Both the position numbers and the translations under genes were made by a program. From assembly GCF_007000325.2 (NCBI RefSeq), contig NZ_CP117267.1:2480001-2544000 (forward strand): 64,000 nucleotides of DNA, read 5' to 3'. How positions within the stretch are numbered: the stretch's first letter is position 1; every line of letters starts with the position of its first letter. Source of the stretch: Rhizobium rhododendri (GTDB lineage Bacteria > Pseudomonadota > Alphaproteobacteria > Rhizobiales > Rhizobiaceae). The notes under the pieces were generated by a model. That model searched no databases. It was not told the origin of the DNA and worked only from the letters and a program-made list of their open reading frames with translations. Shown in pieces: positions 1-64,000 of this stretch.

Positions 1-18
1 CCGCCCCGACAAGACCAG

Positions 19-53
19 GACGCCGCGCAAGAAATTGCGCGGCGTCTTCTTTT
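19..53 (+). terminator. Rho-independent terminator of the gene left of the window
   Basis: A perfect 12-bp stem (19-30 pairs with 35-46) closes on a GAAA tetraloop and is followed by TTCTTTT at 47-53. It lies before any coding region of this window, so it probably ends a plus-strand gene that stops to the left. Confidence 0.8.
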
Positions 54-194
54 GTAATGCCGGCTGCAAATTCCGTTCAAGGCTAGGCAAAGGCGAGCGC
101 CAGCTCGACGCAAGCTAGTCTAGGTAGCAAGACGAAAGCGCCTTGTGCGCCGGCTCAAACGATGGCCGCCAGGCCGCATCTTCGTAGGATCGTC

Positions 195-2243
195 ATGACC
201 ATCAATGTCGCATCGGCCACGGCTCAGCTCCCCCTGCTCACTAATGCGCTCGAGAAGGCGCGGCAACGACAGCTTGCTCTCGGCGATCTGTTCAACATCG
301 CAACTATCCTTGGCAACGGCGGGCATCAGGCCCAGGCGGTCGAACTCTACAAGGGCTGGATCGCCTATAACGACGGCAATCCGCTGCTGCACCTCGCCTA
401 TTTCAATTATGCGGTCGCGGCCAACGTGATGGGCGATCGGGCGGGCGCAATCAATGCCTTTCGCGCGTGCCTCAAGCTCGATCCGCAGTTCGGCCCGGCG
501 CATATCAACCTTGGCCGCGTCCTCGAGGACAGCGGACTGATAAACCCCGCCGTCGAGCAGTGGCGTTCCTATGCCGAGATCACTTCCGATATCACGGCCG
601 ACCGTCTCGGCCACCGGCTGATGACCCTCAAGCACATCGGCCGCGTGCTGGAAGGTGCCGGCAGGATGGAGGAAGCGGAAAAGGTCCTGTGGCAGGCCAT
701 GGAGCTTCAGCCCGAAAAGACCGACGCAGGCCAGCATTGGACATCGCTGCGTCAGCGCCAGTGCAAGTGGCCGGTGCTGGTCCCTTCGGAGCATGTCTCG
801 CTTCGCCAGTTGCTGGATGCCGTCTCCCCCCTGACGCTAGGCTGCTACGCCGACGACCCGCTGTTCCAGCTTGCCAAGGCGCATCGCTACAACAAGTCGC
901 TGATCGGGCAGCCCGATCTCGACGAGGCCACTGCCAACACCGTTCCGCGCCACAAAACAGGAACCGGCCAGCGTCTGCGCGTCGGCTATGTCTCGTCGGA
1001 CCTGCGCGACCACGCAGTCGGCTTTGCCCTCAGAGAAGTGCTGGAGTTGCATGACAAGAGCAGCGTCGAGGTCTTCGCCTACTATTGCGGCGACCGGCGC
1101 ACCAACGATGCAACGCAGGAGCGCATCAGGAACGCTGTCGATTGCTGGCGCGATATCGCCGAAATGAGCGACGCAGATGCCGCAAAGCTCATCGCCAAGG
1201 ACAAGATCGACATCCTGATCGACGTCAACGGCTACACCAAGCTCGCACGCACCAAGATTTTCGCCTATCGCCCGGCCCCGGTGGTCGTCAATTTCTGCGG
1301 CTATCCCGGCTCGCTGGCCAGCCCGTTCCACCAGTATATCATCGCCGACGAGCACATCATTCCGCCCGCCAACGAGATCTACTATACGGAAAAAGTGCTG
1401 CGTATCGCCTGCAACCAGCCTATCGACCGCAAGCGCCAGATCGACGCGCGCCCGACCCGCGCAGAGGCCGGCCTGCCCGAGGATGCCTTCGTCTATGCCT
1501 GCTTCAACGGCATGCAGAAGATCACCGCCAACTGTTTCGACCGCTGGATGACGATACTGTCGGAAACGCCCGGCAGCGTGCTTTGGCTGCTTGCCGACGA
1601 CGACACGGTCAACCAGCGGCTTCGCGAAATAGCCGCGAAAAGAGGCGTCGATGCCGACCGCATCATCTTCGCAGCAAAAGCGCCCAATCCCAAGCACCTC
1701 GCGCGTATCGGACTGGCGGACCTGTTCCTCGATACCTTCCCCTACGGTGCCCATTCGACAGCGGCCGATGCCATTACCGTCGGACTGCCGATCCTCACCG
1801 TCTCCGGCAAGACATTTGCTTCGCGCTTCTGCGGCAGCATCGTCGCCGCAGCCGGGTTGCCCGAACTGATCTGCGGCGGCCCGGACGAGTATGTCCGCCA
1901 GGCGATAGCCTTTGCGCATGATCGGGAAAGCCTGCAGGATGTCAGGGACAGGCTGCAGAGCCAGCGCGAAACGAGCGTGCTGCGCGACATCCCCGGCCTT
2001 GCACGCCGTCTCGAGCAACTGTTCTGGGAGATGCAGGACGAAGCCGAACGCGGCGAAACTCCCGTGCCGGATATGCGCAACCTCGAAATCTATTATGAAA
2101 TTGGCGCCGACATTGTCCTGACCGACGTCGAGTTCGAGGACGAGATCGCCTACCGCAACCGATACCTCGAAAATCTCGGCCAGTTGAACGCCAACACACC
2201 CATTCCGTTCGATCGCCGTTTGTGGACCGAGCCCGCCGAGTAG
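195..2243 (+). CDS. SPINDLY-type O-linked N-acetylglucosamine transferase with N-terminal TPRs
   Basis: 682 residues. The N-terminal 200 residues are helical TPR-like repeats (for example AFRACLKLDPQFGPAHINLG). From about residue 255 the sequence matches the GT41/SPINDLY catalytic half: RVGYVSSDLRDHAVGF near residue 265-275 with the conserved His, then DVNGYT, FCGYPGS, FNGMQKITANCFDRW, WLLADDD and HSTAADAITVGLPILTVSG. In the family this enzyme moves a sugar from a UDP-sugar (classically UDP-GlcNAc) or, in some members, GDP-fucose to Ser/Thr of proteins. The acceptor here is unknown. An in-frame ATG lies at 162, but ATG 195 is preferred because GTAGGA lies just upstream (185-190) and the extra 11 residues look non-conserved. 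A DUF3431-like gene follows 114 bp later on the same strand and may act with it. Confidence 0.85.
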   Translation: MTINVASATAQLPLLTNALEKARQRQLALGDLFNIATILGNGGHQAQAVELYKGWIAYNDGNPLLHLAYFNYAVAANVMGDRAGAINAFRACLKLDPQFGPAHINLGRVLEDSGLINPAVEQWRSYAEITSDITADRLGHRLMTLKHIGRVLEGAGRMEEAEKVLWQAMELQPEKTDAGQHWTSLRQRQCKWPVLVPSEHVSLRQLLDAVSPLTLGCYADDPLFQLAKAHRYNKSLIGQPDLDEATANTVPRHKTGTGQRLRVGYVSSDLRDHAVGFALREVLELHDKSSVEVFAYYCGDRRTNDATQERIRNAVDCWRDIAEMSDADAAKLIAKDKIDILIDVNGYTKLARTKIFAYRPAPVVVNFCGYPGSLASPFHQYIIADEHIIPPANEIYYTEKVLRIACNQPIDRKRQIDARPTRAEAGLPEDAFVYACFNGMQKITANCFDRWMTILSETPGSVLWLLADDDTVNQRLREIAAKRGVDADRIIFAAKAPNPKHLARIGLADLFLDTFPYGAHSTAADAITVGLPILTVSGKTFASRFCGSIVAAAGLPELICGGPDEYVRQAIAFAHDRESLQDVRDRLQSQRETSVLRDIPGLARRLEQLFWEMQDEAERGETPVPDMRNLEIYYEIGADIVLTDVEFEDEIAYRNRYLENLGQLNANTPIPFDRRLWTEPAE

Positions 2244-2357
2244 CAGCCATCAGGAGAGGCGCACCGCCGGCCCCCTCCCTCGACACCTGGCGCCCCGTGA
2301 TTGAACTACACTCTCGTCCAGAGCGCGTGATCGAGAGGCTTAGAGGAGGCATCGCTC

Positions 2358-3134
2358 GTGAATTCCGTGATTTTGGCACGATACAACGAATCCCTCGACT
2401 GGATTCATCAAATCCCGGATGATTTCGACATCATCATCTACAACAAGGGCGAGAAGATCGTCGCGCCCGAGGTGCTCGATCGCGCCTTCCGCATCATCGA
2501 TCGACCGAATGTCGGTCGCGAATCGGAGACCTACCTTCATCACATGATGACGCAGGTGGGCAACGACCAGGACTTCACCGTCTATGCGCAGGCGGACCCG
2601 CACGCCCATAGCCCCGACTTCATCGAGCTTCTAAAGAACTGGCGCGACTGGGATGACGTGCAGCCCTTGTCGTGGTGCTGGATCGCCGAGAACAATATTC
2701 CGCCGATAGCCCTGCTGGACGACTACCAGGCCCAGCTCGGTGGACGGTTGCGCGTAAGGCCGGAGCGTTTTTCACTAACGGCCTGGGGCGCTCCCGAATT
2801 CGTCGATGCGGGCGCCAACGGCATGGGCATGGTCTATCGCATCCTCCACGGCCTTCCGGACGGCGGCAATATCGCAGCCCACTTCCTCAGGCACTGCAAA
2901 CTCGATCACATCGCCGAAAAGGCCGACCGCCACTCTCTCGGCGTATTTTCTTATGGCGCCATTTTCGCAGCTCGGAATGCGCGCGTAGCGGCTATTCCGC
3001 CGATCTCGCTGAGGCTGGCGATCGACTTCTCAACTGCGGGCGTCGTTGCCCACGGCTACATTCTCGAGCGGATGTGGCTGCATATGCTGGGCGTAGATTT
3101 CATCCTGCCGAAAAACCAGCCGTCGAAAATATAG
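2358..3134 (+). CDS. DUF3431-like protein, possibly glycan-related
   Basis: 258 residues, soluble, no signal peptide seen. It starts at GTG 2358 behind a strong GAGGAGG at 2343-2349. The N-terminal motifs VILARYNESLDWI, IIIYNKGE and NVGRESETYLHHM are those I associate with DUF3431, a family of unknown biochemical role found in fungi and bacteria. QADPHAHSPDFIELL follows near residue 75. The ARYNE opening and the acidic QADPH stretch recall nucleotide-sugar enzymes, but no glycosyltransferase fold is proven. Its position 3' of the SPINDLY-type transferase suggests a role in sugar transfer; this is inference from context only. Confidence 0.6.
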   Translation: MNSVILARYNESLDWIHQIPDDFDIIIYNKGEKIVAPEVLDRAFRIIDRPNVGRESETYLHHMMTQVGNDQDFTVYAQADPHAHSPDFIELLKNWRDWDDVQPLSWCWIAENNIPPIALLDDYQAQLGGRLRVRPERFSLTAWGAPEFVDAGANGMGMVYRILHGLPDGGNIAAHFLRHCKLDHIAEKADRHSLGVFSYGAIFAARNARVAAIPPISLRLAIDFSTAGVVAHGYILERMWLHMLGVDFILPKNQPSKI

Positions 3135-3286
3135 CAATCTGGACTGCAAAGTCGGCGCAAAACGCGCCGCCGCCGGCTCTGGCTGGCAACGCTTTTGGAG
3201 GTCCGGTTACTCGACAAATGTAACGCCTGCGCTTGACGATCGTCACCAGGTCGCCAAATAGCTGTTACATCAGATCGAGGAATAAT

Positions 3287-3535
3287 ATGACAGCTGACCT
3301 GGACCAGGCCATGACCGAATTCGTCCGCACGGCCGCAATGCACGTGCTTGAGATCGATGCGGAAGATCGGGACGACTATATCAACGGTCTACACGAAAGC
3401 TGGGTCAGCATCGGTCTGCAGTCGGGCATGGACGACGCTGCAGCCCATGAAAACGCCGATCTCCTGGCCGACAGCACCCGTGAAATGGTATCCGCGATCG
3501 AAAAGAGCGGAGGCGCAGGCGGTGGCACCGCCTGA
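3287..3535 (+). CDS. Small acidic hypothetical protein
   Basis: 82 residues, starting at ATG 3287 with GAGGA at 3277-3281. The protein is acidic and mostly helical (MTADLDQAMTEFVRTAAMHV, then EIDAEDRDDYINGLHESWVS) with a flexible Gly-rich tail. There is no signal peptide, membrane segment or recognised motif. An in-frame TTG at 3233 could extend it but lacks a ribosome binding site. I do not recognise the family. Reading-frame length and a good start region support that it is real. Confidence 0.55.
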   Translation: MTADLDQAMTEFVRTAAMHVLEIDAEDRDDYINGLHESWVSIGLQSGMDDAAAHENADLLADSTREMVSAIEKSGGAGGGTA

Positions 3536-3586
3536 ACCAGGTTGACGTTGTAGCCACTCTCATCGTTTTATCGAGCGGCGCACCGC

Positions 3587-3898
3587 TTATCTATCGATGA
3601 AGTGGTCGAGCCCGAGCGTGATCGGCAGTGCGGAGTAGACACCGCGGTCGATGAAATTGTAACGGGCAAGGCAATTCCGCATGGCGACCGTATGGATGTA
3701 GCTGTGCACATCGCTGGAGCCGCGGTCGGGCCGGCTTGCTTCAACTGCGCAATAGTCCGACGCCCTGTCGAATTTTGCCGCGAGAGTTGGGGTCTGGTCG
3801 ACGGGACCGCCAAAATAGTACTGATATTCGCCCGGGCTTGCAGCGGCCGAAACGCAAGCAAGACTTAAGGCAAGTCCCAATCCAAGCATAATCTTCAT
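3587..3898 (-). CDS. Small secreted hypothetical protein
   Basis: 103 residues from ATG 3898, with the purine-rich AGAGAGAG just upstream. The N-terminus MKIMLGLGLALSLACVSAAA is a clear Sec signal peptide, with cleavage predicted after SAAA before SPGEYQYYF. The mature part has two cysteines (DYCAVEA and RNCLARY), which could form a disulfide in the periplasm. The mature sequence shows no enzyme motif. An upstream in-frame codon at 3931 would put 11 charged residues before the signal peptide, so the internal start is preferred. It is divergent from the membrane peptide at 4022. Confidence 0.65.
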   Translation of the reverse strand: MKIMLGLGLALSLACVSAAASPGEYQYYFGGPVDQTPTLAAKFDRASDYCAVEASRPDRGSSDVHSYIHTVAMRNCLARYNFIDRGVYSALPITLGLDHFIDR

Positions 3899-3918
3899 GA
3901 TGGCTCTCTCTGTCACGA

Positions 3919-3944
3919 CCGAACGGCACAATTGCCCGGTTCGG
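3919..3944. promoter_or_regulatory. Inverted repeat in a divergent promoter region
   Basis: CCGAAC (3919-3924) and GTTCGG (3939-3944) are exact inverted arms around a partly symmetric core that contains CAATTG. The site sits between the secreted-protein gene (start 3898, minus) and the 32-residue peptide gene (start 4022, plus), where a shared operator would be expected. No regulator is known for it. Confidence 0.3.
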
Positions 3945-4021
3945 AATGCTGACCGCGCTCTTTTGTTCCATTGCAGGCGGCCAGCGCCTGATGTTACTAA
4001 GCCGCGGTTAAGGAGTTGTCC

Positions 4022-4120
4022 ATGTCACGCGCCATCGTCTTTTCCATCATCATCATCATGGCCCTGCTGTCGATCGCCGGCAGCCTGATAGGGTCCGCGC
4101 GTCTAATGGGCTGGTTCTAA
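4022..4120 (+). CDS. 32-residue single-pass membrane peptide
   Basis: 33 codons from ATG 4022 to TAA 4118-4120, preceded by a textbook TAAGGAG at 4009-4015 with 6-nt spacing. The peptide begins MSRAIVFSIIIIMALLSIAG and ends with a short Arg/Trp-containing tail (SARLMGWF). It is one hydrophobic helix with a basic residue at each end, so it is likely an inner-membrane small protein. The near-perfect Shine-Dalgarno sequence argues for translation. The function cannot be inferred; no toxin-type partner or antisense RNA gene is evident beside it. Confidence 0.6.
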   Translation: MSRAIVFSIIIIMALLSIAGSLIGSARLMGWF

Positions 4121-4252
4121 AACGCCAGCCGAGCACCGTTTTCGACGAAATATTTGAAGCCTGTGTGACAACGGAACATCCGCCCGTACCGACGCGTTGC
4201 CCTTGCAGTGATTGCCGCTGTCATAATCGAGCCGCGTACGCGAGGAAAGCCA

Positions 4253-4495
4253 ATGCCGGGATTTCGCAAGATGATCGTCGTGACAGCCTTTGACCGCGAT
4301 GCGGATGGCAGGCTCGAACCAGCCTTCGGCCCGCGACAGATGGAAACGGAAGAATCAGCTGTCTATGCTGCGCAGACGCTCATCAACGATCACGCCGGCG
4401 TGGTGGCATGGAGTCGCGAGGCAAACCCTGCCGTTGGCGAGGAAGGCCCGACGATCATCCTCTACCAGCATGGCCAGATCCCGGAATTCGATTGA
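4253..4495 (+). CDS. Small hypothetical protein
   Basis: 80 residues from ATG 4253, with GAGGA at 4242-4246. The sequence opens MPGFRKMIVVTAFDRDADGR and alternates beta-like segments (IVVTAF, GVVAWSR, TIILYQHG) with an acidic helix (METEESAVYAAQTLINDH), so a compact alpha/beta fold is likely. No catalytic motif is seen. Its stop is 11 bp before the next small gene, which suggests a two-gene operon. An in-frame ATG at 4208 lacks a binding site. Confidence 0.6.
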   Translation: MPGFRKMIVVTAFDRDADGRLEPAFGPRQMETEESAVYAAQTLINDHAGVVAWSREANPAVGEEGPTIILYQHGQIPEFD

Positions 4496-4506
4496 GAGAC
4501 GCCGCG

Positions 4507-4722
4507 ATGACCACTTTGCCCAAAGATATCGACGAAGCCCTTGCGCGGTATATGGCAGACCACGGGCTAGGTCGTGATGCAGCCGTCTCGAAAATACTCG
4601 CTGAATGGCTCGGCGCCCATTATTACCTTGGCGACGACGGGACGGCACAACCCGAAGACACGCAGCAAACTGTGCAGTACCCGGAATTTATGGATGACGC
4701 GTCAGGCGGCGCAGGCGGCTAG
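4507..4722 (+). CDS. Small hypothetical protein with ribbon-helix-helix-like N-terminus
   Basis: 71 residues from ATG 4507, 11 bp after the previous stop. The first 35 residues (DIDEALARYMADHGLGRDAA followed by VSKILAEWL) have the hydrophobic spacing of a short helix-turn-helix or ribbon-helix-helix unit. The rest is an acidic, disordered-looking tail ending in Gly. The DNA-binding idea is only a pattern impression. It is probably co-transcribed with the 80-residue gene upstream. Confidence 0.5.
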   Translation: MTTLPKDIDEALARYMADHGLGRDAAVSKILAEWLGAHYYLGDDGTAQPEDTQQTVQYPEFMDDASGGAGG

Positions 4723-4779
4723 AACCGCAGTGACGCCAAAACGGCATGCGCGCCTTTGAGCGCACATGCCGGAAAAACA

Positions 4780-5175
4780 TCAATCGAGGTTTGGGCATCC
4801 GCGCACGTTGCCGAAAACCATCGCGTCCGGCCCGCGACGGGTGAAGCCGTCTACCGTTATCCGACGCGGAGATACGTCCACGACGTGGGCGTGCCGAAGC
4901 CCGTTGCGACTGGCCATGGCGACGGCCTGACGAGGATCGCATCCGCGCCTTCCATAGTCGCGCGGCGGAGGGCGATCATAGTCAGGGCGCGGACGATGGT
5001 AGCCATATTCCGGCTGCGGAGCATCCTCGTCGTCCTGCTGGTAATCCGGCGGTGGCGGACGGTGGCGTCCGATTTCAAACTGGACGTCCTGCGCTGCGGC
5101 CACCGGCGGCAAGGAAACAACCGTGCCCCCCATCAGGATTGCGGCCAAAATGGCCGTCGAAATTCTCGTTGTCAT
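4780..5175 (-). CDS. Secreted proline-rich hypothetical protein
   Basis: 131 residues from ATG 5175, with a strong GAGGAGG upstream on the minus strand. A Sec signal peptide (MTTRISTAILAAILMGGTVV, then a PVAAAQ-type cleavage site) leads into a Pro/Asp/Tyr/Arg-rich, low-complexity linker of about 50 residues. A conserved-looking C-terminal block of about 50 residues starts at GCDPRQAVAMASRNGL and ends NVRGCPNLD, with two Cys that could pair. Similar secreted proteins are common in rhizobia without assigned function. A role at the cell envelope is inferred only from export and the extended linker. Confidence 0.65.
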   Translation of the reverse strand: MTTRISTAILAAILMGGTVVSLPPVAAAQDVQFEIGRHRPPPPDYQQDDEDAPQPEYGYHRPRPDYDRPPPRDYGRRGCDPRQAVAMASRNGLRHAHVVDVSPRRITVDGFTRRGPDAMVFGNVRGCPNLD

Positions 5176-5390
5176 GGTCCCCTCCTCATTGATCCCGACC
5201 TGCGGCGAACCGCGTCGAGCGATGATACCCTTTAATCTGTGCGGAATGAACGGGTCTGGAGCAACGCCTTCATTTTCCATTCATGTGCCTGCCTTTAAAG
5301 AAATTGCCCTTGCACCATATGGCTGGGCGTATGCATCGTGGTCGGCCTGATGCCGGACGACGCTACAAGTTGAAAATCGGAGACTTTTGA

Positions 5391-5864
5391 ATGCGGACGA
5401 CAAGCCTGGCACTGGTAACGACCCTGATCGCTCTTACGGCAGGCGCTGCCTCGGCGCAGACCTTTCCCGGCGGGCCCGGCGCCATCGTGCTTAAAGGCAA
5501 ATGTGCCAAGCTGGTGGTCGGCAAGCTCGACGCTACGAAGAAGTGCAAGAATGAGCTTGCAAGCGTCACCGCCCCCAACGGCACCGTGACCTTCATCTTC
5601 ACATCCGAGGGCAAGATGCTAGGCTTCGCCGGCGATGGCAAGACGATCAAGGCGGCATCGAACGGCAACGTCCGCCTGGCGCTGAACATGGTCGTTTCCG
5701 GCGCCGGCACGACCATGACCGGCCAGGTCAAGGCCGCGGGAACCTGCACCTTCGGAAATCCTTACAGCGGCAAGGAAGTGGCGATCGAATGCTCGGCGGA
5801 ATCGAAGGATTCGAAGTTCACCGGCAGCTTCCGCACCGGTGGCGACGCATCCGCGAAGAAGTAG
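5391..5864 (+). CDS. Secreted hypothetical protein
   Basis: 157 residues with a clean signal peptide (MRTTSLALVTTLIALTAGA, cleavage after ASA before QTFPGG). The mature domain is Gly/Lys/Thr-rich and mostly beta-like. It has four cysteines (GKCAKL, KKCKNE, GTCTFG, IECSAE) spaced so that two disulfides are possible. It ends in a lysine tail. No family was recognised. It is divergent from the secreted gene ending at 4780, with 215 bp between the two starts. Confidence 0.65.
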   Translation: MRTTSLALVTTLIALTAGAASAQTFPGGPGAIVLKGKCAKLVVGKLDATKKCKNELASVTAPNGTVTFIFTSEGKMLGFAGDGKTIKAASNGNVRLALNMVVSGAGTTMTGQVKAAGTCTFGNPYSGKEVAIECSAESKDSKFTGSFRTGGDASAKK

Positions 5865-5919
5865 ATTTCGCGGCGCCGGTTAGCCGGCGCCAGTTGGCCA
5901 GTTATCGTGCGACGATGCC

Positions 5920-6126
5920 TCAACCTTGCCGGTCGATCCGCTTCGACATGACGCCGCCGCTTATCGTTGCCGGCACGCGGAGATCGTCGCGCGGCGCCGA
6001 CGAAAGGGTGAGATCCACATGGTGTGGCGGCAGGACTTGAGCCTTCCGCAAGGCGTTGGGTCGGCCGAATTTTCGTGGCTGCACCGCGTCGAATTTCGTA
6101 CCTGTCTGTTGAGTGATATGCTCCAT
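5920..6126 (-). CDS. Small basic hypothetical protein
   Basis: 68 residues from ATG 6126, with GGAGGAGG immediately upstream on the minus strand, the main reason for calling it. The product (MEHITQQTGTKFDAVQPRKF and onwards) is basic, hydrophilic and without signal or membrane segments. A plus-strand reading frame overlaps it but has no binding site. The in-frame extension up to 6222 is rejected for the same reason. I do not recognise it. Confidence 0.45.
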   Translation of the reverse strand: MEHITQQTGTKFDAVQPRKFGRPNALRKAQVLPPHHVDLTLSSAPRDDLRVPATISGGVMSKRIDRQG

Positions 6127-6502
6127 GACTGCCTCCTCCGCAATCCGGTTGCGGGATGCAACCTGAGGTTCAACGTCGACCTGTTGATTTGGTTCCCGCT
6201 CCGCTCTTGACCACGACGGCAATCTCCTTACCTATGAGGCTCTGCGGATCAAGGACATCTGCCGCGGATAACACTGGTGCCGGGCCCCTCTGGCGAGAGT
6301 TTTTACGGCGCTCTCGTGATGTCGGTACCGCCTGCAGACAAGCCGGCGGATTTATCCCCATGAACAAGCTGACCATGCTTTCCTCGCATGCCGTCGATGG
6401 CAAGCGACGTCTACGTGCATTTCGCCTTCCCGCGTTCCCAGCCCTACAGGTGCGCCCATGACGCGCCCGACATCAGGCTCAGGAACTGGCCAAGGATCAG
6501 GC
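6127..6502 (+). other. Long leader/intergenic region before the DUF475 gene
   Basis: 376 bp with no convincing long gene. It contains a small hairpin (CGAGAG/CTCTCG near 6293-6320) and a 33-codon reading frame at 6360-6461. The TGA of that frame overlaps the ATG at 6458 that would start the longer form of the next protein. TerC/DUF475-related genes in other bacteria can carry a manganese riboswitch (yybP-ykoY), but I could not match its conserved core here. Confidence 0.4.
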
Positions 6503-7576
6503 ATGCCCGTCCTTTCCTATTTCAGATGGGCGATCATCGTCACCGTCGTCGGGTTGATCGGCGGCGGATTTCTCGGCTGGAAGATGACGGGAACGCTGGG
6601 TGGCATGGCCACCGTGTTTTTCATCTGCGTCGTGCTTGCCGTCCTGGAAATCTCGCTCTCCTTCGACAATGCCATCGTCAATGCCAACAAGCTGAAGCAG
6701 ATGACGCCTGTCTGGCAGCAGCGGTTCCTGACATGGGGCATCCTGATTGCCGTCTTCGGCATGCGGATCGTCTTCCCGCTGGCGATCGTTGCCGTCGCCG
6801 GCGAGATCGGCCCATGGGAAGCGCTGCGCATGGCGGCGGTCGAACCCGAACAATATGCCAGCATCATGAAGACAGCCCATCTGCCGATCGCAGCCTTCGG
6901 CGGCAGCTTCCTGATGATGGTGGGACTGACCTATTTCTTCAACAACGAGAAAGACGTCCACTGGATCGCTTTTCTTGAAAAGGCCATGGCGCGGTTTGCC
7001 ACCATCAAGGGCGTCGAGATCTCGGTCGTGCTGATCACGATGCTGGGCTTTGCCGCGCTTCTCGACGGCGACGATGCCACTCGCTTCCTCTACGCAGCGA
7101 TCTACGGCCTGCTGACATTCCTGCTCGTCGAAGTGCTCGGCGGCCTGCTCGATGCATCGCAGCGGACCATGAGCGAGGCTGCCCGAGGCGGCGTCGGCGC
7201 CTTCATCTACCTCGAGGTGCTCGATGCCAGCTTCTCCTTCGACGGCGTCATCGGCGCATTCGCACTGACCCAGAACCTGTTCGTCATCGCCATCGGCCTC
7301 GGCATCGGCGCAATGTATGTCCGCTCCATGACCATCATGCTGGTCGAGAAAGGCACACTTGCCGAATACCGGTACCTCGAACACGGAGCCTTCTATGCCA
7401 TCCTCATCCTGGCGGTCATCATGTTCGTCCAGACGTTGGTTCATATTCCGGAAGTCGTTACCGGCCTCGGCGGCGCGGCCCTGATCGGCCTCTCTTTCTG
7501 GTCTTCGGTGCGCTATAACAGGCGTCACGAGAATAGCGCACACTCGACGAGCCTGCGTCCAGACGAAACGCCCTGA
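6503..7576 (+). CDS. DUF475 family (TerC-like) integral membrane protein
   Basis: 357 residues with about nine hydrophobic helices. Two signature segments of the TerC superfamily are present: EISLSFDNAIVNANKL near residue 50 and EVLDASFSFDGVIGAFALTQ near residue 240, whose acidic residues in the membrane plane are thought to handle divalent metal. LEHGAFYAIL follows near the C-terminus. TerC-type proteins are linked to metal (Mn2+) export or tellurite resistance; for DUF475 the substrate is unproven. ATG 6503 is chosen because AAGGA (6492-6496) precedes it and MPVLSYFRWAI begins the first helix. ATG 6458 would add 15 Ser/Gly-rich residues. Confidence 0.8.
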   Translation: MPVLSYFRWAIIVTVVGLIGGGFLGWKMTGTLGGMATVFFICVVLAVLEISLSFDNAIVNANKLKQMTPVWQQRFLTWGILIAVFGMRIVFPLAIVAVAGEIGPWEALRMAAVEPEQYASIMKTAHLPIAAFGGSFLMMVGLTYFFNNEKDVHWIAFLEKAMARFATIKGVEISVVLITMLGFAALLDGDDATRFLYAAIYGLLTFLLVEVLGGLLDASQRTMSEAARGGVGAFIYLEVLDASFSFDGVIGAFALTQNLFVIAIGLGIGAMYVRSMTIMLVEKGTLAEYRYLEHGAFYAILILAVIMFVQTLVHIPEVVTGLGGAALIGLSFWSSVRYNRRHENSAHSTSLRPDETP

Positions 7577-7836
7577 GACGGATCGAAGCAAGGTTTTGCG
7601 CAGGTCGGACTATGCCGAGATCGCAAACTGCCTTAACCTTGCCTTTGATTTAATGACATATTTCAAAACGAACGGTTGGAGAAACAGAAATACCCGGTAG
7701 AATCGCGCTGCTTTTGGCGGCTAAAAAGGGCCGCAGAGATTTGCGTTAGACGACCTTGCAGGAGTTTTGCAGGGCGGCCAGGGCGGCCTCGCCTGCAGAA
7801 ATTCATCGACGACAAGTTTTAAAGAGGATCGAATTC

Positions 7837-9264
7837 ATGGCAGCAAAAATCGTCCCGGTCATCATGGCCGGTGGCAAGGGAACTCGATTGTGGCCGCTGT
7901 CGCGCGCCACGGCGCCAAAGCAGTTTATCCAGTTCGTGGGAGACCAGACACTGTTTCAGAACACCCTGTCGCGCGTTTCCGACAGGGACCTTTACGAAGC
8001 GGCCATCGTCGTCACCAATGAGGAGTTCCGTTTCCTCGTGGCCGAGCAGGCCCGCGAACTCGGCATCGAACTTGCCGCCGTGCTGCTCGAGCCGGTTGCC
8101 CGCAACACGGCCCCCGCCGTCGCCGCCGCCGCAACGCTCGCCAACGATCTTTTCGGCAAGGACACCATCATCCAGGTTCTCGCCTCCGACCACGAGATCA
8201 CGGCAGACGCCACCTATTTCGATTGCATCCGCATCGCCCGTGCCACGGCGGCGGAAGGCAAGCTGGTCACCTTCGGCATCACCCCGACAGAGCCTGCCAC
8301 CGGCTACGGTTATATCGAAGTCGGAAAATCGCTGGCCTCGGGCGCCCATGCGGTCAAGCGCTTCATCGAGAAGCCACCCGTCGACAAGGCCGAGGCGATG
8401 CTCGCTGCCGGCGGCTTCTACTGGAACTCCGGCATCTTCGTTTTCCCGGTGACGCCGTTGCTGGCGGAGCTGAACGAATTTGCACCGGCCGTGGTCAAGG
8501 CAGCCAAGGAAGCCCTTGCCAAGGGCGTTCGCGATCTCGACTTCACCCGTCTCGACAGCGAGGCCTTTTCCAAGAGCCCCGACATATCCATCGACTATGC
8601 CGTTATGGAAAAAACGTCGAATGCCGCCGTTGTCCCCTCGTCCTTCCTGTGGTCGGACCTCGGCAGCTGGGATTCGGTTTGGAAGGTCGGCAAGCAGGAC
8701 GAGAACGGCAACGTCTCGGCCGGCAACACGACGCTGGTCAACACCAAAAACTCTCTCGTCATGACCCACGGTACTCATCTTGCCGTGCAGGGTCTCGAGA
8801 ACGTCGCCGTCATCGCATCCGAAGATGCCGTCTATGTCGGACATCTGAAGGACAGCCAGGATGTCGGCAAGCTGGTCAAGCTGCTGGCCGGCCACAAGAA
8901 GACCGCGACGCTCACCGAAACCCATCCCACGTCCTATCGCCCCTGGGGCGGCTATACCTCGCTGATCAAGAGCGACCGCTTCCAGGTGAAGCGCATCTTC
9001 GTGACGCCTGGCAAGAAGCTGTCGCTGCAGAAACACCATCACCGCTCCGAGCACTGGATCGTCGTCAAGGGGACGGCCGAAGTCACCATCGGCGACAAGG
9101 TGCAGGTCGTGCGCGAGAACGAGTCCGTCTACATTCCGCTCGGCGAAGTCCACCGCATGGCCAATCCGGGCAAGATCCTGCTGGAGCTGATCGAGGTGCA
9201 GACCGGCTCCTATTTCGGCGAGGACGACATCATCCGCCTCAACGACGAATTCGGCCGCACCTGA
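7837..9264 (+). CDS. manC: Mannose-1-phosphate guanylyltransferase / mannose-6-phosphate isomerase
   Basis: 475 residues, the usual length for this bifunctional type II enzyme. The N-terminus PVIMAGGKGTRLWPLSR is the nucleotide-sugar pyrophosphorylase loop and FIEKPP near residue 175 is the second active-site motif. From about residue 360 (SYRPWGGYTSLIKSDRFQVK) the cupin isomerase domain begins, with metal-binding QKHHHRSEHW and VYIPLGEVHRMANPG. It makes GDP-mannose for exopolysaccharide or LPS. The start at ATG 7837 follows AAAGAGGA (7821-7828). The gene stands alone, with 260 bp of non-coding DNA upstream and a stem-loop downstream. The upstream in-frame ATG at 7756 is unlikely. Confidence 0.92.
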   Translation: MAAKIVPVIMAGGKGTRLWPLSRATAPKQFIQFVGDQTLFQNTLSRVSDRDLYEAAIVVTNEEFRFLVAEQARELGIELAAVLLEPVARNTAPAVAAAATLANDLFGKDTIIQVLASDHEITADATYFDCIRIARATAAEGKLVTFGITPTEPATGYGYIEVGKSLASGAHAVKRFIEKPPVDKAEAMLAAGGFYWNSGIFVFPVTPLLAELNEFAPAVVKAAKEALAKGVRDLDFTRLDSEAFSKSPDISIDYAVMEKTSNAAVVPSSFLWSDLGSWDSVWKVGKQDENGNVSAGNTTLVNTKNSLVMTHGTHLAVQGLENVAVIASEDAVYVGHLKDSQDVGKLVKLLAGHKKTATLTETHPTSYRPWGGYTSLIKSDRFQVKRIFVTPGKKLSLQKHHHRSEHWIVVKGTAEVTIGDKVQVVRENESVYIPLGEVHRMANPGKILLELIEVQTGSYFGEDDIIRLNDEFGRT

Positions 9265-9286
9265 GGCATACGACCGAATGGGCCGG

Positions 9287-9306
9287 CGGCGGGCGAAAGC
9301 CCGCCG
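9287..9306 (+). terminator. Stem-loop after manC
   Basis: An 8-bp perfect stem (CGGCGGGC with GCCCGCCG) on a GAAA loop begins 22 bp after the manC stop. There is no T-run, so termination is uncertain. Its right half is also the left arm of the 14-bp inverted repeat that bounds the element described next. Confidence 0.5.
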
Positions 9307-9588
9307 TCAGACTACTGACAAAGGTATGATATAAATCTACAGGTCACTCGGGAATTTGAGCCGGTTGCCAAACTCCCCTCCCATCCTCGCCCCACTCCCC
9401 CTCGCCCCACTCCCCCTCGCCCTTGTGGCGGGGATCCGGTCAGCTCAAGTCCTTGAGCTGAAGGAGTCTTTGACCCGACAGACGTCGTATCTCTGGACCC
9501 CCGCCACAAGGGCGAGGATCACGGCGAGTGGGGTATCGCCCTCGTCAAACAAAGCTTCTTCAAGTTTGGCAGCCGTCTGACGGCGGGC
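9299..9588. repeat. Nested palindromic intergenic element with 14-bp terminal inverted repeats
   Basis: GCCCGCCGTCAGAC at 9299-9312 is exactly inverted at 9575-9588. Inside, GCCAAACT (9367-9374) pairs with AGTTTGGC (9563-9570). A 20-nt arm at 9418-9437 pairs with 9495-9514 with one mismatch. CAGCTCAA/TTGAGCTG (9441-9460) makes an inner hairpin. A 15-bp unit is duplicated in tandem at 9389-9418. There is no coding capacity. It resembles rhizobial mosaic palindromes or a MITE; the family is not identified. It fills most of the 441-bp gap between manC and the next gene. Confidence 0.6.
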
Positions 9589-9644
9589 AAAGGCCCGCTA
9601 TTGGCGCTTTAGGGCCAGGATGTGGACACGGTCGGTAAAGCGCC

Positions 9645-9673
9645 TTGCTTTCTGTCGTTGCATTGCACACTAT
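9645..9673 (+). promoter_or_regulatory. Candidate sigma-70 promoter for the 9.7-16.3 kb operon
   Basis: TTGCTT (9645-9650) and CACTAT (9668-9673) are separated by 17 bp and end 33 bp before the ATG at 9706. The spacing is ideal and the boxes are reasonable for an alpha-proteobacterium. It was not compared with mapped start sites. Confidence 0.35.
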
Positions 9674-9705
9674 CCCCTCGGGAATAGCTGGCAAAAGAAA
9701 AAAAT

Positions 9706-12700
9706 ATGTCCATCAAAGCAAGTATCTACCACCTGACGCACTACAAGTATGACACGCCGGTCCGGCTCGGGCCGCAGATCATAAGGCTGAAACCGGCCTC
9801 GCATTCGAAGACCCGCGTCATCAGCCATTCGCTGAAGATTTCGCCGGAAAATCACTTCGTCAACCTGCAGCAAGACCCTTACGGCAACTACCTCGCCCGC
9901 TATGTCTTCCCTGAGCCGGTCACCGAATTCAAGATCGAGGTCGATCTCGTCGCCGACATGACGGTCTATAATCCGTTCGATTTCTTCGTCGAGGAATCGG
10001 CGCAGATGTGGCCCTTCGAGTATCCGGAGGACCTTCGCGACGACTTGAAGATCTACATGCAGCCAGAACCCATGAGCGATGCGTTGGCGGCCTTCATGGC
10101 GACCATCGACCGCTCCCCGACCGGGACCACGAATTTCGTCGTCGACCTGAATGCCCGCCTGCAGCGCGACATCAACTACGTGATCCGCATGGAGCCCGGC
10201 GTCCAGACGCCGGAGGAGACGCTGCTGGCAGCGCTTGGCTCCTGCCGCGACACCAGCTGGCTGTTGGTGGAAGTGCTGCGCAACCTCGGCTTTGCCGCCC
10301 GTTTCGTTTCCGGCTACCTGATTCAGCTGGCTCCTGACCTGAAAGCGCTCGACGGTCCCTCCGGTACGGAAGTCGATTTCACCGACCTGCACGCTTGGTG
10401 CGAAGTCTATCTGCCCGGCGCCGGCTGGATCGGCCTCGACCCGACCTCCGGCCTCCTGACCGGCGAGAGCCACATCCCGCTGGCAGCAACGCCGCACTAC
10501 CGAAACGCGGCGCCGATCTCCGGCGCTATCTTCGGCCAGGCCAACACCGAATTCGATTTCGCCATGAACGTGACCCGCGTCGCCGAGCATCCGCGGATCA
10601 CCAAGCCGTTTTCAGAAGAGTCCTGGCAAGCGCTGAACGCCCTCGGCGAGGCCGTTGACAAGGTTCTGGTCGACCAAGATGTCCGCCTGACCATGGGCGG
10701 CGAACCGACCTTTGTGTCGATAGACGACCTGCAGGGCGAGGAATGGAACACCGCTGCCGTCGGCCCGACGAAGCGCGATCTCGCCGACAAGCTGATCCGC
10801 AAGCTGCGCGAACGCTTTGCACCCGGCGGCTTCCTGCATTACGGCCAGGGCAAGTGGTATCCGGGCGAAAGCCTGCCCCGCTGGACCTTCTCACTTTATT
10901 GGCGCAAGGACGGCAAGCCGATCTGGCAGAACCCCGCCCTCATTGCCGCCGAAGGCGCCGACACCGGCGTCAAGGCCGAAGATGCCGGCAATCTGCTCAC
11001 CGCCATCGCCAAGGAACTGGCCATCGAGCCCGACATGGTGCTGCCGGCCTATGAGGATCCGGCTGAATGGATCATCAAGGAAGGCAGCCTGCCCGAAAAC
11101 GTCGATCCGTCAAATTCGAAGCTGAAGGACCCCGAGGAGCGCAACCGCATCGCTCGCGTTTTCGAGCGCGGCCTGACGGTGGCGACCGGCTATATCCTGC
11201 CGGTCCAGGCGTGGAACGCCAAGGCCAGCGGCCAGCGCTGGATCAGCGAAAAATGGAAGACCCGCCGCGGCAAGATCTTCCTCGTGCCCGGCGACAGCCC
11301 CGTCGGCTATCGCCTGCCGCTCGGCACCCTGCCCTACGTGCCGCCTTCGAGCTATCCCTACATCCACGAGGCAGATCCCTCGATCCCCCGCGTACCGCTG
11401 CCTGATGTCGTGGTGCCGGCCGGCCGCGCCATGCCGGAAGCCTCCTTCCAGACCGACGACAGCGGCCAATCGCGGGTCGAACAGACCCTCGGCGAAATCG
11501 GCGGCGCCGTGCGCACGGCCATGTCCGTCGAGCCGCGCGATGGCCGCCTCTGCGTGTTCATGCCGCCGGTCGAGCGTATCGAGGACTACCTCGAGCTGAT
11601 CGCTGCGGCCGAAAACGCAGCAGCCGAGCTCAACCTGCCGATCCATATCGAAGGCTACCCGCCGCCCCACGACGAACGCATCAACGTCATCCGTGTCGCT
11701 CCCGATCCGGGCGTCATCGAAGTCAACATCCACCCTGCCGCCAGCTGGCAGGAATGTGTCGCCATCACCACGACCGTCTATGAAGAGGCACGCCAGACGC
11801 GTCTCGGCACTGACAAGTTTCTGATCGACGGGCGCCACACCGGCACCGGCGGCGGCAACCACGTCGTCGTCGGCGGCAAGAACCCCGCCGACAGCCCGTT
11901 CCTGCGCCGCCCGGATCTTCTGAAGAGCCTGGTGCTGCACTGGCAACGCCATCCCTCGATGTCCTACTTGTTCTCCGGCCTGTTCATCGGACCGACGAGC
12001 CAGGCGCCGCGCTTCGACGAAGCCCGTCACGACAGCCTGTACGAGCTGGAAATCGCCATGTCCCAGGTGCCGGCGCCGGGAATGGGCGAGCCGCCGCTTC
12101 CGTGGCTCGTGGACCGGCTGTTCCGCAACGTGCTGATCGACGTCACCGGCAATACCCACCGCTCGGAAATCTGCATCGACAAGCTGTTTTCCCCGGATGG
12201 CCCGACTGGCCGCCTCGGCCTCGTGGAGTTCCGTGGTTTCGAAATGCCGCCGAATGCCCGCATGAGCCTTGCCCAGCAATTGCTGGTCCGCGCGCTCATC
12301 GCACGCTTCTGGAAGGCGCCGATCGACGGCCGGCTGGTCCGCTGGGGAACGTCGTTGCACGACCGCTTCATGCTGCCGCACTATATCTGGCAGGATTTCC
12401 TCGAGGTGCTCGCCGATCTCAAGGCCCACGGCTTCGACCTGAGGCCGGAGTGGTTCCAGGCACAACTCGAATTCCGCTTCCCGTTCTCTGGCGAAGTCGA
12501 ATACGAAGGCAACAAGCTGGAACTTCGCCAGGCACTCGAACCATGGCATGTCATGGGCGAGGAAGGGGCAATCGGCGGAACCGTCCGCTTCGTCGATTCA
12601 TCGGTCGAGAGGCTGCAGGTCCGGTTGGAAAGCAACAACCCATCGCGCTACACCGTCGCCTGCAACGGCCGCGCCGTGCCGCTGACACCAACGGGCGTCG

Positions 12701-13026
12701 CCGGCGTCTCGGTTGCCGGCGTGCGTTTCAAGGCCTGGCATCCGGCCTCCGGGCTGCACCCGGTACTGCCCGTCAACACGCCGCTGACCTTCGATATCTA
12801 CGATACGTGGTCGCAGCGGTCGATCGGCGGCTGCATCTACCATGTTGCGCATCCCGGCGGTCGCAACTATGAGACTTTCCCGGTGAACAACAACGAGGCG
12901 GAAGCTCGCCGCCTTGCCCGCTTCGAACCGTGGGGCCACACTGCTGGCGCCTATCCCCTGCGGCCAGAACTGACATCCCCGGAATTTCCGCTGACCCTGG
13001 ATCTCAGGCGTCCGACCGGAATTTGA
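9706..13026 (+). CDS. Transglutaminase-like / DUF2126 protein
   Basis: 1106 residues. The N-terminal third is a bacterial transglutaminase-like module (beta-rich prefix, then papain-like core) with a full triad: Cys180 in GSCRDTSW, His229 in DLHAWCEV and Asp245 in GLDPTSG. The remainder is DUF2126, starting about residue 330 ([14 protein letters not shown]) and including [15 protein letters not shown] near residue 710 and [15 protein letters not shown] near residue 850. DUF2126 resembles carboxylate-amine ligase folds in published domain analyses. No signal peptide, so it is cytoplasmic. It is followed after 12 bp by an ATP-grasp/alpha-E gene and then by a second transglutaminase, a set proposed to make or cut amide bonds on peptides. 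The substrate is unknown. Confidence 0.85.
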
Positions 13027-13038
13027 ACTGAGAACGCG

Positions 13039-15456
13039 ATGTCCAAGAAACCGGCAACTGTAGGTACGGAAAAGGCAACGGCTGACATCGGCATCGATCC
13101 GGCCTTTGCCTATGCCGCCATGCCCGGCGTCGCAGACGAGATGGTCGACAAATCCGGCGCCGTGCGTCCCGTCTGGCAGAAGTTTCTGGCGGGCCTCAGC
13201 CGCATGCCGGAAAAGGAGCTGCACGAGCGCTTTGCCCGCGCCGACCGTTATCTCCGCGATGCCGGCGTCTTCTACCGCGACTACGGCACCAAGGGTGTCA
13301 CCGAACGCAACTGGCCGATATCGCATATTCCAGTGCTTATCGACGAGCGTGAATGGCAGACCCTGTCGGAAGGCCTGGTGCAGCGCGCGAACCTGCTGGA
13401 AAAGGTCATCGCCGACATCTACGGCGACAACACCCTGGTCAAGGAAGGCTATCTCCCACCGGCTTTGGTGGGCTCCAACCCGGAATTCCTGCGACCGCTG
13501 GTCGGCGTGAAACCGGCGGGCGGCCACTATCTGCATTTCCTGGCTTTCGAGATCGGCCGTGGGCCAGATGGCAACTGGTGGGTGCTGGCCGACAGGACCC
13601 AGGCCCCGTCCGGAGCGGGCTTCGCGCTTGAAACCCGTGTTGCCACCACCCGTGCCTTTTCCGATCTCTATGCCGATGCCAGCGTGCATCGGCTCGCCTC
13701 GTTCTTCGGCGCCTTCCGCGATACGTTGCAGGCCATGAAGCAGGGCGGTGACGGCAGGATCGCAGTTCTCTCGCCCGGCCCCGCAAACGAGACCTATTAC
13801 GAGCACGCCTATATCGCCCGCTATCTCGGCTTTATGCTGCTCGAGGGCGAAGACCTGACAGTCGTCAACAATCAGGTGATGGTACGAACCGTCGCCGGAC
13901 TGAAGCCGATCAGCGTCCTCTGGCGTCGCCTGGACTCCAACTATGCCGACCCCCTGGAACTCGCGCAGCACTCGCATATCGGCACTCCCGGCCTTGTCGA
14001 GGCGTTGCGCTCGCAATCGGTGACCATCGTCAATGCGCTTGGCTCCGGTGTCCTCGAGACGCGGGCGCTGCTGGCCTTCATGCCGACCATATCGCGCCAC
14101 CTGCTGGGCGAAGAGCTGAAACTGCCGTCGATCGCCACCTGGTGGTGCGGCCAGAAGGCAGAACGTGCCCAGGTCGCCCGCAACATCGAGAAGATGGTGA
14201 TCGGGCCGGCCTATTCCCGCCTGCCCTTCTTCGACGACAACGGCCAGTCCGTGCTCGGCTCGACCCTGCGTGCCACGGCAAAGGAATCGATTGCCGACTG
14301 GCTGAAGAGCGACGGCCGCAAGCTGGTTGGACAGGAGGTCGTCACCCTGTCGACCACTCCGGCCTGGATAAACGGCAAGCTGCAGCCGCGGCCGATGAGC
14401 CTGCGCGTTTTCGCCGCTCGCACCGAGAACGGCTGGAAGATCATGCCCGGCGGCTTTGCCCGCATCGGCAGCGGCGACGATGTGGCCGCCATCGCCATGC
14501 AGGCCGGCGGCTCGGCCGCCGATGTCTGGATCGTCAGCGACAAACCCGTCGAGCGCCACACGCTGTTGCCGGCCGAGGAAACTTTCACGCGCAACATGCC
14601 CGGAAGCCTCCCGAGCCGCGCCGCCGACAACCTGTTCTGGCTGGGCCGCTACATCGAGCGGGCCGAAGGCGCGCTGCGCATCCTTCGCGCTTGGCATGGC
14701 CGTTTCGCAGAATCCGCCGATCCCAAGCAGCCGCTGCTGGCAGACGTCAGCGACTATCTCGGCATCGTCGACATCGACACCAAGGAGGCTGTGCCGGAAA
14801 CCCTGCTGCGCAATATCGAGAGCGCCGTCTATTCCGCTAGCAACATCCGCGACCGCTTTTCACCCGACGGCTGGCTGGCCCTCAACGATCTCGCCAAGAC
14901 CGCCCGCCGTTTCAAGGACCACGTGAAGGCCGGCGACGACGCCAGCCATGCGATGACGATCCTTTTGCGCAAGCTTGCAGGCTTTGCCGGTCTGGTGCAC
15001 GAAAACATGTACCGCTTCACCGGTTGGCGCTTCCTGTCCCTCGGTCGCTACATCGAGCGTGGCCTGTTCATGACTCGTGTACTCGGCCATATGTCAGGCC
15101 CGGATGCGCCGGACGGATCGCTCGACATGCTGCTGGAGATCGGCGACAGCGTCATGACCCACCGTCGGCGCTACAACGTCAACACCGCGCGGCTGACGGT
15201 CACCGACCTCCTGGCGCTCGACCCGCTCAATCCGCGCTCGATCCTGTTCCAGTTGAACGAGATCCACCGCGAGGTGGCGCAACTTCCCGGCGCCACCGTC
15301 AATGGCCAGATGTCGCCCTTCTGTCGCGAGGCACTCAGGCTACAATCGGGCCTGGCAGTGTTGACGCCTGAAACCATGACGGCCGACGCCTACCAACGGC
15401 TTGAGCGCGAACTCGAACATCTGTCGGACCTTCTGGCTCACACCTATCTGGGATAG
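13039..15456 (+). CDS. Circularly permuted ATP-grasp fused to alpha-E (DUF403) domain
   Basis: 805 residues. Roughly residues 80-480 form the circularly permuted type 2 ATP-grasp (DUF404/DUF407 type), with VLADRTQAPSGAGFALETR, VLSPGPANETYYEHAYIARY, GEDLTVVNNQVMVRT and GSGVLETRALLAFMP. From about residue 523 (LPSRAADNLFWLGRYIERAE) the protein becomes an alpha-E domain, all-helical, with further WLGRYIER/SLGRYIERG-like repeats. In many genomes these are two separate genes; here they form one chain. ATP-grasp enzymes activate a carboxylate as acyl-phosphate and join it to an amine. The gene lies between two transglutaminase genes with gaps of 12 and 3 bp, so it is surely one operon. Confidence 0.87.
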   Translation: MSKKPATVGTEKATADIGIDPAFAYAAMPGVADEMVDKSGAVRPVWQKFLAGLSRMPEKELHERFARADRYLRDAGVFYRDYGTKGVTERNWPISHIPVLIDEREWQTLSEGLVQRANLLEKVIADIYGDNTLVKEGYLPPALVGSNPEFLRPLVGVKPAGGHYLHFLAFEIGRGPDGNWWVLADRTQAPSGAGFALETRVATTRAFSDLYADASVHRLASFFGAFRDTLQAMKQGGDGRIAVLSPGPANETYYEHAYIARYLGFMLLEGEDLTVVNNQVMVRTVAGLKPISVLWRRLDSNYADPLELAQHSHIGTPGLVEALRSQSVTIVNALGSGVLETRALLAFMPTISRHLLGEELKLPSIATWWCGQKAERAQVARNIEKMVIGPAYSRLPFFDDNGQSVLGSTLRATAKESIADWLKSDGRKLVGQEVVTLSTTPAWINGKLQPRPMSLRVFAARTENGWKIMPGGFARIGSGDDVAAIAMQAGGSAADVWIVSDKPVERHTLLPAEETFTRNMPGSLPSRAADNLFWLGRYIERAEGALRILRAWHGRFAESADPKQPLLADVSDYLGIVDIDTKEAVPETLLRNIESAVYSASNIRDRFSPDGWLALNDLAKTARRFKDHVKAGDDASHAMTILLRKLAGFAGLVHENMYRFTGWRFLSLGRYIERGLFMTRVLGHMSGPDAPDGSLDMLLEIGDSVMTHRRRYNVNTARLTVTDLLALDPLNPRSILFQLNEIHREVAQLPGATVNGQMSPFCREALRLQSGLAVLTPETMTADAYQRLERELEHLSDLLAHTYLG

Positions 15457-15459
15457 ATC

Positions 15460-16338
15460 ATGCAATACGACCTGTCCCTGAAAATGGGCTATACCTACCA
15501 GATCCCGGCCTCCAACGCCCGTCACATGCTGCGGTTGCTTCCCCTGTCGCTGCCGGGCCGCCAGCGGCTGGTAGCGGGTTCCCTGACGATCTCGCCTGTC
15601 CCGGAAGAGCAGAGGCTGTTTACCGACTTCTTCCTGCATCCGACGACCTCGCTCCTGGTGCGCAAGCCCCATGAAAAGCTCGAGATCCGCATGAAGGCCC
15701 GCGTACACGTCGAAAGCCTCGCAACCACGGCAGATTTCTCGCCGCTTCTGCCGGACCTTGCAGACGAGATCGCCGATTGCTGGTCTGTCGATGCGCTGTC
15801 TCCGCACCATTTCCTGAGCGCCAGTCCGCGCCTGTCGGAAAGCACCGAGATTGCCGACTATGCCCGCCAGTGGGCATCGAGCCCGCTAACGGTGATGCAG
15901 ATCGTCCGCGCAATGTGCTCTAAGATCTACGAGGACTTCACCTATGACGGCAAGGCGACGAATGTCGACACGACGCCGAACGAGGCCTTCAAGCTGAAAC
16001 GCGGCGTCTGCCAGGATTTTTCACACATCATGATCATCGCGCTGCGCAGCCTCGGCATCCCCGCCGGCTACGTCAGCGGCTTCCTGCGCACCATCCCGCC
16101 ACCCGGCAAGACGCGGCTCGAAGGCGCCGATGCAATGCACGCCTGGGTGCGCGCATGGTGCGGTGAAACCGTCGGCTGGATAGAGCTAGATCCGACCAAC
16201 GATATACCGGCAAGCACAGACCACATCGTCGTCGCCTACGGCCGCGACTATTCCGATGTCGCACCGGTCATCGGCGTGGTGAAGAGCTACGGCAGCCAGA
16301 AGATCGACCAGGCAGTCGACGTCATTCCGCTCGGCTAG
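15460..16338 (+). CDS. Transglutaminase family protein
   Basis: 292 residues. The N-terminal half is the beta-rich prefix domain seen in bacterial transglutaminase-like proteins. The C-terminal half carries the papain-like triad: Cys184 in RGVCQDFSHIM, His227 in DAMHAWVRAW and Asp244 in IELDPTND. There is no signal peptide. It starts 3 bp after the ATP-grasp/alpha-E stop, implying translational coupling. Together with the first gene of the cluster it gives two independent transglutaminase/protease-like active sites beside one ligase. Expected activity is hydrolysis or transfer at amide bonds; the substrate cannot be read from sequence. Confidence 0.88.
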   Translation: MQYDLSLKMGYTYQIPASNARHMLRLLPLSLPGRQRLVAGSLTISPVPEEQRLFTDFFLHPTTSLLVRKPHEKLEIRMKARVHVESLATTADFSPLLPDLADEIADCWSVDALSPHHFLSASPRLSESTEIADYARQWASSPLTVMQIVRAMCSKIYEDFTYDGKATNVDTTPNEAFKLKRGVCQDFSHIMIIALRSLGIPAGYVSGFLRTIPPPGKTRLEGADAMHAWVRAWCGETVGWIELDPTNDIPASTDHIVVAYGRDYSDVAPVIGVVKSYGSQKIDQAVDVIPLG

Positions 16339-16455
16339 ATTCCCAAAACTGGAATATGCGACCGGATCGCTCAAATCGTACCTAAGTTGTCAATGCAATG
16401 AAAAGGATTACCCGACTAGGGTACCCAGAGTTGTGGGGCAATACCTTAGGTGAAC

Positions 16456-17649
16456 ATGATGAGCACCAATTTCAGATCCGGTTTCGGCTTGCGCCGTTTT
16501 TTCAGCGACCGGAGCGGCAATTTCGGCATTCTGACGGCGCTAGCGGTGCCCGTCGTATTTGCCGGCGCCGGAGTGGCGGTAGACGTCTCCAACATGGTGT
16601 TGTCGAAGAACCAGGTTCAAAATGCGACCGATGCCGCAGCACTGGCGACAGCCAGCGCTTTGGCCGCTGGCGACATTGACAGCACCACGGCAACGCAATT
16701 TGGCAAGGACTTCGTCACCGGTCAGATGGCCAACTATATGGCGGGCGACGCCACAGCCTTGGCAGCGATCAAGTCGAGCACCACCGTCAGTGTGACGCAA
16801 GCCGCCAATGGTGCAACAGGCAAGATCTTCAGCGTATCGGTCAGCTCCGGATATAACATGAACGTCAACGGCCTGACCCGTCTCTTGGGCTTGAACACCG
16901 TCAAAATCGGTGCGGGCAGTTCAACGTCGAGCGCCACGGAAAGCAAGAACGCGCTGTCGATGTATCTGGTACTCGACCGGTCCGGCTCGATGGACGAAGA
17001 CACTGCGACCGTCAACGCCACGACTCCGACGAAAACGGTATGCGATTTAGCAATCGGCAACTTTTGTTTCCGCCAACGGACCGTCACCAACTACTACAGC
17101 AAAATGGAATCTCTCAAGATTGCCGTGACCAATCTCACCGCGCAGTTGAAGAAAGCTGATCCGAACATGCTCTATGTCCGAACCGGCGGCGATTCCTACA
17201 ATAACCAGGCCCAAACCGCATCGGCCCTGACCTGGGGAACGTCAGACATCAGTTCCTATGTCAACAAGTTAACTGCTGATGGCACAACCGATTCAAGCGG
17301 CGCCTTTAAAAATGCATACGAAGCTCTGATAGCTTCGACCGAAGACACCGCCCATCACAACAAAAACGGCCAGGTTCCAACCAAATATATCGTTTTCATG
17401 ACGGATGGCGACAACAACGTTGCCAATGCCGATGCTACGACCAAAACATATTGCGATAAGGCCAGAACCGCAGGCTTCCAAGTCTACACAGTAGCGTTGA
17501 TGGCGCCTTCAAACGGCCAGGCCTTGCTCAACTATTGCGCGACCTCGCCATCAACTTACTTCAAAGCGGAAAATTCCGATGACCTGATTGCGGCCTTCAA
17601 GGCAATCGGCGAGAAAGCCACGCTGCAGTTGACGTTGATGACCAAGTAG
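16456..17649 (+). CDS. TadE/TadG-like protein with von Willebrand A domain
   Basis: 397 residues. A cytoplasmic basic stretch is followed by one N-terminal membrane helix (residues about 24-45, FGILTALAVPVVFAGAGVAV), and the next segment VDVSNMVLSKNQVQNATDAA is the TadE/G pilin-like signature. A vWA domain begins about residue 165 with MIDAS motif DRSGSMDED and continues to KYIVFMTDGDNN and VYTVALMAP. TadG proteins belong to Flp/Tad pilus machines, but no tad or cpa gene lies in the window. AGGTGA (16448-16453) sits before ATG 16456/16459; GTG 16450 is less likely. Codon use is a little richer in A/T than its neighbours. Confidence 0.8.
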   Translation: MMSTNFRSGFGLRRFFSDRSGNFGILTALAVPVVFAGAGVAVDVSNMVLSKNQVQNATDAAALATASALAAGDIDSTTATQFGKDFVTGQMANYMAGDATALAAIKSSTTVSVTQAANGATGKIFSVSVSSGYNMNVNGLTRLLGLNTVKIGAGSSTSSATESKNALSMYLVLDRSGSMDEDTATVNATTPTKTVCDLAIGNFCFRQRTVTNYYSKMESLKIAVTNLTAQLKKADPNMLYVRTGGDSYNNQAQTASALTWGTSDISSYVNKLTADGTTDSSGAFKNAYEALIASTEDTAHHNKNGQVPTKYIVFMTDGDNNVANADATTKTYCDKARTAGFQVYTVALMAPSNGQALLNYCATSPSTYFKAENSDDLIAAFKAIGEKATLQLTLMTK

Positions 17650-17682
17650 CGAGTTCGCTCTACCTTATCACCCAACCACCAC

Positions 17683-17714
17683 ACCCGCTCCACCCCTCGG
17701 AGCGGGTTTTCTTT
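17683..17714 (+). terminator. Rho-independent terminator after the TadG/vWA gene
   Basis: A 9-bp stem (ACCCGCTCC 17683-17691 with GGAGCGGGT 17699-17707) is followed by TTTCTTTC. It lies 34 bp after the stop codon and separates this gene from the glycogen operon. Confidence 0.75.
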
Positions 17715-17764
17715 CGCGTCCAGGGTGTTGCTTGCTGCCGAAATCAGCCCTTTGGCGCGCGCAA

Positions 17765-17794
17765 TTGACGTGCCGCACCAACCTCTCCGGCTAT
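17765..17794 (+). promoter_or_regulatory. Candidate promoter of the glg operon
   Basis: TTGACG (17765-17770) and GGCTAT (17789-17794) are 18 bp apart, in the only sizeable gap upstream of glgP (278 bp between genes). The remaining 130 bp to glgP is AT-rich and could hold more signals. This is a visual match only. Confidence 0.3.
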
Positions 17795-17927
17795 TTTCCG
17801 CTTTCGCGATATTCCTTTGTTGCAACTGCTCTATATCGGTGCATAAACTGGAGGCAGAGACGCGTTCGGAAAACGATTTATTCAGATTTAACACTCTGAT
17901 TACAAATCATAAATGGCGAGACCAACC

Positions 17928-20387
17928 ATGAATACGATTTCAAAGGCCTCACTCCCCGCGCCCGCGCCCCGCAGTTCCCGTCCTGAGATTCTGGCCGAAG
18001 AAATCATCGAGCGCCTGACCTACCGTATCGGCAAGGATGCCAAGGTCGCCAAGCCGCACGACTGGCTCACCGCAACCATCCTCGTCATCCGTGACCGGAT
18101 CATAGACCGCTGGATGGAATCCACCCGCAAAACCTACGCATCCGGCGCCAAGCGCGTCTATTACCTGTCTCTGGAATTCCTCATCGGTCGCCTCATGCGC
18201 GATGCCATTTCCAATCTCGAATTGATGGAAGAGATCACCGAGGCCCTCACCTCGCTCGGTGTCGACGTCAACGTCATCGCCAGCCTCGAGCCTGATGCAG
18301 CGCTTGGCAACGGCGGCCTCGGCCGTCTCGCCGCCTGCTTCATGGAGTCGATGGCCACGGTCGACGTGCCCGCCTACGGCTACGGCATCCGCTACGTGCA
18401 CGGCCTGTTCCGCCAGCAGATGGCAGATGGCTGGCAGGTCGAACTGCCGGAGACCTGGCTGGCGCACGGCAACCCTTGGGAATTCGAGCGCCGCGAGAGT
18501 GCCTACGAGGTTGGCTACGGCGGTGCCGTGGAAATCGTCGCCGGCAACGAGGATGCGCCGCGCTATGTCTGGAAGCCCGCAGAGCGAGTGATCGCGGCGG
18601 CCTTCGATACACCCGTCGTCGGCTGGCGCGGCAAGCGCGTCAACACGCTGCGCCTGTGGGCAGCCCAGCCGATCGATCCGATCCTGCTCGACGCCTTCAA
18701 CGCGGGCGATCATATCGGCGCACTGCGCGAGAGCAACAAGGCTGAAAGCCTGACCCGCGTCCTCTACCCGGCAGACGGCACGCCGGCCGGCCAGGAACTG
18801 CGCCTTCGCCAGGAGTTCTTCTTCTGCTCTGCCTCGCTGCAGGACATTATCCGCCGCCACCTGCAGCAATATGACGACCTGACATCGCTGCCGGACAAGG
18901 TCGCCATCCAGCTGAACGACACCCATCCGGCCGTCTCCGTTCCGGAACTGATGCGCCTGCTGGTCGACGTCCACGGCTTCGAATTCGACGCCGCCTGGGA
19001 CATCACCCGCAAGACGTTTTCTTACACGAACCACACGCTGCTGCCGGAAGCGCTGGAAAGCTGGCCGATCCCCTTGTTCGAACGGCTGCTGCCGCGCCAC
19101 ATGCAGATCGTCTACGCGATCAACACCACAGTGCTGCTCGAAGCGCGCAAGGTGCACAACTTCACCGACGCCGAGATCCGCAGCGTTTCGATGATCGACG
19201 AGAGCGGCGAACGTCGCCTGCGGATGGGCAACCTCGCCTTCATCGGCTCGCATTCCATCAACGGCGTGTCTGCCCTGCATACCGAGCTGATGAAGGACAC
19301 GGTTTTCGCGGACTTGAACAAGCTCTATCCCGACCGCATCAACAACAAGACCAACGGCATCACGCCGCGCCGCTGGCTGATGCAGTGCAATCCGGGGCTG
19401 ACAAGCCTGATCCGCGAAACCATCGGCGACGCCTTCATGGACGATGCCGAGAAGCTTAAGCCGCTCGACGCTTTCGCCGGCGATGCCGCCTTCCAGGAAA
19501 AATTCGCCAAGATCAAGCGCGACAACAAGGCTCGTCTTTCCAATCTGGTCGCCGGCCGCATGGGCATCAAGCTGGATCCGAATGCCATGTTCGACATCCA
19601 GATCAAGCGCATCCACGAATACAAGCGCCAGCTCCTCAATATCGTCGAGACCGTGGCCCTCTACGACCAGATCCGATCGCATCCCGAACTCGACTGGCAG
19701 CCGCGCGTCAAACTGTTCGCCGGCAAGGCGGCGCCGAGCTATCACAACGCAAAGCTGATCATCAAGCTGATCAACGATGTCGCCAAGGTCATCAACAACG
19801 ACCCGTCGGTGCGCGGTCTCCTGAAGGTCGTATTCATTCCGAACTATAACGTCTCGCTTGCCGAAGTGATGGTGCCCGCTGCCGACCTGTCGGAGCAGAT
19901 CTCGACCGCCGGCATGGAAGCGTCCGGCACCGGCAACATGAAATTTGGCCTCAACGGCGCGCTCACCATCGGCACGCTGGACGGCGCGAATGTCGAGATG
20001 CGCGACAATGTCGGCGCCGACAACATCGTCATCTTCGGTCTTACCGCCGAGCAGGTTGCCAAGGTCAGGACCGACGGGCACAACCCACGCCAGGTGATCG
20101 AGCAGTCCCGCGAACTGGCACAGGCGCTGGCTGCCATCTCCTCGGGCGTATTTTCGCCGGACGACCGCAATCGCTACACCGACCTGATCGAAGGTATCTA
20201 TGCCCATGACTGGTTCATGGTTGCTGCCGATTTCGACAGCTACGCCGCCGCCCAGCGCGACGTCGACCTTCTCTGGGCTGATAAGGCGACCTGGTACAAC
20301 AAGACCATCTGCAATACGGCGCGCATGGGCTGGTTCTCATCCGACCGGACCATCCGCCAGTATGCGGATGAGATCTGGAGAGCTTGA
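17928..20387 (+). CDS. glgP: Glycogen phosphorylase
   Basis: 819 residues. It releases glucose-1-phosphate from the non-reducing ends of glycogen using phosphate and pyridoxal phosphate. The PLP-binding motif EASGTGNMKFGLNGALTIGT is complete, with the Schiff-base lysine at about residue 672. Other family blocks include YYLSLEFLIGR, LGNGGLGRLAACFMES, GYGIRYVHGLFRQ and NDTHPAV. ATG 17928 is chosen, but the in-frame ATG at 17913 is equally possible because neither has a strong binding site. First gene of glgP-glgB-glgC-glgA-pgm-glgX; its stop overlaps the start of glgB by one base. Confidence 0.95.
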   Translation: MNTISKASLPAPAPRSSRPEILAEEIIERLTYRIGKDAKVAKPHDWLTATILVIRDRIIDRWMESTRKTYASGAKRVYYLSLEFLIGRLMRDAISNLELMEEITEALTSLGVDVNVIASLEPDAALGNGGLGRLAACFMESMATVDVPAYGYGIRYVHGLFRQQMADGWQVELPETWLAHGNPWEFERRESAYEVGYGGAVEIVAGNEDAPRYVWKPAERVIAAAFDTPVVGWRGKRVNTLRLWAAQPIDPILLDAFNAGDHIGALRESNKAESLTRVLYPADGTPAGQELRLRQEFFFCSASLQDIIRRHLQQYDDLTSLPDKVAIQLNDTHPAVSVPELMRLLVDVHGFEFDAAWDITRKTFSYTNHTLLPEALESWPIPLFERLLPRHMQIVYAINTTVLLEARKVHNFTDAEIRSVSMIDESGERRLRMGNLAFIGSHSINGVSALHTELMKDTVFADLNKLYPDRINNKTNGITPRRWLMQCNPGLTSLIRETIGDAFMDDAEKLKPLDAFAGDAAFQEKFAKIKRDNKARLSNLVAGRMGIKLDPNAMFDIQIKRIHEYKRQLLNIVETVALYDQIRSHPELDWQPRVKLFAGKAAPSYHNAKLIIKLINDVAKVINNDPSVRGLLKVVFIPNYNVSLAEVMVPAADLSEQISTAGMEASGTGNMKFGLNGALTIGTLDGANVEMRDNVGADNIVIFGLTAEQVAKVRTDGHNPRQVIEQSRELAQALAAISSGVFSPDDRNRYTDLIEGIYAHDWFMVAADFDSYAAAQRDVDLLWADKATWYNKTICNTARMGWFSSDRTIRQYADEIWRA

Positions 20388-22594
20388 TGAAGAAACGAAA
20401 AGCCGGCGCTGAAGGCACGGCCGCAAAGAACGTCTCCGCCGAGACGATCGCAGCGATACTGAACGCAGAGCATACCGACCCGTTTTCGGTCCTCGGGGTG
20501 CAGCAGACGGACGAAGGCTTTGTCGTCCGATGCTTCGTTCCCGGTGCCGAGGCAGTCAGCGCGACCACCATCGACGGTACGTTGATCGGCGAACTCGAAA
20601 TGCTCGATCCAGCCGGATTTTTCGCAGGGCCGGTAACTCTTTCGAAGCTGCAGCCGGTGCGCTACCGCGCCCGCCGCGACGATGCGGAATGGGCCGTCAC
20701 GGATCCCTATTCCTTCGGCCCCGTGCTCGGCCCAATGGACGATTATTACGCTCGCGAAGGCTCCGATCTTCGCCTGTTCGACAAGATGGGCGCCCACCCG
20801 CTGAAGCATGAAGGCGTCCACGGCTTCCATTTCGCCGTCTGGGCACCGAACGCACGCCGGGTTTCCGTCGTCGGCGAATTCAACGGCTGGGACGGCCGCC
20901 GCCACGTCATGCGGCTGCGCAGCGACAGCGGTATCTGGGAAATCTTTGCCCCGGACGTCCGGACCGGCGTCACCTACAAGTACGAGATCATCGGCAAGGA
21001 CGGCGATCTGCAGCCCCTTAAGGCCGATCCCTATGCACGACGCGGCGAGATGCGTCCGAAGAACGCATCGGTGACGACGCCGGAACTGGTGCAGGACTGG
21101 GAAGACGATGCCCACAGAAAGCATTGGTCGGATGTCGACCACCGTCGCCAGCCGATTTCCATCTACGAAGTGCATGCCGGCTCCTGGCAGCGCAACGACG
21201 ATGGCACGATGCTGTCCTGGGACGAGATGGCCTCACGGCTGATCCCCTACGTCGTCGACATGGGCTTTACCCATATCGAATTCCTGCCCATCACCGAGCA
21301 CCCCTACGATCCCTCCTGGGGCTACCAGACCACCGGTCTCTATGCCCCGACGGCCCGGTTCGGAGAGCCCGAAGGCTTTGCCCGCTTCGTCAACGGCGCC
21401 CACAAGGTCGGCGTCAGCGTCATCCTAGACTGGGTGCCGGCGCACTTTCCGACCGACGCCCACGGCCTCCGGCATTTCGACGGCACGGCCCTTTACGAGC
21501 ATGCCGACCCACGCCAGGGCTTTCATCCTGACTGGAACACCGCGATCTACAATTTCGGTCGCACCGAGGTCGTCTCCTACCTGCTCAACAACGCCGTCTA
21601 CTGGGCCGAGAAATTCCACCTGGACGGCTTGCGCGTCGATGCCGTCGCCTCGATGCTCTACCTCGACTATTCGCGCAAGCACGGCGAATGGGTGCCCAAC
21701 GAGTACGGTGGCAACGAAAACCTCGAGGCCGTTCGTTTCCTCCAGGAGATGAACAAGCGGCTCTACGGCAGCCACCCCGGTGTCATGTCGATCGCCGAGG
21801 AGTCCACCTCTTGGCCCAAGGTTTCAGCACCCGTGCACGAAGGCGGACTGGGATTCGGCTTCAAGTGGAACATGGGCTTCATGCACGACACGCTGAGCTA
21901 TCTTGCCCGCGAGCCCGTGCATCGCAAGCACCACCACAGCGAACTGACCTTCGGCCTGATCTACGCCTATTCCGAAAATTTCGTTCTGCCGATTTCCCAC
22001 GACGAAGTGGTGCACGGCAAGGGCTCGATGATCGCCAAGATGGCCGGCGACGACTGGCAGAAATTCGCCAACCTGCGCGCTTTCTATGGCTTCATGTGGG
22101 GTTATCCCGGCAAGAAGCTGTTGTTCATGGGCCAGGAGTTTGCCCAGTGGAGTGAATGGAGCGAGGAGCGAGCGCTCGACTGGAACCTGCTGCAATACCG
22201 CATGCACGAGGGCATGCGCCGGCTGGTGCGCGACCTCAACTTCACCTACCGCAGCAAGCCGTCGCTGCATGCCCGCGACTGCGAGGGCGAAGGCTTCGAG
22301 TGGCTCGTCGTGGATGACGATACCAACTCGGTCTATGCCTGGCTGCGCAAGGCACCGGGTGAAAAGCCGATTGCCGTGATCACCAATTTCACGCCTGTCT
22401 ATCGGGAGAACTATGCGCTTCCACTGCCGGCGGAGGGGCGCTGGCGGGAGATCCTGAATACCGATGCCGACATCTATGGCGGCAGCGGCAAAGGGAACGG
22501 AGGACGGGTGCAGGCCGTTAATGCCGGGGGAAGCATCATGGCCAACATCACCCTGCCGCCGCTGGCGACCATTCTGCTGGAACCGGAATTTTAA
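20387..22594 (+). CDS. glgB: 1,4-alpha-glucan branching enzyme
   Basis: 735 residues, with an N-terminal carbohydrate-binding (CBM48-like) region and a GH13 barrel. It introduces alpha-1,6 branches into glycogen. The nucleophile is Asp418 in [16 protein letters not shown] and the acid/base is Glu471 in SIAEEST; their 53-residue spacing equals that of the E. coli enzyme. [12 protein letters not shown] supplies the transition-state Asp region. ATG 20387 overlaps the glgP stop (TGATGA), and GGAGAG lies 5 bp before it. A TTG one codon upstream is the alternative. Confidence 0.95.
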
Positions 22595-22614
22595 GAATCG
22601 ATTGGGAGGATAAA

Positions 22615-23877
22615 ATGGTAGAGAAACGCATTCAGCCCCTGGCGCGCGACGCTATGGCCTATGTCCTCGCAGGTGGCCGAGGAAGCCGCCTGAAGGAACT
22701 GACCGACCGCCGCGCCAAGCCTGCGGTGTACTTCGGCGGCAAGGCACGCATTATCGATTTCGCGCTGTCCAACGCGCTTAACTCCGGTATCCGTCGCATC
22801 GGCGTTGCGACGCAGTACAAGGCGCACTCGCTGATCCGCCACATGCAGCGCGGCTGGAACTTCTTCCGCCCAGAGCGTAACGAAAGCTTCGACATCCTCC
22901 CGGCCAGCCAGCGCGTTTCCGAAACGCAGTGGTACGAGGGCACCGCCGACGCCGTCTTCCAAAACATCGACATCATCCAGGACTACGGCGTCGAATACAT
23001 GGTGATCCTGGCCGGCGACCACGTCTACAAGATGGACTACGAATACATGCTGCAGCAGCATGTCGACTCAGGCGCTGACGTCACTATCGGCTGCCTGGAA
23101 GTGCCGCGCATGGAGGCTGTCGGCTTCGGCGTGGTGCACGTCGACGAGCATGACCGCATCATCGATTTCGTCGAGAAGCCCGCCGATCCACCCGCAATCC
23201 CGGGCAAGCCGGAAAGCTCCTTCGCGTCGATGGGCATCTATGTCTTCCGCACCAAGTTCCTGATCGAGGAGCTGCGCCGCGATGCGGCCGATCCAAATTC
23301 CAGCCGCGACTTCGGCAAGGATATCATTCCCTACATCGTCAAGAACGGCAAAGCCGTCGCCCACCGCTTCGCCCAGTCCTGCGTTCGCTCCGACTTCGAG
23401 AACGAGCCCTACTGGCGCGACGTCGGCACCATCGACGCCTACTGGCAGGCCAATGTCGATCTGACGGCCATCGTCCCCGAACTCGATATCTACGACAAGA
23501 GCTGGCCGATCTGGACCTATGCCGAAATCAACCCGCCGGCGAAATTCGTCCATGACGACGAAGACCGCCGCGGCTCGGCCGTATCCTCGCTGGTCGCGGG
23601 CGACTGCATCATATCGGGCGCGACACTGTCGAACAGCCTGCTGTTCACCGGCGTCAGGGCGAACTCATATTCGCGCCTCGAAGGTGCCGTCGTGCTGCCG
23701 AGCGTCAAGATCGGGCGCCGGGCGCAGCTGAAGAACGTCGTTATCGACCACGGCGTCACCATTCCGGAGGGTCTGGTTGTCGGTGAGGACATCGAGCTCG
23801 ACGCCAAGCGCTTCCGCCGAAGCGAAGGCGGTATCTGCCTGATCACCCAATCGATGATCGATAAACTGGATATTTGA
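22615..23877 (+). CDS. glgC: Glucose-1-phosphate adenylyltransferase
   Basis: 420 residues. It makes ADP-glucose from ATP and glucose-1-phosphate, the committed and normally allosterically controlled step of glycogen synthesis. The pyrophosphorylase loop [20 protein letters not shown] is near residue 20, FVEKPADPP near 187 gives the glucose-1-phosphate site, and the C-terminal third is the left-handed beta-helix. The start ATG has GGGAGGA at 22602-22608. It sits 20 bp after glgB and 4 bp before glgA, in the operon. Confidence 0.95.
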
Positions 23878-23881
23878 TAAT

Positions 23882-26960
<3,079 letters not shown>

Positions 26961-26968
26961 TCCGGCAG

Positions 26969-28936
26969 ATGGCAAAAAAGCTGCAGCAGGGCGGCGTCGT
27001 CCTCACAACCGACGGCGCCGAATTTGCGGTATGGTCCAGCCGCGCTACCCTGCTCGAGCTCTGCATTTATGATATGGCGGGCGCTGAAACGGCGCGCCTG
27101 CCGATGGCGCGGGATGGCGATGTTCACCGCATCGCCGTGCCGGGATTGAGAGAGGGTGCGCGCTACGGCTACCGGGCGCACGGTCCCTACGATCCCGATA
27201 ACGGCCTATGGTTCGATCCGGCAAAACTGCTCGCTGACCCCTATGCCAGGATCTTCGACCGTCCCTTCGTCTACGACAGCCGGCTCGGAATTTTCGGCGA
27301 GGATACGGCAGCGCTGATGCCGAAGGCGGTCGTGACAGCCGACATCGCCGCAAGGCGCGAGGCACCACGGTTCGCGCCCGGTGGTCTCATCTACGAAGTG
27401 GCCGTCAAGCCCTTCACCATCCTCAATACCGATGTCCCCGAGGGTCGGCGCGGCACGGTCGGCGCCCTCGCCCATCCCGCGGTTATCCGCCATTTGAAGC
27501 GGATCGGCGTCGATGCCATCGAGCTGATGCCGATCACCGCCTGGATCGACGAGCGGCATCTGCCACCGCTCGGGCTGACCAACGGTTGGGGATACAATCC
27601 GGTGTCGTTCATGGCGCTCGACCCCCGGCTGGTCCCTGGCGGCATGACGGAGCTTCGCGACACTGTCGCGGCGCTGCATGCAGAAGGCATCGCCGTCATT
27701 CTCGATCTGGTGTTCAACCACACCGGCGAGAGCGACCGGGAGGGCAGCACCCTGTCGCTGCGTGGTCTCGACAACCTGTCTTTCTACCGCCACGTGGAGG
27801 GACGCCCCGGTGAACTCGTCAACGACACGGGCACCGGTAACACGGTGGCCTGCGACCATCCCTATATCCGCCAGCTGATCATAGACAGCCTGCGTCATTT
27901 CGTGCTGCAGGCAGGCATAGACGGTTTCCGCTTCGATCTGGCGCCGATCATCGGCCGTACCGCCGAAGGTTTCCAGCCCCACGGCGAAACGCTCAGCGCC
28001 ATGCTGGCCGATGACGTACTGGCCGACAGGGTCATGATCGCCGAACCCTGGGATATCGGTCCCGGCGGCTACCAGCTCGGCAATTTCCCGGCGCCGTTCC
28101 TCGAGTGGAACGACCGCGCCCGCGACGACACGCGCCGCTACTGGCGCGGGGACCAAGGCATGACCGGCGATCTTGCGACCCTGCTCGCCGGCTCGGCACC
28201 ATCGTTCGAGCGCGACGGCCGCAAGCAGACCCGCAGCGTCAGCTTCCTTGCCGCCCATGACGGGTTCACACTGATGGACCTCGTCTCCAACACCCAGAAG
28301 CACAATGAGGCCAACGGCGAGAACAACCGCGACGGCCATAGCGACAATCTCTCTTGGAACAACGGTGTCGAGGGTGAAACCGACGACAGCGAGATCATCA
28401 CGAGACGTCGCACTGATGTCATGGCGATGCTGTCGACCTTGTTTGCAACGCGCGGCTCGATCATGCTGACATCCGGCGACGAAGCTGGACGTTCGCAGCG
28501 CGGAAACAACAATGCCTATTGCCAGGACAACGCCATCACCTGGGTGGACTGGGCGGCGTTCGACGAGGAACTGGTGAGCCATACCGCGTTTCTTGCAGAT
28601 GTCCGCAAGCGCTTCGTGATTTTTTCGCAAACCGACTTCCTGACCGACGATGACGTCGCCTGGCTCTCGCTTTCTGCAGCGTCGATGACGGTTGAGCAAT
28701 GGCAGACACCCGATCTATCCACGTTGACGATGGTGTTGAACACGGTCGACCGTCTCGATCGGAAACCGGCGCGTCTCGCCGTCGTGATCAACCGGACGCA
28801 TGCGGAGCAGACGTTCACGCTTCCCGTCTCGGGCGACCACCCGTGGCGCCTGCTTTCCGCCGGCAGTGAGGCGGAGGTTGCCGGGCATATTTCGGTCCCC
28901 TCACGCATCGTCCGTTTCTTGGTCCAGAGGCGATAA
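26969..28936 (+). CDS. glgX: Glycogen debranching enzyme
   Basis: 655 residues, a GH13 enzyme that hydrolyses alpha-1,6 branch points of phosphorylase-limited glycogen. An N-terminal CBM48-like domain (FAVWSSRATLLELCIYD) precedes the barrel. The nucleophile Asp is in DGFRFDLAPIIGR, the acid/base Glu in IAEPWDIG, and the third Asp in AAHDGFTLMDLVS. The segment KHNEANGENNRDGHSDNLSW is typical of GlgX. It begins 8 bp after pgm, so it completes the operon with both synthesis and breakdown functions. Confidence 0.93.
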   Translation: MAKKLQQGGVVLTTDGAEFAVWSSRATLLELCIYDMAGAETARLPMARDGDVHRIAVPGLREGARYGYRAHGPYDPDNGLWFDPAKLLADPYARIFDRPFVYDSRLGIFGEDTAALMPKAVVTADIAARREAPRFAPGGLIYEVAVKPFTILNTDVPEGRRGTVGALAHPAVIRHLKRIGVDAIELMPITAWIDERHLPPLGLTNGWGYNPVSFMALDPRLVPGGMTELRDTVAALHAEGIAVILDLVFNHTGESDREGSTLSLRGLDNLSFYRHVEGRPGELVNDTGTGNTVACDHPYIRQLIIDSLRHFVLQAGIDGFRFDLAPIIGRTAEGFQPHGETLSAMLADDVLADRVMIAEPWDIGPGGYQLGNFPAPFLEWNDRARDDTRRYWRGDQGMTGDLATLLAGSAPSFERDGRKQTRSVSFLAAHDGFTLMDLVSNTQKHNEANGENNRDGHSDNLSWNNGVEGETDDSEIITRRRTDVMAMLSTLFATRGSIMLTSGDEAGRSQRGNNNAYCQDNAITWVDWAAFDEELVSHTAFLADVRKRFVIFSQTDFLTDDDVAWLSLSAASMTVEQWQTPDLSTLTMVLNTVDRLDRKPARLAVVINRTHAEQTFTLPVSGDHPWRLLSAGSEAEVAGHISVPSRIVRFLVQRR

Positions 28937-29012
28937 ACCTAAAGAATTCATATCGCTTTCATCGCCTGAGCGATGTACGTCTTGGTCATCGATACCGATC
29001 GAAGGAGAGACA

Positions 29013-29504
29013 ATGCCACGCGAGATTTCACTATCGGACGTCCAGCATATCGTCGGCACGGAAGTCGGACTGTCTGCATGGATGCTCGTCGACCAGACGA
29101 TGATCGACGCATTTGCCGATGCCACCCACGACCATCAGTTCATTCACGTCGATCCGGAACGGGCCCGCGCCGAGACCCCGTTCGGCGGCACGATTGCCCA
29201 CGGTTTCCTGACATTGTCGCTGCTGTCGGCCATGAACTACGATTGCCTGCCGAAAATCCGCGAGCAGACGATGGGTATCAATTACGGCTTTGAAAAAGTC
29301 CGCTTCATGTCTCCGGTGAAGCCCGGCAATCGCATCCGTGGCCATTTCATCCTCACTGAAGCCCGCTTCCGCGGCGCCGGCATGATCATGCTCACCTACG
29401 AGGTGACGGTCGAGATCGAGGACGAACGCAAGCCCGCCCTCACCGCCACCTGGATCACCATCACCCAGTTCGATCCGAAGGACAGGCCGGAGGACCATGA
29501 GTAA
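29013..29504 (+). CDS. MaoC family (R)-specific enoyl-CoA hydratase
   Basis: 163 residues, a single hot-dog fold. The hydratase-2 motif is present around residues 34-60: FADATHDHQFIHVDPERA, then TPFGGTIAHGFLTLSL, with the catalytic Asp/His pair. In this family the enzyme hydrates trans-2-enoyl-CoA to (R)-3-hydroxyacyl-CoA; NodN-like rhizobial relatives have the same fold. ATG 29013 follows AAGGAGAG (29002-29009). It is a single gene after the glg operon and converges on the hydrolase gene ending at 29544. The exact substrate is not predictable. Confidence 0.85.
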   Translation: MPREISLSDVQHIVGTEVGLSAWMLVDQTMIDAFADATHDHQFIHVDPERARAETPFGGTIAHGFLTLSLLSAMNYDCLPKIREQTMGINYGFEKVRFMSPVKPGNRIRGHFILTEARFRGAGMIMLTYEVTVEIEDERKPALTATWITITQFDPKDRPEDHE

Positions 29505-29543
29505 ACTCATGGACACGGCGCTGTCCCCTCGGCGCAGGCGAAA

Positions 29544-30416
29544 TCACCGAGCCGGGGGCTGAAGGCGATTTTCCAGGAAGGTGCGAATTAACCCGGCGAT
29601 CTCTAATGCATGCGTCTCCAGCGCGAAGTGGCCGGTGTCCAGGAGATGCACCTCCGCATTCGGAAGATCGCGCTTGTAGGCCTCGGCGCCGGGCGGAATG
29701 AACGCCGGGTCATGCCTGCCCCAGACGGCAAGCAACGGCGGCTGATGCTTTCGGAAGTAGGCCTGAAACTCCGGATATCTCGCAACGTTGGAGCGATAGT
29801 CCAGAATGAGATCGAGCTGGATCTCATCGGCTCCCTGGCGCGCCATGTAGGCGATGTCGAGCGTGTAGCCATCCGGCGAGACCCGCTGCGGCAGGGTTCC
29901 TGTGAGATATTGCCAGTCGCGGATGGCTTCGGGGGTCAGCGACGCCCTGCAGGCTTCCCGGTTCTCCGGCGTCGGTTCGCGCCAATAGGCCTGCCACGGT
30001 CCCCACTGGTCGCTGAATCCATCCATGTAGGCGTTGCCGTTCTGGCTGATAATGGCCGTGACCCGCTCGGGATGAGCGAGGGCGATCCGGTAACCGGTAG
30101 GCGCGCCGTAGTCGAAGACATAGAGCGCATATGATGTCAGGCCGAGAGCTTCGGTAAAGCCGTCGATCGTCTTTGCCAGGTTGTCGAATGTATAGTCGAA
30201 CGTTCCACGCGGCGGGGCCTTGGTCTGCCCGAACCCCGGCAGGTCGGGAGCGACGAGGCGATAGCGGTCGGAAAGCAGCGGAATAAGATCGCGGAACATG
30301 TGGCTTGATGTCGGGAACCCATGCAGCAGCAGAATCACGGGCGCATCGGTCGGCCCGGCTTCCCGGTACGCCACCTCGACGTCACCCACCTGTATCGTGC
30401 GATAGTTGATGTTCAT
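29544..30416 (-). CDS. Alpha/beta hydrolase (epoxide hydrolase / haloalkane dehalogenase-like)
   Basis: 290 residues. The fold is marked by LLLHGFPTSSHMFRDLIPLL (oxyanion HGFP). The nucleophile elbow YVFDYGAPTGYRIA carries Asp instead of Ser, as in epoxide hydrolases and dehalogenases, and is followed by WGRHDPAF (Asp) and DTGHFALETH (His). The start at 30416 is preferred over ATG 30428 because GAGGTCGAG, lying between the two, serves as binding site. No signal peptide. It is divergent from a TetR regulator, with an operator-like palindrome between them, so it is probably induced by the compound it degrades. Confidence 0.85.
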   Translation of the reverse strand: MNINYRTIQVGDVEVAYREAGPTDAPVILLLHGFPTSSHMFRDLIPLLSDRYRLVAPDLPGFGQTKAPPRGTFDYTFDNLAKTIDGFTEALGLTSYALYVFDYGAPTGYRIALAHPERVTAIISQNGNAYMDGFSDQWGPWQAYWREPTPENREACRASLTPEAIRDWQYLTGTLPQRVSPDGYTLDIAYMARQGADEIQLDLILDYRSNVARYPEFQAYFRKHQPPLLAVWGRHDPAFIPPGAEAYKRDLPNAEVHLLDTGHFALETHALEIAGLIRTFLENRLQPPAR

Positions 30417-30512
30417 TCTCGACCTCATGGGTGCTTAAGGAAATTGCGTCACACGCGCTTGTCGTTGGCCGGGATCGGCCGGGGCCACACGCAAAGCCCT
30501 CCCGCATCAAAT

Positions 30513-30532
30513 ACTACCGAACGGTCGGTTTT
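30513..30532. promoter_or_regulatory. Probable TetR operator
   Basis: ACCGAACGGTCGGT at 30516-30529 is a palindrome with 5-bp perfect arms, of the ACCG-N-CGGT form used by many TetR-family repressors. It lies between the divergent hydrolase (start 30416) and tetR-like gene (start 30600), 97 bp and 71 bp away respectively. Confidence 0.55.
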
Positions 30533-30599
30533 ATCAAGTGGCTATTTCGTTTATTTCGTGCGAGGAAGATCCGTCGACAATCGGGACCGGAAGCCAGGA

Positions 30600-31148
30600 A
30601 TGAAAGTGCTGCGAAAAGACATCGTCGCTGCCGCCCGCGAGCTGTTTCGCGACAAGGGATATGCCGGCGCCTCGATGCAGGACCTTGCCGACGTGGTCGG
30701 GTTGCGCAAGGCGTCGCTCTACGTCCGGTTTCCGAACAAGGAGGCCCTCGTTGCCGACGTCATCGCCATGACACTCGCTGAGACGTTTGCCGTCATCGGC
30801 GATGATCAGAAAGATGGCAAAGCAGCCTATGAAGCCGTGCTTCGTGCGATTGCCGCAACGTTCGCCGACCAGAAGCGATGCGTGGCGCTGCATCTGGCTT
30901 ACGGCGCAGGAGACGATACGCCGCTCGCGAAGGCATCAGTCCGATCCTTCTTTGCGGAATGCCGGGATCGCCTGGCAGAAACGATCGCCGGCAAGGTAGG
31001 CCCGCAGCGGGCCAGCGATCTGGCGACCGACGCCCTGGCCCGCCTGGAGGGAGCAACGATATGGCTCGTGACAGAAAATGATCCCGCACCGCTCGACCGA
31101 GCGCTGACCGCCTCGATCAAAGAACTTGATGCCGCACTCGAGCCGTGA
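30600..31148 (+). CDS. TetR family transcriptional regulator
   Basis: 182 residues. The N-terminal helix-turn-helix is clear: DIVAAARELFRDKGYAGASM, then DLADVVGLRKASLYVRFPNK. The rest is the variable helical ligand-binding domain. It is read divergently from an alpha/beta hydrolase and likely represses both through the palindrome at 30516-30529. The ATG at 30600 has an AGGA only one base away, so the true binding site may be the GGAA near 30590. No better start was found upstream. Confidence 0.88.
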   Translation: MKVLRKDIVAAARELFRDKGYAGASMQDLADVVGLRKASLYVRFPNKEALVADVIAMTLAETFAVIGDDQKDGKAAYEAVLRAIAATFADQKRCVALHLAYGAGDDTPLAKASVRSFFAECRDRLAETIAGKVGPQRASDLATDALARLEGATIWLVTENDPAPLDRALTASIKELDAALEP

Positions 31149-31198
31149 ACCGGGGAATGCTGGCGGGGTATCGCCGCAACCGTTGAGCAAGGCCGAAC

Positions 31199-31223
31199 GA
31201 AAAATCCCCGCACGAGGCGGGGA
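31199..31223 (-). terminator. Rho-independent terminator of the sox operon
   Basis: On the minus strand a 7-bp stem (31205-31211 with 31217-31223) is followed by TTTTT, 9 bp after the soxG stop. It also separates the operon from the convergent tetR gene. Confidence 0.8.
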
Positions 31224-31231
31224 CGATGGCT

Positions 31232-31792
31232 TCAGCGATATGTGCGCTCAGTGGCGTCTTCCGAGGCTTCGGCCAGAAGCCCGAAAACATACTCCGAAAA
31301 CGACCGCCAGCACTCGACCTTGAAAGTCTCCGCATCCAGCCGCACCAGCACGATCTCCACCTTTCCGAACAGCGTGCGCGAGCAGGCGCCGACCGGAAAG
31401 ACGGCGAGCGACAGGTCCTGCGGGCAGCCGGCCGAAAGGCAGGCTTCGGCATCAGGCCCCGACACGACAATGCCGGCGTTGCGGTGGGACACATCGGCTG
31501 CCGAATGCAGCACGCCCGAGCCGCCCGCAATGGCAACCAGATCGACCTCACCGTCGTCGATGACCAGCCATTCGTCCGGCCCAAGCCACAGTGCAATCCG
31601 GCCTCCCGTCTGCGTCGACGTCTTCGGGCTTGTCGGCAGGGCCAGGCCGAGCGCCGATGACAGGGCTGCAACGGAGGCATCGGGCGCGCGCAGCGATATT
31701 CGGCTGGCGGGCTTGGCCGGTGTCAGGCGAACGCCGGCGGAGCCGCCGTGGCGCCCGGCGAGCGGCGATGTGCGAATTGCCTGATCAACCAT
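31232..31792 (-). CDS. soxG: Sarcosine oxidase gamma subunit
   Basis: 186 residues. It is the smallest folate-binding-like subunit of heterotetrameric sarcosine oxidase and resembles the C-terminal part of the T-protein fold. Visible features include RISLRAPDASVAALSSALGL, the W-L-G-PDEWL block (ALWLGPDEWLVIDD) and the C-terminal CWRSFSEYVFGLL. ATG 31792 overlaps the end of soxA by 8 bp, giving translational coupling. Last gene of soxB-soxD-soxA-soxG. Confidence 0.9.
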   Translation of the reverse strand: MVDQAIRTSPLAGRHGGSAGVRLTPAKPASRISLRAPDASVAALSSALGLALPTSPKTSTQTGGRIALWLGPDEWLVIDDGEVDLVAIAGGSGVLHSAADVSHRNAGIVVSGPDAEACLSAGCPQDLSLAVFPVGACSRTLFGKVEIVLVRLDAETFKVECWRSFSEYVFGLLAEASEDATERTYR

Positions 31793-34778
31793 GGATCCGG
31801 CCTCCTTCCTTGTCAAAGAACACCATGTCGGTCACCTCGACGGCGATTGTCTTGTCGGGCATCGGCACATAGAGCGTTTTGCCCATGCGCTCGCGGCCAC
31901 CGGCCACCAGCGCGAAGGCGATGGACCGACCGCAATTTTCCGACCAGTAGGCCGACGTCACGTGGCCAAGCATAGTCATCGGCTTAGGCTCGTTCGGATC
32001 GGCAACAATCTGGGCGCCCTCCTCCAGAACGACGTTCGGATCCTTGGTAATCAGCCCGACCAACTGCTTGCGGCCCGGCTTGACGAGATCCGGCCGCTTC
32101 AGGCCACGGATTCCGACAAAATCCGCCTTCTTCTTTGAAACCGCCCAGTTGAGGCCGGCATCATCTGGGGTAACGGTGCCGTCGGTATCCTGGCCAACAA
32201 TGATGTAACCCTTCTCGGCGCGCAGCACGTGCATGGTCTCGGTGCCGTAGGCGCAGGCACCGAGTTTCTCCGCACGGGCCCAGACAGCTTCGAGCACAGA
32301 CTGTCCATAATCCGCCGACACATTGATCTCGTAGCCGACATCGCCGGTAAACGAGACGCGGAACAGCCGTGTCGGAACGCCACAGAATTTGCCTTCCGCG
32401 ACACTCATATGCGGAAAAGCCTCGTTAGACAGGTCGATGCCCTCGACGAAAGGCTCAATGATCTCGCGCGCCTTCGGGCCTTGGACAGCGATGACTGCCC
32501 ATTGCTCGGTTGTCGATGTCAGCCACACCTTCAGATGTGGAAATTCCGTCTGCAGGTAGTCTTCCATGTGGTGCATCACGCGCGGCGCACCGCCTGTCGT
32601 CGTCGTCACGTGGAAGCGGTCTTCGGCCAGCCGCCCGACGACGCCGTCGTCATAGACGAAGCCGTCTTCACGCAGCATGATGCCGTATCGGCAGCGGCCG
32701 GGCTTCAGCGTATCCCAGGCGTTGGTATAGATGAGGTTGAGGAATTCCGCCGCATCGGGGCCGACCACCTCGATCTTGCCGAGCGTCGAGGCATCGAAGA
32801 TGCCCGCCACTGCACGCACGGTTCGGCACTCGCGGTTGACCGCCTGGTGCATCGTCTCGCCGGCACGCGGATAGAACCAGGCGCGCTTCCAGTTGCCGAC
32901 ATCTTCGAAGATCGCTCCGCGCGCCTCTTCCCAGGCGTGCAGAGGCGTCTTGCGAGCGGGATCGAAGTGATCGCCGCGCGAATGGCCGACCAGCGTGCCG
33001 TAGGTGACAGGCGTATAGGGCGAGCGGAAGGTCGTCAGGCCCACCTGCGGAATGGGGCGATCAAGCACTTCGGCGGCGATTGCCAGCCCGTGCATGTTCG
33101 ACAGCTTGCCTTGGTCGGATGCCATGCCATTGGTCGTGAAGCGCTTGATATGCTCTATCGAGTGCATGCCCTCGCGCACCGCAAGCCGGATGTCCTTGGC
33201 GCATACATCGTGCTGGAAATCGACGAAGGCCTTGGCGGAGGTATCCGGGCCGGCACCTTCGGCAGCGCCGACCATGCCGCCGGTCCACTCGAAGGCCTGT
33301 TCGCCGGTCAGCAGGATCTTGCCGTCACCGGTGGCACCTGTGGCCCGCGCCATCAGTTCGCCTGCAGCCAGCGATTCCTCAATAGTCTGCTGCAGGCCGT
33401 CGGTACCGTTGCAGGCGCCGATGGACAGGCAATCCTGCGCATAGGTGCCGGGCAGGAAGCGCTGCCCCTCTGCATCGAACCTCAGCTTTCCTCGCGACTG
33501 CGAGAACATATGCACCGACGGGGTCCAGCCAGCCGACATCAAGAGCGCGTCGACGGCAATCTTGCGCTTGGCGCCGCCGCCGTTGCGCGCAACTGTCATC
33601 GACGATACCCGAAGCCGGCCCGAAGTATCGATGACCGAATGGCCTGCGAGAACTTCGATGCCGAGACGGCGGGCTTCCGCCAGCGCCGCCTCGCCGGGCC
33701 GGGTGCGGCAATCGACGATGGCAGACACAGACACGCCAGCCTTTTTGAGGTCGAAGGCGGCTTCATAGGCCGAATCATGGGCCGTGTAGACGCCGATCCT
33801 GGCGCCGACAGCGACACCGTAATGGTTGAGATACTCGCGCGCGGCCGATGCCAGCATGATGCCCGGCCGGTCGTTATTGGCAAACACCATGTGCCGCTCG
33901 ATGGCGCCGGTGGCGAGGATCACGCGCCGGGCGCGAACCTGGATCAGCCGTTCGCGCGGCAGCTTGCGGTCAGGGCGGGCCATATGGTCGGTGACGCGTT
34001 CGGCCAACGCCACGAAATTGTGGTTGTAGTAGCCAAAAGCCGTGGTGCGGGTCAGCACCTCGACATTCGGCATGGCCTTCAACCGTGCCGCGACGGACTG
34101 CGCCCAGTCATAGCCATCGACGCCGTCAATCCGCACGCTGGCATCGAAATGCAGCGCGCCACCGACAGTCGCCTGCTCGTCGCAGAGCATGACCTTGGCA
34201 CCCGCTTCGGCGGCAGCGAGCGCTGCCGACAGGCCGGCAATGCCGCCGCCGACCACCAGCACGTCGCAATGGGCAAATCGGCTGGCATAGTGGTCCGGAT
34301 CGGCCTCGGTAGGCGCCACGCCGAGACCCGCAGCACGGCGGATGATCGGCTCATAGAGGTTCTTCCAGGCAGCCTTCGGCCACATAAAGGTCTTGTAGTA
34401 AAAACCGGCGGCAAAGAACGGTGACAGGAAATTGTTGATGCCGCCGATGTCGAAGCCGAGCGACGGAAAGCGATTCTGCGAAAGCACCTTCATGCCATCG
34501 AACACTTCCTGCACGCTGGCCCGCACATTCGGCTGGCGTCGCGCCGAATCGCGCGCAATGTCGAGCAGCGCGTTCGGCTCCTCGGCACCCGACGACAGGA
34601 TGCCGCGCGGCCGGTGATATTTGAACGAGCGGCCGACCAGGTGGACGCCGTTTGCGAGCAGCGCCGACGCGGCAGTATCGCCCTCAAGCGCGGTGTAGGT
34701 CTTGCCGTCAAAGGTGAAGCGGGCGGTCTTGGCGGGCGTCAGGCGGCCGGCGCCCGGGATACGATTGGCGCCGCTCAT
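31785..34778 (-). CDS. soxA: Sarcosine oxidase alpha subunit
   Basis: 997 residues, the normal size. The N-terminus (FTFDGKTYTALEGDTAASAL, then SFKYHRPRG) is the ferredoxin-like fold without an iron-sulfur cluster. A dinucleotide-binding site VLVVGGGIAGLSAALAAAEA follows near residue 173, and the C-terminal 380 residues are an aminomethyltransferase-like tetrahydrofolate domain (GTLVGHSRGD, RVSFTGDVGYEINV). The complex oxidises sarcosine to glycine, passing the methyl carbon to tetrahydrofolate and making peroxide. Its start overlaps the soxD stop (ATGA). Confidence 0.95.
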   Translation of the reverse strand: MSGANRIPGAGRLTPAKTARFTFDGKTYTALEGDTAASALLANGVHLVGRSFKYHRPRGILSSGAEEPNALLDIARDSARRQPNVRASVQEVFDGMKVLSQNRFPSLGFDIGGINNFLSPFFAAGFYYKTFMWPKAAWKNLYEPIIRRAAGLGVAPTEADPDHYASRFAHCDVLVVGGGIAGLSAALAAAEAGAKVMLCDEQATVGGALHFDASVRIDGVDGYDWAQSVAARLKAMPNVEVLTRTTAFGYYNHNFVALAERVTDHMARPDRKLPRERLIQVRARRVILATGAIERHMVFANNDRPGIMLASAAREYLNHYGVAVGARIGVYTAHDSAYEAAFDLKKAGVSVSAIVDCRTRPGEAALAEARRLGIEVLAGHSVIDTSGRLRVSSMTVARNGGGAKRKIAVDALLMSAGWTPSVHMFSQSRGKLRFDAEGQRFLPGTYAQDCLSIGACNGTDGLQQTIEESLAAGELMARATGATGDGKILLTGEQAFEWTGGMVGAAEGAGPDTSAKAFVDFQHDVCAKDIRLAVREGMHSIEHIKRFTTNGMASDQGKLSNMHGLAIAAEVLDRPIPQVGLTTFRSPYTPVTYGTLVGHSRGDHFDPARKTPLHAWEEARGAIFEDVGNWKRAWFYPRAGETMHQAVNRECRTVRAVAGIFDASTLGKIEVVGPDAAEFLNLIYTNAWDTLKPGRCRYGIMLREDGFVYDDGVVGRLAEDRFHVTTTTGGAPRVMHHMEDYLQTEFPHLKVWLTSTTEQWAVIAVQGPKAREIIEPFVEGIDLSNEAFPHMSVAEGKFCGVPTRLFRVSFTGDVGYEINVSADYGQSVLEAVWARAEKLGACAYGTETMHVLRAEKGYIIVGQDTDGTVTPDDAGLNWAVSKKKADFVGIRGLKRPDLVKPGRKQLVGLITKDPNVVLEEGAQIVADPNEPKPMTMLGHVTSAYWSENCGRSIAFALVAGGRERMGKTLYVPMPDKTIAVEVTDMVFFDKEGGRIHG

Positions 34779-35116
34779 CGGGCGTCTCCTTCCGTCGCTT
34801 CATAGGTTTCGACGGGCGCGTTGGTGACTGCGGTGGCGTCGATATCGGGCTTCGGTTCGCCGGCCTTGTAGGTCTGCAGGAACTTGTCGCTAACGGTATC
34901 GCGAGCCGCGTTGAAGAACCGGCCGCAGCCGTGCATATGCCGCCAGCGCTCGAAAATCAGGCCCTTCGGATTATCGCGCAGGAAAAAGAACTCCTCGAAT
35001 TCCTCGTCCGAGATCGCGGCAATATCGGTCGGGCGCACAATATGGGCATCGCCGCAGTTGCGGAACTCGAGTTCCGAACGCTCTTCCCGACAGTAGGGGC
35101 AGTAGATCAGCAGCAT
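34775..35116 (-). CDS. soxD: Sarcosine oxidase delta subunit
   Basis: 113 residues. The zinc site expected of the delta subunit is visible: CPYCREERSELEFRNCGDAH at residues 6-25 and RHMHGCGRFFNAARDT near residue 60. The acidic C-terminal tail is longer than in some homologues. ATG 35116 has GGGAG upstream. It overlaps soxA by 4 bp but is separated from soxB by 235 bp that hold a palindromic repeat. Confidence 0.92.
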   Translation of the reverse strand: MLLIYCPYCREERSELEFRNCGDAHIVRPTDIAAISDEEFEEFFFLRDNPKGLIFERWRHMHGCGRFFNAARDTVSDKFLQTYKAGEPKPDIDATAVTNAPVETYEATEGDAR

Positions 35117-35200
35117 GGGGAACTCCCGGCCCGATGGGTATGACTTATGTGACGTGTGGCGGCAGGACGGAGAGTGGCCCGGATGTGGCGGCCTGCCCCC

Positions 35201-35330
35201 CTCTGTCCCTTCGGGACATCTCCCCTACAAGGGGGGAGATCATTCATTTCCCTTATGAAAACCGGCGTCGATGGTGATCTCCCCCCTTGTAGGGGAGATG
35301 TCACCGACGGTGACAGGGAGGGATGGCTCC
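35201..35330. repeat. RIME-like palindromic intergenic repeat inside the sox operon
   Basis: A perfect 25-bp inverted repeat (35216-35240 with 35277-35301) surrounds a 36-bp spacer. Each outer side carries a small hairpin: TGTCCC/GGGACA just left and TCACCG/CGGTGA just right. Such two-palindrome modules starting CCTCTGTCCCTTCGGGACAT are a recurring rhizobial intergenic repeat of the RIME type. It lies between soxB and soxD and probably forms a strong transcript hairpin. The surrounding gap 35117-35351 holds nothing else. Confidence 0.75.
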
Positions 35331-35351
35331 GAACTCGAGACATCGTTGCCA

Positions 35352-36605
35352 TCAATGCGCCACCGCCGCAGCTGCCGCTTCGTCGATCAGCCGGCCGGAC
35401 CGGAAGCGGTCCAGCGCCAGGCCGGCGGAAAACTTGTGCGGTTCGTCTCGGGCGATCAGGTGGGCAAACAGATGGGCCGAGCCCGGCGTTGCCTTGAAGC
35501 CGCCCGTGCCCCAGCCGCAATTGACGTAAAGCCCCGGCACCGGCGTCCTCGACTGGATGGCCGAGCGATCCGGCGTATTGTCGACGATACCGCCCCAGGA
35601 GCGCATCATCTTGACGCGCCGAAACATCGGGAAAAGTTCGCAGATCGCATCGAGCGTATGGGTTATGATCTGCAGGCCGCCAGTCTGGGAGTAGGAATTG
35701 TACTGGTCGGTACCGGCCCCAATTACCAGCTCGCCCTTGTCGGACTGCGAAATATAGGCATGCACGGTGTTCGACATGACGACGCAGGGGAAAATCGGCT
35801 TCAGCGGCTCGGACACCAGCGCCTGCAGCGGCGTCGACTGCAGTGGCACGCGGACATCGGCCATCTTCATCACGGTCGTCGTGTGGCCGGCAGCGGAAAC
35901 GCCGATCTTCTTCGTGCCGATCAGGCCGCGTGTCGTATCGACGCCGGTGACCTCGCCGTTCGGCCCGCGCCGGATGCCGGTGACTTCGCAATTCTGGATG
36001 ATGTGCACGCCACGGTCGGCCGCAGCGCGGGCATAGCCCCAGGCGACGGCATCGTGACGCGCAGTACCGCCACGGCGCTGCAGGGCTGCACCGTTGATCG
36101 GATAGCGGGCGCTGGCCGAGATATCGAGCGGCGGACAGAAAGCCTTTGCCTGCTCTGGCGTCATCCACTCGTTGTCGATGCCGTAGAGCCGGTTGGCATG
36201 GATATGGCGCTTGAACGACTGCTGGTCGTGGACGTTGTGCGACAGCATCATCACGCCGCGCGGCGAATACATGACGTTGTAGTTAAGCTCCTGGCTCAGC
36301 CCTTCCCAAAGCTTCAGCGAGTGCTCGTAGATGTGCATGCTCTCTTCATAGAGATAGTTCGAGCGGATGATGGTGGTGTTGCGGCCGGTATTGCCGCCGC
36401 CGAGCCAGCCCTTCTCGATGACAGCGACATTGGTTATGCCGTGCTCCTTGGCCAGATAATAGGCCGCCCCAAGCCCGTGCCCCCCGGCGCCGATGATGAC
36501 GACATCGTATTCCTTGCGCGGCACGGGCGAGGTCCACTGGGCGTCCCAGCCTTTGTGTCCACGTAACGCCTCGCGAGCCACGGCAAAAACCGAGTATTTC
36601 CGCAT
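35352..36605 (-). CDS. soxB: Sarcosine oxidase beta subunit
   Basis: 417 residues from ATG 36605 (MRKYSVFAVAREALRGHKGW). The FAD-binding motif VVIIGAGGHGLGAAYYLAKE is near residue 35. The family's GGTARHDAVAWGYARAA block near residue 175 contains the histidine thought to bind FMN covalently. GTDQYNSYSQTGG and NCGWGTGGFKATPGS mark the C-terminal substrate and flavin region. Two codons upstream is another ATG (36611). First gene of the operon; a RIME-like repeat separates it from soxD. Confidence 0.95.
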   Translation of the reverse strand: MRKYSVFAVAREALRGHKGWDAQWTSPVPRKEYDVVIIGAGGHGLGAAYYLAKEHGITNVAVIEKGWLGGGNTGRNTTIIRSNYLYEESMHIYEHSLKLWEGLSQELNYNVMYSPRGVMMLSHNVHDQQSFKRHIHANRLYGIDNEWMTPEQAKAFCPPLDISASARYPINGAALQRRGGTARHDAVAWGYARAAADRGVHIIQNCEVTGIRRGPNGEVTGVDTTRGLIGTKKIGVSAAGHTTTVMKMADVRVPLQSTPLQALVSEPLKPIFPCVVMSNTVHAYISQSDKGELVIGAGTDQYNSYSQTGGLQIITHTLDAICELFPMFRRVKMMRSWGGIVDNTPDRSAIQSRTPVPGLYVNCGWGTGGFKATPGSAHLFAHLIARDEPHKFSAGLALDRFRSGRLIDEAAAAAVAH

Positions 36606-36904
36606 TCGCACTTACTCCTTGGGGAAGAGCTCTTCCAATGGGCCATACAAATCGCAAATCGAAAACCGACACAACGGTTCTTTTGCGACGCATTTGACGC
36701 AGGTGTCGACACGGCGGGAATTGGGGAGGGATTGCGGGGGACTTGCGAGCGGATAGGCTACAGTTTACGAACCATGAACTTGTCTTTAACTGCGATATTA
36801 CGGCCAGAAACTGCCAGCACCATCATGGATGGATTGCCTACACGATGTGAGGTAATGAGTTCCTTCACCATGCGTGCTAAGACAACCTTGATTTGGAGTC
36901 GATC
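36606..36904. other. Junction region between soxB and the AT-rich DUF5131/TcmP pair
   Basis: About 300 bp. The soxB-proximal half should hold the sox promoter (no clear box seen). From about 36758 to 36900 the minus strand reads as an open 45-codon stretch (VVLARMVKELITSHRVGNPS and on to KDKFMVRKL, stop at 36758). Its composition is that of real protein, but it has no start or binding site; it may be the 3' remnant of a gene cut by the acquisition of the neighbouring pair. Base composition becomes AT-richer here. Confidence 0.35.
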
Positions 36905-37654
36905 ATGGCAGAAACTACCATAGAATGGACAGACGCAACTTGGAACCCAATAGCAGGTTGCACGATAATGAGCGCTGGATGCACAAATTGCTACGCCATG
37001 CGGATGGCAGCGCGTCTGGAAGCGATGGGTGTTGAAAAATATCAAGGCCTAACTCGGAAATCAGGCGGCCGAGCAAAATGGACTGGTGCACTCTATCTTG
37101 ATGAGAACGCTCTCCAAATACCGGCGTCCTGGTCTCGTCCACGGAATGTATTCGTCAACTCGATGTCTGACTTATTTCACCCCGACGTGCCCGCCAGCTT
37201 TGTTGGCAAAGTCTGGTCGGTCATGGCGGAAACACCTCGGCACACATACCAAATTCTGACCAAGCGCCCTGACAGGATGGCGAGCATTCTGCGAAACGAC
37301 TTCCCTGTTCTACCAAACGTTTGGTTGGGTACCAGCGTAGAGGACGGGCGCGTCACTCATCGCCTAGATGACTTACGCTTAGTCCCTGCTGCCCTACGTT
37401 TCGTCTCCTTCGAGCCGCTCATCGGGTCTGTATCAGCAGGACATCTGACGGGAATTCAGTGGGCAATAGTAGGAGGTGAATCCGGGCCAAACGCTCGTCC
37501 AATGGATTCCGTTTGGATCGACGAAATCTTCGATATGTGCACCGATTCAGATACAACATTTTTCTTTAAACAATGGGGCGGATACAATAAGAAAAAAAAC
37601 GGTCGGTCGTATCGTGGCCGCACCTGGGACGGCATGCCATCAATTGCGGCTTAA
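36905..37654 (+). CDS. DUF5131 / phage Gp37-Gp68 family three-Cys-motif protein
   Basis: 249 residues from ATG 36905, with GGAG at 36895-36898. Three cysteines Cys19, Cys26 and Cys29 (C-x6-C-x2-C, in NPIAGCTIMSAGCTNCYAMR) resemble the iron-sulfur motif of radical SAM enzymes. Other family blocks are NVFVNSMSDLFHPDV, YQILTKRPDRM, WLGTSVEDGR, RFVSFEPLIG, WAIVGGESGPNARPM and FFFKQWGGYNKK. The family is found on phages and mobile DNA and commonly next to TcmP; its reaction is unknown. GC content is clearly lower than flanking genes. It converges on tcmP so closely that the two stop codons share TTAA. Confidence 0.88.
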   Translation: MAETTIEWTDATWNPIAGCTIMSAGCTNCYAMRMAARLEAMGVEKYQGLTRKSGGRAKWTGALYLDENALQIPASWSRPRNVFVNSMSDLFHPDVPASFVGKVWSVMAETPRHTYQILTKRPDRMASILRNDFPVLPNVWLGTSVEDGRVTHRLDDLRLVPAALRFVSFEPLIGSVSAGHLTGIQWAIVGGESGPNARPMDSVWIDEIFDMCTDSDTTFFFKQWGGYNKKKNGRSYRGRTWDGMPSIAA

Positions 37655-38802
37655 GCACGCTCGATGCTGTCTTCTTCGTCCGGGACTTTTCGTCTTGGAT
37701 TCTTCAGCCGCCAAGTTTCTTTTATTATCCCACTCCTTCCCAACTCTGCGCAAATCTGCTTAGCATCAGTCTTGCGCAGCATGTATTGGTCGAGCATCAT
37801 TGGCCAGATTTCAGAAAACGGTTTCGGACAGCTTGGCAATTGGTCACGAAGCCAGCCTTTCGCGTCCTCTTTGATATCGCTAATCTGGGCATCAATAGAA
37901 AGTCCTGCCAGCGAGGCGGAAATGTCTGGGCCGAACAAATCGGGCTGTCCCGTCCTGTTCTCGCGGTTGATCTCCCTCGCTGCAGCTCTCCGCATACCGT
38001 GACCCTTTAGAGCCTGGTATTCAACTTGCCGATAAGCGGCGAGTCCCTCGACGCTCCGTGTCCCGTACACAATGTGGAAATGTGTTCGGTCAGAAATTTT
38101 CTCGATTGGGGTGTTTAGGACGTATTTGAAATTTCCTGCCTTCCAAAACTGCTCACGAAACAGGGTAAGCAGGGCTTCTTCTCGCAACAACTGAGATAGG
38201 TCGAGACGTGTCTTCCAGTTCGCGCCGAGGATACCGTCAAATGAACTTAATGTGGTAGGGTCGGACGATGCGGTAAACCGACTGACGAAGTCGTACATAA
38301 AGTTAAGCAATACTTCGCCTTGCGAGTGCTCGAAAATTGGCTTTACCTTTGCGAACCCGTACCCAGTCCATCCCGTGGGATCGATGAATGTCAGCGCGAA
38401 GGAGTTCGCCATGGTATTTTGAATTTGAGGGACGGCGTCTTCAAACTTTCCGTTGAAAGTCTCGATGAAGAACCCATTGGCGGGGTCGTGATGGGGAGCG
38501 ACCGCAGCCTGCAGCTTAGCAAAAGAACCAGTGTTCTCCTCGACAAAAAAACACCTGATGATTGGCCGCTTTCCTGTGGCACGGACTTTTGCCTGAACGT
38601 CCTTTAGAACCTGAATTGCAATCATGAATGACGAATCGGAGTGGTCCGGTGTTCTTGACTTCCAAGGGCCTGAGAATCCATCAATATAAGAGAGCGTCAC
38701 CCATCCGCCTTGCAGCGTCTTAAAAGCGAGCGTCTGCAGGTACCGTCGGAGGATGAAGTGCTTAGCCTCGGTCTGCTCTCGATCCTGATATACCGGTATC
38801 AT
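37651..38802 (-). CDS. tcmP: Three-Cys-motif partner protein TcmP
   Basis: 383 residues from ATG 38802, with GGGAGGA 8 bp upstream. The name-giving association is with DUF5131, the convergent neighbour. Its core looks like a Rossmann methyltransferase: LSYIDGFSGPW near residue 40 (motif I-like), IIRCFFVEEN near 85, LTFIDPTGWTGYGF near 134 and EVLLNFMYDFVSRF near 160. The C-terminal half is helical with many charged residues. No activity is established. AT-rich codon use and position suggest joint transfer with DUF5131. A 9-bp inverted repeat lies upstream (38827-38879). Confidence 0.85.
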   Translation of the reverse strand: MIPVYQDREQTEAKHFILRRYLQTLAFKTLQGGWVTLSYIDGFSGPWKSRTPDHSDSSFMIAIQVLKDVQAKVRATGKRPIIRCFFVEENTGSFAKLQAAVAPHHDPANGFFIETFNGKFEDAVPQIQNTMANSFALTFIDPTGWTGYGFAKVKPIFEHSQGEVLLNFMYDFVSRFTASSDPTTLSSFDGILGANWKTRLDLSQLLREEALLTLFREQFWKAGNFKYVLNTPIEKISDRTHFHIVYGTRSVEGLAAYRQVEYQALKGHGMRRAAAREINRENRTGQPDLFGPDISASLAGLSIDAQISDIKEDAKGWLRDQLPSCPKPFSEIWPMMLDQYMLRKTDAKQICAELGRSGIIKETWRLKNPRRKVPDEEDSIERA

Positions 38803-39056
38803 GCGGAAATCCTCCCAAAATACATTTTGCACAACTTAACGCTGAGTTGCAGCTAAGCCAACGAGCCTTTGTTGTGCAATGGTATTTTTCCCGCTTCCGG
38901 ACCATTCTGCCTATTTCCTAGGGAGATGAACCAGGAAATCATGGAGTCAATATCGGCCTTTCAAACTCGGCGCGCGTCACATGGACGGGAAGTTTTAACG
39001 TTGATAGCTGGTACTGATGTTTTAAATGCAGAATCCCCATTTTCTCCCGACCCCCA
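38803..39056. other. Non-coding DNA between tcmP and the first rpsU-leader copy
   Basis: Apart from the inverted repeat above, no gene is seen. The AT-rich character ends near 39000, where a C-rich pyrimidine tract begins. This marks the right-hand edge of the low-GC island. Confidence 0.4.
38827..38879. promoter_or_regulatory. Inverted repeat upstream of tcmP
   Basis: TTGCACAAC (38827-38835) is exactly inverted as GTTGTGCAA (38871-38879), with 35 bp between. It is 25-77 bp before the tcmP start, in a non-coding region. It could be two half-sites for a regulator or the arms of a looped structure. Confidence 0.3.
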
Positions 39057-39233
39057 CCCCTCCCCCCTCATCTCAACTCCCACCCCCGATCTGCGACCCC
39101 CACGACCAGTCGCCCGGCCACAAGCCGGGCGGGCGACACACTTACCGTTACGGTCGGTGACTGGGATCGACAGGTTGGCGGGGTTCAATCGAACCGGGAA
39201 ACGGTGTTCCCGTGCAGGCATTTGTCAGCGACA
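39057..39233 (+). repeat. rpsU-leader direct repeat, copy A, with a 7-codon rpsU stub
   Basis: This 177-bp segment aligns end to end with 41393-41568. The last 82 bp (39152-39233) match with about nine differences, including GGTCGGTGACTGGG and CAATCGAACCGGG. It closes with GTG CAG GCA TTT GTC AGC GAC, reading VQAFVSD, very close to the S21 start VQVLVRD, after which similarity stops. It is therefore read as the rpsU upstream region plus the first codons, cut off at about 39233. The 3' end of the AraC gene lies 27 bp further on. Confidence 0.6.
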
Positions 39234-39259
39234 TCCCGGCTTCCCAACACTTACGCCCC

Positions 39260-40135
39260 CTATACCCGCAGCGCGCCGGGGGTCAGGCCATCTTCCCGGC
39301 GCATGATGGCCGTGAGATGGCTTTGGCTGGAGAAGCCGCAGTTGAGCGCGATCTCGGCCAGCGGCAGCCGTCCATTGACGATCAGTGCGCGGGCCTGATC
39401 GAGGCGTAGGCGGGTGAAATACTGGTGCGGGCTCGTCCCCGTCCGGCGCCGGAAAGAGCGCAGCATCTGGCTTGACGAGAGCTCGACCAGCGCGGCCAGC
39501 GCGTCGAGCCGGACACCGTCTGTAAGATGCGCCTGCATATGGTCGCGCACCTGTCGGAACTGCCGGTCCGACAGGCCGCCCAGATCCTTCTGAGGCCGAG
39601 CCACGCCATATTGCCGGATAAGGTGGATGCCGAGCAGGTTGAGGAGCGAATCAAGCTCGAGGCTCGCCATTGTCCCGTGCGTGCCCGAACGCAGCTCGTC
39701 GCGCAGCATGCCGCCGAGCAGCCCGACACGGCGGTCGACGACCGGCAATGCGTCCGCGACGACGGTGGCAGCCGGCAGATCGAGGTCGGACTGGGCGAGG
39801 TCATCGAGCCACTTCTGCGACAGCGAGAACGCCGCCACCTCCTTGGGCTCATGCCAGCGCGCCCAGTAGTCCGCCCCTGCCGGCACGATCTCGCAGCACC
39901 CGCTAGCAGCCGAAGCGGTGCGGATCCGCGTGCCGCCGAGGCGCGACTCGCGGTTGCTGAAGGGCTTGAAGGACAAAAGCACGAGATGATGGGGGATCGA
40001 CTGGCTGATCTCGCCGGCGTTCCGCCGGTTCCACGCCGCCGTCCCGAAATCCGACCGGACAAGCCTGCCCCAGTTCGGCACCGGTGTGTCGGTAGTGGCA
40101 ACATGGGGGGCTTCGGGTGGAATGGCATCTGACAT
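39260..40135 (-). CDS. AraC family transcriptional regulator
   Basis: 291 residues from ATG 40135. The C-terminal 100 residues contain the two helix-turn-helix units: LDALAALVELSSSQMLRSFR with RTGTSPHQYFTRLRLDQARA, and LAEIALNCGFSSQSHLTAIM, ending LTPGALRV. The N-terminal part (AWNRRNAGEISQSIPHHLVL) is a cupin-like effector region related to the AraC_binding_2 type. It is divergent from a short-chain dehydrogenase whose start is 107 bp away, so it probably controls that gene. The pair is bracketed by two rpsU-leader copies. Confidence 0.88.
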   Translation of the reverse strand: MSDAIPPEAPHVATTDTPVPNWGRLVRSDFGTAAWNRRNAGEISQSIPHHLVLLSFKPFSNRESRLGGTRIRTASAASGCCEIVPAGADYWARWHEPKEVAAFSLSQKWLDDLAQSDLDLPAATVVADALPVVDRRVGLLGGMLRDELRSGTHGTMASLELDSLLNLLGIHLIRQYGVARPQKDLGGLSDRQFRQVRDHMQAHLTDGVRLDALAALVELSSSQMLRSFRRRTGTSPHQYFTRLRLDQARALIVNGRLPLAEIALNCGFSSQSHLTAIMRREDGLTPGALRV

Positions 40136-40242
40136 GTCTATTCCCCGTCCGGCGTGCGGATTTACTAACAACGATGCGCGTATCCTGAAAGCCGCACCCC
40201 TCCATGTCGCCTATTCCTTGCTCATCAACAAGGAGAAAGACA

Positions 40243-41016
40243 ATGACAACGAACGACATGAGCAAAAACATCGATGGCAAGGTAGCGGTTGTGATGGGTG
40301 CAACGCGCAATCAGGGCCGGGCCTACGCCGTCATGCTGGCGCGCAACGGCTGCCGCGGGGTGGCCGTCCACTATCACGGCGAGGCATCAAGGGGCGAAGC
40401 GGAAGAGACCGCCGCCGAGATCAAGCATTACGGTGCCGAGGCGCTTCTGTTCAGCGCCGACCTGACAAAGGTCGCCGACGTGGTGAAATTGTTTGACGCG
40501 GTCGACGAGACGTTCGGCCAACTCGACATCGTGGTGAACACAGTCGGCAAGGTGGTCAAGAAGCCGTTCGTAGAGATCACCGAAGCCGAGTTCGACCAGA
40601 GCTTTGCAATCAACAGCAAGGCGGCGTTCTTCTGCATGCAGGAGGCAGCCAAACGGATCGCCGACAACGGCCGGATCATCAACATCGGCACGACGCTGCA
40701 AGCGGCAACGACCGGGCTCTACGCAATCTACGCCGGGTCAAAGGCGCCGCTCGAACACTTCACACGCGCCCTTGCCAAGGAAATCGGCCACCGGGGCGTC
40801 ACGGTCAACACCGTGGCACCTGGCCCACTCAACACCTCGTTCTTCTACCCAGTGGAGACGGACGATTCGAAAGCGTTTCTCTCCGGCATGAGCCCCCAGA
40901 ACCGCCTCGGCGAGATCGACGAAATCACGCCACTGATCGAGTTCCTTGTCGGCCCGGGCGGCGGCTGGGTGACAGCCCAGACCCTCTTCATCAACGGCGG
41001 CTTCATCGCCCGCTAA
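40243..41016 (+). CDS. Short-chain dehydrogenase/reductase
   Basis: 257 residues from ATG 40243, with AAGGAGAA at 40230-40237. The cofactor loop is GATRNQGRAYAVMLA, followed by the VNTVGK segment in the NAG position and the active-site YAGSK with Tyr and Lys. The usual catalytic Ser 13 residues before Tyr is a Thr (NIGTTLQAATTGLYAIY), which may still work. TVNTVAPGPLNTSFF and the C-terminal TLFINGGF are typical of the classical family. It is an NAD(P)-dependent oxidoreductase of unknown substrate, probably regulated by the divergent AraC protein. Confidence 0.88.
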   Translation: MTTNDMSKNIDGKVAVVMGATRNQGRAYAVMLARNGCRGVAVHYHGEASRGEAEETAAEIKHYGAEALLFSADLTKVADVVKLFDAVDETFGQLDIVVNTVGKVVKKPFVEITEAEFDQSFAINSKAAFFCMQEAAKRIADNGRIINIGTTLQAATTGLYAIYAGSKAPLEHFTRALAKEIGHRGVTVNTVAPGPLNTSFFYPVETDDSKAFLSGMSPQNRLGEIDEITPLIEFLVGPGGGWVTAQTLFINGGFIAR

Positions 41017-41392
41017 ACCCATGACCAACCGGCGTCCGTCGCAAGCGGGCGCCGATCCCACATCGAAAAGCGCCGATGAACCATTCGAGCGGGCCATCGG
41101 CTGCCTCGATTTCGGGCGGCACCGGACAGAGGCACCGCCTCGGCCTTGTCGCTCTTCGGCAACCACGAACCGGCCGCGCTCAGCGGCTCCGACCAGTTCG
41201 TCCGGGCGCCCATGTGGCCCCTCATCCTATGACCATATGCGTCCCGCCGATAGAAAGCGGCTTTCGCATCCGTCGTACGAGCTCAGTTGCCTTGACCAGG
41301 CCCTGTCCCGGCGCCGAAGCATACGACATAAAGCGGGCATGTCCGTCCCGAGTTATGACGTCCGGCACCTCTCCTTTTTCCCGGCCTCCCCC
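41017..41392. other. Non-coding DNA after the SDR gene
   Basis: Several open frames cross this stretch, but none has a binding site, and their residue composition (Arg/Pro/Ser-rich) is that of GC-rich shadow frames. One short frame ending LSGSDQFVRAPMWPLIL near 41228 looks slightly more protein-like and may be a remnant. Nothing else was recognised. Confidence 0.4.
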
Positions 41393-41568
41393 ATCCCCTC
41401 ATCTAGACTTCCACCCCCCAATCTGCTATCGCCCACGGCCAATTGCCCTGTCTCAGGCTGGGCTAGCCACACAATTTTGCCTTCAGGGTCGGTGACTGGG
41501 ACCGGCTGGTTGGCGGGGTGCAATCGAACCGGGGAACGGTGTTCTCGTGCAGGTACTTGTCCGCGACA
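41393..41568 (+). repeat. rpsU-leader direct repeat, copy B
   Basis: The second copy of the 177-bp segment at 39057-39233, in the same orientation and about 2.3 kb away. It starts with the same pyrimidine-rich tract (CCCCTCATCT and CCACCCCC), passes through a degenerate hairpin region, and ends in the well-conserved 82-bp block leading to GTG CAG GTA CTT GTC CGC GAC. It runs directly into the truncated rpsU reading frame. Confidence 0.6.
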
Positions 41569-41633
41569 ACAAGGTCGACCAGGCGCTCCGCGCGCTCAAG
41601 AAGAAGATGCAGCGCGAAGGAAAGATCGGATAG
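41547..41633 (+). pseudogene. rpsU: Truncated 30S ribosomal protein S21 gene
   Basis: Starting at GTG 41547, the frame reads [20 protein letters not shown] followed by MQREG, the S21 N-terminus almost residue for residue, then KIG and TAG (41631-41633). S21 is normally about 70 residues or more in this group; here only 28 codons remain and the basic C-terminal half is missing. The intact rpsU is presumably elsewhere in the genome. The short peptide could still be translated because the leader is intact. A TPR lipoprotein gene follows 122 bp downstream. Confidence 0.75.
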
Positions 41634-41755
41634 TCGTTATTTCGACGTTTTCGAATGTATGTGTGGCGGGGCGAATCATTCGCCGCCGCCATCTTAGTTT
41701 ATGAACAAATCTCTCGGCACAGCCCGATCTGACCGCATGGAAAGCGAAATCCGGA

Positions 41756-42628
41756 ATGGCATTTATGACGCATGAACAGTCCCGAACCCCGATCCGGTCC
41801 GCTTCTGTTTGCAGGGCCGGCAAGTCAGCATTGCCGCTTCTGGCGCTCGTCGCCGCGATTGGCCTTGCCGGATGCCAGACGAACTCCACGGACGCGGTCA
41901 TCCGCATCGACAAGGCGCAGGGTTCGCAGGAAAACATTTCCTCGCTTAGCTCCGTCATCGCCGCCAATCCGTCGGATCCGGAAGGCTACAACGTGCGTGG
42001 ATCGGCCTATGGCCGCGCCGGCGAATTCTCCAAGTCGCTGGCCGACTTCAACCAGGCGATCCAGCTCAATCCGAAATTCTACCAGGCCTATGCCAACCGC
42101 GCGCTTGTCTACCGCAACATGGGCAAGCAGGCGGAAGCCGCCGCCGATTACTCCTCGGCGCTGCAGATCAACCCGAACTACGATGTCGCCTATATCGGTC
42201 GCGGCAATATCTATCGCCTCGCCGGACAAGACGACCAGGCCTTCAACGACTTCTCCAAGGCGATCCAGCTCGGCACGACGGACGGACGCGCCTATCACGG
42301 CCGCGGCTTGATCTTCCAGAAGCGCGGCCAGCAGGAAAAGGCGATCGACGATTTCTCCAAGGCGATCTCGCTGTCGCCGAATTCGCCGGAGCCCTACAAC
42401 GGCCGCGGCATCTCCTATATCGCCAACAAGGATCTCGACAACGCCTTTGCCGACTTCAACCACGCCATCGACCTCGACAACAAGGTGGCGGAATCCTGGT
42501 CGAACCAGGCGCTGGTCTATGAACAGCGCGGCGACAAGGCGAAGGCACAGAAGTCCTACCAGCACGCGCTCAATCTCGACCCGCGCTTCCAGCCGGCCAA
42601 GGACGGCCTCGCCCGTCTTCGCGGCTGA
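41756..42628 (+). CDS. TPR-repeat lipoprotein
   Basis: 290 residues. A lipoprotein signal peptide is visible (SALPLLALVAAIGLAGC, lipobox LAGC at about residue 40), so the protein is probably anchored in a membrane facing the periplasm. About six TPR units follow from residue 66 (GYNVRGSAYGRAGEFSKSLA, AYANRALVYRNMGKQAEAAA, AYIGRGNIYRLAGQDDQAFN and so on), like the NlpI group. It is likely a scaffold for envelope enzymes. ATG 41756 and ATG 41765 are both possible starts. Confidence 0.85.
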   Translation: MAFMTHEQSRTPIRSASVCRAGKSALPLLALVAAIGLAGCQTNSTDAVIRIDKAQGSQENISSLSSVIAANPSDPEGYNVRGSAYGRAGEFSKSLADFNQAIQLNPKFYQAYANRALVYRNMGKQAEAAADYSSALQINPNYDVAYIGRGNIYRLAGQDDQAFNDFSKAIQLGTTDGRAYHGRGLIFQKRGQQEKAIDDFSKAISLSPNSPEPYNGRGISYIANKDLDNAFADFNHAIDLDNKVAESWSNQALVYEQRGDKAKAQKSYQHALNLDPRFQPAKDGLARLRG

Positions 42629-42639
42629 TAGAACGATAC

Positions 42640-42700
42640 CCCGGCGCAACCAGCGCCGGGCATCCCCAGGCATTGCGGAAGGCGTCGTTTCGCAATGCCT
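42640..42700 (+). terminator. Two consecutive stem-loops after the TPR gene
   Basis: CCCGGCGC/GCGCCGGG (42640-42660) is a short stem on a 5-nt loop. AGGCATTGCG (42668-42677) pairs perfectly with CGCAATGCCT (42691-42700). Neither is followed by a T-run, but together they lie just behind the stop at 42628. Confidence 0.45.
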
Positions 42701-42784
42701 CATTGCAAGACCTGCCTGAGTGACACAGTCTTCCCGAAGGCGCCGCAGACTTCCTCAGGACGCCACTGACATGCGAGGCACCGC

Positions 42785-43897
42785 TTGGCCCAGCTTACAT
42801 CCGCGTCCCCTAAAATCATCGTCATCGGCGCCGGCATCGTCGGCGCCTCCATCGCTTGGCATCTGGCGATGCGCGGCGCATCCGTAACAGTTGTCGCTAC
42901 GAAGACCGGCGGCGACGCGACGCCGAATTCCTTTGCATGGATCAATGCCAGCTGGGGCAACCCGGAATTCTATTTTCGGCTGCGGCTGCGCGCCATGCAG
43001 GAATGGAAGCGAATGGCCGAAGACCTGCCAACGCTGCCGCTGCAGTGGACCGGCGCCCTGTGCTTCGACTTGTCCGTTGGTCAGCTTGAAGCCTATGCCG
43101 TCGAGCATGGTGGCTGGGGCTACGATCTGCGCTCCGTCGCCCGCGACGAGAGCCGCGCTATCGAGCCGCATCTGGCAGACCCGCCGGAATTTGCGCTGTT
43201 TGCGGCCGAGGAAGGCTCCGTCGAGCCCGAAATCGCTGCCCGCTGCATGCTCGGCGATGCCTTTCGCCTTGGCACGACATTCCTGCCCAATCTCGTCGTC
43301 GAAGCGCTCATCGAGAAAAACGGTCGCATCGTCGGCATCAGGACGGCCGATGGCCCGGTCATGGCCGATCATGTTGTGCTGGCTGCCGGCACGGGGTCGG
43401 CCGCCATCGCTGCTTCCGTCGGCATCCATCTGCCGATCACATCGCCGCCTGGCCTCATCGTACATTCGAAGCCGTATCCAAAGCGCCTGAACGGCCTCGT
43501 CATCGCCCCGCATCTGCATATGCGCCAGACGACCGAGGGCCGCATCATTGCCGGCGGTGATTTCGGCGGCAGCGATCCCGGCAGCGATGCGCAGGGCGTT
43601 GCCGACCGCCTGTTTGCCGAGGTGCGGACGATGCTGGACAATGCTGCGGATCTGGAACTCGAAACATACACCGTTGGATACCGCCCGACGCCCGTCGATG
43701 GCTTCCCCATCATCGGCGACACCGGGCAAGCGCCGGGCCTATACCTTGCCATGATGCATTCCGGCGTCACGCTGGCGCCACTGGTCGGACTGCTGGCTGC
43801 CAACGAAATCATCGGTGGCACGCCTGACGCCTCCCTGGCGCCGCTGCGTTTCAGCCGGTTCACGTCCGGCACACCTCTGATCAAGCACGGACGCTGA
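42785..43897 (+). CDS. FAD-dependent oxidoreductase (DAO family)
   Basis: 370 residues. The start is TTG 42785, with GAGG 6 bp upstream (42775-42778); no in-frame ATG is available nearby. The Rossmann motif IIVIGAGIVGASIAWHLAMR is at residues 11-30, and the C-terminal part has GYRPTPVDGFPIIGDTG and LYLAMMHSGVTLAPLVG, as in glycine/D-amino-acid oxidase-type flavoproteins. It should oxidise a small amine or amino acid; the substrate is not determined. It is monocistronic, followed by the convergent oxidase subunit IV gene. Confidence 0.86.
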   Translation: MAQLTSASPKIIVIGAGIVGASIAWHLAMRGASVTVVATKTGGDATPNSFAWINASWGNPEFYFRLRLRAMQEWKRMAEDLPTLPLQWTGALCFDLSVGQLEAYAVEHGGWGYDLRSVARDESRAIEPHLADPPEFALFAAEEGSVEPEIAARCMLGDAFRLGTTFLPNLVVEALIEKNGRIVGIRTADGPVMADHVVLAAGTGSAAIAASVGIHLPITSPPGLIVHSKPYPKRLNGLVIAPHLHMRQTTEGRIIAGGDFGGSDPGSDAQGVADRLFAEVRTMLDNAADLELETYTVGYRPTPVDGFPIIGDTGQAPGLYLAMMHSGVTLAPLVGLLAANEIIGGTPDASLAPLRFSRFTSGTPLIKHGR

Positions 43898-43919
43898 TGC
43901 GCACCGGCGAAATCGGCGC

Positions 43920-44144
43920 TCAGCGGGTCATGATATAGCCGACGAAGGCGACAATCACGAAGATAAGCACGCCACCTACCAGTCCCGCATGTCCGAAAAA
44001 CCCGCCGGCCATGGCAATCAGCAGTGCCGCCACGAACACGCTCAGCAGCTTGGCGCCGTTCAGGAACAGGGAATAGGTCTTCTCGTGCTCGTTATAGTCC
44101 ATCGGAGCGCCGGTTTCGGATGGACCGGTCGGATGTTCTGCCAT
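43920..44144 (-). CDS. aa3-type cytochrome c oxidase subunit IV
   Basis: 74 residues from ATG 44144, with AGAGGAGG upstream. It begins with a hydrophilic segment (MDYNEHEKTYSLFLNGAKLL is the characteristic core) followed by two tightly spaced hydrophobic stretches ending GYIMTR. This is the small alpha-proteobacterial subunit IV that accompanies the aa3 oxidase in the inner membrane. Its role is accessory and it is commonly encoded apart from the ctaCDE genes, as here. Confidence 0.85.
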   Translation of the reverse strand: MAEHPTGPSETGAPMDYNEHEKTYSLFLNGAKLLSVFVAALLIAMAGGFFGHAGLVGGVLIFVIVAFVGYIMTR

Positions 44145-44278
44145 GATGATTTCCTCCTCTTGCGCGCCTATCGACCAATGCCCTTGCAACAAGGCGCGGT
44201 CGATGGCCCTCCCGCGCAGATGCTCTCATAAAGCGAGACAAGAGGCAATGCGTGACGCCTGGGCAGCAGGAGATCAGG

Positions 44279-45031
44279 TCAGGCCTGCCGCAGAGTTCCG
44301 GCTCGGTTGGCAGCAGCAAAGCGGGCCGTCGGCAGAATGGTCAGCGGCGTCGAGCCCATGGCTTTCGAACGCTGGAACATCATGCGACGCTCGTAGGGCT
44401 CGGAGATGAAAAACGGGAAGCGTTCGTAGAGAGCGGTTCGCACTTCCCGCGTGCGCGTCGCCATCAGCGTCAGCGGTATATTGTATTTTCCGACGCCCAT
44501 TTGCGCCGGAACGACCGTATCGGCGGAAAATACCCGTTTGTAGAACGGCGCATGTTGCGGACTGACGAGTTGCAGCACCCTGTCCGCATCGAAGTAATCG
44601 GCTGCCATTGAGGCGATCCGCAGGGTGAGATACGGCAAGGCCGGCATTTCACCGATGATCTCGGGGTCGGCGGCGAAACGGACGGGATCGATCAGCGTCA
44701 TGCCGCTGTCGAGAAAAGCATCGATTTCCTTCGGGTACATATCGCGGGTGATGCTGATGCGGTGGTCCGGCGTGACGTGGTGAATACGCACCGTACTGAT
44801 CAGCCGTTCGTCGAAATAGACGCCGAAGACATAGGCATGATCGTCGAAATCGACGGCATCTATAAGCTTGGCGCCATCGAGTGTCAGGATGTTGGCGAGC
44901 TTGTAGGCGCGGTATCGCATCCTTGCGACCTCTTCCATGTCTTCCTGTGTCTCGACGCGGCGGTATTCGATGTGATCCAGAACTTCGAGAAGCTTGTTTG
45001 AAAAACTGCTTTGAACAACTTCGTTACGCAT
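44279..45031 (-). CDS. FeeM-like N-acyl amino acid synthase (GNAT fold)
   Basis: 250 residues from ATG 45031. The order of motifs fits acyl-transferases of the FeeM/autoinducer-synthase type: YRRVETQEDMEEVARMRYRA near residue 25, FGVYFDERLISTVRIHHVTP near 70, SGMTLIDPVRFAADPEI near 108, YLTLRIASMAADYF near 130 and FSADTVVPAQMGVG near 167. FeeM-family enzymes join a fatty acyl group from acyl carrier protein to an amino acid. The product and the receptor are unknown. No carrier protein gene is nearby. It lies downstream of an EAL-domain gene on the same strand. An upstream in-frame ATG at 45091 is possible. Confidence 0.72.
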   Translation of the reverse strand: MRNEVVQSSFSNKLLEVLDHIEYRRVETQEDMEEVARMRYRAYKLANILTLDGAKLIDAVDFDDHAYVFGVYFDERLISTVRIHHVTPDHRISITRDMYPKEIDAFLDSGMTLIDPVRFAADPEIIGEMPALPYLTLRIASMAADYFDADRVLQLVSPQHAPFYKRVFSADTVVPAQMGVGKYNIPLTLMATRTREVRTALYERFPFFISEPYERRMMFQRSKAMGSTPLTILPTARFAAANRAGTLRQA

Positions 45032-45219
45032 GACGCCAACGCCCTGAATTCCTAATAGGAGATTAATGCGTGAGCGCGATCCATCTCGCAATGAGCGATT
45101 AAAAATTAATTAAGATACATTTTATTAGGGTTAACGTCTTCTAATAACGCGAATAAAATCAATGACATAGAAACTTCAGTGTATGAAAATGTGATTTTTT
45201 AGCGAAATTCGATATCTTT

Positions 45220-47523
45220 TTACGCGACATATTCCACGACCGTGGTGGCACGTTTTGCATCGAGAACGGCCACCATCGACAGCAGCGTGGCGTTCGAAAC
45301 TGGCTTCGAAAACACGTAGCCCTGCACAAAATCTGCACAGTAATACTGGTTGATGAGGTGGAGCTGGTCCTGCGTTTCGACGCCCTCGACAACGATCTGA
45401 AGGCCCAGTTCGCGGCAGAGATTGACAGTACCGCGCAGCAGCTTGAGCCGCCTTTCGTCCTCGGTGATGTTGCGCACGAACGAGCGGTCGATCTTGACGA
45501 CATCGATCGGCAGCGAATCGAGGTAGGACAGGCTGGAAAAACCGGTGCCAAAGTCATCGATGGCAATGGTTATACCCATGCTGCGCAGCTCGGTCAGGAT
45601 GGCCCCCACCGTCGCAAGCTCATCCATAAGGCAGCTTTCCGTCACCTCGAGATGCAGGCGCGCTGGCGGCAGGCCCGATGCCGCCAGCGCCTTGCGCACC
45701 ACGGAGACGATAGCATTGCTGCGCAGGTCCTGGACGGAAAGGTTGACGGACACAGAAATCGTTTCGGGCCAGGCCATGCAATCGTGGCAGGCGAGGTTGA
45801 GGATGTGGTGGGTTATGCCGGAAACGATACCCATGTCTTCGGCAATCTGCACGAATGTGTCAGGCGGCACCATACCCCGTTCGGGATGGTTCCAGCGGGA
45901 CAATGCTTCGCAACAATCGATGCGGCTGCCGTCGGGCAGGAACATAGGCTGGTAGACGACCTGCAATTGGCCCTGCTCTATCGCCTCGCGCAGCTCCTCC
46001 TTGAGCTTCTGGCGCTCTATGTAGCGCTCGTCCATCTCCTCCTCGAACTCCGAGCAGCTTCCCTTGGCGCGGGATTTCGCCTCGAATAGCGCAAGGTCGG
46101 CCTTGATCTGCCATTCTTCCGGGCGGAACTCCTGGCTGCCGATGATCACGTAGCCCGCACTGACAGAGATCCGGAAGGTGGTGTCGTCGACCTCGTAGTT
46201 GCCGCCGATGGCCGCATGCAGTGTCCGTATGCGCTGGCCGAGATCTGCGACATCGTCCTCGTTCGGAAAGAAAACCACGAATTGGTCGCCCATCAGCCGC
46301 GCCACGAGCGCGACATCTTTCGCCTCCCGTTTTAAACGAGCTGCGATCTCGGCCAGCAGGTGGTCGCCGACGATATGTCCCTTGATATCGTTGACATGCT
46401 TGAACTCGTCGATGTCGAGAACGGCAAACCCGATCGTTCCAGGTTTCGCACGCGCGACAAGACTTTCCTTGACGCGATCAATAAAATATTCGCGGTTGGG
46501 CAGGCCTGTCAGTGCGTCGTAGCGCACCATATGCAGGATCTTGCGCTCAGCGCGGATGCGGGAGGTCACATCCTCGAAGATCAGGATGACGACGCCATCG
46601 CCACGACGGCTGGCAGAAAATTCGAGGAACAGGTTTTCGCTGAACTGGATCAGCGTCCGCGACAGCGAACCGTCGACAAGCTGCGCCAGCTGCCGCTGGA
46701 TCAAGCTAGGTAGCGAGCCGTCGATGAAGGAATTGCGCACGCCGTAGCGCAGCACGACGTCGAGTTCGCAATCCTTGAGCTGCTCCTGGTTTGTTAGATG
46801 CAGCAGTTCGCAGGCTTTGCGGTTGACGACCAGAATGCGATTGTTCGCATCCAGCATGAAGAGGCCGTGCGTCATGTTGTTGAGCGCCGTGTCGAAGCGA
46901 TCGTTGATCAGCGAGATTTCGCGCGCCGCGATCACGTTCTTGTAGAGAAACTCCCGCACCCCTGTGGCCATCGACCGCGTCGTCAGCACGAAGGGGATGA
47001 GGGTCACCGACAACAGCTGCATATAGGGATCGCGCAAAAGCAGGAAGCCGAGGCTGATCGGCAGCGATGCGGAGATCGTCTGAAGGTTGACCGCCTTCGA
47101 AGATCCGTAATTGCGTCCGACAACCGCCACCATCGAGGCAAGCGTGACCGCAACGCAGGCGATCTCGGCGAACATGTCCTGCAGGACAAACACGGCAAAG
47201 CCGCTGCCGATACCAAGGAGCGTGGTGGTGGAGACGCCCCCGTACAGATAGCGGCGCTCCCACAGCGCAATATCCTCACGGCTCATCGCCGACTTGTCGG
47301 CGGTATCGAAGCGATGAAACCAATAGATGCGATAGGCGCAGACGGCGATGAAAACAGCTGTGAGGTAGAGATAGAAGTGCGACCCGGATTTTGAAAAGAC
47401 GGCAGCATAGGTCATGATCTGCACGATCATGCCCGTGAAAAGCGTGCTGCGATTTCCAAACAGTGAACTTACGAATGACAGGTAGACATCTGTCGGAACG
47501 CCGTTCGGGTCTTGAGGCTTCAT
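45220..47523 (-). CDS. Membrane GGDEF/EAL protein, degenerate GGDEF with intact EAL
   Basis: 767 residues. Several N-terminal hydrophobic helices (about residues 25-190) are followed by a PAS-like segment (NNMTHGLFMLDANNRILVVN) near 215, a GGDEF domain near 335-500 and an EAL domain from about 515. The GGDEF signature is MGDQF (residues 411-415), so cyclase activity is unlikely. The EAL residues are all there: EALSRW (Glu539), SVNLSVQDL, LEVTES, IDDFGTGFSS, VVKIDRSFV, VVEGVET and FVQGYVFSKP. It should hydrolyse c-di-GMP, perhaps with the dead GGDEF as a GTP sensor. The AT-rich gap 45032-45219 separates it from the FeeM-like gene. Confidence 0.9.
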   Translation of the reverse strand: MKPQDPNGVPTDVYLSFVSSLFGNRSTLFTGMIVQIMTYAAVFSKSGSHFYLYLTAVFIAVCAYRIYWFHRFDTADKSAMSREDIALWERRYLYGGVSTTTLLGIGSGFAVFVLQDMFAEIACVAVTLASMVAVVGRNYGSSKAVNLQTISASLPISLGFLLLRDPYMQLLSVTLIPFVLTTRSMATGVREFLYKNVIAAREISLINDRFDTALNNMTHGLFMLDANNRILVVNRKACELLHLTNQEQLKDCELDVVLRYGVRNSFIDGSLPSLIQRQLAQLVDGSLSRTLIQFSENLFLEFSASRRGDGVVILIFEDVTSRIRAERKILHMVRYDALTGLPNREYFIDRVKESLVARAKPGTIGFAVLDIDEFKHVNDIKGHIVGDHLLAEIAARLKREAKDVALVARLMGDQFVVFFPNEDDVADLGQRIRTLHAAIGGNYEVDDTTFRISVSAGYVIIGSQEFRPEEWQIKADLALFEAKSRAKGSCSEFEEEMDERYIERQKLKEELREAIEQGQLQVVYQPMFLPDGSRIDCCEALSRWNHPERGMVPPDTFVQIAEDMGIVSGITHHILNLACHDCMAWPETISVSVNLSVQDLRSNAIVSVVRKALAASGLPPARLHLEVTESCLMDELATVGAILTELRSMGITIAIDDFGTGFSSLSYLDSLPIDVVKIDRSFVRNITEDERRLKLLRGTVNLCRELGLQIVVEGVETQDQLHLINQYYCADFVQGYVFSKPVSNATLLSMVAVLDAKRATTVVEYVA

Positions 47524-47712
47524 CCACAGTCCCCCTGATACGCGGCGGACAATAGGTCAAACCCCTTAAAAAATAATTGCCCATTCGCCTGACATTGGAC
47601 AGGCATTAACGATTGCAACGTCTATCGAACACCGGCGACAGTATTAAAACTTCGCTTTTACCGCGACTTTTTAATGTGCGATCTCGACCTGCCTATAGGC
47701 CAGCAACATGGC

Positions 47713-48891
<1,179 letters not shown>

Positions 48892-49015
48892 CTAAACATT
48901 TCAACCCCCGCGTTTCAACCCTCAGTATCCCCGCAGACAGCGCGGAATCTTGACTTCGCTAGCATTCTACGTTCCTAACGATCTTATAAATCGGGCATTT
49001 TTACCGGAGCCTTGC

Positions 49016-49774
49016 ATGTCCAAGCCAATCATCGCCATTCCTGCCGACTTCCGGACGATGGAGGGCGGCGGATGGCACGCGGTCCAGCACCAGTATATCC
49101 GCGCCGCTCTCAATGCCGCAGGCCTGATGGCGCTGATAGTGCCCGCCATGGAAGAGGGCTACGACACCGACGCCATACTCGACCGCGTCGACGGCGTGCT
49201 GGTGTCCGGCGCCGCGAGCAATGTCCACCCGTCGCTCTATGGCACGGAGCCGACCGAGGAACACGGGCCCTTCGACCCGGCCCGTGACGCGACCTCGCTG
49301 CCTCTGATCCGCCATGCCATAGATCGCGGCATGCCGCTGCTCGCCATCTGTCGCGGCATCCAGGAACTGAACGTCGCACTCGGGGGCACGCTTGACAGCG
49401 AAATCCAGGAGAAGCCCGGCCGCGACGATCATCGTAAACCGCCGGTACCCGAGCGCGACGCCATGTATGCCATCCGCCAGACAGTGCGGATCAGGGAAGG
49501 CTCCTGCATCGCCCGCTATCTCGGCAGTGACGATATTCTCGTCAATTCGCTGCATCGCCAGGCCATCGCCACCCCGGCTCCCCGCCTGCAGGTCGAGGCG
49601 ACGGCGCCGGACGGAACGGTAGAGGCCGTCTCTGTGATCGATGCCAAGGGCTTCGCTGTCGGTGTCCAGTGGCATCCAGAATATTGGGCCGAGACCGATA
49701 CGCCGTCGCGGCAGTTATTCGAAGCCTATGGGGACGCGGTACGCGCCTACGTGGCAGTCCGCACTCCCCGATAG
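49016..49774 (+). CDS. Gamma-glutamyl-gamma-aminobutyrate hydrolase family protein (PuuD-like)
   Basis: 252 residues from ATG 49016, with GGAG at 49006-49009. It has the class-I glutamine amidotransferase fold: the catalytic Cys is in LLAICRGIQELNVALGG, and His and Glu in GVQWHPEYWAE. LVSGAASNVHPSLYG and NSLHRQAI are typical of the PuuD group, which cleaves gamma-glutamyl-GABA in putrescine use. No other puu gene is nearby, so the in vivo substrate is uncertain. It converges on a dehydrogenase gene 15 bp away. Confidence 0.85.
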   Translation: MSKPIIAIPADFRTMEGGGWHAVQHQYIRAALNAAGLMALIVPAMEEGYDTDAILDRVDGVLVSGAASNVHPSLYGTEPTEEHGPFDPARDATSLPLIRHAIDRGMPLLAICRGIQELNVALGGTLDSEIQEKPGRDDHRKPPVPERDAMYAIRQTVRIREGSCIARYLGSDDILVNSLHRQAIATPAPRLQVEATAPDGTVEAVSVIDAKGFAVGVQWHPEYWAETDTPSRQLFEAYGDAVRAYVAVRTPR

Positions 49775-49788
49775 AACAAGCGTCCGCA

Positions 49789-50748
49789 TCAACGCTTGAG
49801 CGGTGTTTCCGGGACGGGCGTGACCGCATGACCGTTTTCCAGCCATGAGATGATATTGCCGGCCACCAGGTCCGCCATCGCATCGCGGGTCTGCACCGTC
49901 GCAGAACCGAGATGCGGCAGCAAGGTCGCATTCGGAAGGGCTAGCAGCGCTTCGGGAACATGAGGCTCATTGTAAAAGACATCCAGGCCGGCTGCACCGA
50001 GCATACCGTTGCCAAGTGCGGCAGCCAGCGCATCCTCATCCACGGACCAGCCTCGGCCGACATTGATCAGCACGCCATTCGGCCCAAGCGCCGACATGAT
50101 CTCGGCATCGATAACCTTGTGGGTCGCGGCAGTCTTCGGGACGATGGCAATCAGCGTGTCGACCGCCTCGGCCATCTCCCTGAGCGTCGGATAATAATCG
50201 TATTCGACGTCAGGATAGCGGGTGCGCGTATGGTAGCTGATCTTCACCTTGAATGGCGCCAGCCGATGGGCGATCTCCTTACCGATGCGGCCAAGCCCGA
50301 AAATACCGACATGACGTCCTGTCAGCGAGAACGGGGCCAGCGGATAGGCGCCGTTTTTCCAGTTCCCCTGGCGAAGCCACTGTTCGGCCGTGGGGAATTG
50401 CCGAAGCGTGTTCAGCAGCAGGCCGATCGTGGTATCGGCAACCTCGTCGTTCAGCACATCCGGCGTATTGGTGACGACGACGCGCCGCGCCACGGCATGC
50501 GCAACGTCGACGCCGTCATAACCGACCCCGAAACTCGCAATCAGTTGCAGGTTTGGCAGCTGGTCCATCCAGGCGGACTCGAACGTGCCTGACGAGGCGA
50601 CGGTGTGGATCCGCTCGGCAACCGCCGGCTCGATCGCCAGTCGCTGGCTGCGCCCGACGACCAGGACATCGAAACGCTCCTTGAGTTTTTCGGCAACACG
50701 AGGATGAACGTCGGAAAGAACGAGGACGGTGGGACGCGTATCTGGCAT
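49789..50748 (-). CDS. D-isomer specific 2-hydroxyacid dehydrogenase
   Basis: 319 residues. The NAD(P)-binding loop is HVGIFGLGRIGKEIAHRLAP near residue 150. The catalytic Arg is in LINVGRGWSVDEDAL, Glu in YNEPHVPE and His in LLPHLGSATVQTR. The overall look is that of glyoxylate/hydroxypyruvate or 2-ketogluconate reductases (GhrB-like). The LacI-type regulator gene ends 20 bp upstream on the same strand, suggesting that the two are co-transcribed and that the enzyme acts in sugar-acid metabolism. Confidence 0.88.
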   Translation of the reverse strand: MPDTRPTVLVLSDVHPRVAEKLKERFDVLVVGRSQRLAIEPAVAERIHTVASSGTFESAWMDQLPNLQLIASFGVGYDGVDVAHAVARRVVVTNTPDVLNDEVADTTIGLLLNTLRQFPTAEQWLRQGNWKNGAYPLAPFSLTGRHVGIFGLGRIGKEIAHRLAPFKVKISYHTRTRYPDVEYDYYPTLREMAEAVDTLIAIVPKTAATHKVIDAEIMSALGPNGVLINVGRGWSVDEDALAAALGNGMLGAAGLDVFYNEPHVPEALLALPNATLLPHLGSATVQTRDAMADLVAGNIISWLENGHAVTPVPETPLKR

Positions 50749-50768
50749 GGACTTCTCTCGGTGATGGT

Positions 50769-51791
50769 TCAGGAGCGCGGGCGATAGGGCTCGGTGGATT
50801 GGCGGATGCGCATCTCGGGCTTTATGAGATGGATACCGTCCGGTTCGTGGCTGCCCGCCAGCCTATCCAAAAGCGCGCGCGCTGCAAGCCTGCCGACCTC
50901 TGCCTGGCCGTTCCAGACCGTCGTCAGAGCAGGCGTGGCGATGGCCGCTTCCTCCAGATCGTCGTATCCGGTGACGGAAATATCCTTGCCGGGGACCAGT
51001 CCGGCACGGGCGATACCGTTCATCAACCCGATTGCCACCAGATCGTTCCAGCATACGGCGGCGGTCGGCTTTTGCGGCAGGGAGAGAAAGTGGACGGCGG
51101 CCTCGAAGCCGCCCTGCTTGGAGCGGGGCCCCGGAATGCGCAGGTCCGGATCGACCTCGATGCCGGCCTTTCGCAGCGCGTTGACATAGCCATGATAGCG
51201 GTCGCGGCCGGTCGAGGTCTGGTCGGTGCCGCCGATCATGGCGATGGAGCGGTGGCCGAGGCTGATCAGGTGATTGGTCGCCAGCGAAATACCGTAGCTG
51301 TCGTCGCCCCGGAACGTCGGCAGACCGAGCGCCTCCATCGAACGAGCCACGAGGATGGCCGGCATGCCGTTTTCCTCGGCGAGCGCCAGATCTTCCGGCG
51401 GCGTGCCGATGGCCGGCGACATGATGACGCCGTCGCCGCCGAGCTGCAGCAGCGTCTCGATGAAGGTCCGCTGCTTCTCGACCGAATCGTAGTGGTTGGA
51501 CAGGATGAAAGTATGGCGGCTGCGGTCGAGTTCGGTCTCGATAGCCTTCAGGATCTCGCCGTAGAATGGGTTCATGATGTCGTGCACGACGACGCCGATG
51601 ATGCCGGAGCGCGAGGTCCGCAGGCTCGCGGCACGGCGATTGTAGATATAACCGAGAGCCCTCGCCTGGTCCTTGATGCGCTCCCGCGTGGTAGCCGCGA
51701 CAAGCGGGCTGTCGCGCAATGCCAGAGATACGGTCGCCGTCGAAATTCCCAGCGTTCCGGCAATCGTCGATAGTTTTATTTTTTGTACCAC
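50769..51791 (-). CDS. LacI family transcriptional regulator
   Basis: 340 residues from a GTG at 51791, preceded by GGGGAG. This start gives the family's normal N-terminus (KIKLSTIAGTLGISTATVSL within the helix-turn-helix and hinge helix), while the upstream ATG at 51824 adds 11 odd residues. The periplasmic-binding-like domain begins SGIIGVVVHDIMNPFYGEIL, with DGVIMSPAIG, AAVCWNDLVAIGLMNG and ISVTGYDDLEEAAIATPALT. It probably senses a sugar or sugar acid and controls the downstream 2-hydroxyacid dehydrogenase and itself. Confidence 0.9.
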   Translation of the reverse strand: MVQKIKLSTIAGTLGISTATVSLALRDSPLVAATTRERIKDQARALGYIYNRRAASLRTSRSGIIGVVVHDIMNPFYGEILKAIETELDRSRHTFILSNHYDSVEKQRTFIETLLQLGGDGVIMSPAIGTPPEDLALAEENGMPAILVARSMEALGLPTFRGDDSYGISLATNHLISLGHRSIAMIGGTDQTSTGRDRYHGYVNALRKAGIEVDPDLRIPGPRSKQGGFEAAVHFLSLPQKPTAAVCWNDLVAIGLMNGIARAGLVPGKDISVTGYDDLEEAAIATPALTTVWNGQAEVGRLAARALLDRLAGSHEPDGIHLIKPEMRIRQSTEPYRPRS

Positions 51792-51850
51792 ATCATCTCC
51801 CCGGCACGCCGTCATTCGCGTCACCGGGATTTAAAATATTTAGTTCGCGA

Positions 51851-51872
51851 TTAAAATCAACGTTATTTTGAC
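51851..51872. promoter_or_regulatory. Weak candidate LacI-type operator
   Basis: A partly symmetric AT-rich site is centred on AACGTT (51859-51864), with A-rich and T-rich flanks, 60-80 bp upstream of the LacI gene start. LacI-family operators are often palindromes with a central CG, which is the only basis for this call. Symmetry is imperfect. Confidence 0.2.
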
Positions 51873-51885
51873 GATATATTTGAAA

Positions 51886-52401
51886 TCAGTCCTCGGCTTC
51901 GATCTGCTCCTCGCCCTCCCCGGCCAGCAGATTATTGTCTATGGCTTTCAGCAGGCGCACCGCGGTCCTTATTTCCTTTTCGGAAAACCCGCGCGTTGCC
52001 AGCGCGTCGCAGGCTTGCGCCGAGGCATTGATCTGCGCCACGGTGTTGCGACCGCTGTCGGTGAGATAGACCTTCGTCAACCGCGCATCGTCAGCATCGG
52101 CGCGGCGTTCGACGAAACCCTGCGCCTCCATCCGGCCGATGGTCCGGGTGATCGTCGGCGCCTTGACCCCGAGCTTGTGGGCGAGGCTGCCCGCCGGCAG
52201 GCCGTCTTCCTCGGCAAGCGCCAGGATGACACCGTCCTGCCCGGCATAGAGACCGCTATCGCCGAGATTGCGGGTGATGGCCGTGCGCATCGACCGGGCC
52301 GCCTGGGTCAGCGCCGGCGACAGATCGGCCAGCGTGTACTCAGCCTGATCCTTTTTCTTGGCCGACTTGGTTTTCTTGCTGTCCTTGTTCTTCTTCGCCA
52401 T
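51886..52401 (-). CDS. MarR family transcriptional regulator
   Basis: 171 residues from ATG 52401. A lysine-rich, probably disordered N-terminus (MAKKNKDSKKTKSAKKKDQA) precedes the winged helix domain: LYAGQDGVILALAEEDGLPA, LAHKLGVKAPTITRTIGRME, FVERRADADDARLTKVYLT, all typical of MarR. It is divergent from the creatininase-family gene (85 bp between starts), a usual arrangement for a MarR regulator and its target. An upstream in-frame ATG at 52431 is possible. Confidence 0.88.
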   Translation of the reverse strand: MAKKNKDSKKTKSAKKKDQAEYTLADLSPALTQAARSMRTAITRNLGDSGLYAGQDGVILALAEEDGLPAGSLAHKLGVKAPTITRTIGRMEAQGFVERRADADDARLTKVYLTDSGRNTVAQINASAQACDALATRGFSEKEIRTAVRLLKAIDNNLLAGEGEEQIEAED

Positions 52402-52486
52402 TGTGTGTCCGCCGTCTTTCCGCTCGTGCATCACCGGGATATGACATCGCAAACGACGTTGACATAAACAAGGGGCACATTCGCAC

Positions 52487-53278
52487 ATGACGCGACCGTC
52501 ATTTCGCTTCGCAGACAATAATACCGACCTGCAGCCGCGGGAACGCGCCGGCTGGATCGCCATCCTGCCACTCGGCGCCCACGAACAACACGGCCCGCAC
52601 CTGCCGCTCGAGACCGATACGCTGATCGCCGCAGGCATCGTCGATCGCCTCGAGCAACGCCTGCCTAGTGACCTGCCCGTCACGGTGCTGCCGGTCGAAC
52701 CGGTCGGCTACTCCCCGGAGCATCTGCATGTCGCCGGTACCCGGTCCCTCGCCTATCAGGATGCCATCGAACGCTGGCTCGGCATCGCCGCCGACCTCCA
52801 TCGCCTGGGCATCCGCAAACTCGTCCTGCTCAACGCCCACGGCGGCAACGCGCCGCTGATGACCATCGTCGCCACCGAGGCTCGCATCCGCTTCGACATG
52901 CTGGTCGTCGCCACAAGCTGGACGCGCTTCGGCGTGCCCGATGGCGTGATCTCTCCGGAGAACAAGGCGATTGATATCCACGCCGGCGATGTCGAGACGT
53001 CGGTCATGCTGGCGCTTCATCCAGACGCCGTAGACATGACCCAGACCGCGGATTTCCCCTCCCGCCAGTCGGGTTTTGCAGGGCGCTTCCGCCACCTTCG
53101 CGCCTACGGCCCGCACGCATTCGGCTGGAAGATGTCCGACCTCAACGAACAAGGAGCCGCCGGCAACGCGGCGGCAGCCACAGCGGAAAAAGGCGAGGCG
53201 CTGATCGCGCATGCAATTGGCGGACTGATAGAACTGCTGCAGGATGTGGATGCTTTCGAGGTCGCTGAGCTGCGCTAG
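52487..53278 (+). CDS. Creatininase / creatinine amidohydrolase family protein
   Basis: 263 residues. Metal-ligand motifs of the family are present: ILPLGAHEQHGPHLPLETDT (Glu, His and Asp ligands) near residue 28, LLNAHGGN near 110 and HAGDVETSVM near 168. Members hydrolyse creatinine, formamidopyrimidines or peptide-derived amides, so the substrate cannot be assigned from sequence alone; no mycofactocin genes are nearby. The binding site is weak (AAGGGG about 12 bp upstream of the ATG). Likely controlled by the divergent MarR protein. Confidence 0.85.
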   Translation: MTRPSFRFADNNTDLQPRERAGWIAILPLGAHEQHGPHLPLETDTLIAAGIVDRLEQRLPSDLPVTVLPVEPVGYSPEHLHVAGTRSLAYQDAIERWLGIAADLHRLGIRKLVLLNAHGGNAPLMTIVATEARIRFDMLVVATSWTRFGVPDGVISPENKAIDIHAGDVETSVMLALHPDAVDMTQTADFPSRQSGFAGRFRHLRAYGPHAFGWKMSDLNEQGAAGNAAAATAEKGEALIAHAIGGLIELLQDVDAFEVAELR

Positions 53279-53347
53279 CCAAAACTTGCGCTACTGCGGT
53301 AGATCGCCCATATTGCCTTAGGCTGTATCGCCGAACAGGAGGCGGAT

Positions 53348-53617
53348 ATGCGCATTTCCATCGCCGAGGCAGAAGGGCAACTCACCGAGCTGGTGCGTCT
53401 TGCGGCACAGGGCGAAGAGGTCGTCCTGACCCAGGCCGGAGGCCCTGCCGTGAAGCTTGAATTGGTGCCGGAGGTGAGGGCATCGATGACGCTCGAGGAA
53501 AAATCAGAATTGGTTGCCCGTCTTCAGGCAGAAGTTCGCCGCAAAAATCTTCCGCCGGGACCGGATGCGGCCCGCAGCCAAGACTTTCTCTATGATGAAT
53601 TCGGTCTGCCGATATGA
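53348..53617 (+). CDS. vapB: Phd/YefM-type antitoxin
   Basis: 89 residues, with AGGAGG at 53337-53342 before ATG 53348. The N-terminus MRISIAEAEGQLTELVRLAA, then GEEVVLTQAGGPAVKLELVP, is the Phd/YefM DNA-binding fold; the charged C-terminal half should be the part that wraps the toxin. The last four bases overlap the start of the PIN toxin gene (ATGA), typical of toxin-antitoxin operons. A small palindrome CTACTGCGGTAG (53291-53302) upstream may be its operator. Confidence 0.88.
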   Translation: MRISIAEAEGQLTELVRLAAQGEEVVLTQAGGPAVKLELVPEVRASMTLEEKSELVARLQAEVRRKNLPPGPDAARSQDFLYDEFGLPI

Positions 53618-54003
53618 TCGTTATCGACACTTCGGCTCTTGTCGCAATGCTGCTGCTTGAGCCGAAGGCATCGGTATGCAGTGAGGTCTTCAATCGCGAA
53701 ACCGAGATCTTGATATCTGCAGGAACAGTAGTAGAGGCATTGATTGTCGCCAGACGTCGCAACATCTCTGAACAGATGACAGAATTATTAGCATCGCCTT
53801 TCATCACGATCGTGGATGTCGATAGGGATCGCGCGCGACTGGCCGGCGAAGCATTTGACCGCTGGGGGAAGAGCATCAACGCCGCCGCCCTCAACTTCGG
53901 CGATTGCTTCTCCTACGCCACGGCCCGGGAATTCGGCTGCCCCCTGCTCTTCATCGGCGATGATTTTGCCCGCACCGATATCGTCCCCGCCATCGCGCCG
54001 TGA
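53614..54003 (+). CDS. vapC: PIN-domain ribonuclease toxin VapC
   Basis: 129 residues. The acidic PIN residues are in place: Asp5 in MIVIDTSALVAM, Glu in GTVVEALIVARRR near residue 41, Asp in NFGDCFSYATARE near 96 and Asp in LLFIGDDFARTDI near 114. NFGDCFSYATA is the common VapC signature. These toxins cut specific RNAs, often tRNA or rRNA, and are silenced by the co-encoded antitoxin. Overlap with the antitoxin gene ensures coupling. It looks intact. Confidence 0.9.
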   Translation: MIVIDTSALVAMLLLEPKASVCSEVFNRETEILISAGTVVEALIVARRRNISEQMTELLASPFITIVDVDRDRARLAGEAFDRWGKSINAAALNFGDCFSYATAREFGCPLLFIGDDFARTDIVPAIAP

Positions 54004-54009
54004 CGGGAA

Positions 54010-54024
54010 TGTGATTCTATTACA
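54010..54024. promoter_or_regulatory. Candidate Zur box upstream of the CobW gene
   Basis: TGTGATTCTATTACA is a near-perfect 15-bp palindrome (arms TGTGAT and ATTACA differ at one pair) in an AT-rich patch 92 bp before the CobW gene. Alpha-proteobacterial Zur sites have a similar TGTTATNNTATAACA form. The spacing and the nature of the downstream genes fit zinc control, but this was matched by eye. Confidence 0.45.
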
Positions 54025-54115
54025 ATAAAAGCCTTTGAACTGCCGGAACCGTATCCTTATATGGTGACCGACCCCATTTCCGCCCTTGCGGCCCCCTCCA
54101 GTTTTCGAGGCTCCC

Positions 54116-55240
54116 ATGACCGAACCTGTTGCTCTCAAGCCAATCCCCGTCACCGTGTTGACCGGCTATCTCGGCGCCGGCAAGACGACGTTGCTGAACC
54201 GCATCCTGTCGGAGAGCCATGGCAAGAAATACGCCGTCATCGTCAATGAGTTCGGTGAAATCGGCATCGACAACGATCTGATCGTCGAATCCGACGAAGA
54301 AATCTATGAAATGAACAACGGCTGCGTCTGCTGCACGGTGCGCGGCGACCTCATCCGCGTCGTCGAGGGCCTGATGCGGCGCCCCGGCCGCTTCGATGGC
54401 ATCATCGTCGAGACCACCGGCCTTGCAGACCCCGTCCCGGTTGCCCAGACCTTCTTCATGGACGACGACGTCCGCACCAAGACTGAACTCGATGCCGTCG
54501 TCACGTTGGTCGATGCCAAGCACCTGCCGCTGCGCCTCAAGGACAGCCGTGAGGCAGAGGACCAGATCGCCTTCGCCGATGTCGTCATCATCAACAAAAC
54601 CGATCTCGTCTCGCCGGCCGAGCTTGCCCAGATCGAGGATGTGGTGCGCGCAATCAACCCGGCCGCCCGCGTCTACAAGACCAGCCGCTCCGGAGTCGAT
54701 CTCGCCCACGTGCTCAACCAAGGTGCCTTCAACCTGGAACGGGCGCTGGAAAACGACCCGCATTTCCTGACTGCCGGTGACGAGCACGTCTGCGGCCCGG
54801 ATTGCGACCACGACCACAGTCACGATCATCACGATCACGACCACCATGATCACGGGCATCATGACCATGGGCACGACCACCATGGACATGATCATCACGG
54901 CCACGACCATCATAACCACGGCCCCTCGCCGATCCACGACGTCACTGTCCAGTCTGTGTCCCTGCGCGGCGGCGAGATGATCGCAGACCGCTTCTTCCCG
55001 TGGATCCAGAAGATTACCCAGACCGAAGGCCCGAACATCCTGCGCCTGAAGGGCATCATCGCTTTCAAGGGCGATGCCGAGCGCTATGTCATCCAGGGTG
55101 TCCACATGATCATCGAGGGCGACCACCAGCGCCCGTGGAAGGACGGCGAAATCCACGAAAGCCGCCTCGTCTTCATCGGTCGCGAACTTGACCGCGAGAA
55201 GCTGGAAGCCAGCTTCAAGGCCTGCCAGGCGGCCGCCTGA
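54116..55240 (+). CDS. CobW/COG0523 family zinc-linked GTPase with His-rich loop
   Basis: 374 residues from ATG 54116, with CGAGG at 54106-54110. The Walker A is GYLGAGKTT (17-25), the metal motif CxCC is Cys70-Val-Cys72-Cys73 in [21 protein letters not shown] follows, and the base-recognition motif is NKTD near residue 160. Residues about 231-269 hold 22 histidines in 39 positions, mixed with Asp/Gly. The C-terminal CobW domain follows ([20 protein letters not shown]). Such GTPases insert or deliver zinc under zinc shortage. The stop overlaps the start of a WD40 gene. An upstream in-frame ATG at 54086 is unlikely. Confidence 0.9.
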
Positions 55241-56229
55241 TGCCGACAGTTGCGCCGATTGATATCGACGGCCATGTCCTGGCCGTCGAGTTCCTGAACG
55301 ATGTTCCCTATTTCATTGGAGCCGACGGCACAGTTCGCAGGTTCGAGGGCGGCGAGAAGGTGACGGAAGCCCATCAGGGCCTGCTCACCTGCGTCCGCGA
55401 CACCCATAGCGAAAGCCTGATCGTCGGTGGCGAAAGCGGCAAGGTCCAGCGTATCACCTCCGACGACGACATCACGCAGATTGCCGAAGCCCCGCGAAAG
55501 TGGATCACCCAGGTGGCATCAGGTCCCCAGGGCGCCATCGCCTACGCCCACGGCAAGACGACCTATGTCGTGCTGGCCGATGGCAGCACCAAGGAATTCA
55601 CCGAAGAGCGCACGGTCGAAGGCATCGCGTTTGCACCGAAAGGCCTGAGGATCGCCGTGGCGCGCTACAACGGCGTGACGTTGCACTGGGTCGGCACGTC
55701 AGGTGCGTCTGTCGATCTCGATTGGAAAGGCGCCCATAACGGCGTTACCTTCTCGCCGGACGGCCAGTTTGTCGTCACGACAATGCAGGAAAATGCACTG
55801 CATGGCTGGAAGCTAGATCCAAAGGCAGGCTCAGACGCCCGCCATATGCGCATGACCGGCTATCCCGCCAAGGTAAAGTCGCTGTCCTGGTCCGCGAAGG
55901 GCAAGTGGCTCGCGTCCTCGGGCGCTCCCGCCGCCATCGTATGGCCGTTCCAGGGAAAGGACGGGCCGATGGGCAAGGCGCCTCTGGAGCTCGGCACCCG
56001 CGCCAACATCATGGCGACCTGCGTGCGCTTTCATCCCGCCGAAGACATCGTCGCCATCGGCTTTATCGACGGCATGATTCTGGCCGTCCGGATAGCCGAC
56101 GGCAAGGAGGCGCTTTTGCGCCGCCCGGGCAACGGCGCGATCACCTCGATGAGCTGGAGCAAATCCGGCAAGACGATGGCTTTCGCATCGGCTGCCGGCG
56201 ATTGCGGTGTCGTCGACATAGCGGCATAG
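55240..56229 (+). CDS. WD40-repeat protein paired with CobW
   Basis: 329 residues without signal peptide. Repeating beta-blade units are visible, for example VEGIAFAPKGLRIAVARYNG, NGVTFSPDGQFVVTTMQENA, VKSLSWSAKGKWLASSGAPA and ITSMSWSKSGKTMAFASAAG, consistent with a seven-bladed propeller. The ATG shares a base with the CobW stop (TGATG), so translation is coupled. This CobW-WD40 order recurs in alpha-proteobacteria, suggesting that the propeller is a partner or client of the GTPase in zinc homeostasis; its exact role is unknown. Confidence 0.82.
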   Translation: MPTVAPIDIDGHVLAVEFLNDVPYFIGADGTVRRFEGGEKVTEAHQGLLTCVRDTHSESLIVGGESGKVQRITSDDDITQIAEAPRKWITQVASGPQGAIAYAHGKTTYVVLADGSTKEFTEERTVEGIAFAPKGLRIAVARYNGVTLHWVGTSGASVDLDWKGAHNGVTFSPDGQFVVTTMQENALHGWKLDPKAGSDARHMRMTGYPAKVKSLSWSAKGKWLASSGAPAAIVWPFQGKDGPMGKAPLELGTRANIMATCVRFHPAEDIVAIGFIDGMILAVRIADGKEALLRRPGNGAITSMSWSKSGKTMAFASAAGDCGVVDIAA

Positions 56230-56247
56230 CTGCCAAACGTATCAGTC

Positions 56248-56267
56248 GGACGCTCCGTCGAGCGTCC
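56248..56267. terminator. Stem-loop between convergent genes
   Basis: GGACGCTC (56248-56255) pairs perfectly with GAGCGTCC (56260-56267) on a CGTC loop, between the WD40 stop (56229) and the MFS stop (56271). It could serve both strands, although a T-run is missing. Confidence 0.45.
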
Positions 56268-56270
56268 AGA

Positions 56271-57515
56271 CTATGGCACGGAAGCCTTATGGTCTTCCTT
56301 CGGCAATTCGAAGGTCGTCCCCTTCTTCTCGTAGCCGAAGCCGGCGAGTAGAGCCACGGCGGCAGCCACGATGACGGCCACAAGCAGCAGCGCATAGGCG
56401 TAATTGCCGTTCCAGTGGCTGGCCAGGCCCGCCTGCAGCGTGGCGTTGCCGGAGGCGAGCAGGTTGCCGAGCTGATAGGCGAAGCCCGGAAAGGTGCCGC
56501 GTACCTCTGACGGCGATAGCTCGTTCAGGTGCGCCGGTACGACACCCCATGCGCCCTGGACGAAAAACTGCATGAGGAAGGCGCCCGCCGCCAGCATCAC
56601 CGGTGTCTGCGCCAGCGTCCATAGCGGAGCGATCGGAATGGCAATCAATGCAGCGATGACGATGGCCTTGCGACGGCCGATCCGCTGCGAAAGGCTGCCG
56701 AAGAACAACCCGCCAAGGATCGCGCCTATATTGTAGACGATGGCGATTGCGCCGACTGTGTGGGTGGAATACCCGCGCTGGGTTTCGAGGAAAGTCGGGT
56801 AGAGATCCTGCGTCCCGTGACTGAAGAAATTGAACGCGGTCATCAGCACGACCGACCATATGAACAGGGGAATGTTTTCGCGCAGGACAGTGAGGAAAGG
56901 CCGCCGTGCCCGATCCTTGTTCTTAAGGAATGACGGCGATTCCTCGACATTACGGCGGATATAGAGAACCAGCAGCGCCGGAAATGCGCCGATGATGAAC
57001 ATCCCACGCCAACCGATCACCGGGAACAGGAAGAAGAACACAAGCGACGCAATGAGATAGCCGCATGGGTAACCCGCCTGCAGCACGCCCGAGACGACGC
57101 CGCGCGCCTTCTCCGGGATCGTTTCCATGACGAGCGATGCACCGACGCCCCACTCGCCACCCATGGCGATGCCGTAGAAGACGCGAAAGACGATGAGCAT
57201 CGTGAGGCTGGTCGAAAAGCCCGACGCCAGCTCGAACACGGAATAAAGCAGCACGTCGACCATGAGCGTCGCCCGCCGGCCGAACTTGTCGGCAGCAAAG
57301 CCAAAAATCAGTGCGCCGACCGGCCGCATTGCCAAAGTCAGAAAGAGGGCGACGGAGACCGCCGAAATATCCGTCTTGAACTCCTCGGCAATTGATTTCA
57401 GGACGAAAACGAGAATGAAGAAATCGAATGCATCGAGCGTCCAGCCGAGAAAGCTGGCGATGACGGTGTTGCGCTGTTGTGGGGTAAGCGAGCGGATATC
57501 ATCTATGGCGGACAT
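56271..57515 (-). CDS. MFS transporter, sialate/lactate:H+ symporter (SHS) type
   Basis: 414 residues from ATG 57515, with GGAGG 5 bp upstream. Twelve membrane helices are expected. The N-terminus (TVIASFLGWTLDAFDFFILV) with WTLDAFDFF and the A-loop FGFAADKFGRRATLM are typical of the SHS branch, as is GVGASLVMETIPEKARGVVS. These carriers take up monocarboxylates such as lactate or pyruvate with protons. The GNAT gene lies 299 bp upstream on the same strand, with a stem-loop between, so it is probably a separate unit. An in-frame codon at 57671 is too far upstream to be likely. Confidence 0.87.
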   Translation of the reverse strand: MSAIDDIRSLTPQQRNTVIASFLGWTLDAFDFFILVFVLKSIAEEFKTDISAVSVALFLTLAMRPVGALIFGFAADKFGRRATLMVDVLLYSVFELASGFSTSLTMLIVFRVFYGIAMGGEWGVGASLVMETIPEKARGVVSGVLQAGYPCGYLIASLVFFFLFPVIGWRGMFIIGAFPALLVLYIRRNVEESPSFLKNKDRARRPFLTVLRENIPLFIWSVVLMTAFNFFSHGTQDLYPTFLETQRGYSTHTVGAIAIVYNIGAILGGLFFGSLSQRIGRRKAIVIAALIAIPIAPLWTLAQTPVMLAAGAFLMQFFVQGAWGVVPAHLNELSPSEVRGTFPGFAYQLGNLLASGNATLQAGLASHWNGNYAYALLLVAVIVAAAVALLAGFGYEKKGTTFELPKEDHKASVP

Positions 57516-57771
57516 GGGGCCTCCGGTCCGAAGATGGCGGCAAGGCGGGCATTGTCCGGAAGCCGTCTGGTGAATGAACGGGCCCGTATGATATCGGCTG
57601 TCGGCGGCTTTTTGGCGCGATCTTTGCTGGGCCAACAGCACGTCGATATCAAACGCGCTACCGGACCTCAAACATCAGGGATAGAAAAAAGGTTCCGCCG
57701 AATGCGAGGTTGACGCGATTGTGATACCCCGAGCGAGGCAGGTAGTACACGCAATCACATGCGGGGGAAGC

Positions 57772-57797
57772 GACGACGCTGTCCATGCAGCGTCGTC
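57772..57797 (-). terminator. Stem-loop after the GNAT gene
   Basis: A perfect 10-bp stem (GACGACGCTG with CAGCGTCGTC) on a 6-nt loop lies 17 bp after the acetyltransferase stop on the minus strand. No T-run follows. Confidence 0.5.
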
Positions 57798-57814
57798 ACG
57801 TCATCTATCCGAAA

Positions 57815-58405
57815 TCAGGCCGCGCGGCGCGATTTGGCCTGCGTGAGCCTGCGGCCGTTGGCGACCAGCATGCCTGCAGCACCTTCCAGCCATGCGTCCT
57901 TCAGTTCCAGCGCCAGGAAACGATGACGCTCGAATGGGCCGGGCATGACGAGATGGCACGCTTTTTCGGCAAAGAAGCCAAAGCGTTCGTAATAGGCGGG
58001 ATCGCCGACCAGCAAGATGGCACCATGGCCGCGCTGCTTCGCCTCGAGAATGGCAGCCCGCATCAGGGCCGCACCAATGCCCTTGCCCTCGTGGTCCGAA
58101 TCAACAGCGAGAGGCCCGAGCAACAGGGCATCGACGGCCTGTGTTTCGCGGTTCACACCGGCCTCGATGTTCCAGAGACGCACGGTCCCGATGACATGGC
58201 CGCTGCGGTCGCGGGCAACAAGTGCCAGGCCTTCGGCCGGAATGCAGCCGCGACGCAGCTTTTCGGAGGATTTCCGTGTGCGACCGGCACCCATGGCGCG
58301 GTTCAGCAGGTTCTCGCGGGCAACGACGTCGCCTGCGTTTTCGTGGTCGATTGCGAAAGTGGACGGCGCAAAGAGTGCGCGTACAGAATCAAGAACAGCG
58401 GCCAT
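57815..58405 (-). CDS. GNAT family N-acetyltransferase (YhbS-like)
   Basis: 196 residues. The acetyl-CoA binding motif A is complete: GPLAVDSDHEGKGIGAALMR near residue 97, and motif B region GAILLVGDPAYYERFGFFAE near 128. This layout (LLLGPLAV and GDPAYYERFGF) is that of YhbS-type acetyltransferases with unknown small-molecule substrates. The protein ends in an Arg/Ala tail. It is a single gene; odc2 lies upstream on the same strand behind its own stem-loop. Confidence 0.87.
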   Translation of the reverse strand: MAAVLDSVRALFAPSTFAIDHENAGDVVARENLLNRAMGAGRTRKSSEKLRRGCIPAEGLALVARDRSGHVIGTVRLWNIEAGVNRETQAVDALLLGPLAVDSDHEGKGIGAALMRAAILEAKQRGHGAILLVGDPAYYERFGFFAEKACHLVMPGPFERHRFLALELKDAWLEGAAGMLVANGRRLTQAKSRRAA

Positions 58406-58465
58406 ATCGGCCTCCCGTACCCAATACCGTTATGAGCGGCGGTGAATGAAAATTGTGAAGGTGCC

Positions 58466-58485
58466 GCCCCGGTCTTTCCCGGGGC
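58466..58485 (-). terminator. Stem-loop after odc2
   Basis: GCCCCGG (58466-58472) pairs with CCGGGGC (58479-58485) on a 6-nt loop, 14 bp behind the odc2 stop on the minus strand. It is GC-rich but lacks a clear T-run. Confidence 0.5.
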
Positions 58486-58498
58486 CGGCGAAGTCGAC

Positions 58499-59632
58499 CT
58501 AGATGACGTAGGACTTCAGCGGGTCGAACCCGTTGAAAGCCACAGCCGAATAGGTCGTCGTATAGGCGCCGGTGCCTTCGATGAACACCTCGTCGCCGAT
58601 CGTCAGAGACAATGGCAGCGGATAGAGGTTCTTCTCATAGAGCACGTCGGCCGAATCGCAGGTCGGGCCGGCAATGATGCAAGGCTCCATTTCGTCGCCG
58701 TCGCGCTCGGTGCGGATCGGATAGCGAATGGCTTCGTCCATCGTCTCGGCGAGACCGCCGAACTTGCCGATGTCGAGGAAAACCCAGCGGGCTTCGTCAT
58801 TGTCCGACTTCTTCGAGATCAGCACGACTTCCGCCTTGATGACGCCGGCGTTGCCGACCATGCCGCGACCTGGCTCGATGATCGTCTTCGGGATCTGGTT
58901 GCCGAAGTGATCGCGCAGGCTCTGGTTGATGGCCTTGCCATAGGCTTCGGCAGCAGGAACGTCGCGCAGGTACTTGGTCGGAAATCCACCGCCCATGTTG
59001 ACCATCTGCAGGTGGATGCCCTGCTTGCCCAGCGAAACGAACACGCGCTTGGCATCGGCAAGAGCCGAGTCCCAGGCATCGACCTTGGTCATCTGCGAGC
59101 CGACGTGGAACGACACGCCATAGGATTCAAGGCCGAGCTGATGTGCATAGACGAGGACGTCGACTGCCATCTGCGGAACGCAGCCGAACTTGCGCGACAG
59201 AGGCCATTCGGCACCTTCGCCATCCGTCAGCACACGGCAGAATACGCGGGCGCCAGGAGCGGCTCGGGCCATCTTCTCGACTTCTTCATGGCTGTCCACG
59301 GCAAAAAGGCTGACACCGAGTGCATGCGCACGGGCGATGTCGCGTTCCTTCTTGATCGTGTTGCCGAAAGAGATGCGAGCAGGCGTTGCGCCAGCGTCGA
59401 GCGCCATTTCGACTTCGGCGACAGACGCGCAATCGAAGTTGGAGCCCATGCCGGCCAGAAGCTTCAACACTTCAGGAGCCGGGTTTGCCTTGACGGCATA
59501 ATAGATCGAGCTGTCCGGCATGGCGTGGCGGAAAGCATGAAAATTGTCGCGGACCACGTCGAGATCCAGCACTAGGCAAGGGCCGTCGGGACGTCGGGTT
59601 GCGAGAAAGTCGCGGATGCGCTGAGTGGTCAT
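58499..59632 (-). CDS. odc2: Ornithine/lysine decarboxylase (alanine-racemase fold)
   Basis: 377 residues from ATG 59632, behind GAAGGGA, a length equal to rhizobial Odc2. The PLP lysine is in YYAVKANPAPEVL near residue 50. NMGGGFPTKY gives the glycine-rich phosphate loop, EPGRGMVGNAG the third PLP block, and GPTCDSADVLYEK near 323 has the catalytic Cys of eukaryote-like decarboxylases. It makes putrescine (and perhaps cadaverine), the first step towards homospermidine. The 5' region is a long structured leader that probably regulates it by polyamine level. A TTG at 59647 is the rejected longer start. Confidence 0.92.
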   Translation of the reverse strand: MTTQRIRDFLATRRPDGPCLVLDLDVVRDNFHAFRHAMPDSSIYYAVKANPAPEVLKLLAGMGSNFDCASVAEVEMALDAGATPARISFGNTIKKERDIARAHALGVSLFAVDSHEEVEKMARAAPGARVFCRVLTDGEGAEWPLSRKFGCVPQMAVDVLVYAHQLGLESYGVSFHVGSQMTKVDAWDSALADAKRVFVSLGKQGIHLQMVNMGGGFPTKYLRDVPAAEAYGKAINQSLRDHFGNQIPKTIIEPGRGMVGNAGVIKAEVVLISKKSDNDEARWVFLDIGKFGGLAETMDEAIRYPIRTERDGDEMEPCIIAGPTCDSADVLYEKNLYPLPLSLTIGDEVFIEGTGAYTTTYSAVAFNGFDPLKSYVI

Positions 59633-59639
59633 GGTTAGT

Positions 59640-60050
59640 CCCTTCAATACAGGCTCCGGCGGTCAGACCGGAGGACAAAGGGCATACGCGAATCCACGCT
59701 AGGACCCAGCCGGTGGAGACCCCGGATCCTTGACGAACGCACGATGCTCGATCAGTGAACCAACGCCACAGGATGGCATAGGTTCGGCTTTGTCTGCCTT
59801 GGATTGGAGGTTTCCCTACCGCACTTCCGGCAATGATGGTGTGCCTCTTCAGTAACCCCGGCTGATGGAAAGCCGGAAGAGAACAAAAAGGCCCGCACCG
59901 TCGTTGCTTCAGATGTCCTCGCATTTCTCGGAAGGCCGAGATAGCGACTGGAGGGGTTAATTCCAGGTACCTTACCGTATCCTCACCAATTAGAGGACCA
60001 GCGGACACCCATGGGCACGTGCGACTTTGGGCTGACCGGGAGATAAGAAC
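59640..60050 (-). ncRNA. Structured 5' leader of odc2, probable speF element
   Basis: This region of about 410 nt upstream of the decarboxylase gene has no coding sequence but contains several hairpins on the minus strand, such as CCGGCT/AGCCGG at 59858-59876, followed (3' to 5' in plus coordinates) by a T-rich run (59881-59894 as AAAAAGG on plus). A conserved leader called speF is known upstream of alpha-proteobacterial ornithine decarboxylase genes and has about this length. Position, length and structure fit; I could not align it to the model. The outer limits are approximate. The remaining 60051-60277 holds the promoter regions of this gene and of the divergent lysR gene. Confidence 0.5.
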
Positions 60051-60277
60051 ATTCGTTGTAACAATCAAGAATTTTCTTGGCTAAAGGCAAAAAAAATGCG
60101 CGGCGTCAACTGGATGCCGGAAATCCTTGCTGACGAGGGCGAAAAGCCCTCCGAATGATGGAGCAAAGTGCTGGCTCCAAGACCGCCACGCTTGGCTGAG
60201 GGCATATGGTAAAACTTGACACCAACCCGGGATTCGTCATGGGTCTATCCGGTTGAAGAACAGGATTACCACGAAAA

Positions 60278-61171
60278 ATGGACACCCTCACCCGCATACG
60301 CGCCTTCATCGATGTCGTCGAAGCCGAGGGTTTTTCGGCCGCCGCCCGCAAGACCGGGCGCTCGAAGGCGTTGCTGTCGAAATATGTGCGGGAACTCGAA
60401 GACGAACTCGGCGCGCTGCTGCTGAACCGAACCACCCGGCAATTCTCGATGACGGAAGCTGGCCACACCTATTTTCGCACCGCCTCCGATATCCTGAAAG
60501 AGATCGACAATCTCGCCGACCTCGTCCGTGAAAACAACGTCCAGCTCAAAGGGCGGCTGAAGGTCTCGGTGCCGCGCACCTTCATGGATGCGGATGTCGG
60601 CCAGTCGCTGATCGACTTTGCCAAGGAAAACCCGGATCTTTCGCTGGAGATCGCTGCAGAGGACCGCTTCGTCGACCTGATCGAGGAGGGCTTCGATGTC
60701 GCCGTCCGTGTTACGAAACTCGAGGATTCCGGCATGATCGCCCGGAAAATCTCGGATTTTCGCGTGCATATCTGCGCCACGCAGGAGTTTCTCGACCGCC
60801 ATCAACCCCTCGATCATCCGAGCGACCTTTCCCGCATCCCCTTCATCATCGACACCAACAACCGTGCGCAGGGCAGCATCCGATTTTGCAACCCCGACAG
60901 CACCTGGTTCAATGTCCCCATCACCGGCCCGATGGAGGTCAACAGCCCGCATGCAACATTGCGCGCCGCGCTGGCCGGCATCGGTTTTGCCATCGTACCA
61001 GACTTTATCGCCCGCAAGAGCATCGAGAGCGGCGCACTGGTGACATTGTTCAACGACTACATACCGACAGATCGCGGCATCTACGCCGTCTACCCGCATC
61101 GGCGCTACCTGCCAGCAAAGGTACGCATCTTCGTCGACTACCTGCACAACTGGTTTCGCAAGAACGGCTAG
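60278..61171 (+). CDS. LysR family transcriptional regulator
   Basis: 297 residues. The winged helix-turn-helix occupies the first 60 residues (MDTLTRIRAFIDVVEAEGFS, AAARKTGRSKALLSKYVREL, LLNRTTRQFSMTEAGHTYF), and the co-inducer domain follows (LKGRLKVSVPRTF, FDVAVRVTKLEDSGMIARKI, GIGFAIVPDFIARKSIESGA). It lies between odc2 (divergent) and the DUF1007/NicO pair (same strand, 91 bp later). It could control either, or a distant gene. The proximal ATG lacks a strong binding site, but no other start fits the HTH. Confidence 0.9.
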   Translation: MDTLTRIRAFIDVVEAEGFSAAARKTGRSKALLSKYVRELEDELGALLLNRTTRQFSMTEAGHTYFRTASDILKEIDNLADLVRENNVQLKGRLKVSVPRTFMDADVGQSLIDFAKENPDLSLEIAAEDRFVDLIEEGFDVAVRVTKLEDSGMIARKISDFRVHICATQEFLDRHQPLDHPSDLSRIPFIIDTNNRAQGSIRFCNPDSTWFNVPITGPMEVNSPHATLRAALAGIGFAIVPDFIARKSIESGALVTLFNDYIPTDRGIYAVYPHRRYLPAKVRIFVDYLHNWFRKNG

Positions 61172-61262
61172 GCTCCCTGCCACACTTGGACCGGTCCCAA
61201 TTCCGTCTCATTTTTTCACGAAGTTGCACCATGAACGATGACCTGCGATGCGCCGAGGGCTC

Positions 61263-61907
61263 ATGAATAAAACAACCCTCCTGCTCGCCGCAATGCTGTT
61301 GCTGGCGCCCGCCGCAGCATTTGCCCACCCGCATATTTTCGTGCAGGCGCGGCTTGAGGTGGTGGCCGGCGATGACGGCAACGTCAAGGAGCTTCAGAAT
61401 GTCTGGCGGTTCGACGAGGTATTCTCGTCTTCGGTGCTGATGGATTTCGACAAGAACGCCAACCTGAAGCTCGACCCGGACGAACTGACTGCAGTCGGCG
61501 CCACCGTGCGCGATTCGCTTGCCGACTACGATTACTACGTGAACATGTCGTTGAACGGAAAGGCGATTAAGGTGAACAAGCCTGATGTCATTCACGTCGA
61601 CTACAAGGACGGACAGTTGTTGATGTTCTTCAAGGTCTCGCCGGCAGAGCCGATGCCGATGAAGGGTAACCGACTTTCCTTCGGCATCTACGACCCGACG
61701 CTCTACACCTCGATCGACTTCCCGACAGACGGCGACCTCGTGACCATCGGAAGCACCTTCAAATCCTGCACCACGAAGGTCGTGCGCCCCGACCCGGACG
61801 AGGTTATCGCCGAGAACAAGTCATCGCTGACCGACGCCTTCTTCAACGACCCCACCGGGACGACCATGTCGAAACTGTTTGCAACACGGATCGATGCCCA
61901 ATGCTGA
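61263..61907 (+). CDS. DUF1007 family periplasmic protein
   Basis: 214 residues. A Sec signal peptide (MNKTTLLLAAMLLLAPAAAF, cleaved before HPH) exposes the family-defining HPHIFVQARLEV at the mature N-terminus, which is a likely amino-terminal metal-binding site. The remainder is beta-rich with WRFDEVFSSSVLMDFDKNAN and LSFGIYDPTLYTSIDF. DUF1007 genes are found next to NicO-type transporters, as here (7-bp overlap), so it is probably the periplasmic partner of that exporter. ATG 61263 has GAGGG four bases away; ATG 61248 would precede the signal with five residues. Confidence 0.85.
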   Translation: MNKTTLLLAAMLLLAPAAAFAHPHIFVQARLEVVAGDDGNVKELQNVWRFDEVFSSSVLMDFDKNANLKLDPDELTAVGATVRDSLADYDYYVNMSLNGKAIKVNKPDVIHVDYKDGQLLMFFKVSPAEPMPMKGNRLSFGIYDPTLYTSIDFPTDGDLVTIGSTFKSCTTKVVRPDPDEVIAENKSSLTDAFFNDPTGTTMSKLFATRIDAQC

Positions 61908-62980
61908 ACCGCCGCCTTGCCTTTGCGTCGCTTGCAGTTGCGCTCCTCCTCGCCGCAACCGGCCTCGCGCACGCCACCGGGTCGCCTCTCGGCATCGGCA
62001 CCGCTGAACCGAGCTTCCAACCAATCGGCGGCCCTCTTGCGCCAATCTTCCTTTACGTCAACGACCAGCAACAGGCGTTTTACCGCGCCCTGACCCAATC
62101 GATCGGCGCCATGCGCAAGGATCCTTGGCAGCTCTCGACATTGATCGGATTATCCTTCGCCTACGGAATTTTCCACGCGGCCGGTCCCGGCCACGGCAAG
62201 GCGGTGATCTCGTCCTACATGGTTGCGAACGAGATCCAGTTGAAACGCGGCATCGCGATTTCCTTCGTGTCCGCCTTCGTCCAGGGCGTGGTTGCCATTG
62301 CCGTCGTTGGTGCCGCCTATTTCGTGCTGCGTGGCAGCGGCATCACCATGACCGAGGCGACCAACGCCATGGAGATCTCCTCCTTCGTGATGGTCATATT
62401 GTTCGGCTGCTGGCTGCTGTTTCGCAAATTGCGCTCAATGATGCGCGCCATGCCCGAGCGCCGCATGGAAATGGCGACCCCTGCCGGCCCTGTCAGCGTC
62501 GCGCTGTTCGACAGCGGTGCCTTCGCCCGCAACGACGCAACCGTGGCGTCTGCCGGCCAGTTTAACTGCGATGCCCCGACCCTTGGAACGGCCGGGGTGG
62601 TCTGCGAGGATTGCGGACGTGCGCACCTGCCCGATCCCTTGCTTCTGAAAGCGGAGCATTTCAGCGCGCGTGAAGCCTGGTCGGCCATTGTCGCCGTCGG
62701 CCTTCGCCCCTGCTCCGGCGCCCTGCTGGTCATGACCTTCGCAATGCTCAACGGGCTCCTGCTCGGCGGCGTGCTGTCGGTGTTCGCCATGTCGCTCGGC
62801 ACGGCCATCACCGTGTCGATGCTGGCGATCATGGCAGTCACTGCCAAGGGGCTCGCGATGCGCCTTGCCGGGCCGGGATCGGCAAAGTCCACCTGGGTGG
62901 GCAACGGCATAGAGCTTCTCGGCGCCGTCTTCGTGATTGTAACGGGTATCGTCCTGCTGGGCGCGTCGCTGCAGACCTAG
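61901..62980 (+). CDS. NicO/RcnA-like nickel/cobalt (metal) transporter
   Basis: 359 residues. After a hydrophobic N-terminal segment the family motifs appear: FAYGIFHAAGPGHGKAVISS near residue 85 and AVGLRPCSGALLVMTFAMLN near 267, in a core of about seven helices. Between the two halves is a loop of about 90 residues with CEDCGRAH, a possible metal site. RcnA/NicO proteins usually export Ni2+ or Co2+. The gene overlaps the DUF1007 gene by 7 bp, so the pair is one operon. Zinc is an alternative substrate proposed for some DUF1007-linked members. Confidence 0.85.
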   Translation: MLNRRLAFASLAVALLLAATGLAHATGSPLGIGTAEPSFQPIGGPLAPIFLYVNDQQQAFYRALTQSIGAMRKDPWQLSTLIGLSFAYGIFHAAGPGHGKAVISSYMVANEIQLKRGIAISFVSAFVQGVVAIAVVGAAYFVLRGSGITMTEATNAMEISSFVMVILFGCWLLFRKLRSMMRAMPERRMEMATPAGPVSVALFDSGAFARNDATVASAGQFNCDAPTLGTAGVVCEDCGRAHLPDPLLLKAEHFSAREAWSAIVAVGLRPCSGALLVMTFAMLNGLLLGGVLSVFAMSLGTAITVSMLAIMAVTAKGLAMRLAGPGSAKSTWVGNGIELLGAVFVIVTGIVLLGASLQT

Positions 62981-62983
62981 AGA

Positions 62984-63199
62984 TCAGGACCGGTTGCGTC
63001 GCTGATATCTAGCCCGCAGCCAGAAGATCAGAAAAAAGCAGAGAATGACGGCGGCGCCGAAACCCGTCGCCAGCCAGGGTGAAAATTGACCGATCCACAA
63101 CACGGCATCCGGCATCAGGTACAGCACCGTACCAGCGCCGAGCAGGATGATCGCTGCAGCGATTGCTGACGATTGGTCTTCCGACTTTTTATCGGTCAA
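62984..63199 (-). CDS. Small two-helix membrane protein
   Basis: 71 residues starting at TTG 63199, with AAGGGG about eight bases upstream. Two hydrophobic helices (AIAAAIILLGAGTVLYLM and TGFGAAVILCFFLIFWL) flank a short loop, and the C-terminus is Arg-rich (RARYQRRNRS). I do not recognise the family. It converges on the NicO gene (3 bp between stops) and lies downstream of eda, possibly in one transcript. Confidence 0.6.
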   Translation of the reverse strand: MTDKKSEDQSSAIAAAIILLGAGTVLYLMPDAVLWIGQFSPWLATGFGAAVILCFFLIFWLRARYQRRNRS

Positions 63200-63259
63200 G
63201 CAGCTTACCCCTTGAAGCGCCGATGGCGCGACTGCGCGTCGGGAGCCGATCGATGGCGA

Positions 63260-63286
63260 ACTGCCGGTCCGACACGTGCCGGCAGT
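63260..63286 (-). terminator. Stem-loop after eda
   Basis: ACTGCCGG (63260-63267) and CCGGCAGT (63279-63286) form a perfect 8-bp stem with an 11-nt loop, 12 bp behind the eda stop on the minus strand. There is no T-run, so it may only reduce read-through into the small membrane protein gene. Confidence 0.45.
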
Positions 63287-63298
63287 CTCGAACGTGTA

Positions 63299-63937
63299 TC
63301 AGCCGCGCAGTGCCGCAGCTTCCGCCGCAAGCTTGGTGATGCCCGCCCAGTCGCCCGAAGCGATCAGTTCCTTTGGCGCCACCCAGGACCCGCCGACGCA
63401 GATGACGTTCGGCAACGACAGATAATCGCGGGCATTCTTCAGAGATACGCCGCCCGTCGGGCAGAACATCGTCCCGGCCAGCGGCGACGAAAGCGCCTTG
63501 AGATAGCCAGCACCGCCTGCCTGCTCGGCGGGGAAGAACTTCAACACCTGATAGCCCTCTTCGCGTAGCGCCATGACTTCGCTCGCGGTCGCCGCACCCG
63601 GCAGCAAGGGAACGCTCGACTGTCTCGCGACATCGAGCAACTCCTGCGTCGTGCCCGGGCTGACGATGAATTTCGAACCGGCTTCGACGGCCGCTTCCCA
63701 ATGGGCGACGTTGAGGATGGTACCGGCACCAACCTCGGCGCCTTCGACTTCGTCGGCCACGGCGCGCACCGCATCCAGAGCTGCCGCCGTGCGCATGGTG
63801 ATCTCGATCGCCTTCAGTCCACCGGCGACCAGGGCCCGGGCAAGCAAGACTGCCGACTTCACGTCGTCGACGATCAGCACCGGCACGACCGGTGCATATT
63901 GCAGGATGGCTAGCAGCTTTTCGGTTTTTTCACCCAT
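63299..63937 (-). CDS. eda: 2-dehydro-3-deoxy-phosphogluconate aldolase
   Basis: 212 residues, as in E. coli Eda. It cleaves KDPG to pyruvate and glyceraldehyde-3-phosphate, the last step of the Entner-Doudoroff pathway that rhizobia use for sugars. The Schiff-base lysine is in YQVLKFFPAEQAGG near residue 133, the catalytic Glu in KAIEITMRT near 45, and GAGTILN, VSPGTTQELL and FCPTGGVSLKNA complete the barrel. ATG 63937 follows GGAG by eight bases; a GTG three codons earlier is less likely. Upstream lies only window-edge sequence. Confidence 0.95.
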   Translation of the reverse strand: MGEKTEKLLAILQYAPVVPVLIVDDVKSAVLLARALVAGGLKAIEITMRTAAALDAVRAVADEVEGAEVGAGTILNVAHWEAAVEAGSKFIVSPGTTQELLDVARQSSVPLLPGAATASEVMALREEGYQVLKFFPAEQAGGAGYLKALSSPLAGTMFCPTGGVSLKNARDYLSLPNVICVGGSWVAPKELIASGDWAGITKLAAEAAALRG

Positions 63938-64000
63938 CGCCGACACTCCAGAAAACGATTGAATTTCAGACTTCGATAACCCTCCTGAACATCCTTGTCG

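Follow-up and report, generated by a model that had tools for sequence, protein, structure and literature searches.

Results

The inserted stretch and its surroundings

The window (the whole stretch of 64,000 nucleotides analysed here) contains an inserted stretch at positions 36740–39260 that carries two convergent genes, a DUF5131 (PF07505) gene at 36905–37654 on the forward strand and tcmP (TIGR04474) at 37651–38802 on the reverse strand. Here the stretch measures 2521 bp; a close relative (genome G145) lacks it and carries 125 bp at that place, between flanks that are 93–95% identical. The empty site was taken from G145 because absence at the same place could not be scored in G064, a genome of the same species, whose contig begins at the base matching window position 39135 and whose best soxB match shows 67% identity.

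The preliminary description of this DNA had proposed an AT-rich island that stops at both edges. The composition was confirmed: a 2.1-kb stretch from 36751 is the GC minimum of the window (0.509, against a 64-kb mean of 0.607, sd 0.026), 500-base windows across 33–43 kb give GC values of 0.50–0.55 in the island and 0.58–0.67 outside it, and GC3 is 0.51 for DUF5131 and 0.57 for tcmP compared with 0.78–0.82 in five neighbours. The edges had to be redrawn, since the insert reaches 39260 and its final ~220 bp are not AT-rich. Likewise, the interval had been placed between soxB and a TPR gene. The insert in this interval is indeed missing from G145 and soxB is its left neighbour, but on the right AraC-type regulator-like and SDR-like genes (named by eye) come before the TPR gene. 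The pair sits amid apparently metabolic genes (identified by eye or in the preliminary description), outside a defence island.

DNA of the region is matched somewhere in all 148 genomes of the genus, and nearly all of the matches listed cover soxB. TcmP is absent from 132 of the 148; the pair is neither a constant feature of close relatives nor host-like in composition. In genome G137, a pair with 72% DNA identity lies ~0.7 Mb away from that genome's soxB. When eight further loci of this type, from plasmids, chromosomes and a metagenome contig, were compared with the window, the limits of similarity fell approximately at the two start codons, and the match to a more distant locus (L111) was split into two pieces inside the same limits. 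In six annotated plasmids the genes flanking the pair differ, except for short common pieces. Since similarity stops near the start codons and the flanks differ, the mobile unit is the gene pair itself. On the strength of these alignments, we regard the island as acquired, mobile DNA. No tRNA gene was found in the 64-kb window, and no transposase or integrase open reading frame or target duplication was seen by eye at the island edges. Scans for promoters and terminators found no more candidates than in shuffled sequences; promoter-like blocks upstream of each gene, recognized by eye, are common to the relatives and absent from the window copy. A 9-bp inverted repeat (TTGCACAAC...GTTGTGCAA) at 38827–38879, upstream of tcmP, is a possible operator and was not found in the seven relatives compared.

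The DUF5131 protein

From its ATG start the DUF5131 gene encodes 249 residues, and its proposed family membership was borne out by a full-length match to PF07505 (E 4.3e-92, 308.5 bits against a gathering score of 28.9, model positions 1–243 of 243). The three-cysteine motif also stands, as C19-x6-C26-x2-C29, with all three cysteines invariant in an alignment of 57 sequences. Across 76 distinct open reading frames, the C-x6-C-x2-C spacing is present in 73, one has x7 and two are fragments. The predicted structure was classed as a radical SAM fold, in which the three cysteines, candidate ligands of a 4Fe–4S cluster, follow strand 11–13, and its closest likeness is to the radical SAM DNA-repair enzyme spore photoproduct lyase (SPL), the higher-scoring structure in all six entries of the fold comparison (12.6–12.8). 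Foldseek alone returned no DUF5131 match below E 0.001 (MiaB 0.024, SPL 0.027). The structure comparison as a whole supports the radical-SAM-like fold put forward earlier, and the predicted fold is most like that of SPL. The canonical SPL motif is CX3CX2C, and the spacing CX6CX2C rules out an ordinary spore photoproduct lyase; the window protein also shares just 11–13% identity with SPL, which has ~340 residues.

The TcmP protein

The open frame of tcmP extends from 37651 to 38832 on the reverse strand and would encode 393 residues from a GTG at 38832. The ATG at 38802, giving 383 residues, is the likelier start because it is served by a ribosome-site-like sequence (GGGAGGA) and the closest relatives usually have 381–383 residues. 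A match to TIGR04474 (E 2.9e-36, 125.7 bits against a curated cut-off of 53, model positions 1–258 of 263) agrees with the earlier family call, so that both searches against Pfam and TIGRFAM returned profile matches; the name of this family, partner of three-Cys-motif proteins, records co-occurrence only. The predicted structure has a Rossmann-like class I methyltransferase fold, the best matches of which are the RNA base methyltransferases RlmJ and Trm1, and the C-terminal region looks like a winged helix–turn–helix (wHTH), with a weak profile match in this copy; about half of the TcmPs tested match a wHTH profile.

The methyltransferase likeness noted earlier holds for the predicted fold. 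The adenine-N6 motif IV of RlmJ, (D/N)PP(Y/F), is not shown by TcmPs: DPPY/F is absent from all 62 aligned sequences, 57 of which have D[PQ]xG instead. An RlmJ-type adenine-N6 enzyme is ruled out by the lack of DPPY, and the RlmJ Pfam model was matched, weakly, by one of 35 TcmPs (E 0.0024). Trm1 has a motif of its own, DPFG. In motif I, most other TcmPs have GxG, whereas the second glycine is lost (GPW) in the clade of the window protein and some neighbours. Given these motifs, TcmP may be no ordinary methyltransferase. One TcmP frame (L003) has ~90 extra N-terminal residues that are out-of-frame DUF5131, making residues 1–90 meaningless in the search that used this frame as query.

Layout of the gene pair

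The stop codons of the two genes share TTAA at 37651–37654, as had been reported, and the genes overlap by these 4 bp. This convergent layout had been considered odd for partners, a view that did not survive comparison with other loci. Among 59 pairs, 28 are tandem with DUF5131 first, six are tandem with TcmP first, 25 are convergent and none is divergent. The set includes chosen plasmid and phage hits, so that the share of 25 in 59 should not be read as a population frequency. The genome surveys described below show the convergent layout in 10 of 16 genus genomes and in four of 28 genomes of the class sample. Ten rows had been removed before counting: two repeated a gene on overlapping loci, one was a fragment, one lay at a contig edge, three were extra TcmPs without a DUF5131 of their own, one was a pair with a 791-bp gap, and two were the TcmPs of a plasmid whose DUF5131 frame has only 179 residues.

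The 3′ ends overlap by 4–68 bp in 24 of the 25 convergent pairs, which are related and do not represent 24 independent events; the remaining pair has a 6-bp gap. As a baseline, a hand count at annotated loci found overlap in four of 35 other convergent neighbours, three of the four being the same integrase/HTH junction in Gordonia phages; this count was taken from gene tables, those of PLSDB being incomplete and locus L114 having no annotation. Several tandem pairs are tightly coupled as well, with overlaps of 1 or 4 bp. The layout requires five changes on the TcmP tree (four of them forced by well-supported branches) and five on the DUF5131 tree (three forced), the exact number being unsure on both because of long branches. 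Across these sequences, the convergent, overlapping layout is a recurring feature of the DUF5131–TcmP family, and an oddity of the window locus is ruled out. RNA folds of the 3′ junction were no better than those of shuffled sequences (z −1.0 and −0.7).

TcmP occurs with DUF5131, but DUF5131 also occurs alone

In the genus survey, TcmP was found over cut-off in 16 of 148 genomes and DUF5131 in 33 (32 over cut-off). DUF5131 is present in all 16 genomes with TcmP, as it is in all 28 TcmP-bearing genomes of a class sample of 367; the genome of the window is included in both counts. The reverse does not hold, since 17 of 33 genus genomes and 23 of 51 class genomes have DUF5131 without TcmP. In six more genomes of the class, TcmP is matched only below cut-off, weakly or in part, and DUF5131 is missing. 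At some loci, such as those of G106 and Sinorhizobium (S. meliloti) pSymA, two TcmPs accompany one DUF5131, and there are a few extra TcmPs without their own DUF5131. Judged from this distribution, TcmP appears to depend one-way on DUF5131.

In Proteobacteria, pairs were found on chromosomes, plasmids and phages; they also occur in Gordonia phages, and TcmP was further seen on haloarchaeal plasmids. A search of the phage collection gave 159 records with a DUF5131 match, whereas TcmP was found in at least eight records of seven phages, plus one partial match; the phage pairs were recognized through DUF5131 matches and annotated neighbours, after which the phage TcmPs served as queries. The window TcmP found no relative in viral_contigs or the phage collection, and against the genome contigs it found a single locus (L072). 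The divergent TcmP of L094 found one unannotated phage record with 64% of the query covered, and that of JY39 gave no match in viral_contigs.

TcmP partners are exchanged at the tail-to-tail junction

The most informative result of the analysis is that similar DUF5131 proteins are found with very different TcmPs. Over 1711 comparisons among the 59 pairs, the median identity between DUF5131s is 52% and that between TcmPs 18%, with only a weak rank correlation (0.17) between the two measures. The window DUF5131 shares 85% identity with its counterpart in G033, but the convergent TcmPs of these two loci share only 20%. The clearest case is that of four phages: in the Gordonia phages Pytheas, ThankyouJordi, BaxterFox and Fairfaxidum, the DUF5131s are 92–98% identical and the TcmPs 20–48%. 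All four carry the pair in one slot, in the order integrase, HTH/metalloprotease-type genes, DUF5131, convergent TcmP and immunity repressor, with one extra gene before the repressor in Pytheas. TIGR04474 confirms TcmP in these phages, and the DUF5131 of BaxterFox is unannotated but open. Pytheas and ThankyouJordi share 2854 bp at 94.6% identity; this block opens shortly ahead of the integrase and closes 19 bp short of the DUF5131 stop, after which similarity is lost as far as the repressor gene.

The same boundary recurs when two clades are compared: clade A comprises 10 loci whose TcmP is of the window type, and clade B eight loci, including one phage, whose TcmP is of a shorter type. Every one of the 80 A–B comparisons loses DNA similarity 12–73 nt before the DUF5131 stop, whereas 36 of 45 comparisons within clade A continue for over 500 nt into TcmP. 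The corresponding count for clade B is only seven of 28 (median end +4), and fast TcmP divergence or further swaps may blur the pattern there. In the window, similarity to clade B ends at the left edge of the last 16 bases of DUF5131 (37639–37654, forward strand) or up to ~46 bases further left, and these alignments mark 37639–37654 as the probable partner-swap junction. Some of the loss of similarity at the junction may reflect fast TcmP divergence and not replacement. For the Gordonia phages divergence alone is a poor explanation, and the alignments are hard to explain otherwise than by a constant enzyme that stays in place as new partners join at the tail-to-tail junction. A constant DUF5131 with a swapped TcmP is the pattern expected of an immune system.

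Links to defence

Both proteins match PADLOC candidate families in which DUF5131 is component B and TcmP component A. The window DUF5131 scored 335 bits with PDC-M41B and 309 bits with PDC-M30B, and the window TcmP 60.6 bits with PDC-M30A. Of the 35 TcmPs collected, 27 have a match of E 1e-5 or better to one PDC-M30A model. Components A and B are adjacent in the window (4-bp overlap, judged from the gene coordinates). PDC-M30 and PDC-M41 are candidates by genomic embedding. PDC-M30 is reported to be prevalent in phage-resistant Pseudomonas aeruginosa strains (PMC10855318), and two other PDC systems reportedly gave no defence when tested in the native host (PMC12409345).

In the four temperate Gordonia phages the immunity repressor is a near neighbour of the pair. 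Genes 43/44 of Gordonia phage CarolAnn form a proven two-gene prophage defence that is co-expressed with the immunity repressor; they are described as RexAB-like, include a membrane protein and are distinct from DUF5131/TcmP (PMC6426606). In an uncontrolled observation, AbiE-type, restriction and DEAD/DEAH-helicase genes were seen near several pairs. A defence role is suggested by the PADLOC families, the carriage on plasmids and phages, the place beside the repressor, the nearby AbiE, restriction and helicase genes and the prevalence of PDC-M30. On the other side, the PDC label is guilt by embedding and the window copy lies among apparently metabolic genes. The possible defence system envisaged earlier gains support from the PADLOC match and the repressor-side place in four phages.

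Discussion

The families PF07505 and TIGR04474 and the candidate pair PDC-M30/M41 were already known. The present analysis adds the SPL-like predicted fold, the one-way dependence and a constant/variable architecture whose partners are exchanged at the overlapping junction of convergent genes. We did not find partner swapping described in the parts of the open-licence literature searched, where DUF5131 and TcmP appear only in tables, candidate lists and correlations, nor in the descriptions of PDC-M30/M41 that these parts contain. The comparisons of sequences and predicted structures show a mobile two-gene cassette encoding two predicted folds, with a TcmP that depends on DUF5131 and is swapped. 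Most likely, the pair is a mobile nucleic-acid-modifying defence or addiction module in which the enzyme stays constant and the targeting partner varies.

As to the order of the two activities, we tentatively, and by a narrow margin, favour one in which TcmP installs a harmful modification that DUF5131 reverses in the host over one of sequential modification. TcmP would bind SAM and modify a base in a target that it recognizes itself, its wHTH and sequence being variable; DUF5131, as an SPL-like radical SAM enzyme, would act on the modified base. That both proteins act on the same base fits best with the dependence of TcmP, its swapping and the SPL-like fold. DarTG, a toxin–antitoxin defence in which one protein marks DNA and the other removes the mark, offers a likeness in this proposed logic alone; the pair would work like DarTG, not belong to it. 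Such a writer and antidote would account for the presence of DUF5131 in every genome with a clear TcmP, for the fit of one DUF5131 with very different TcmPs (the lesion being recognized, not the protein), and for the many phages that have DUF5131 without a recognized TcmP, the lone phage DUF5131s being possible counter-defence. The lone DUF5131s of the genus need not be counter-antidotes, since many are longer (324–472 residues). Several observations count against this order: the six sub-cut-off TcmP matches in class genomes without DUF5131, the Foldseek search that alone gave no DUF5131 match below E 0.001, the motifs D[PQ]xG and GPW, and the convergent layout, which gives no co-expression of toxin and antidote. 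The limits of radical SAM chemistry also weigh against it, as no radical SAM enzyme is known to reverse simple base methylation.

Sequential modification, in which DUF5131 first changes a base through a radical reaction, leaving TcmP to methylate it or to alter it further, is likewise possible but somewhat doubtful; the finished mark on invading or host nucleic acid would block phage replication or translation. Two predicted SAM-type folds side by side, the need of TcmP for DUF5131 and not the reverse, and the tight coupling of several tandem pairs all suit it. However, the active site of the second enzyme would be expected to be conserved, whereas that of TcmP varies between DPxG and DQxG and between GxG and GPW, and this order has no known product. 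It is unlikely that the pair instead modifies the rRNA or tRNA of its carrier so that translation resists a toxin, antibiotic or phage takeover. Protective self-modification of this kind is known from Cfr/Erm-type enzymes, but the swapping and fast change of TcmP are unlike what a universally conserved RNA target would call for, and the wHTH in about half of the tested TcmPs suggests DNA.

A viperin-like scheme, with DUF5131 making a modified nucleotide that TcmP alters further to poison phage polymerases, we consider very unlikely, given that SPL scores higher in every one of the six entries and that TcmP is most like RNA-acting methyltransferases and in half of those tested matches a wHTH. 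Least probable of all is that DUF5131 and TcmP merely travel together with no joint function. In its favour, DUF5131 is commonly found by itself, a few additional TcmPs have no DUF5131 of their own, and the six weak TcmP-like matches lie in genomes that lack it; yet DUF5131 is present in all 16 and all 28 genomes with TcmP over cut-off, and adjacency has been kept through three gene orders and partner swaps.

Taken to its full extent, the writer-and-antidote order would describe a constant/variable immune module: a near-invariant SPL-like enzyme and an interchangeable, self-targeting base modifier, with partners exchanged at the tail-to-tail junction, the lesion reversed in self and lone phage DUF5131s acting as counter-defence. 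In this complete form we hold it to be doubtful. DUF5131–TcmP pairs occur on chromosomes, plasmids and phages, but those parts of the literature that were searched assign no reaction to either protein. The near-identical DUF5131s (98%) that accompany TcmPs of 25% identity in one slot of two Gordonia phages provide a handle to separate the role of each protein. If TcmP is a writer and DUF5131 its eraser, the antidote of an immune module would be a radical SAM enzyme, and the chemistry involved would be unusual in phage defence.

Repeats and RNA elements in the window

A direct repeat of approximately 190 bp is present, with copies at window positions 39041–39233 and 41384–41568 that are 79% identical. 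These two copies in the R. rhododendri genome flank the araC-like and SDR genes (both named by eye). Since the close relative that carries 125 bp in place of the island has the right-hand copy only, the left copy would have been brought in with the DNA at the island edge or substituted for it. In a second genome of the same species (G064), the first base of contig C1 corresponds to window position 39135 and a close soxB was not found, reflecting either a deletion at the island site or a break in the assembly.

Upstream of tcmP lies an inverted repeat (TTGCACAAC/GTTGTGCAA, 38827–38879), whose arms are 44 bp apart from centre to centre, approximately four helical turns. This repeat, which was not found in the seven relatives compared, is a possible operator. 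Elsewhere in the window, Rfam matches identified a terC RNA (6272–6334, forward strand), a speF leader (59726–59878, reverse strand) and an ar45 sRNA (59887–60032, reverse strand).

DUF5131 and TcmP at other loci

At L094 in genome G257 (28–3793), a DUF5131–TcmP pair is located between prohead-protease-like and HK97-capsid-like genes (named by eye), a setting that is probably a prophage. A second TcmP of a different type, with no DUF5131 of its own, adjoins the pair at L114 (10275–11201), on pSymA of S. meliloti, and at L116 (11708–12484), on pC6.5b of R. rhizogenes; on pC6.5b, a DEAD/DEAH helicase gene adjoins this second TcmP. In PMC12445080, the S. meliloti TcmP SMa2243, one or other of the two pSymA TcmPs, is tabulated with the hna helicase SMa2245.

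DUF5131 also occurs without TcmP, at L070 in genome G035 (6323–12956). Here it overlaps a GHKL-ATPase-like ORF in the region where that ORF starts, with nucleotidyltransferase-like and AbiEi-like ORFs close by (all named by eye), perhaps representing another type of DUF5131 partner.
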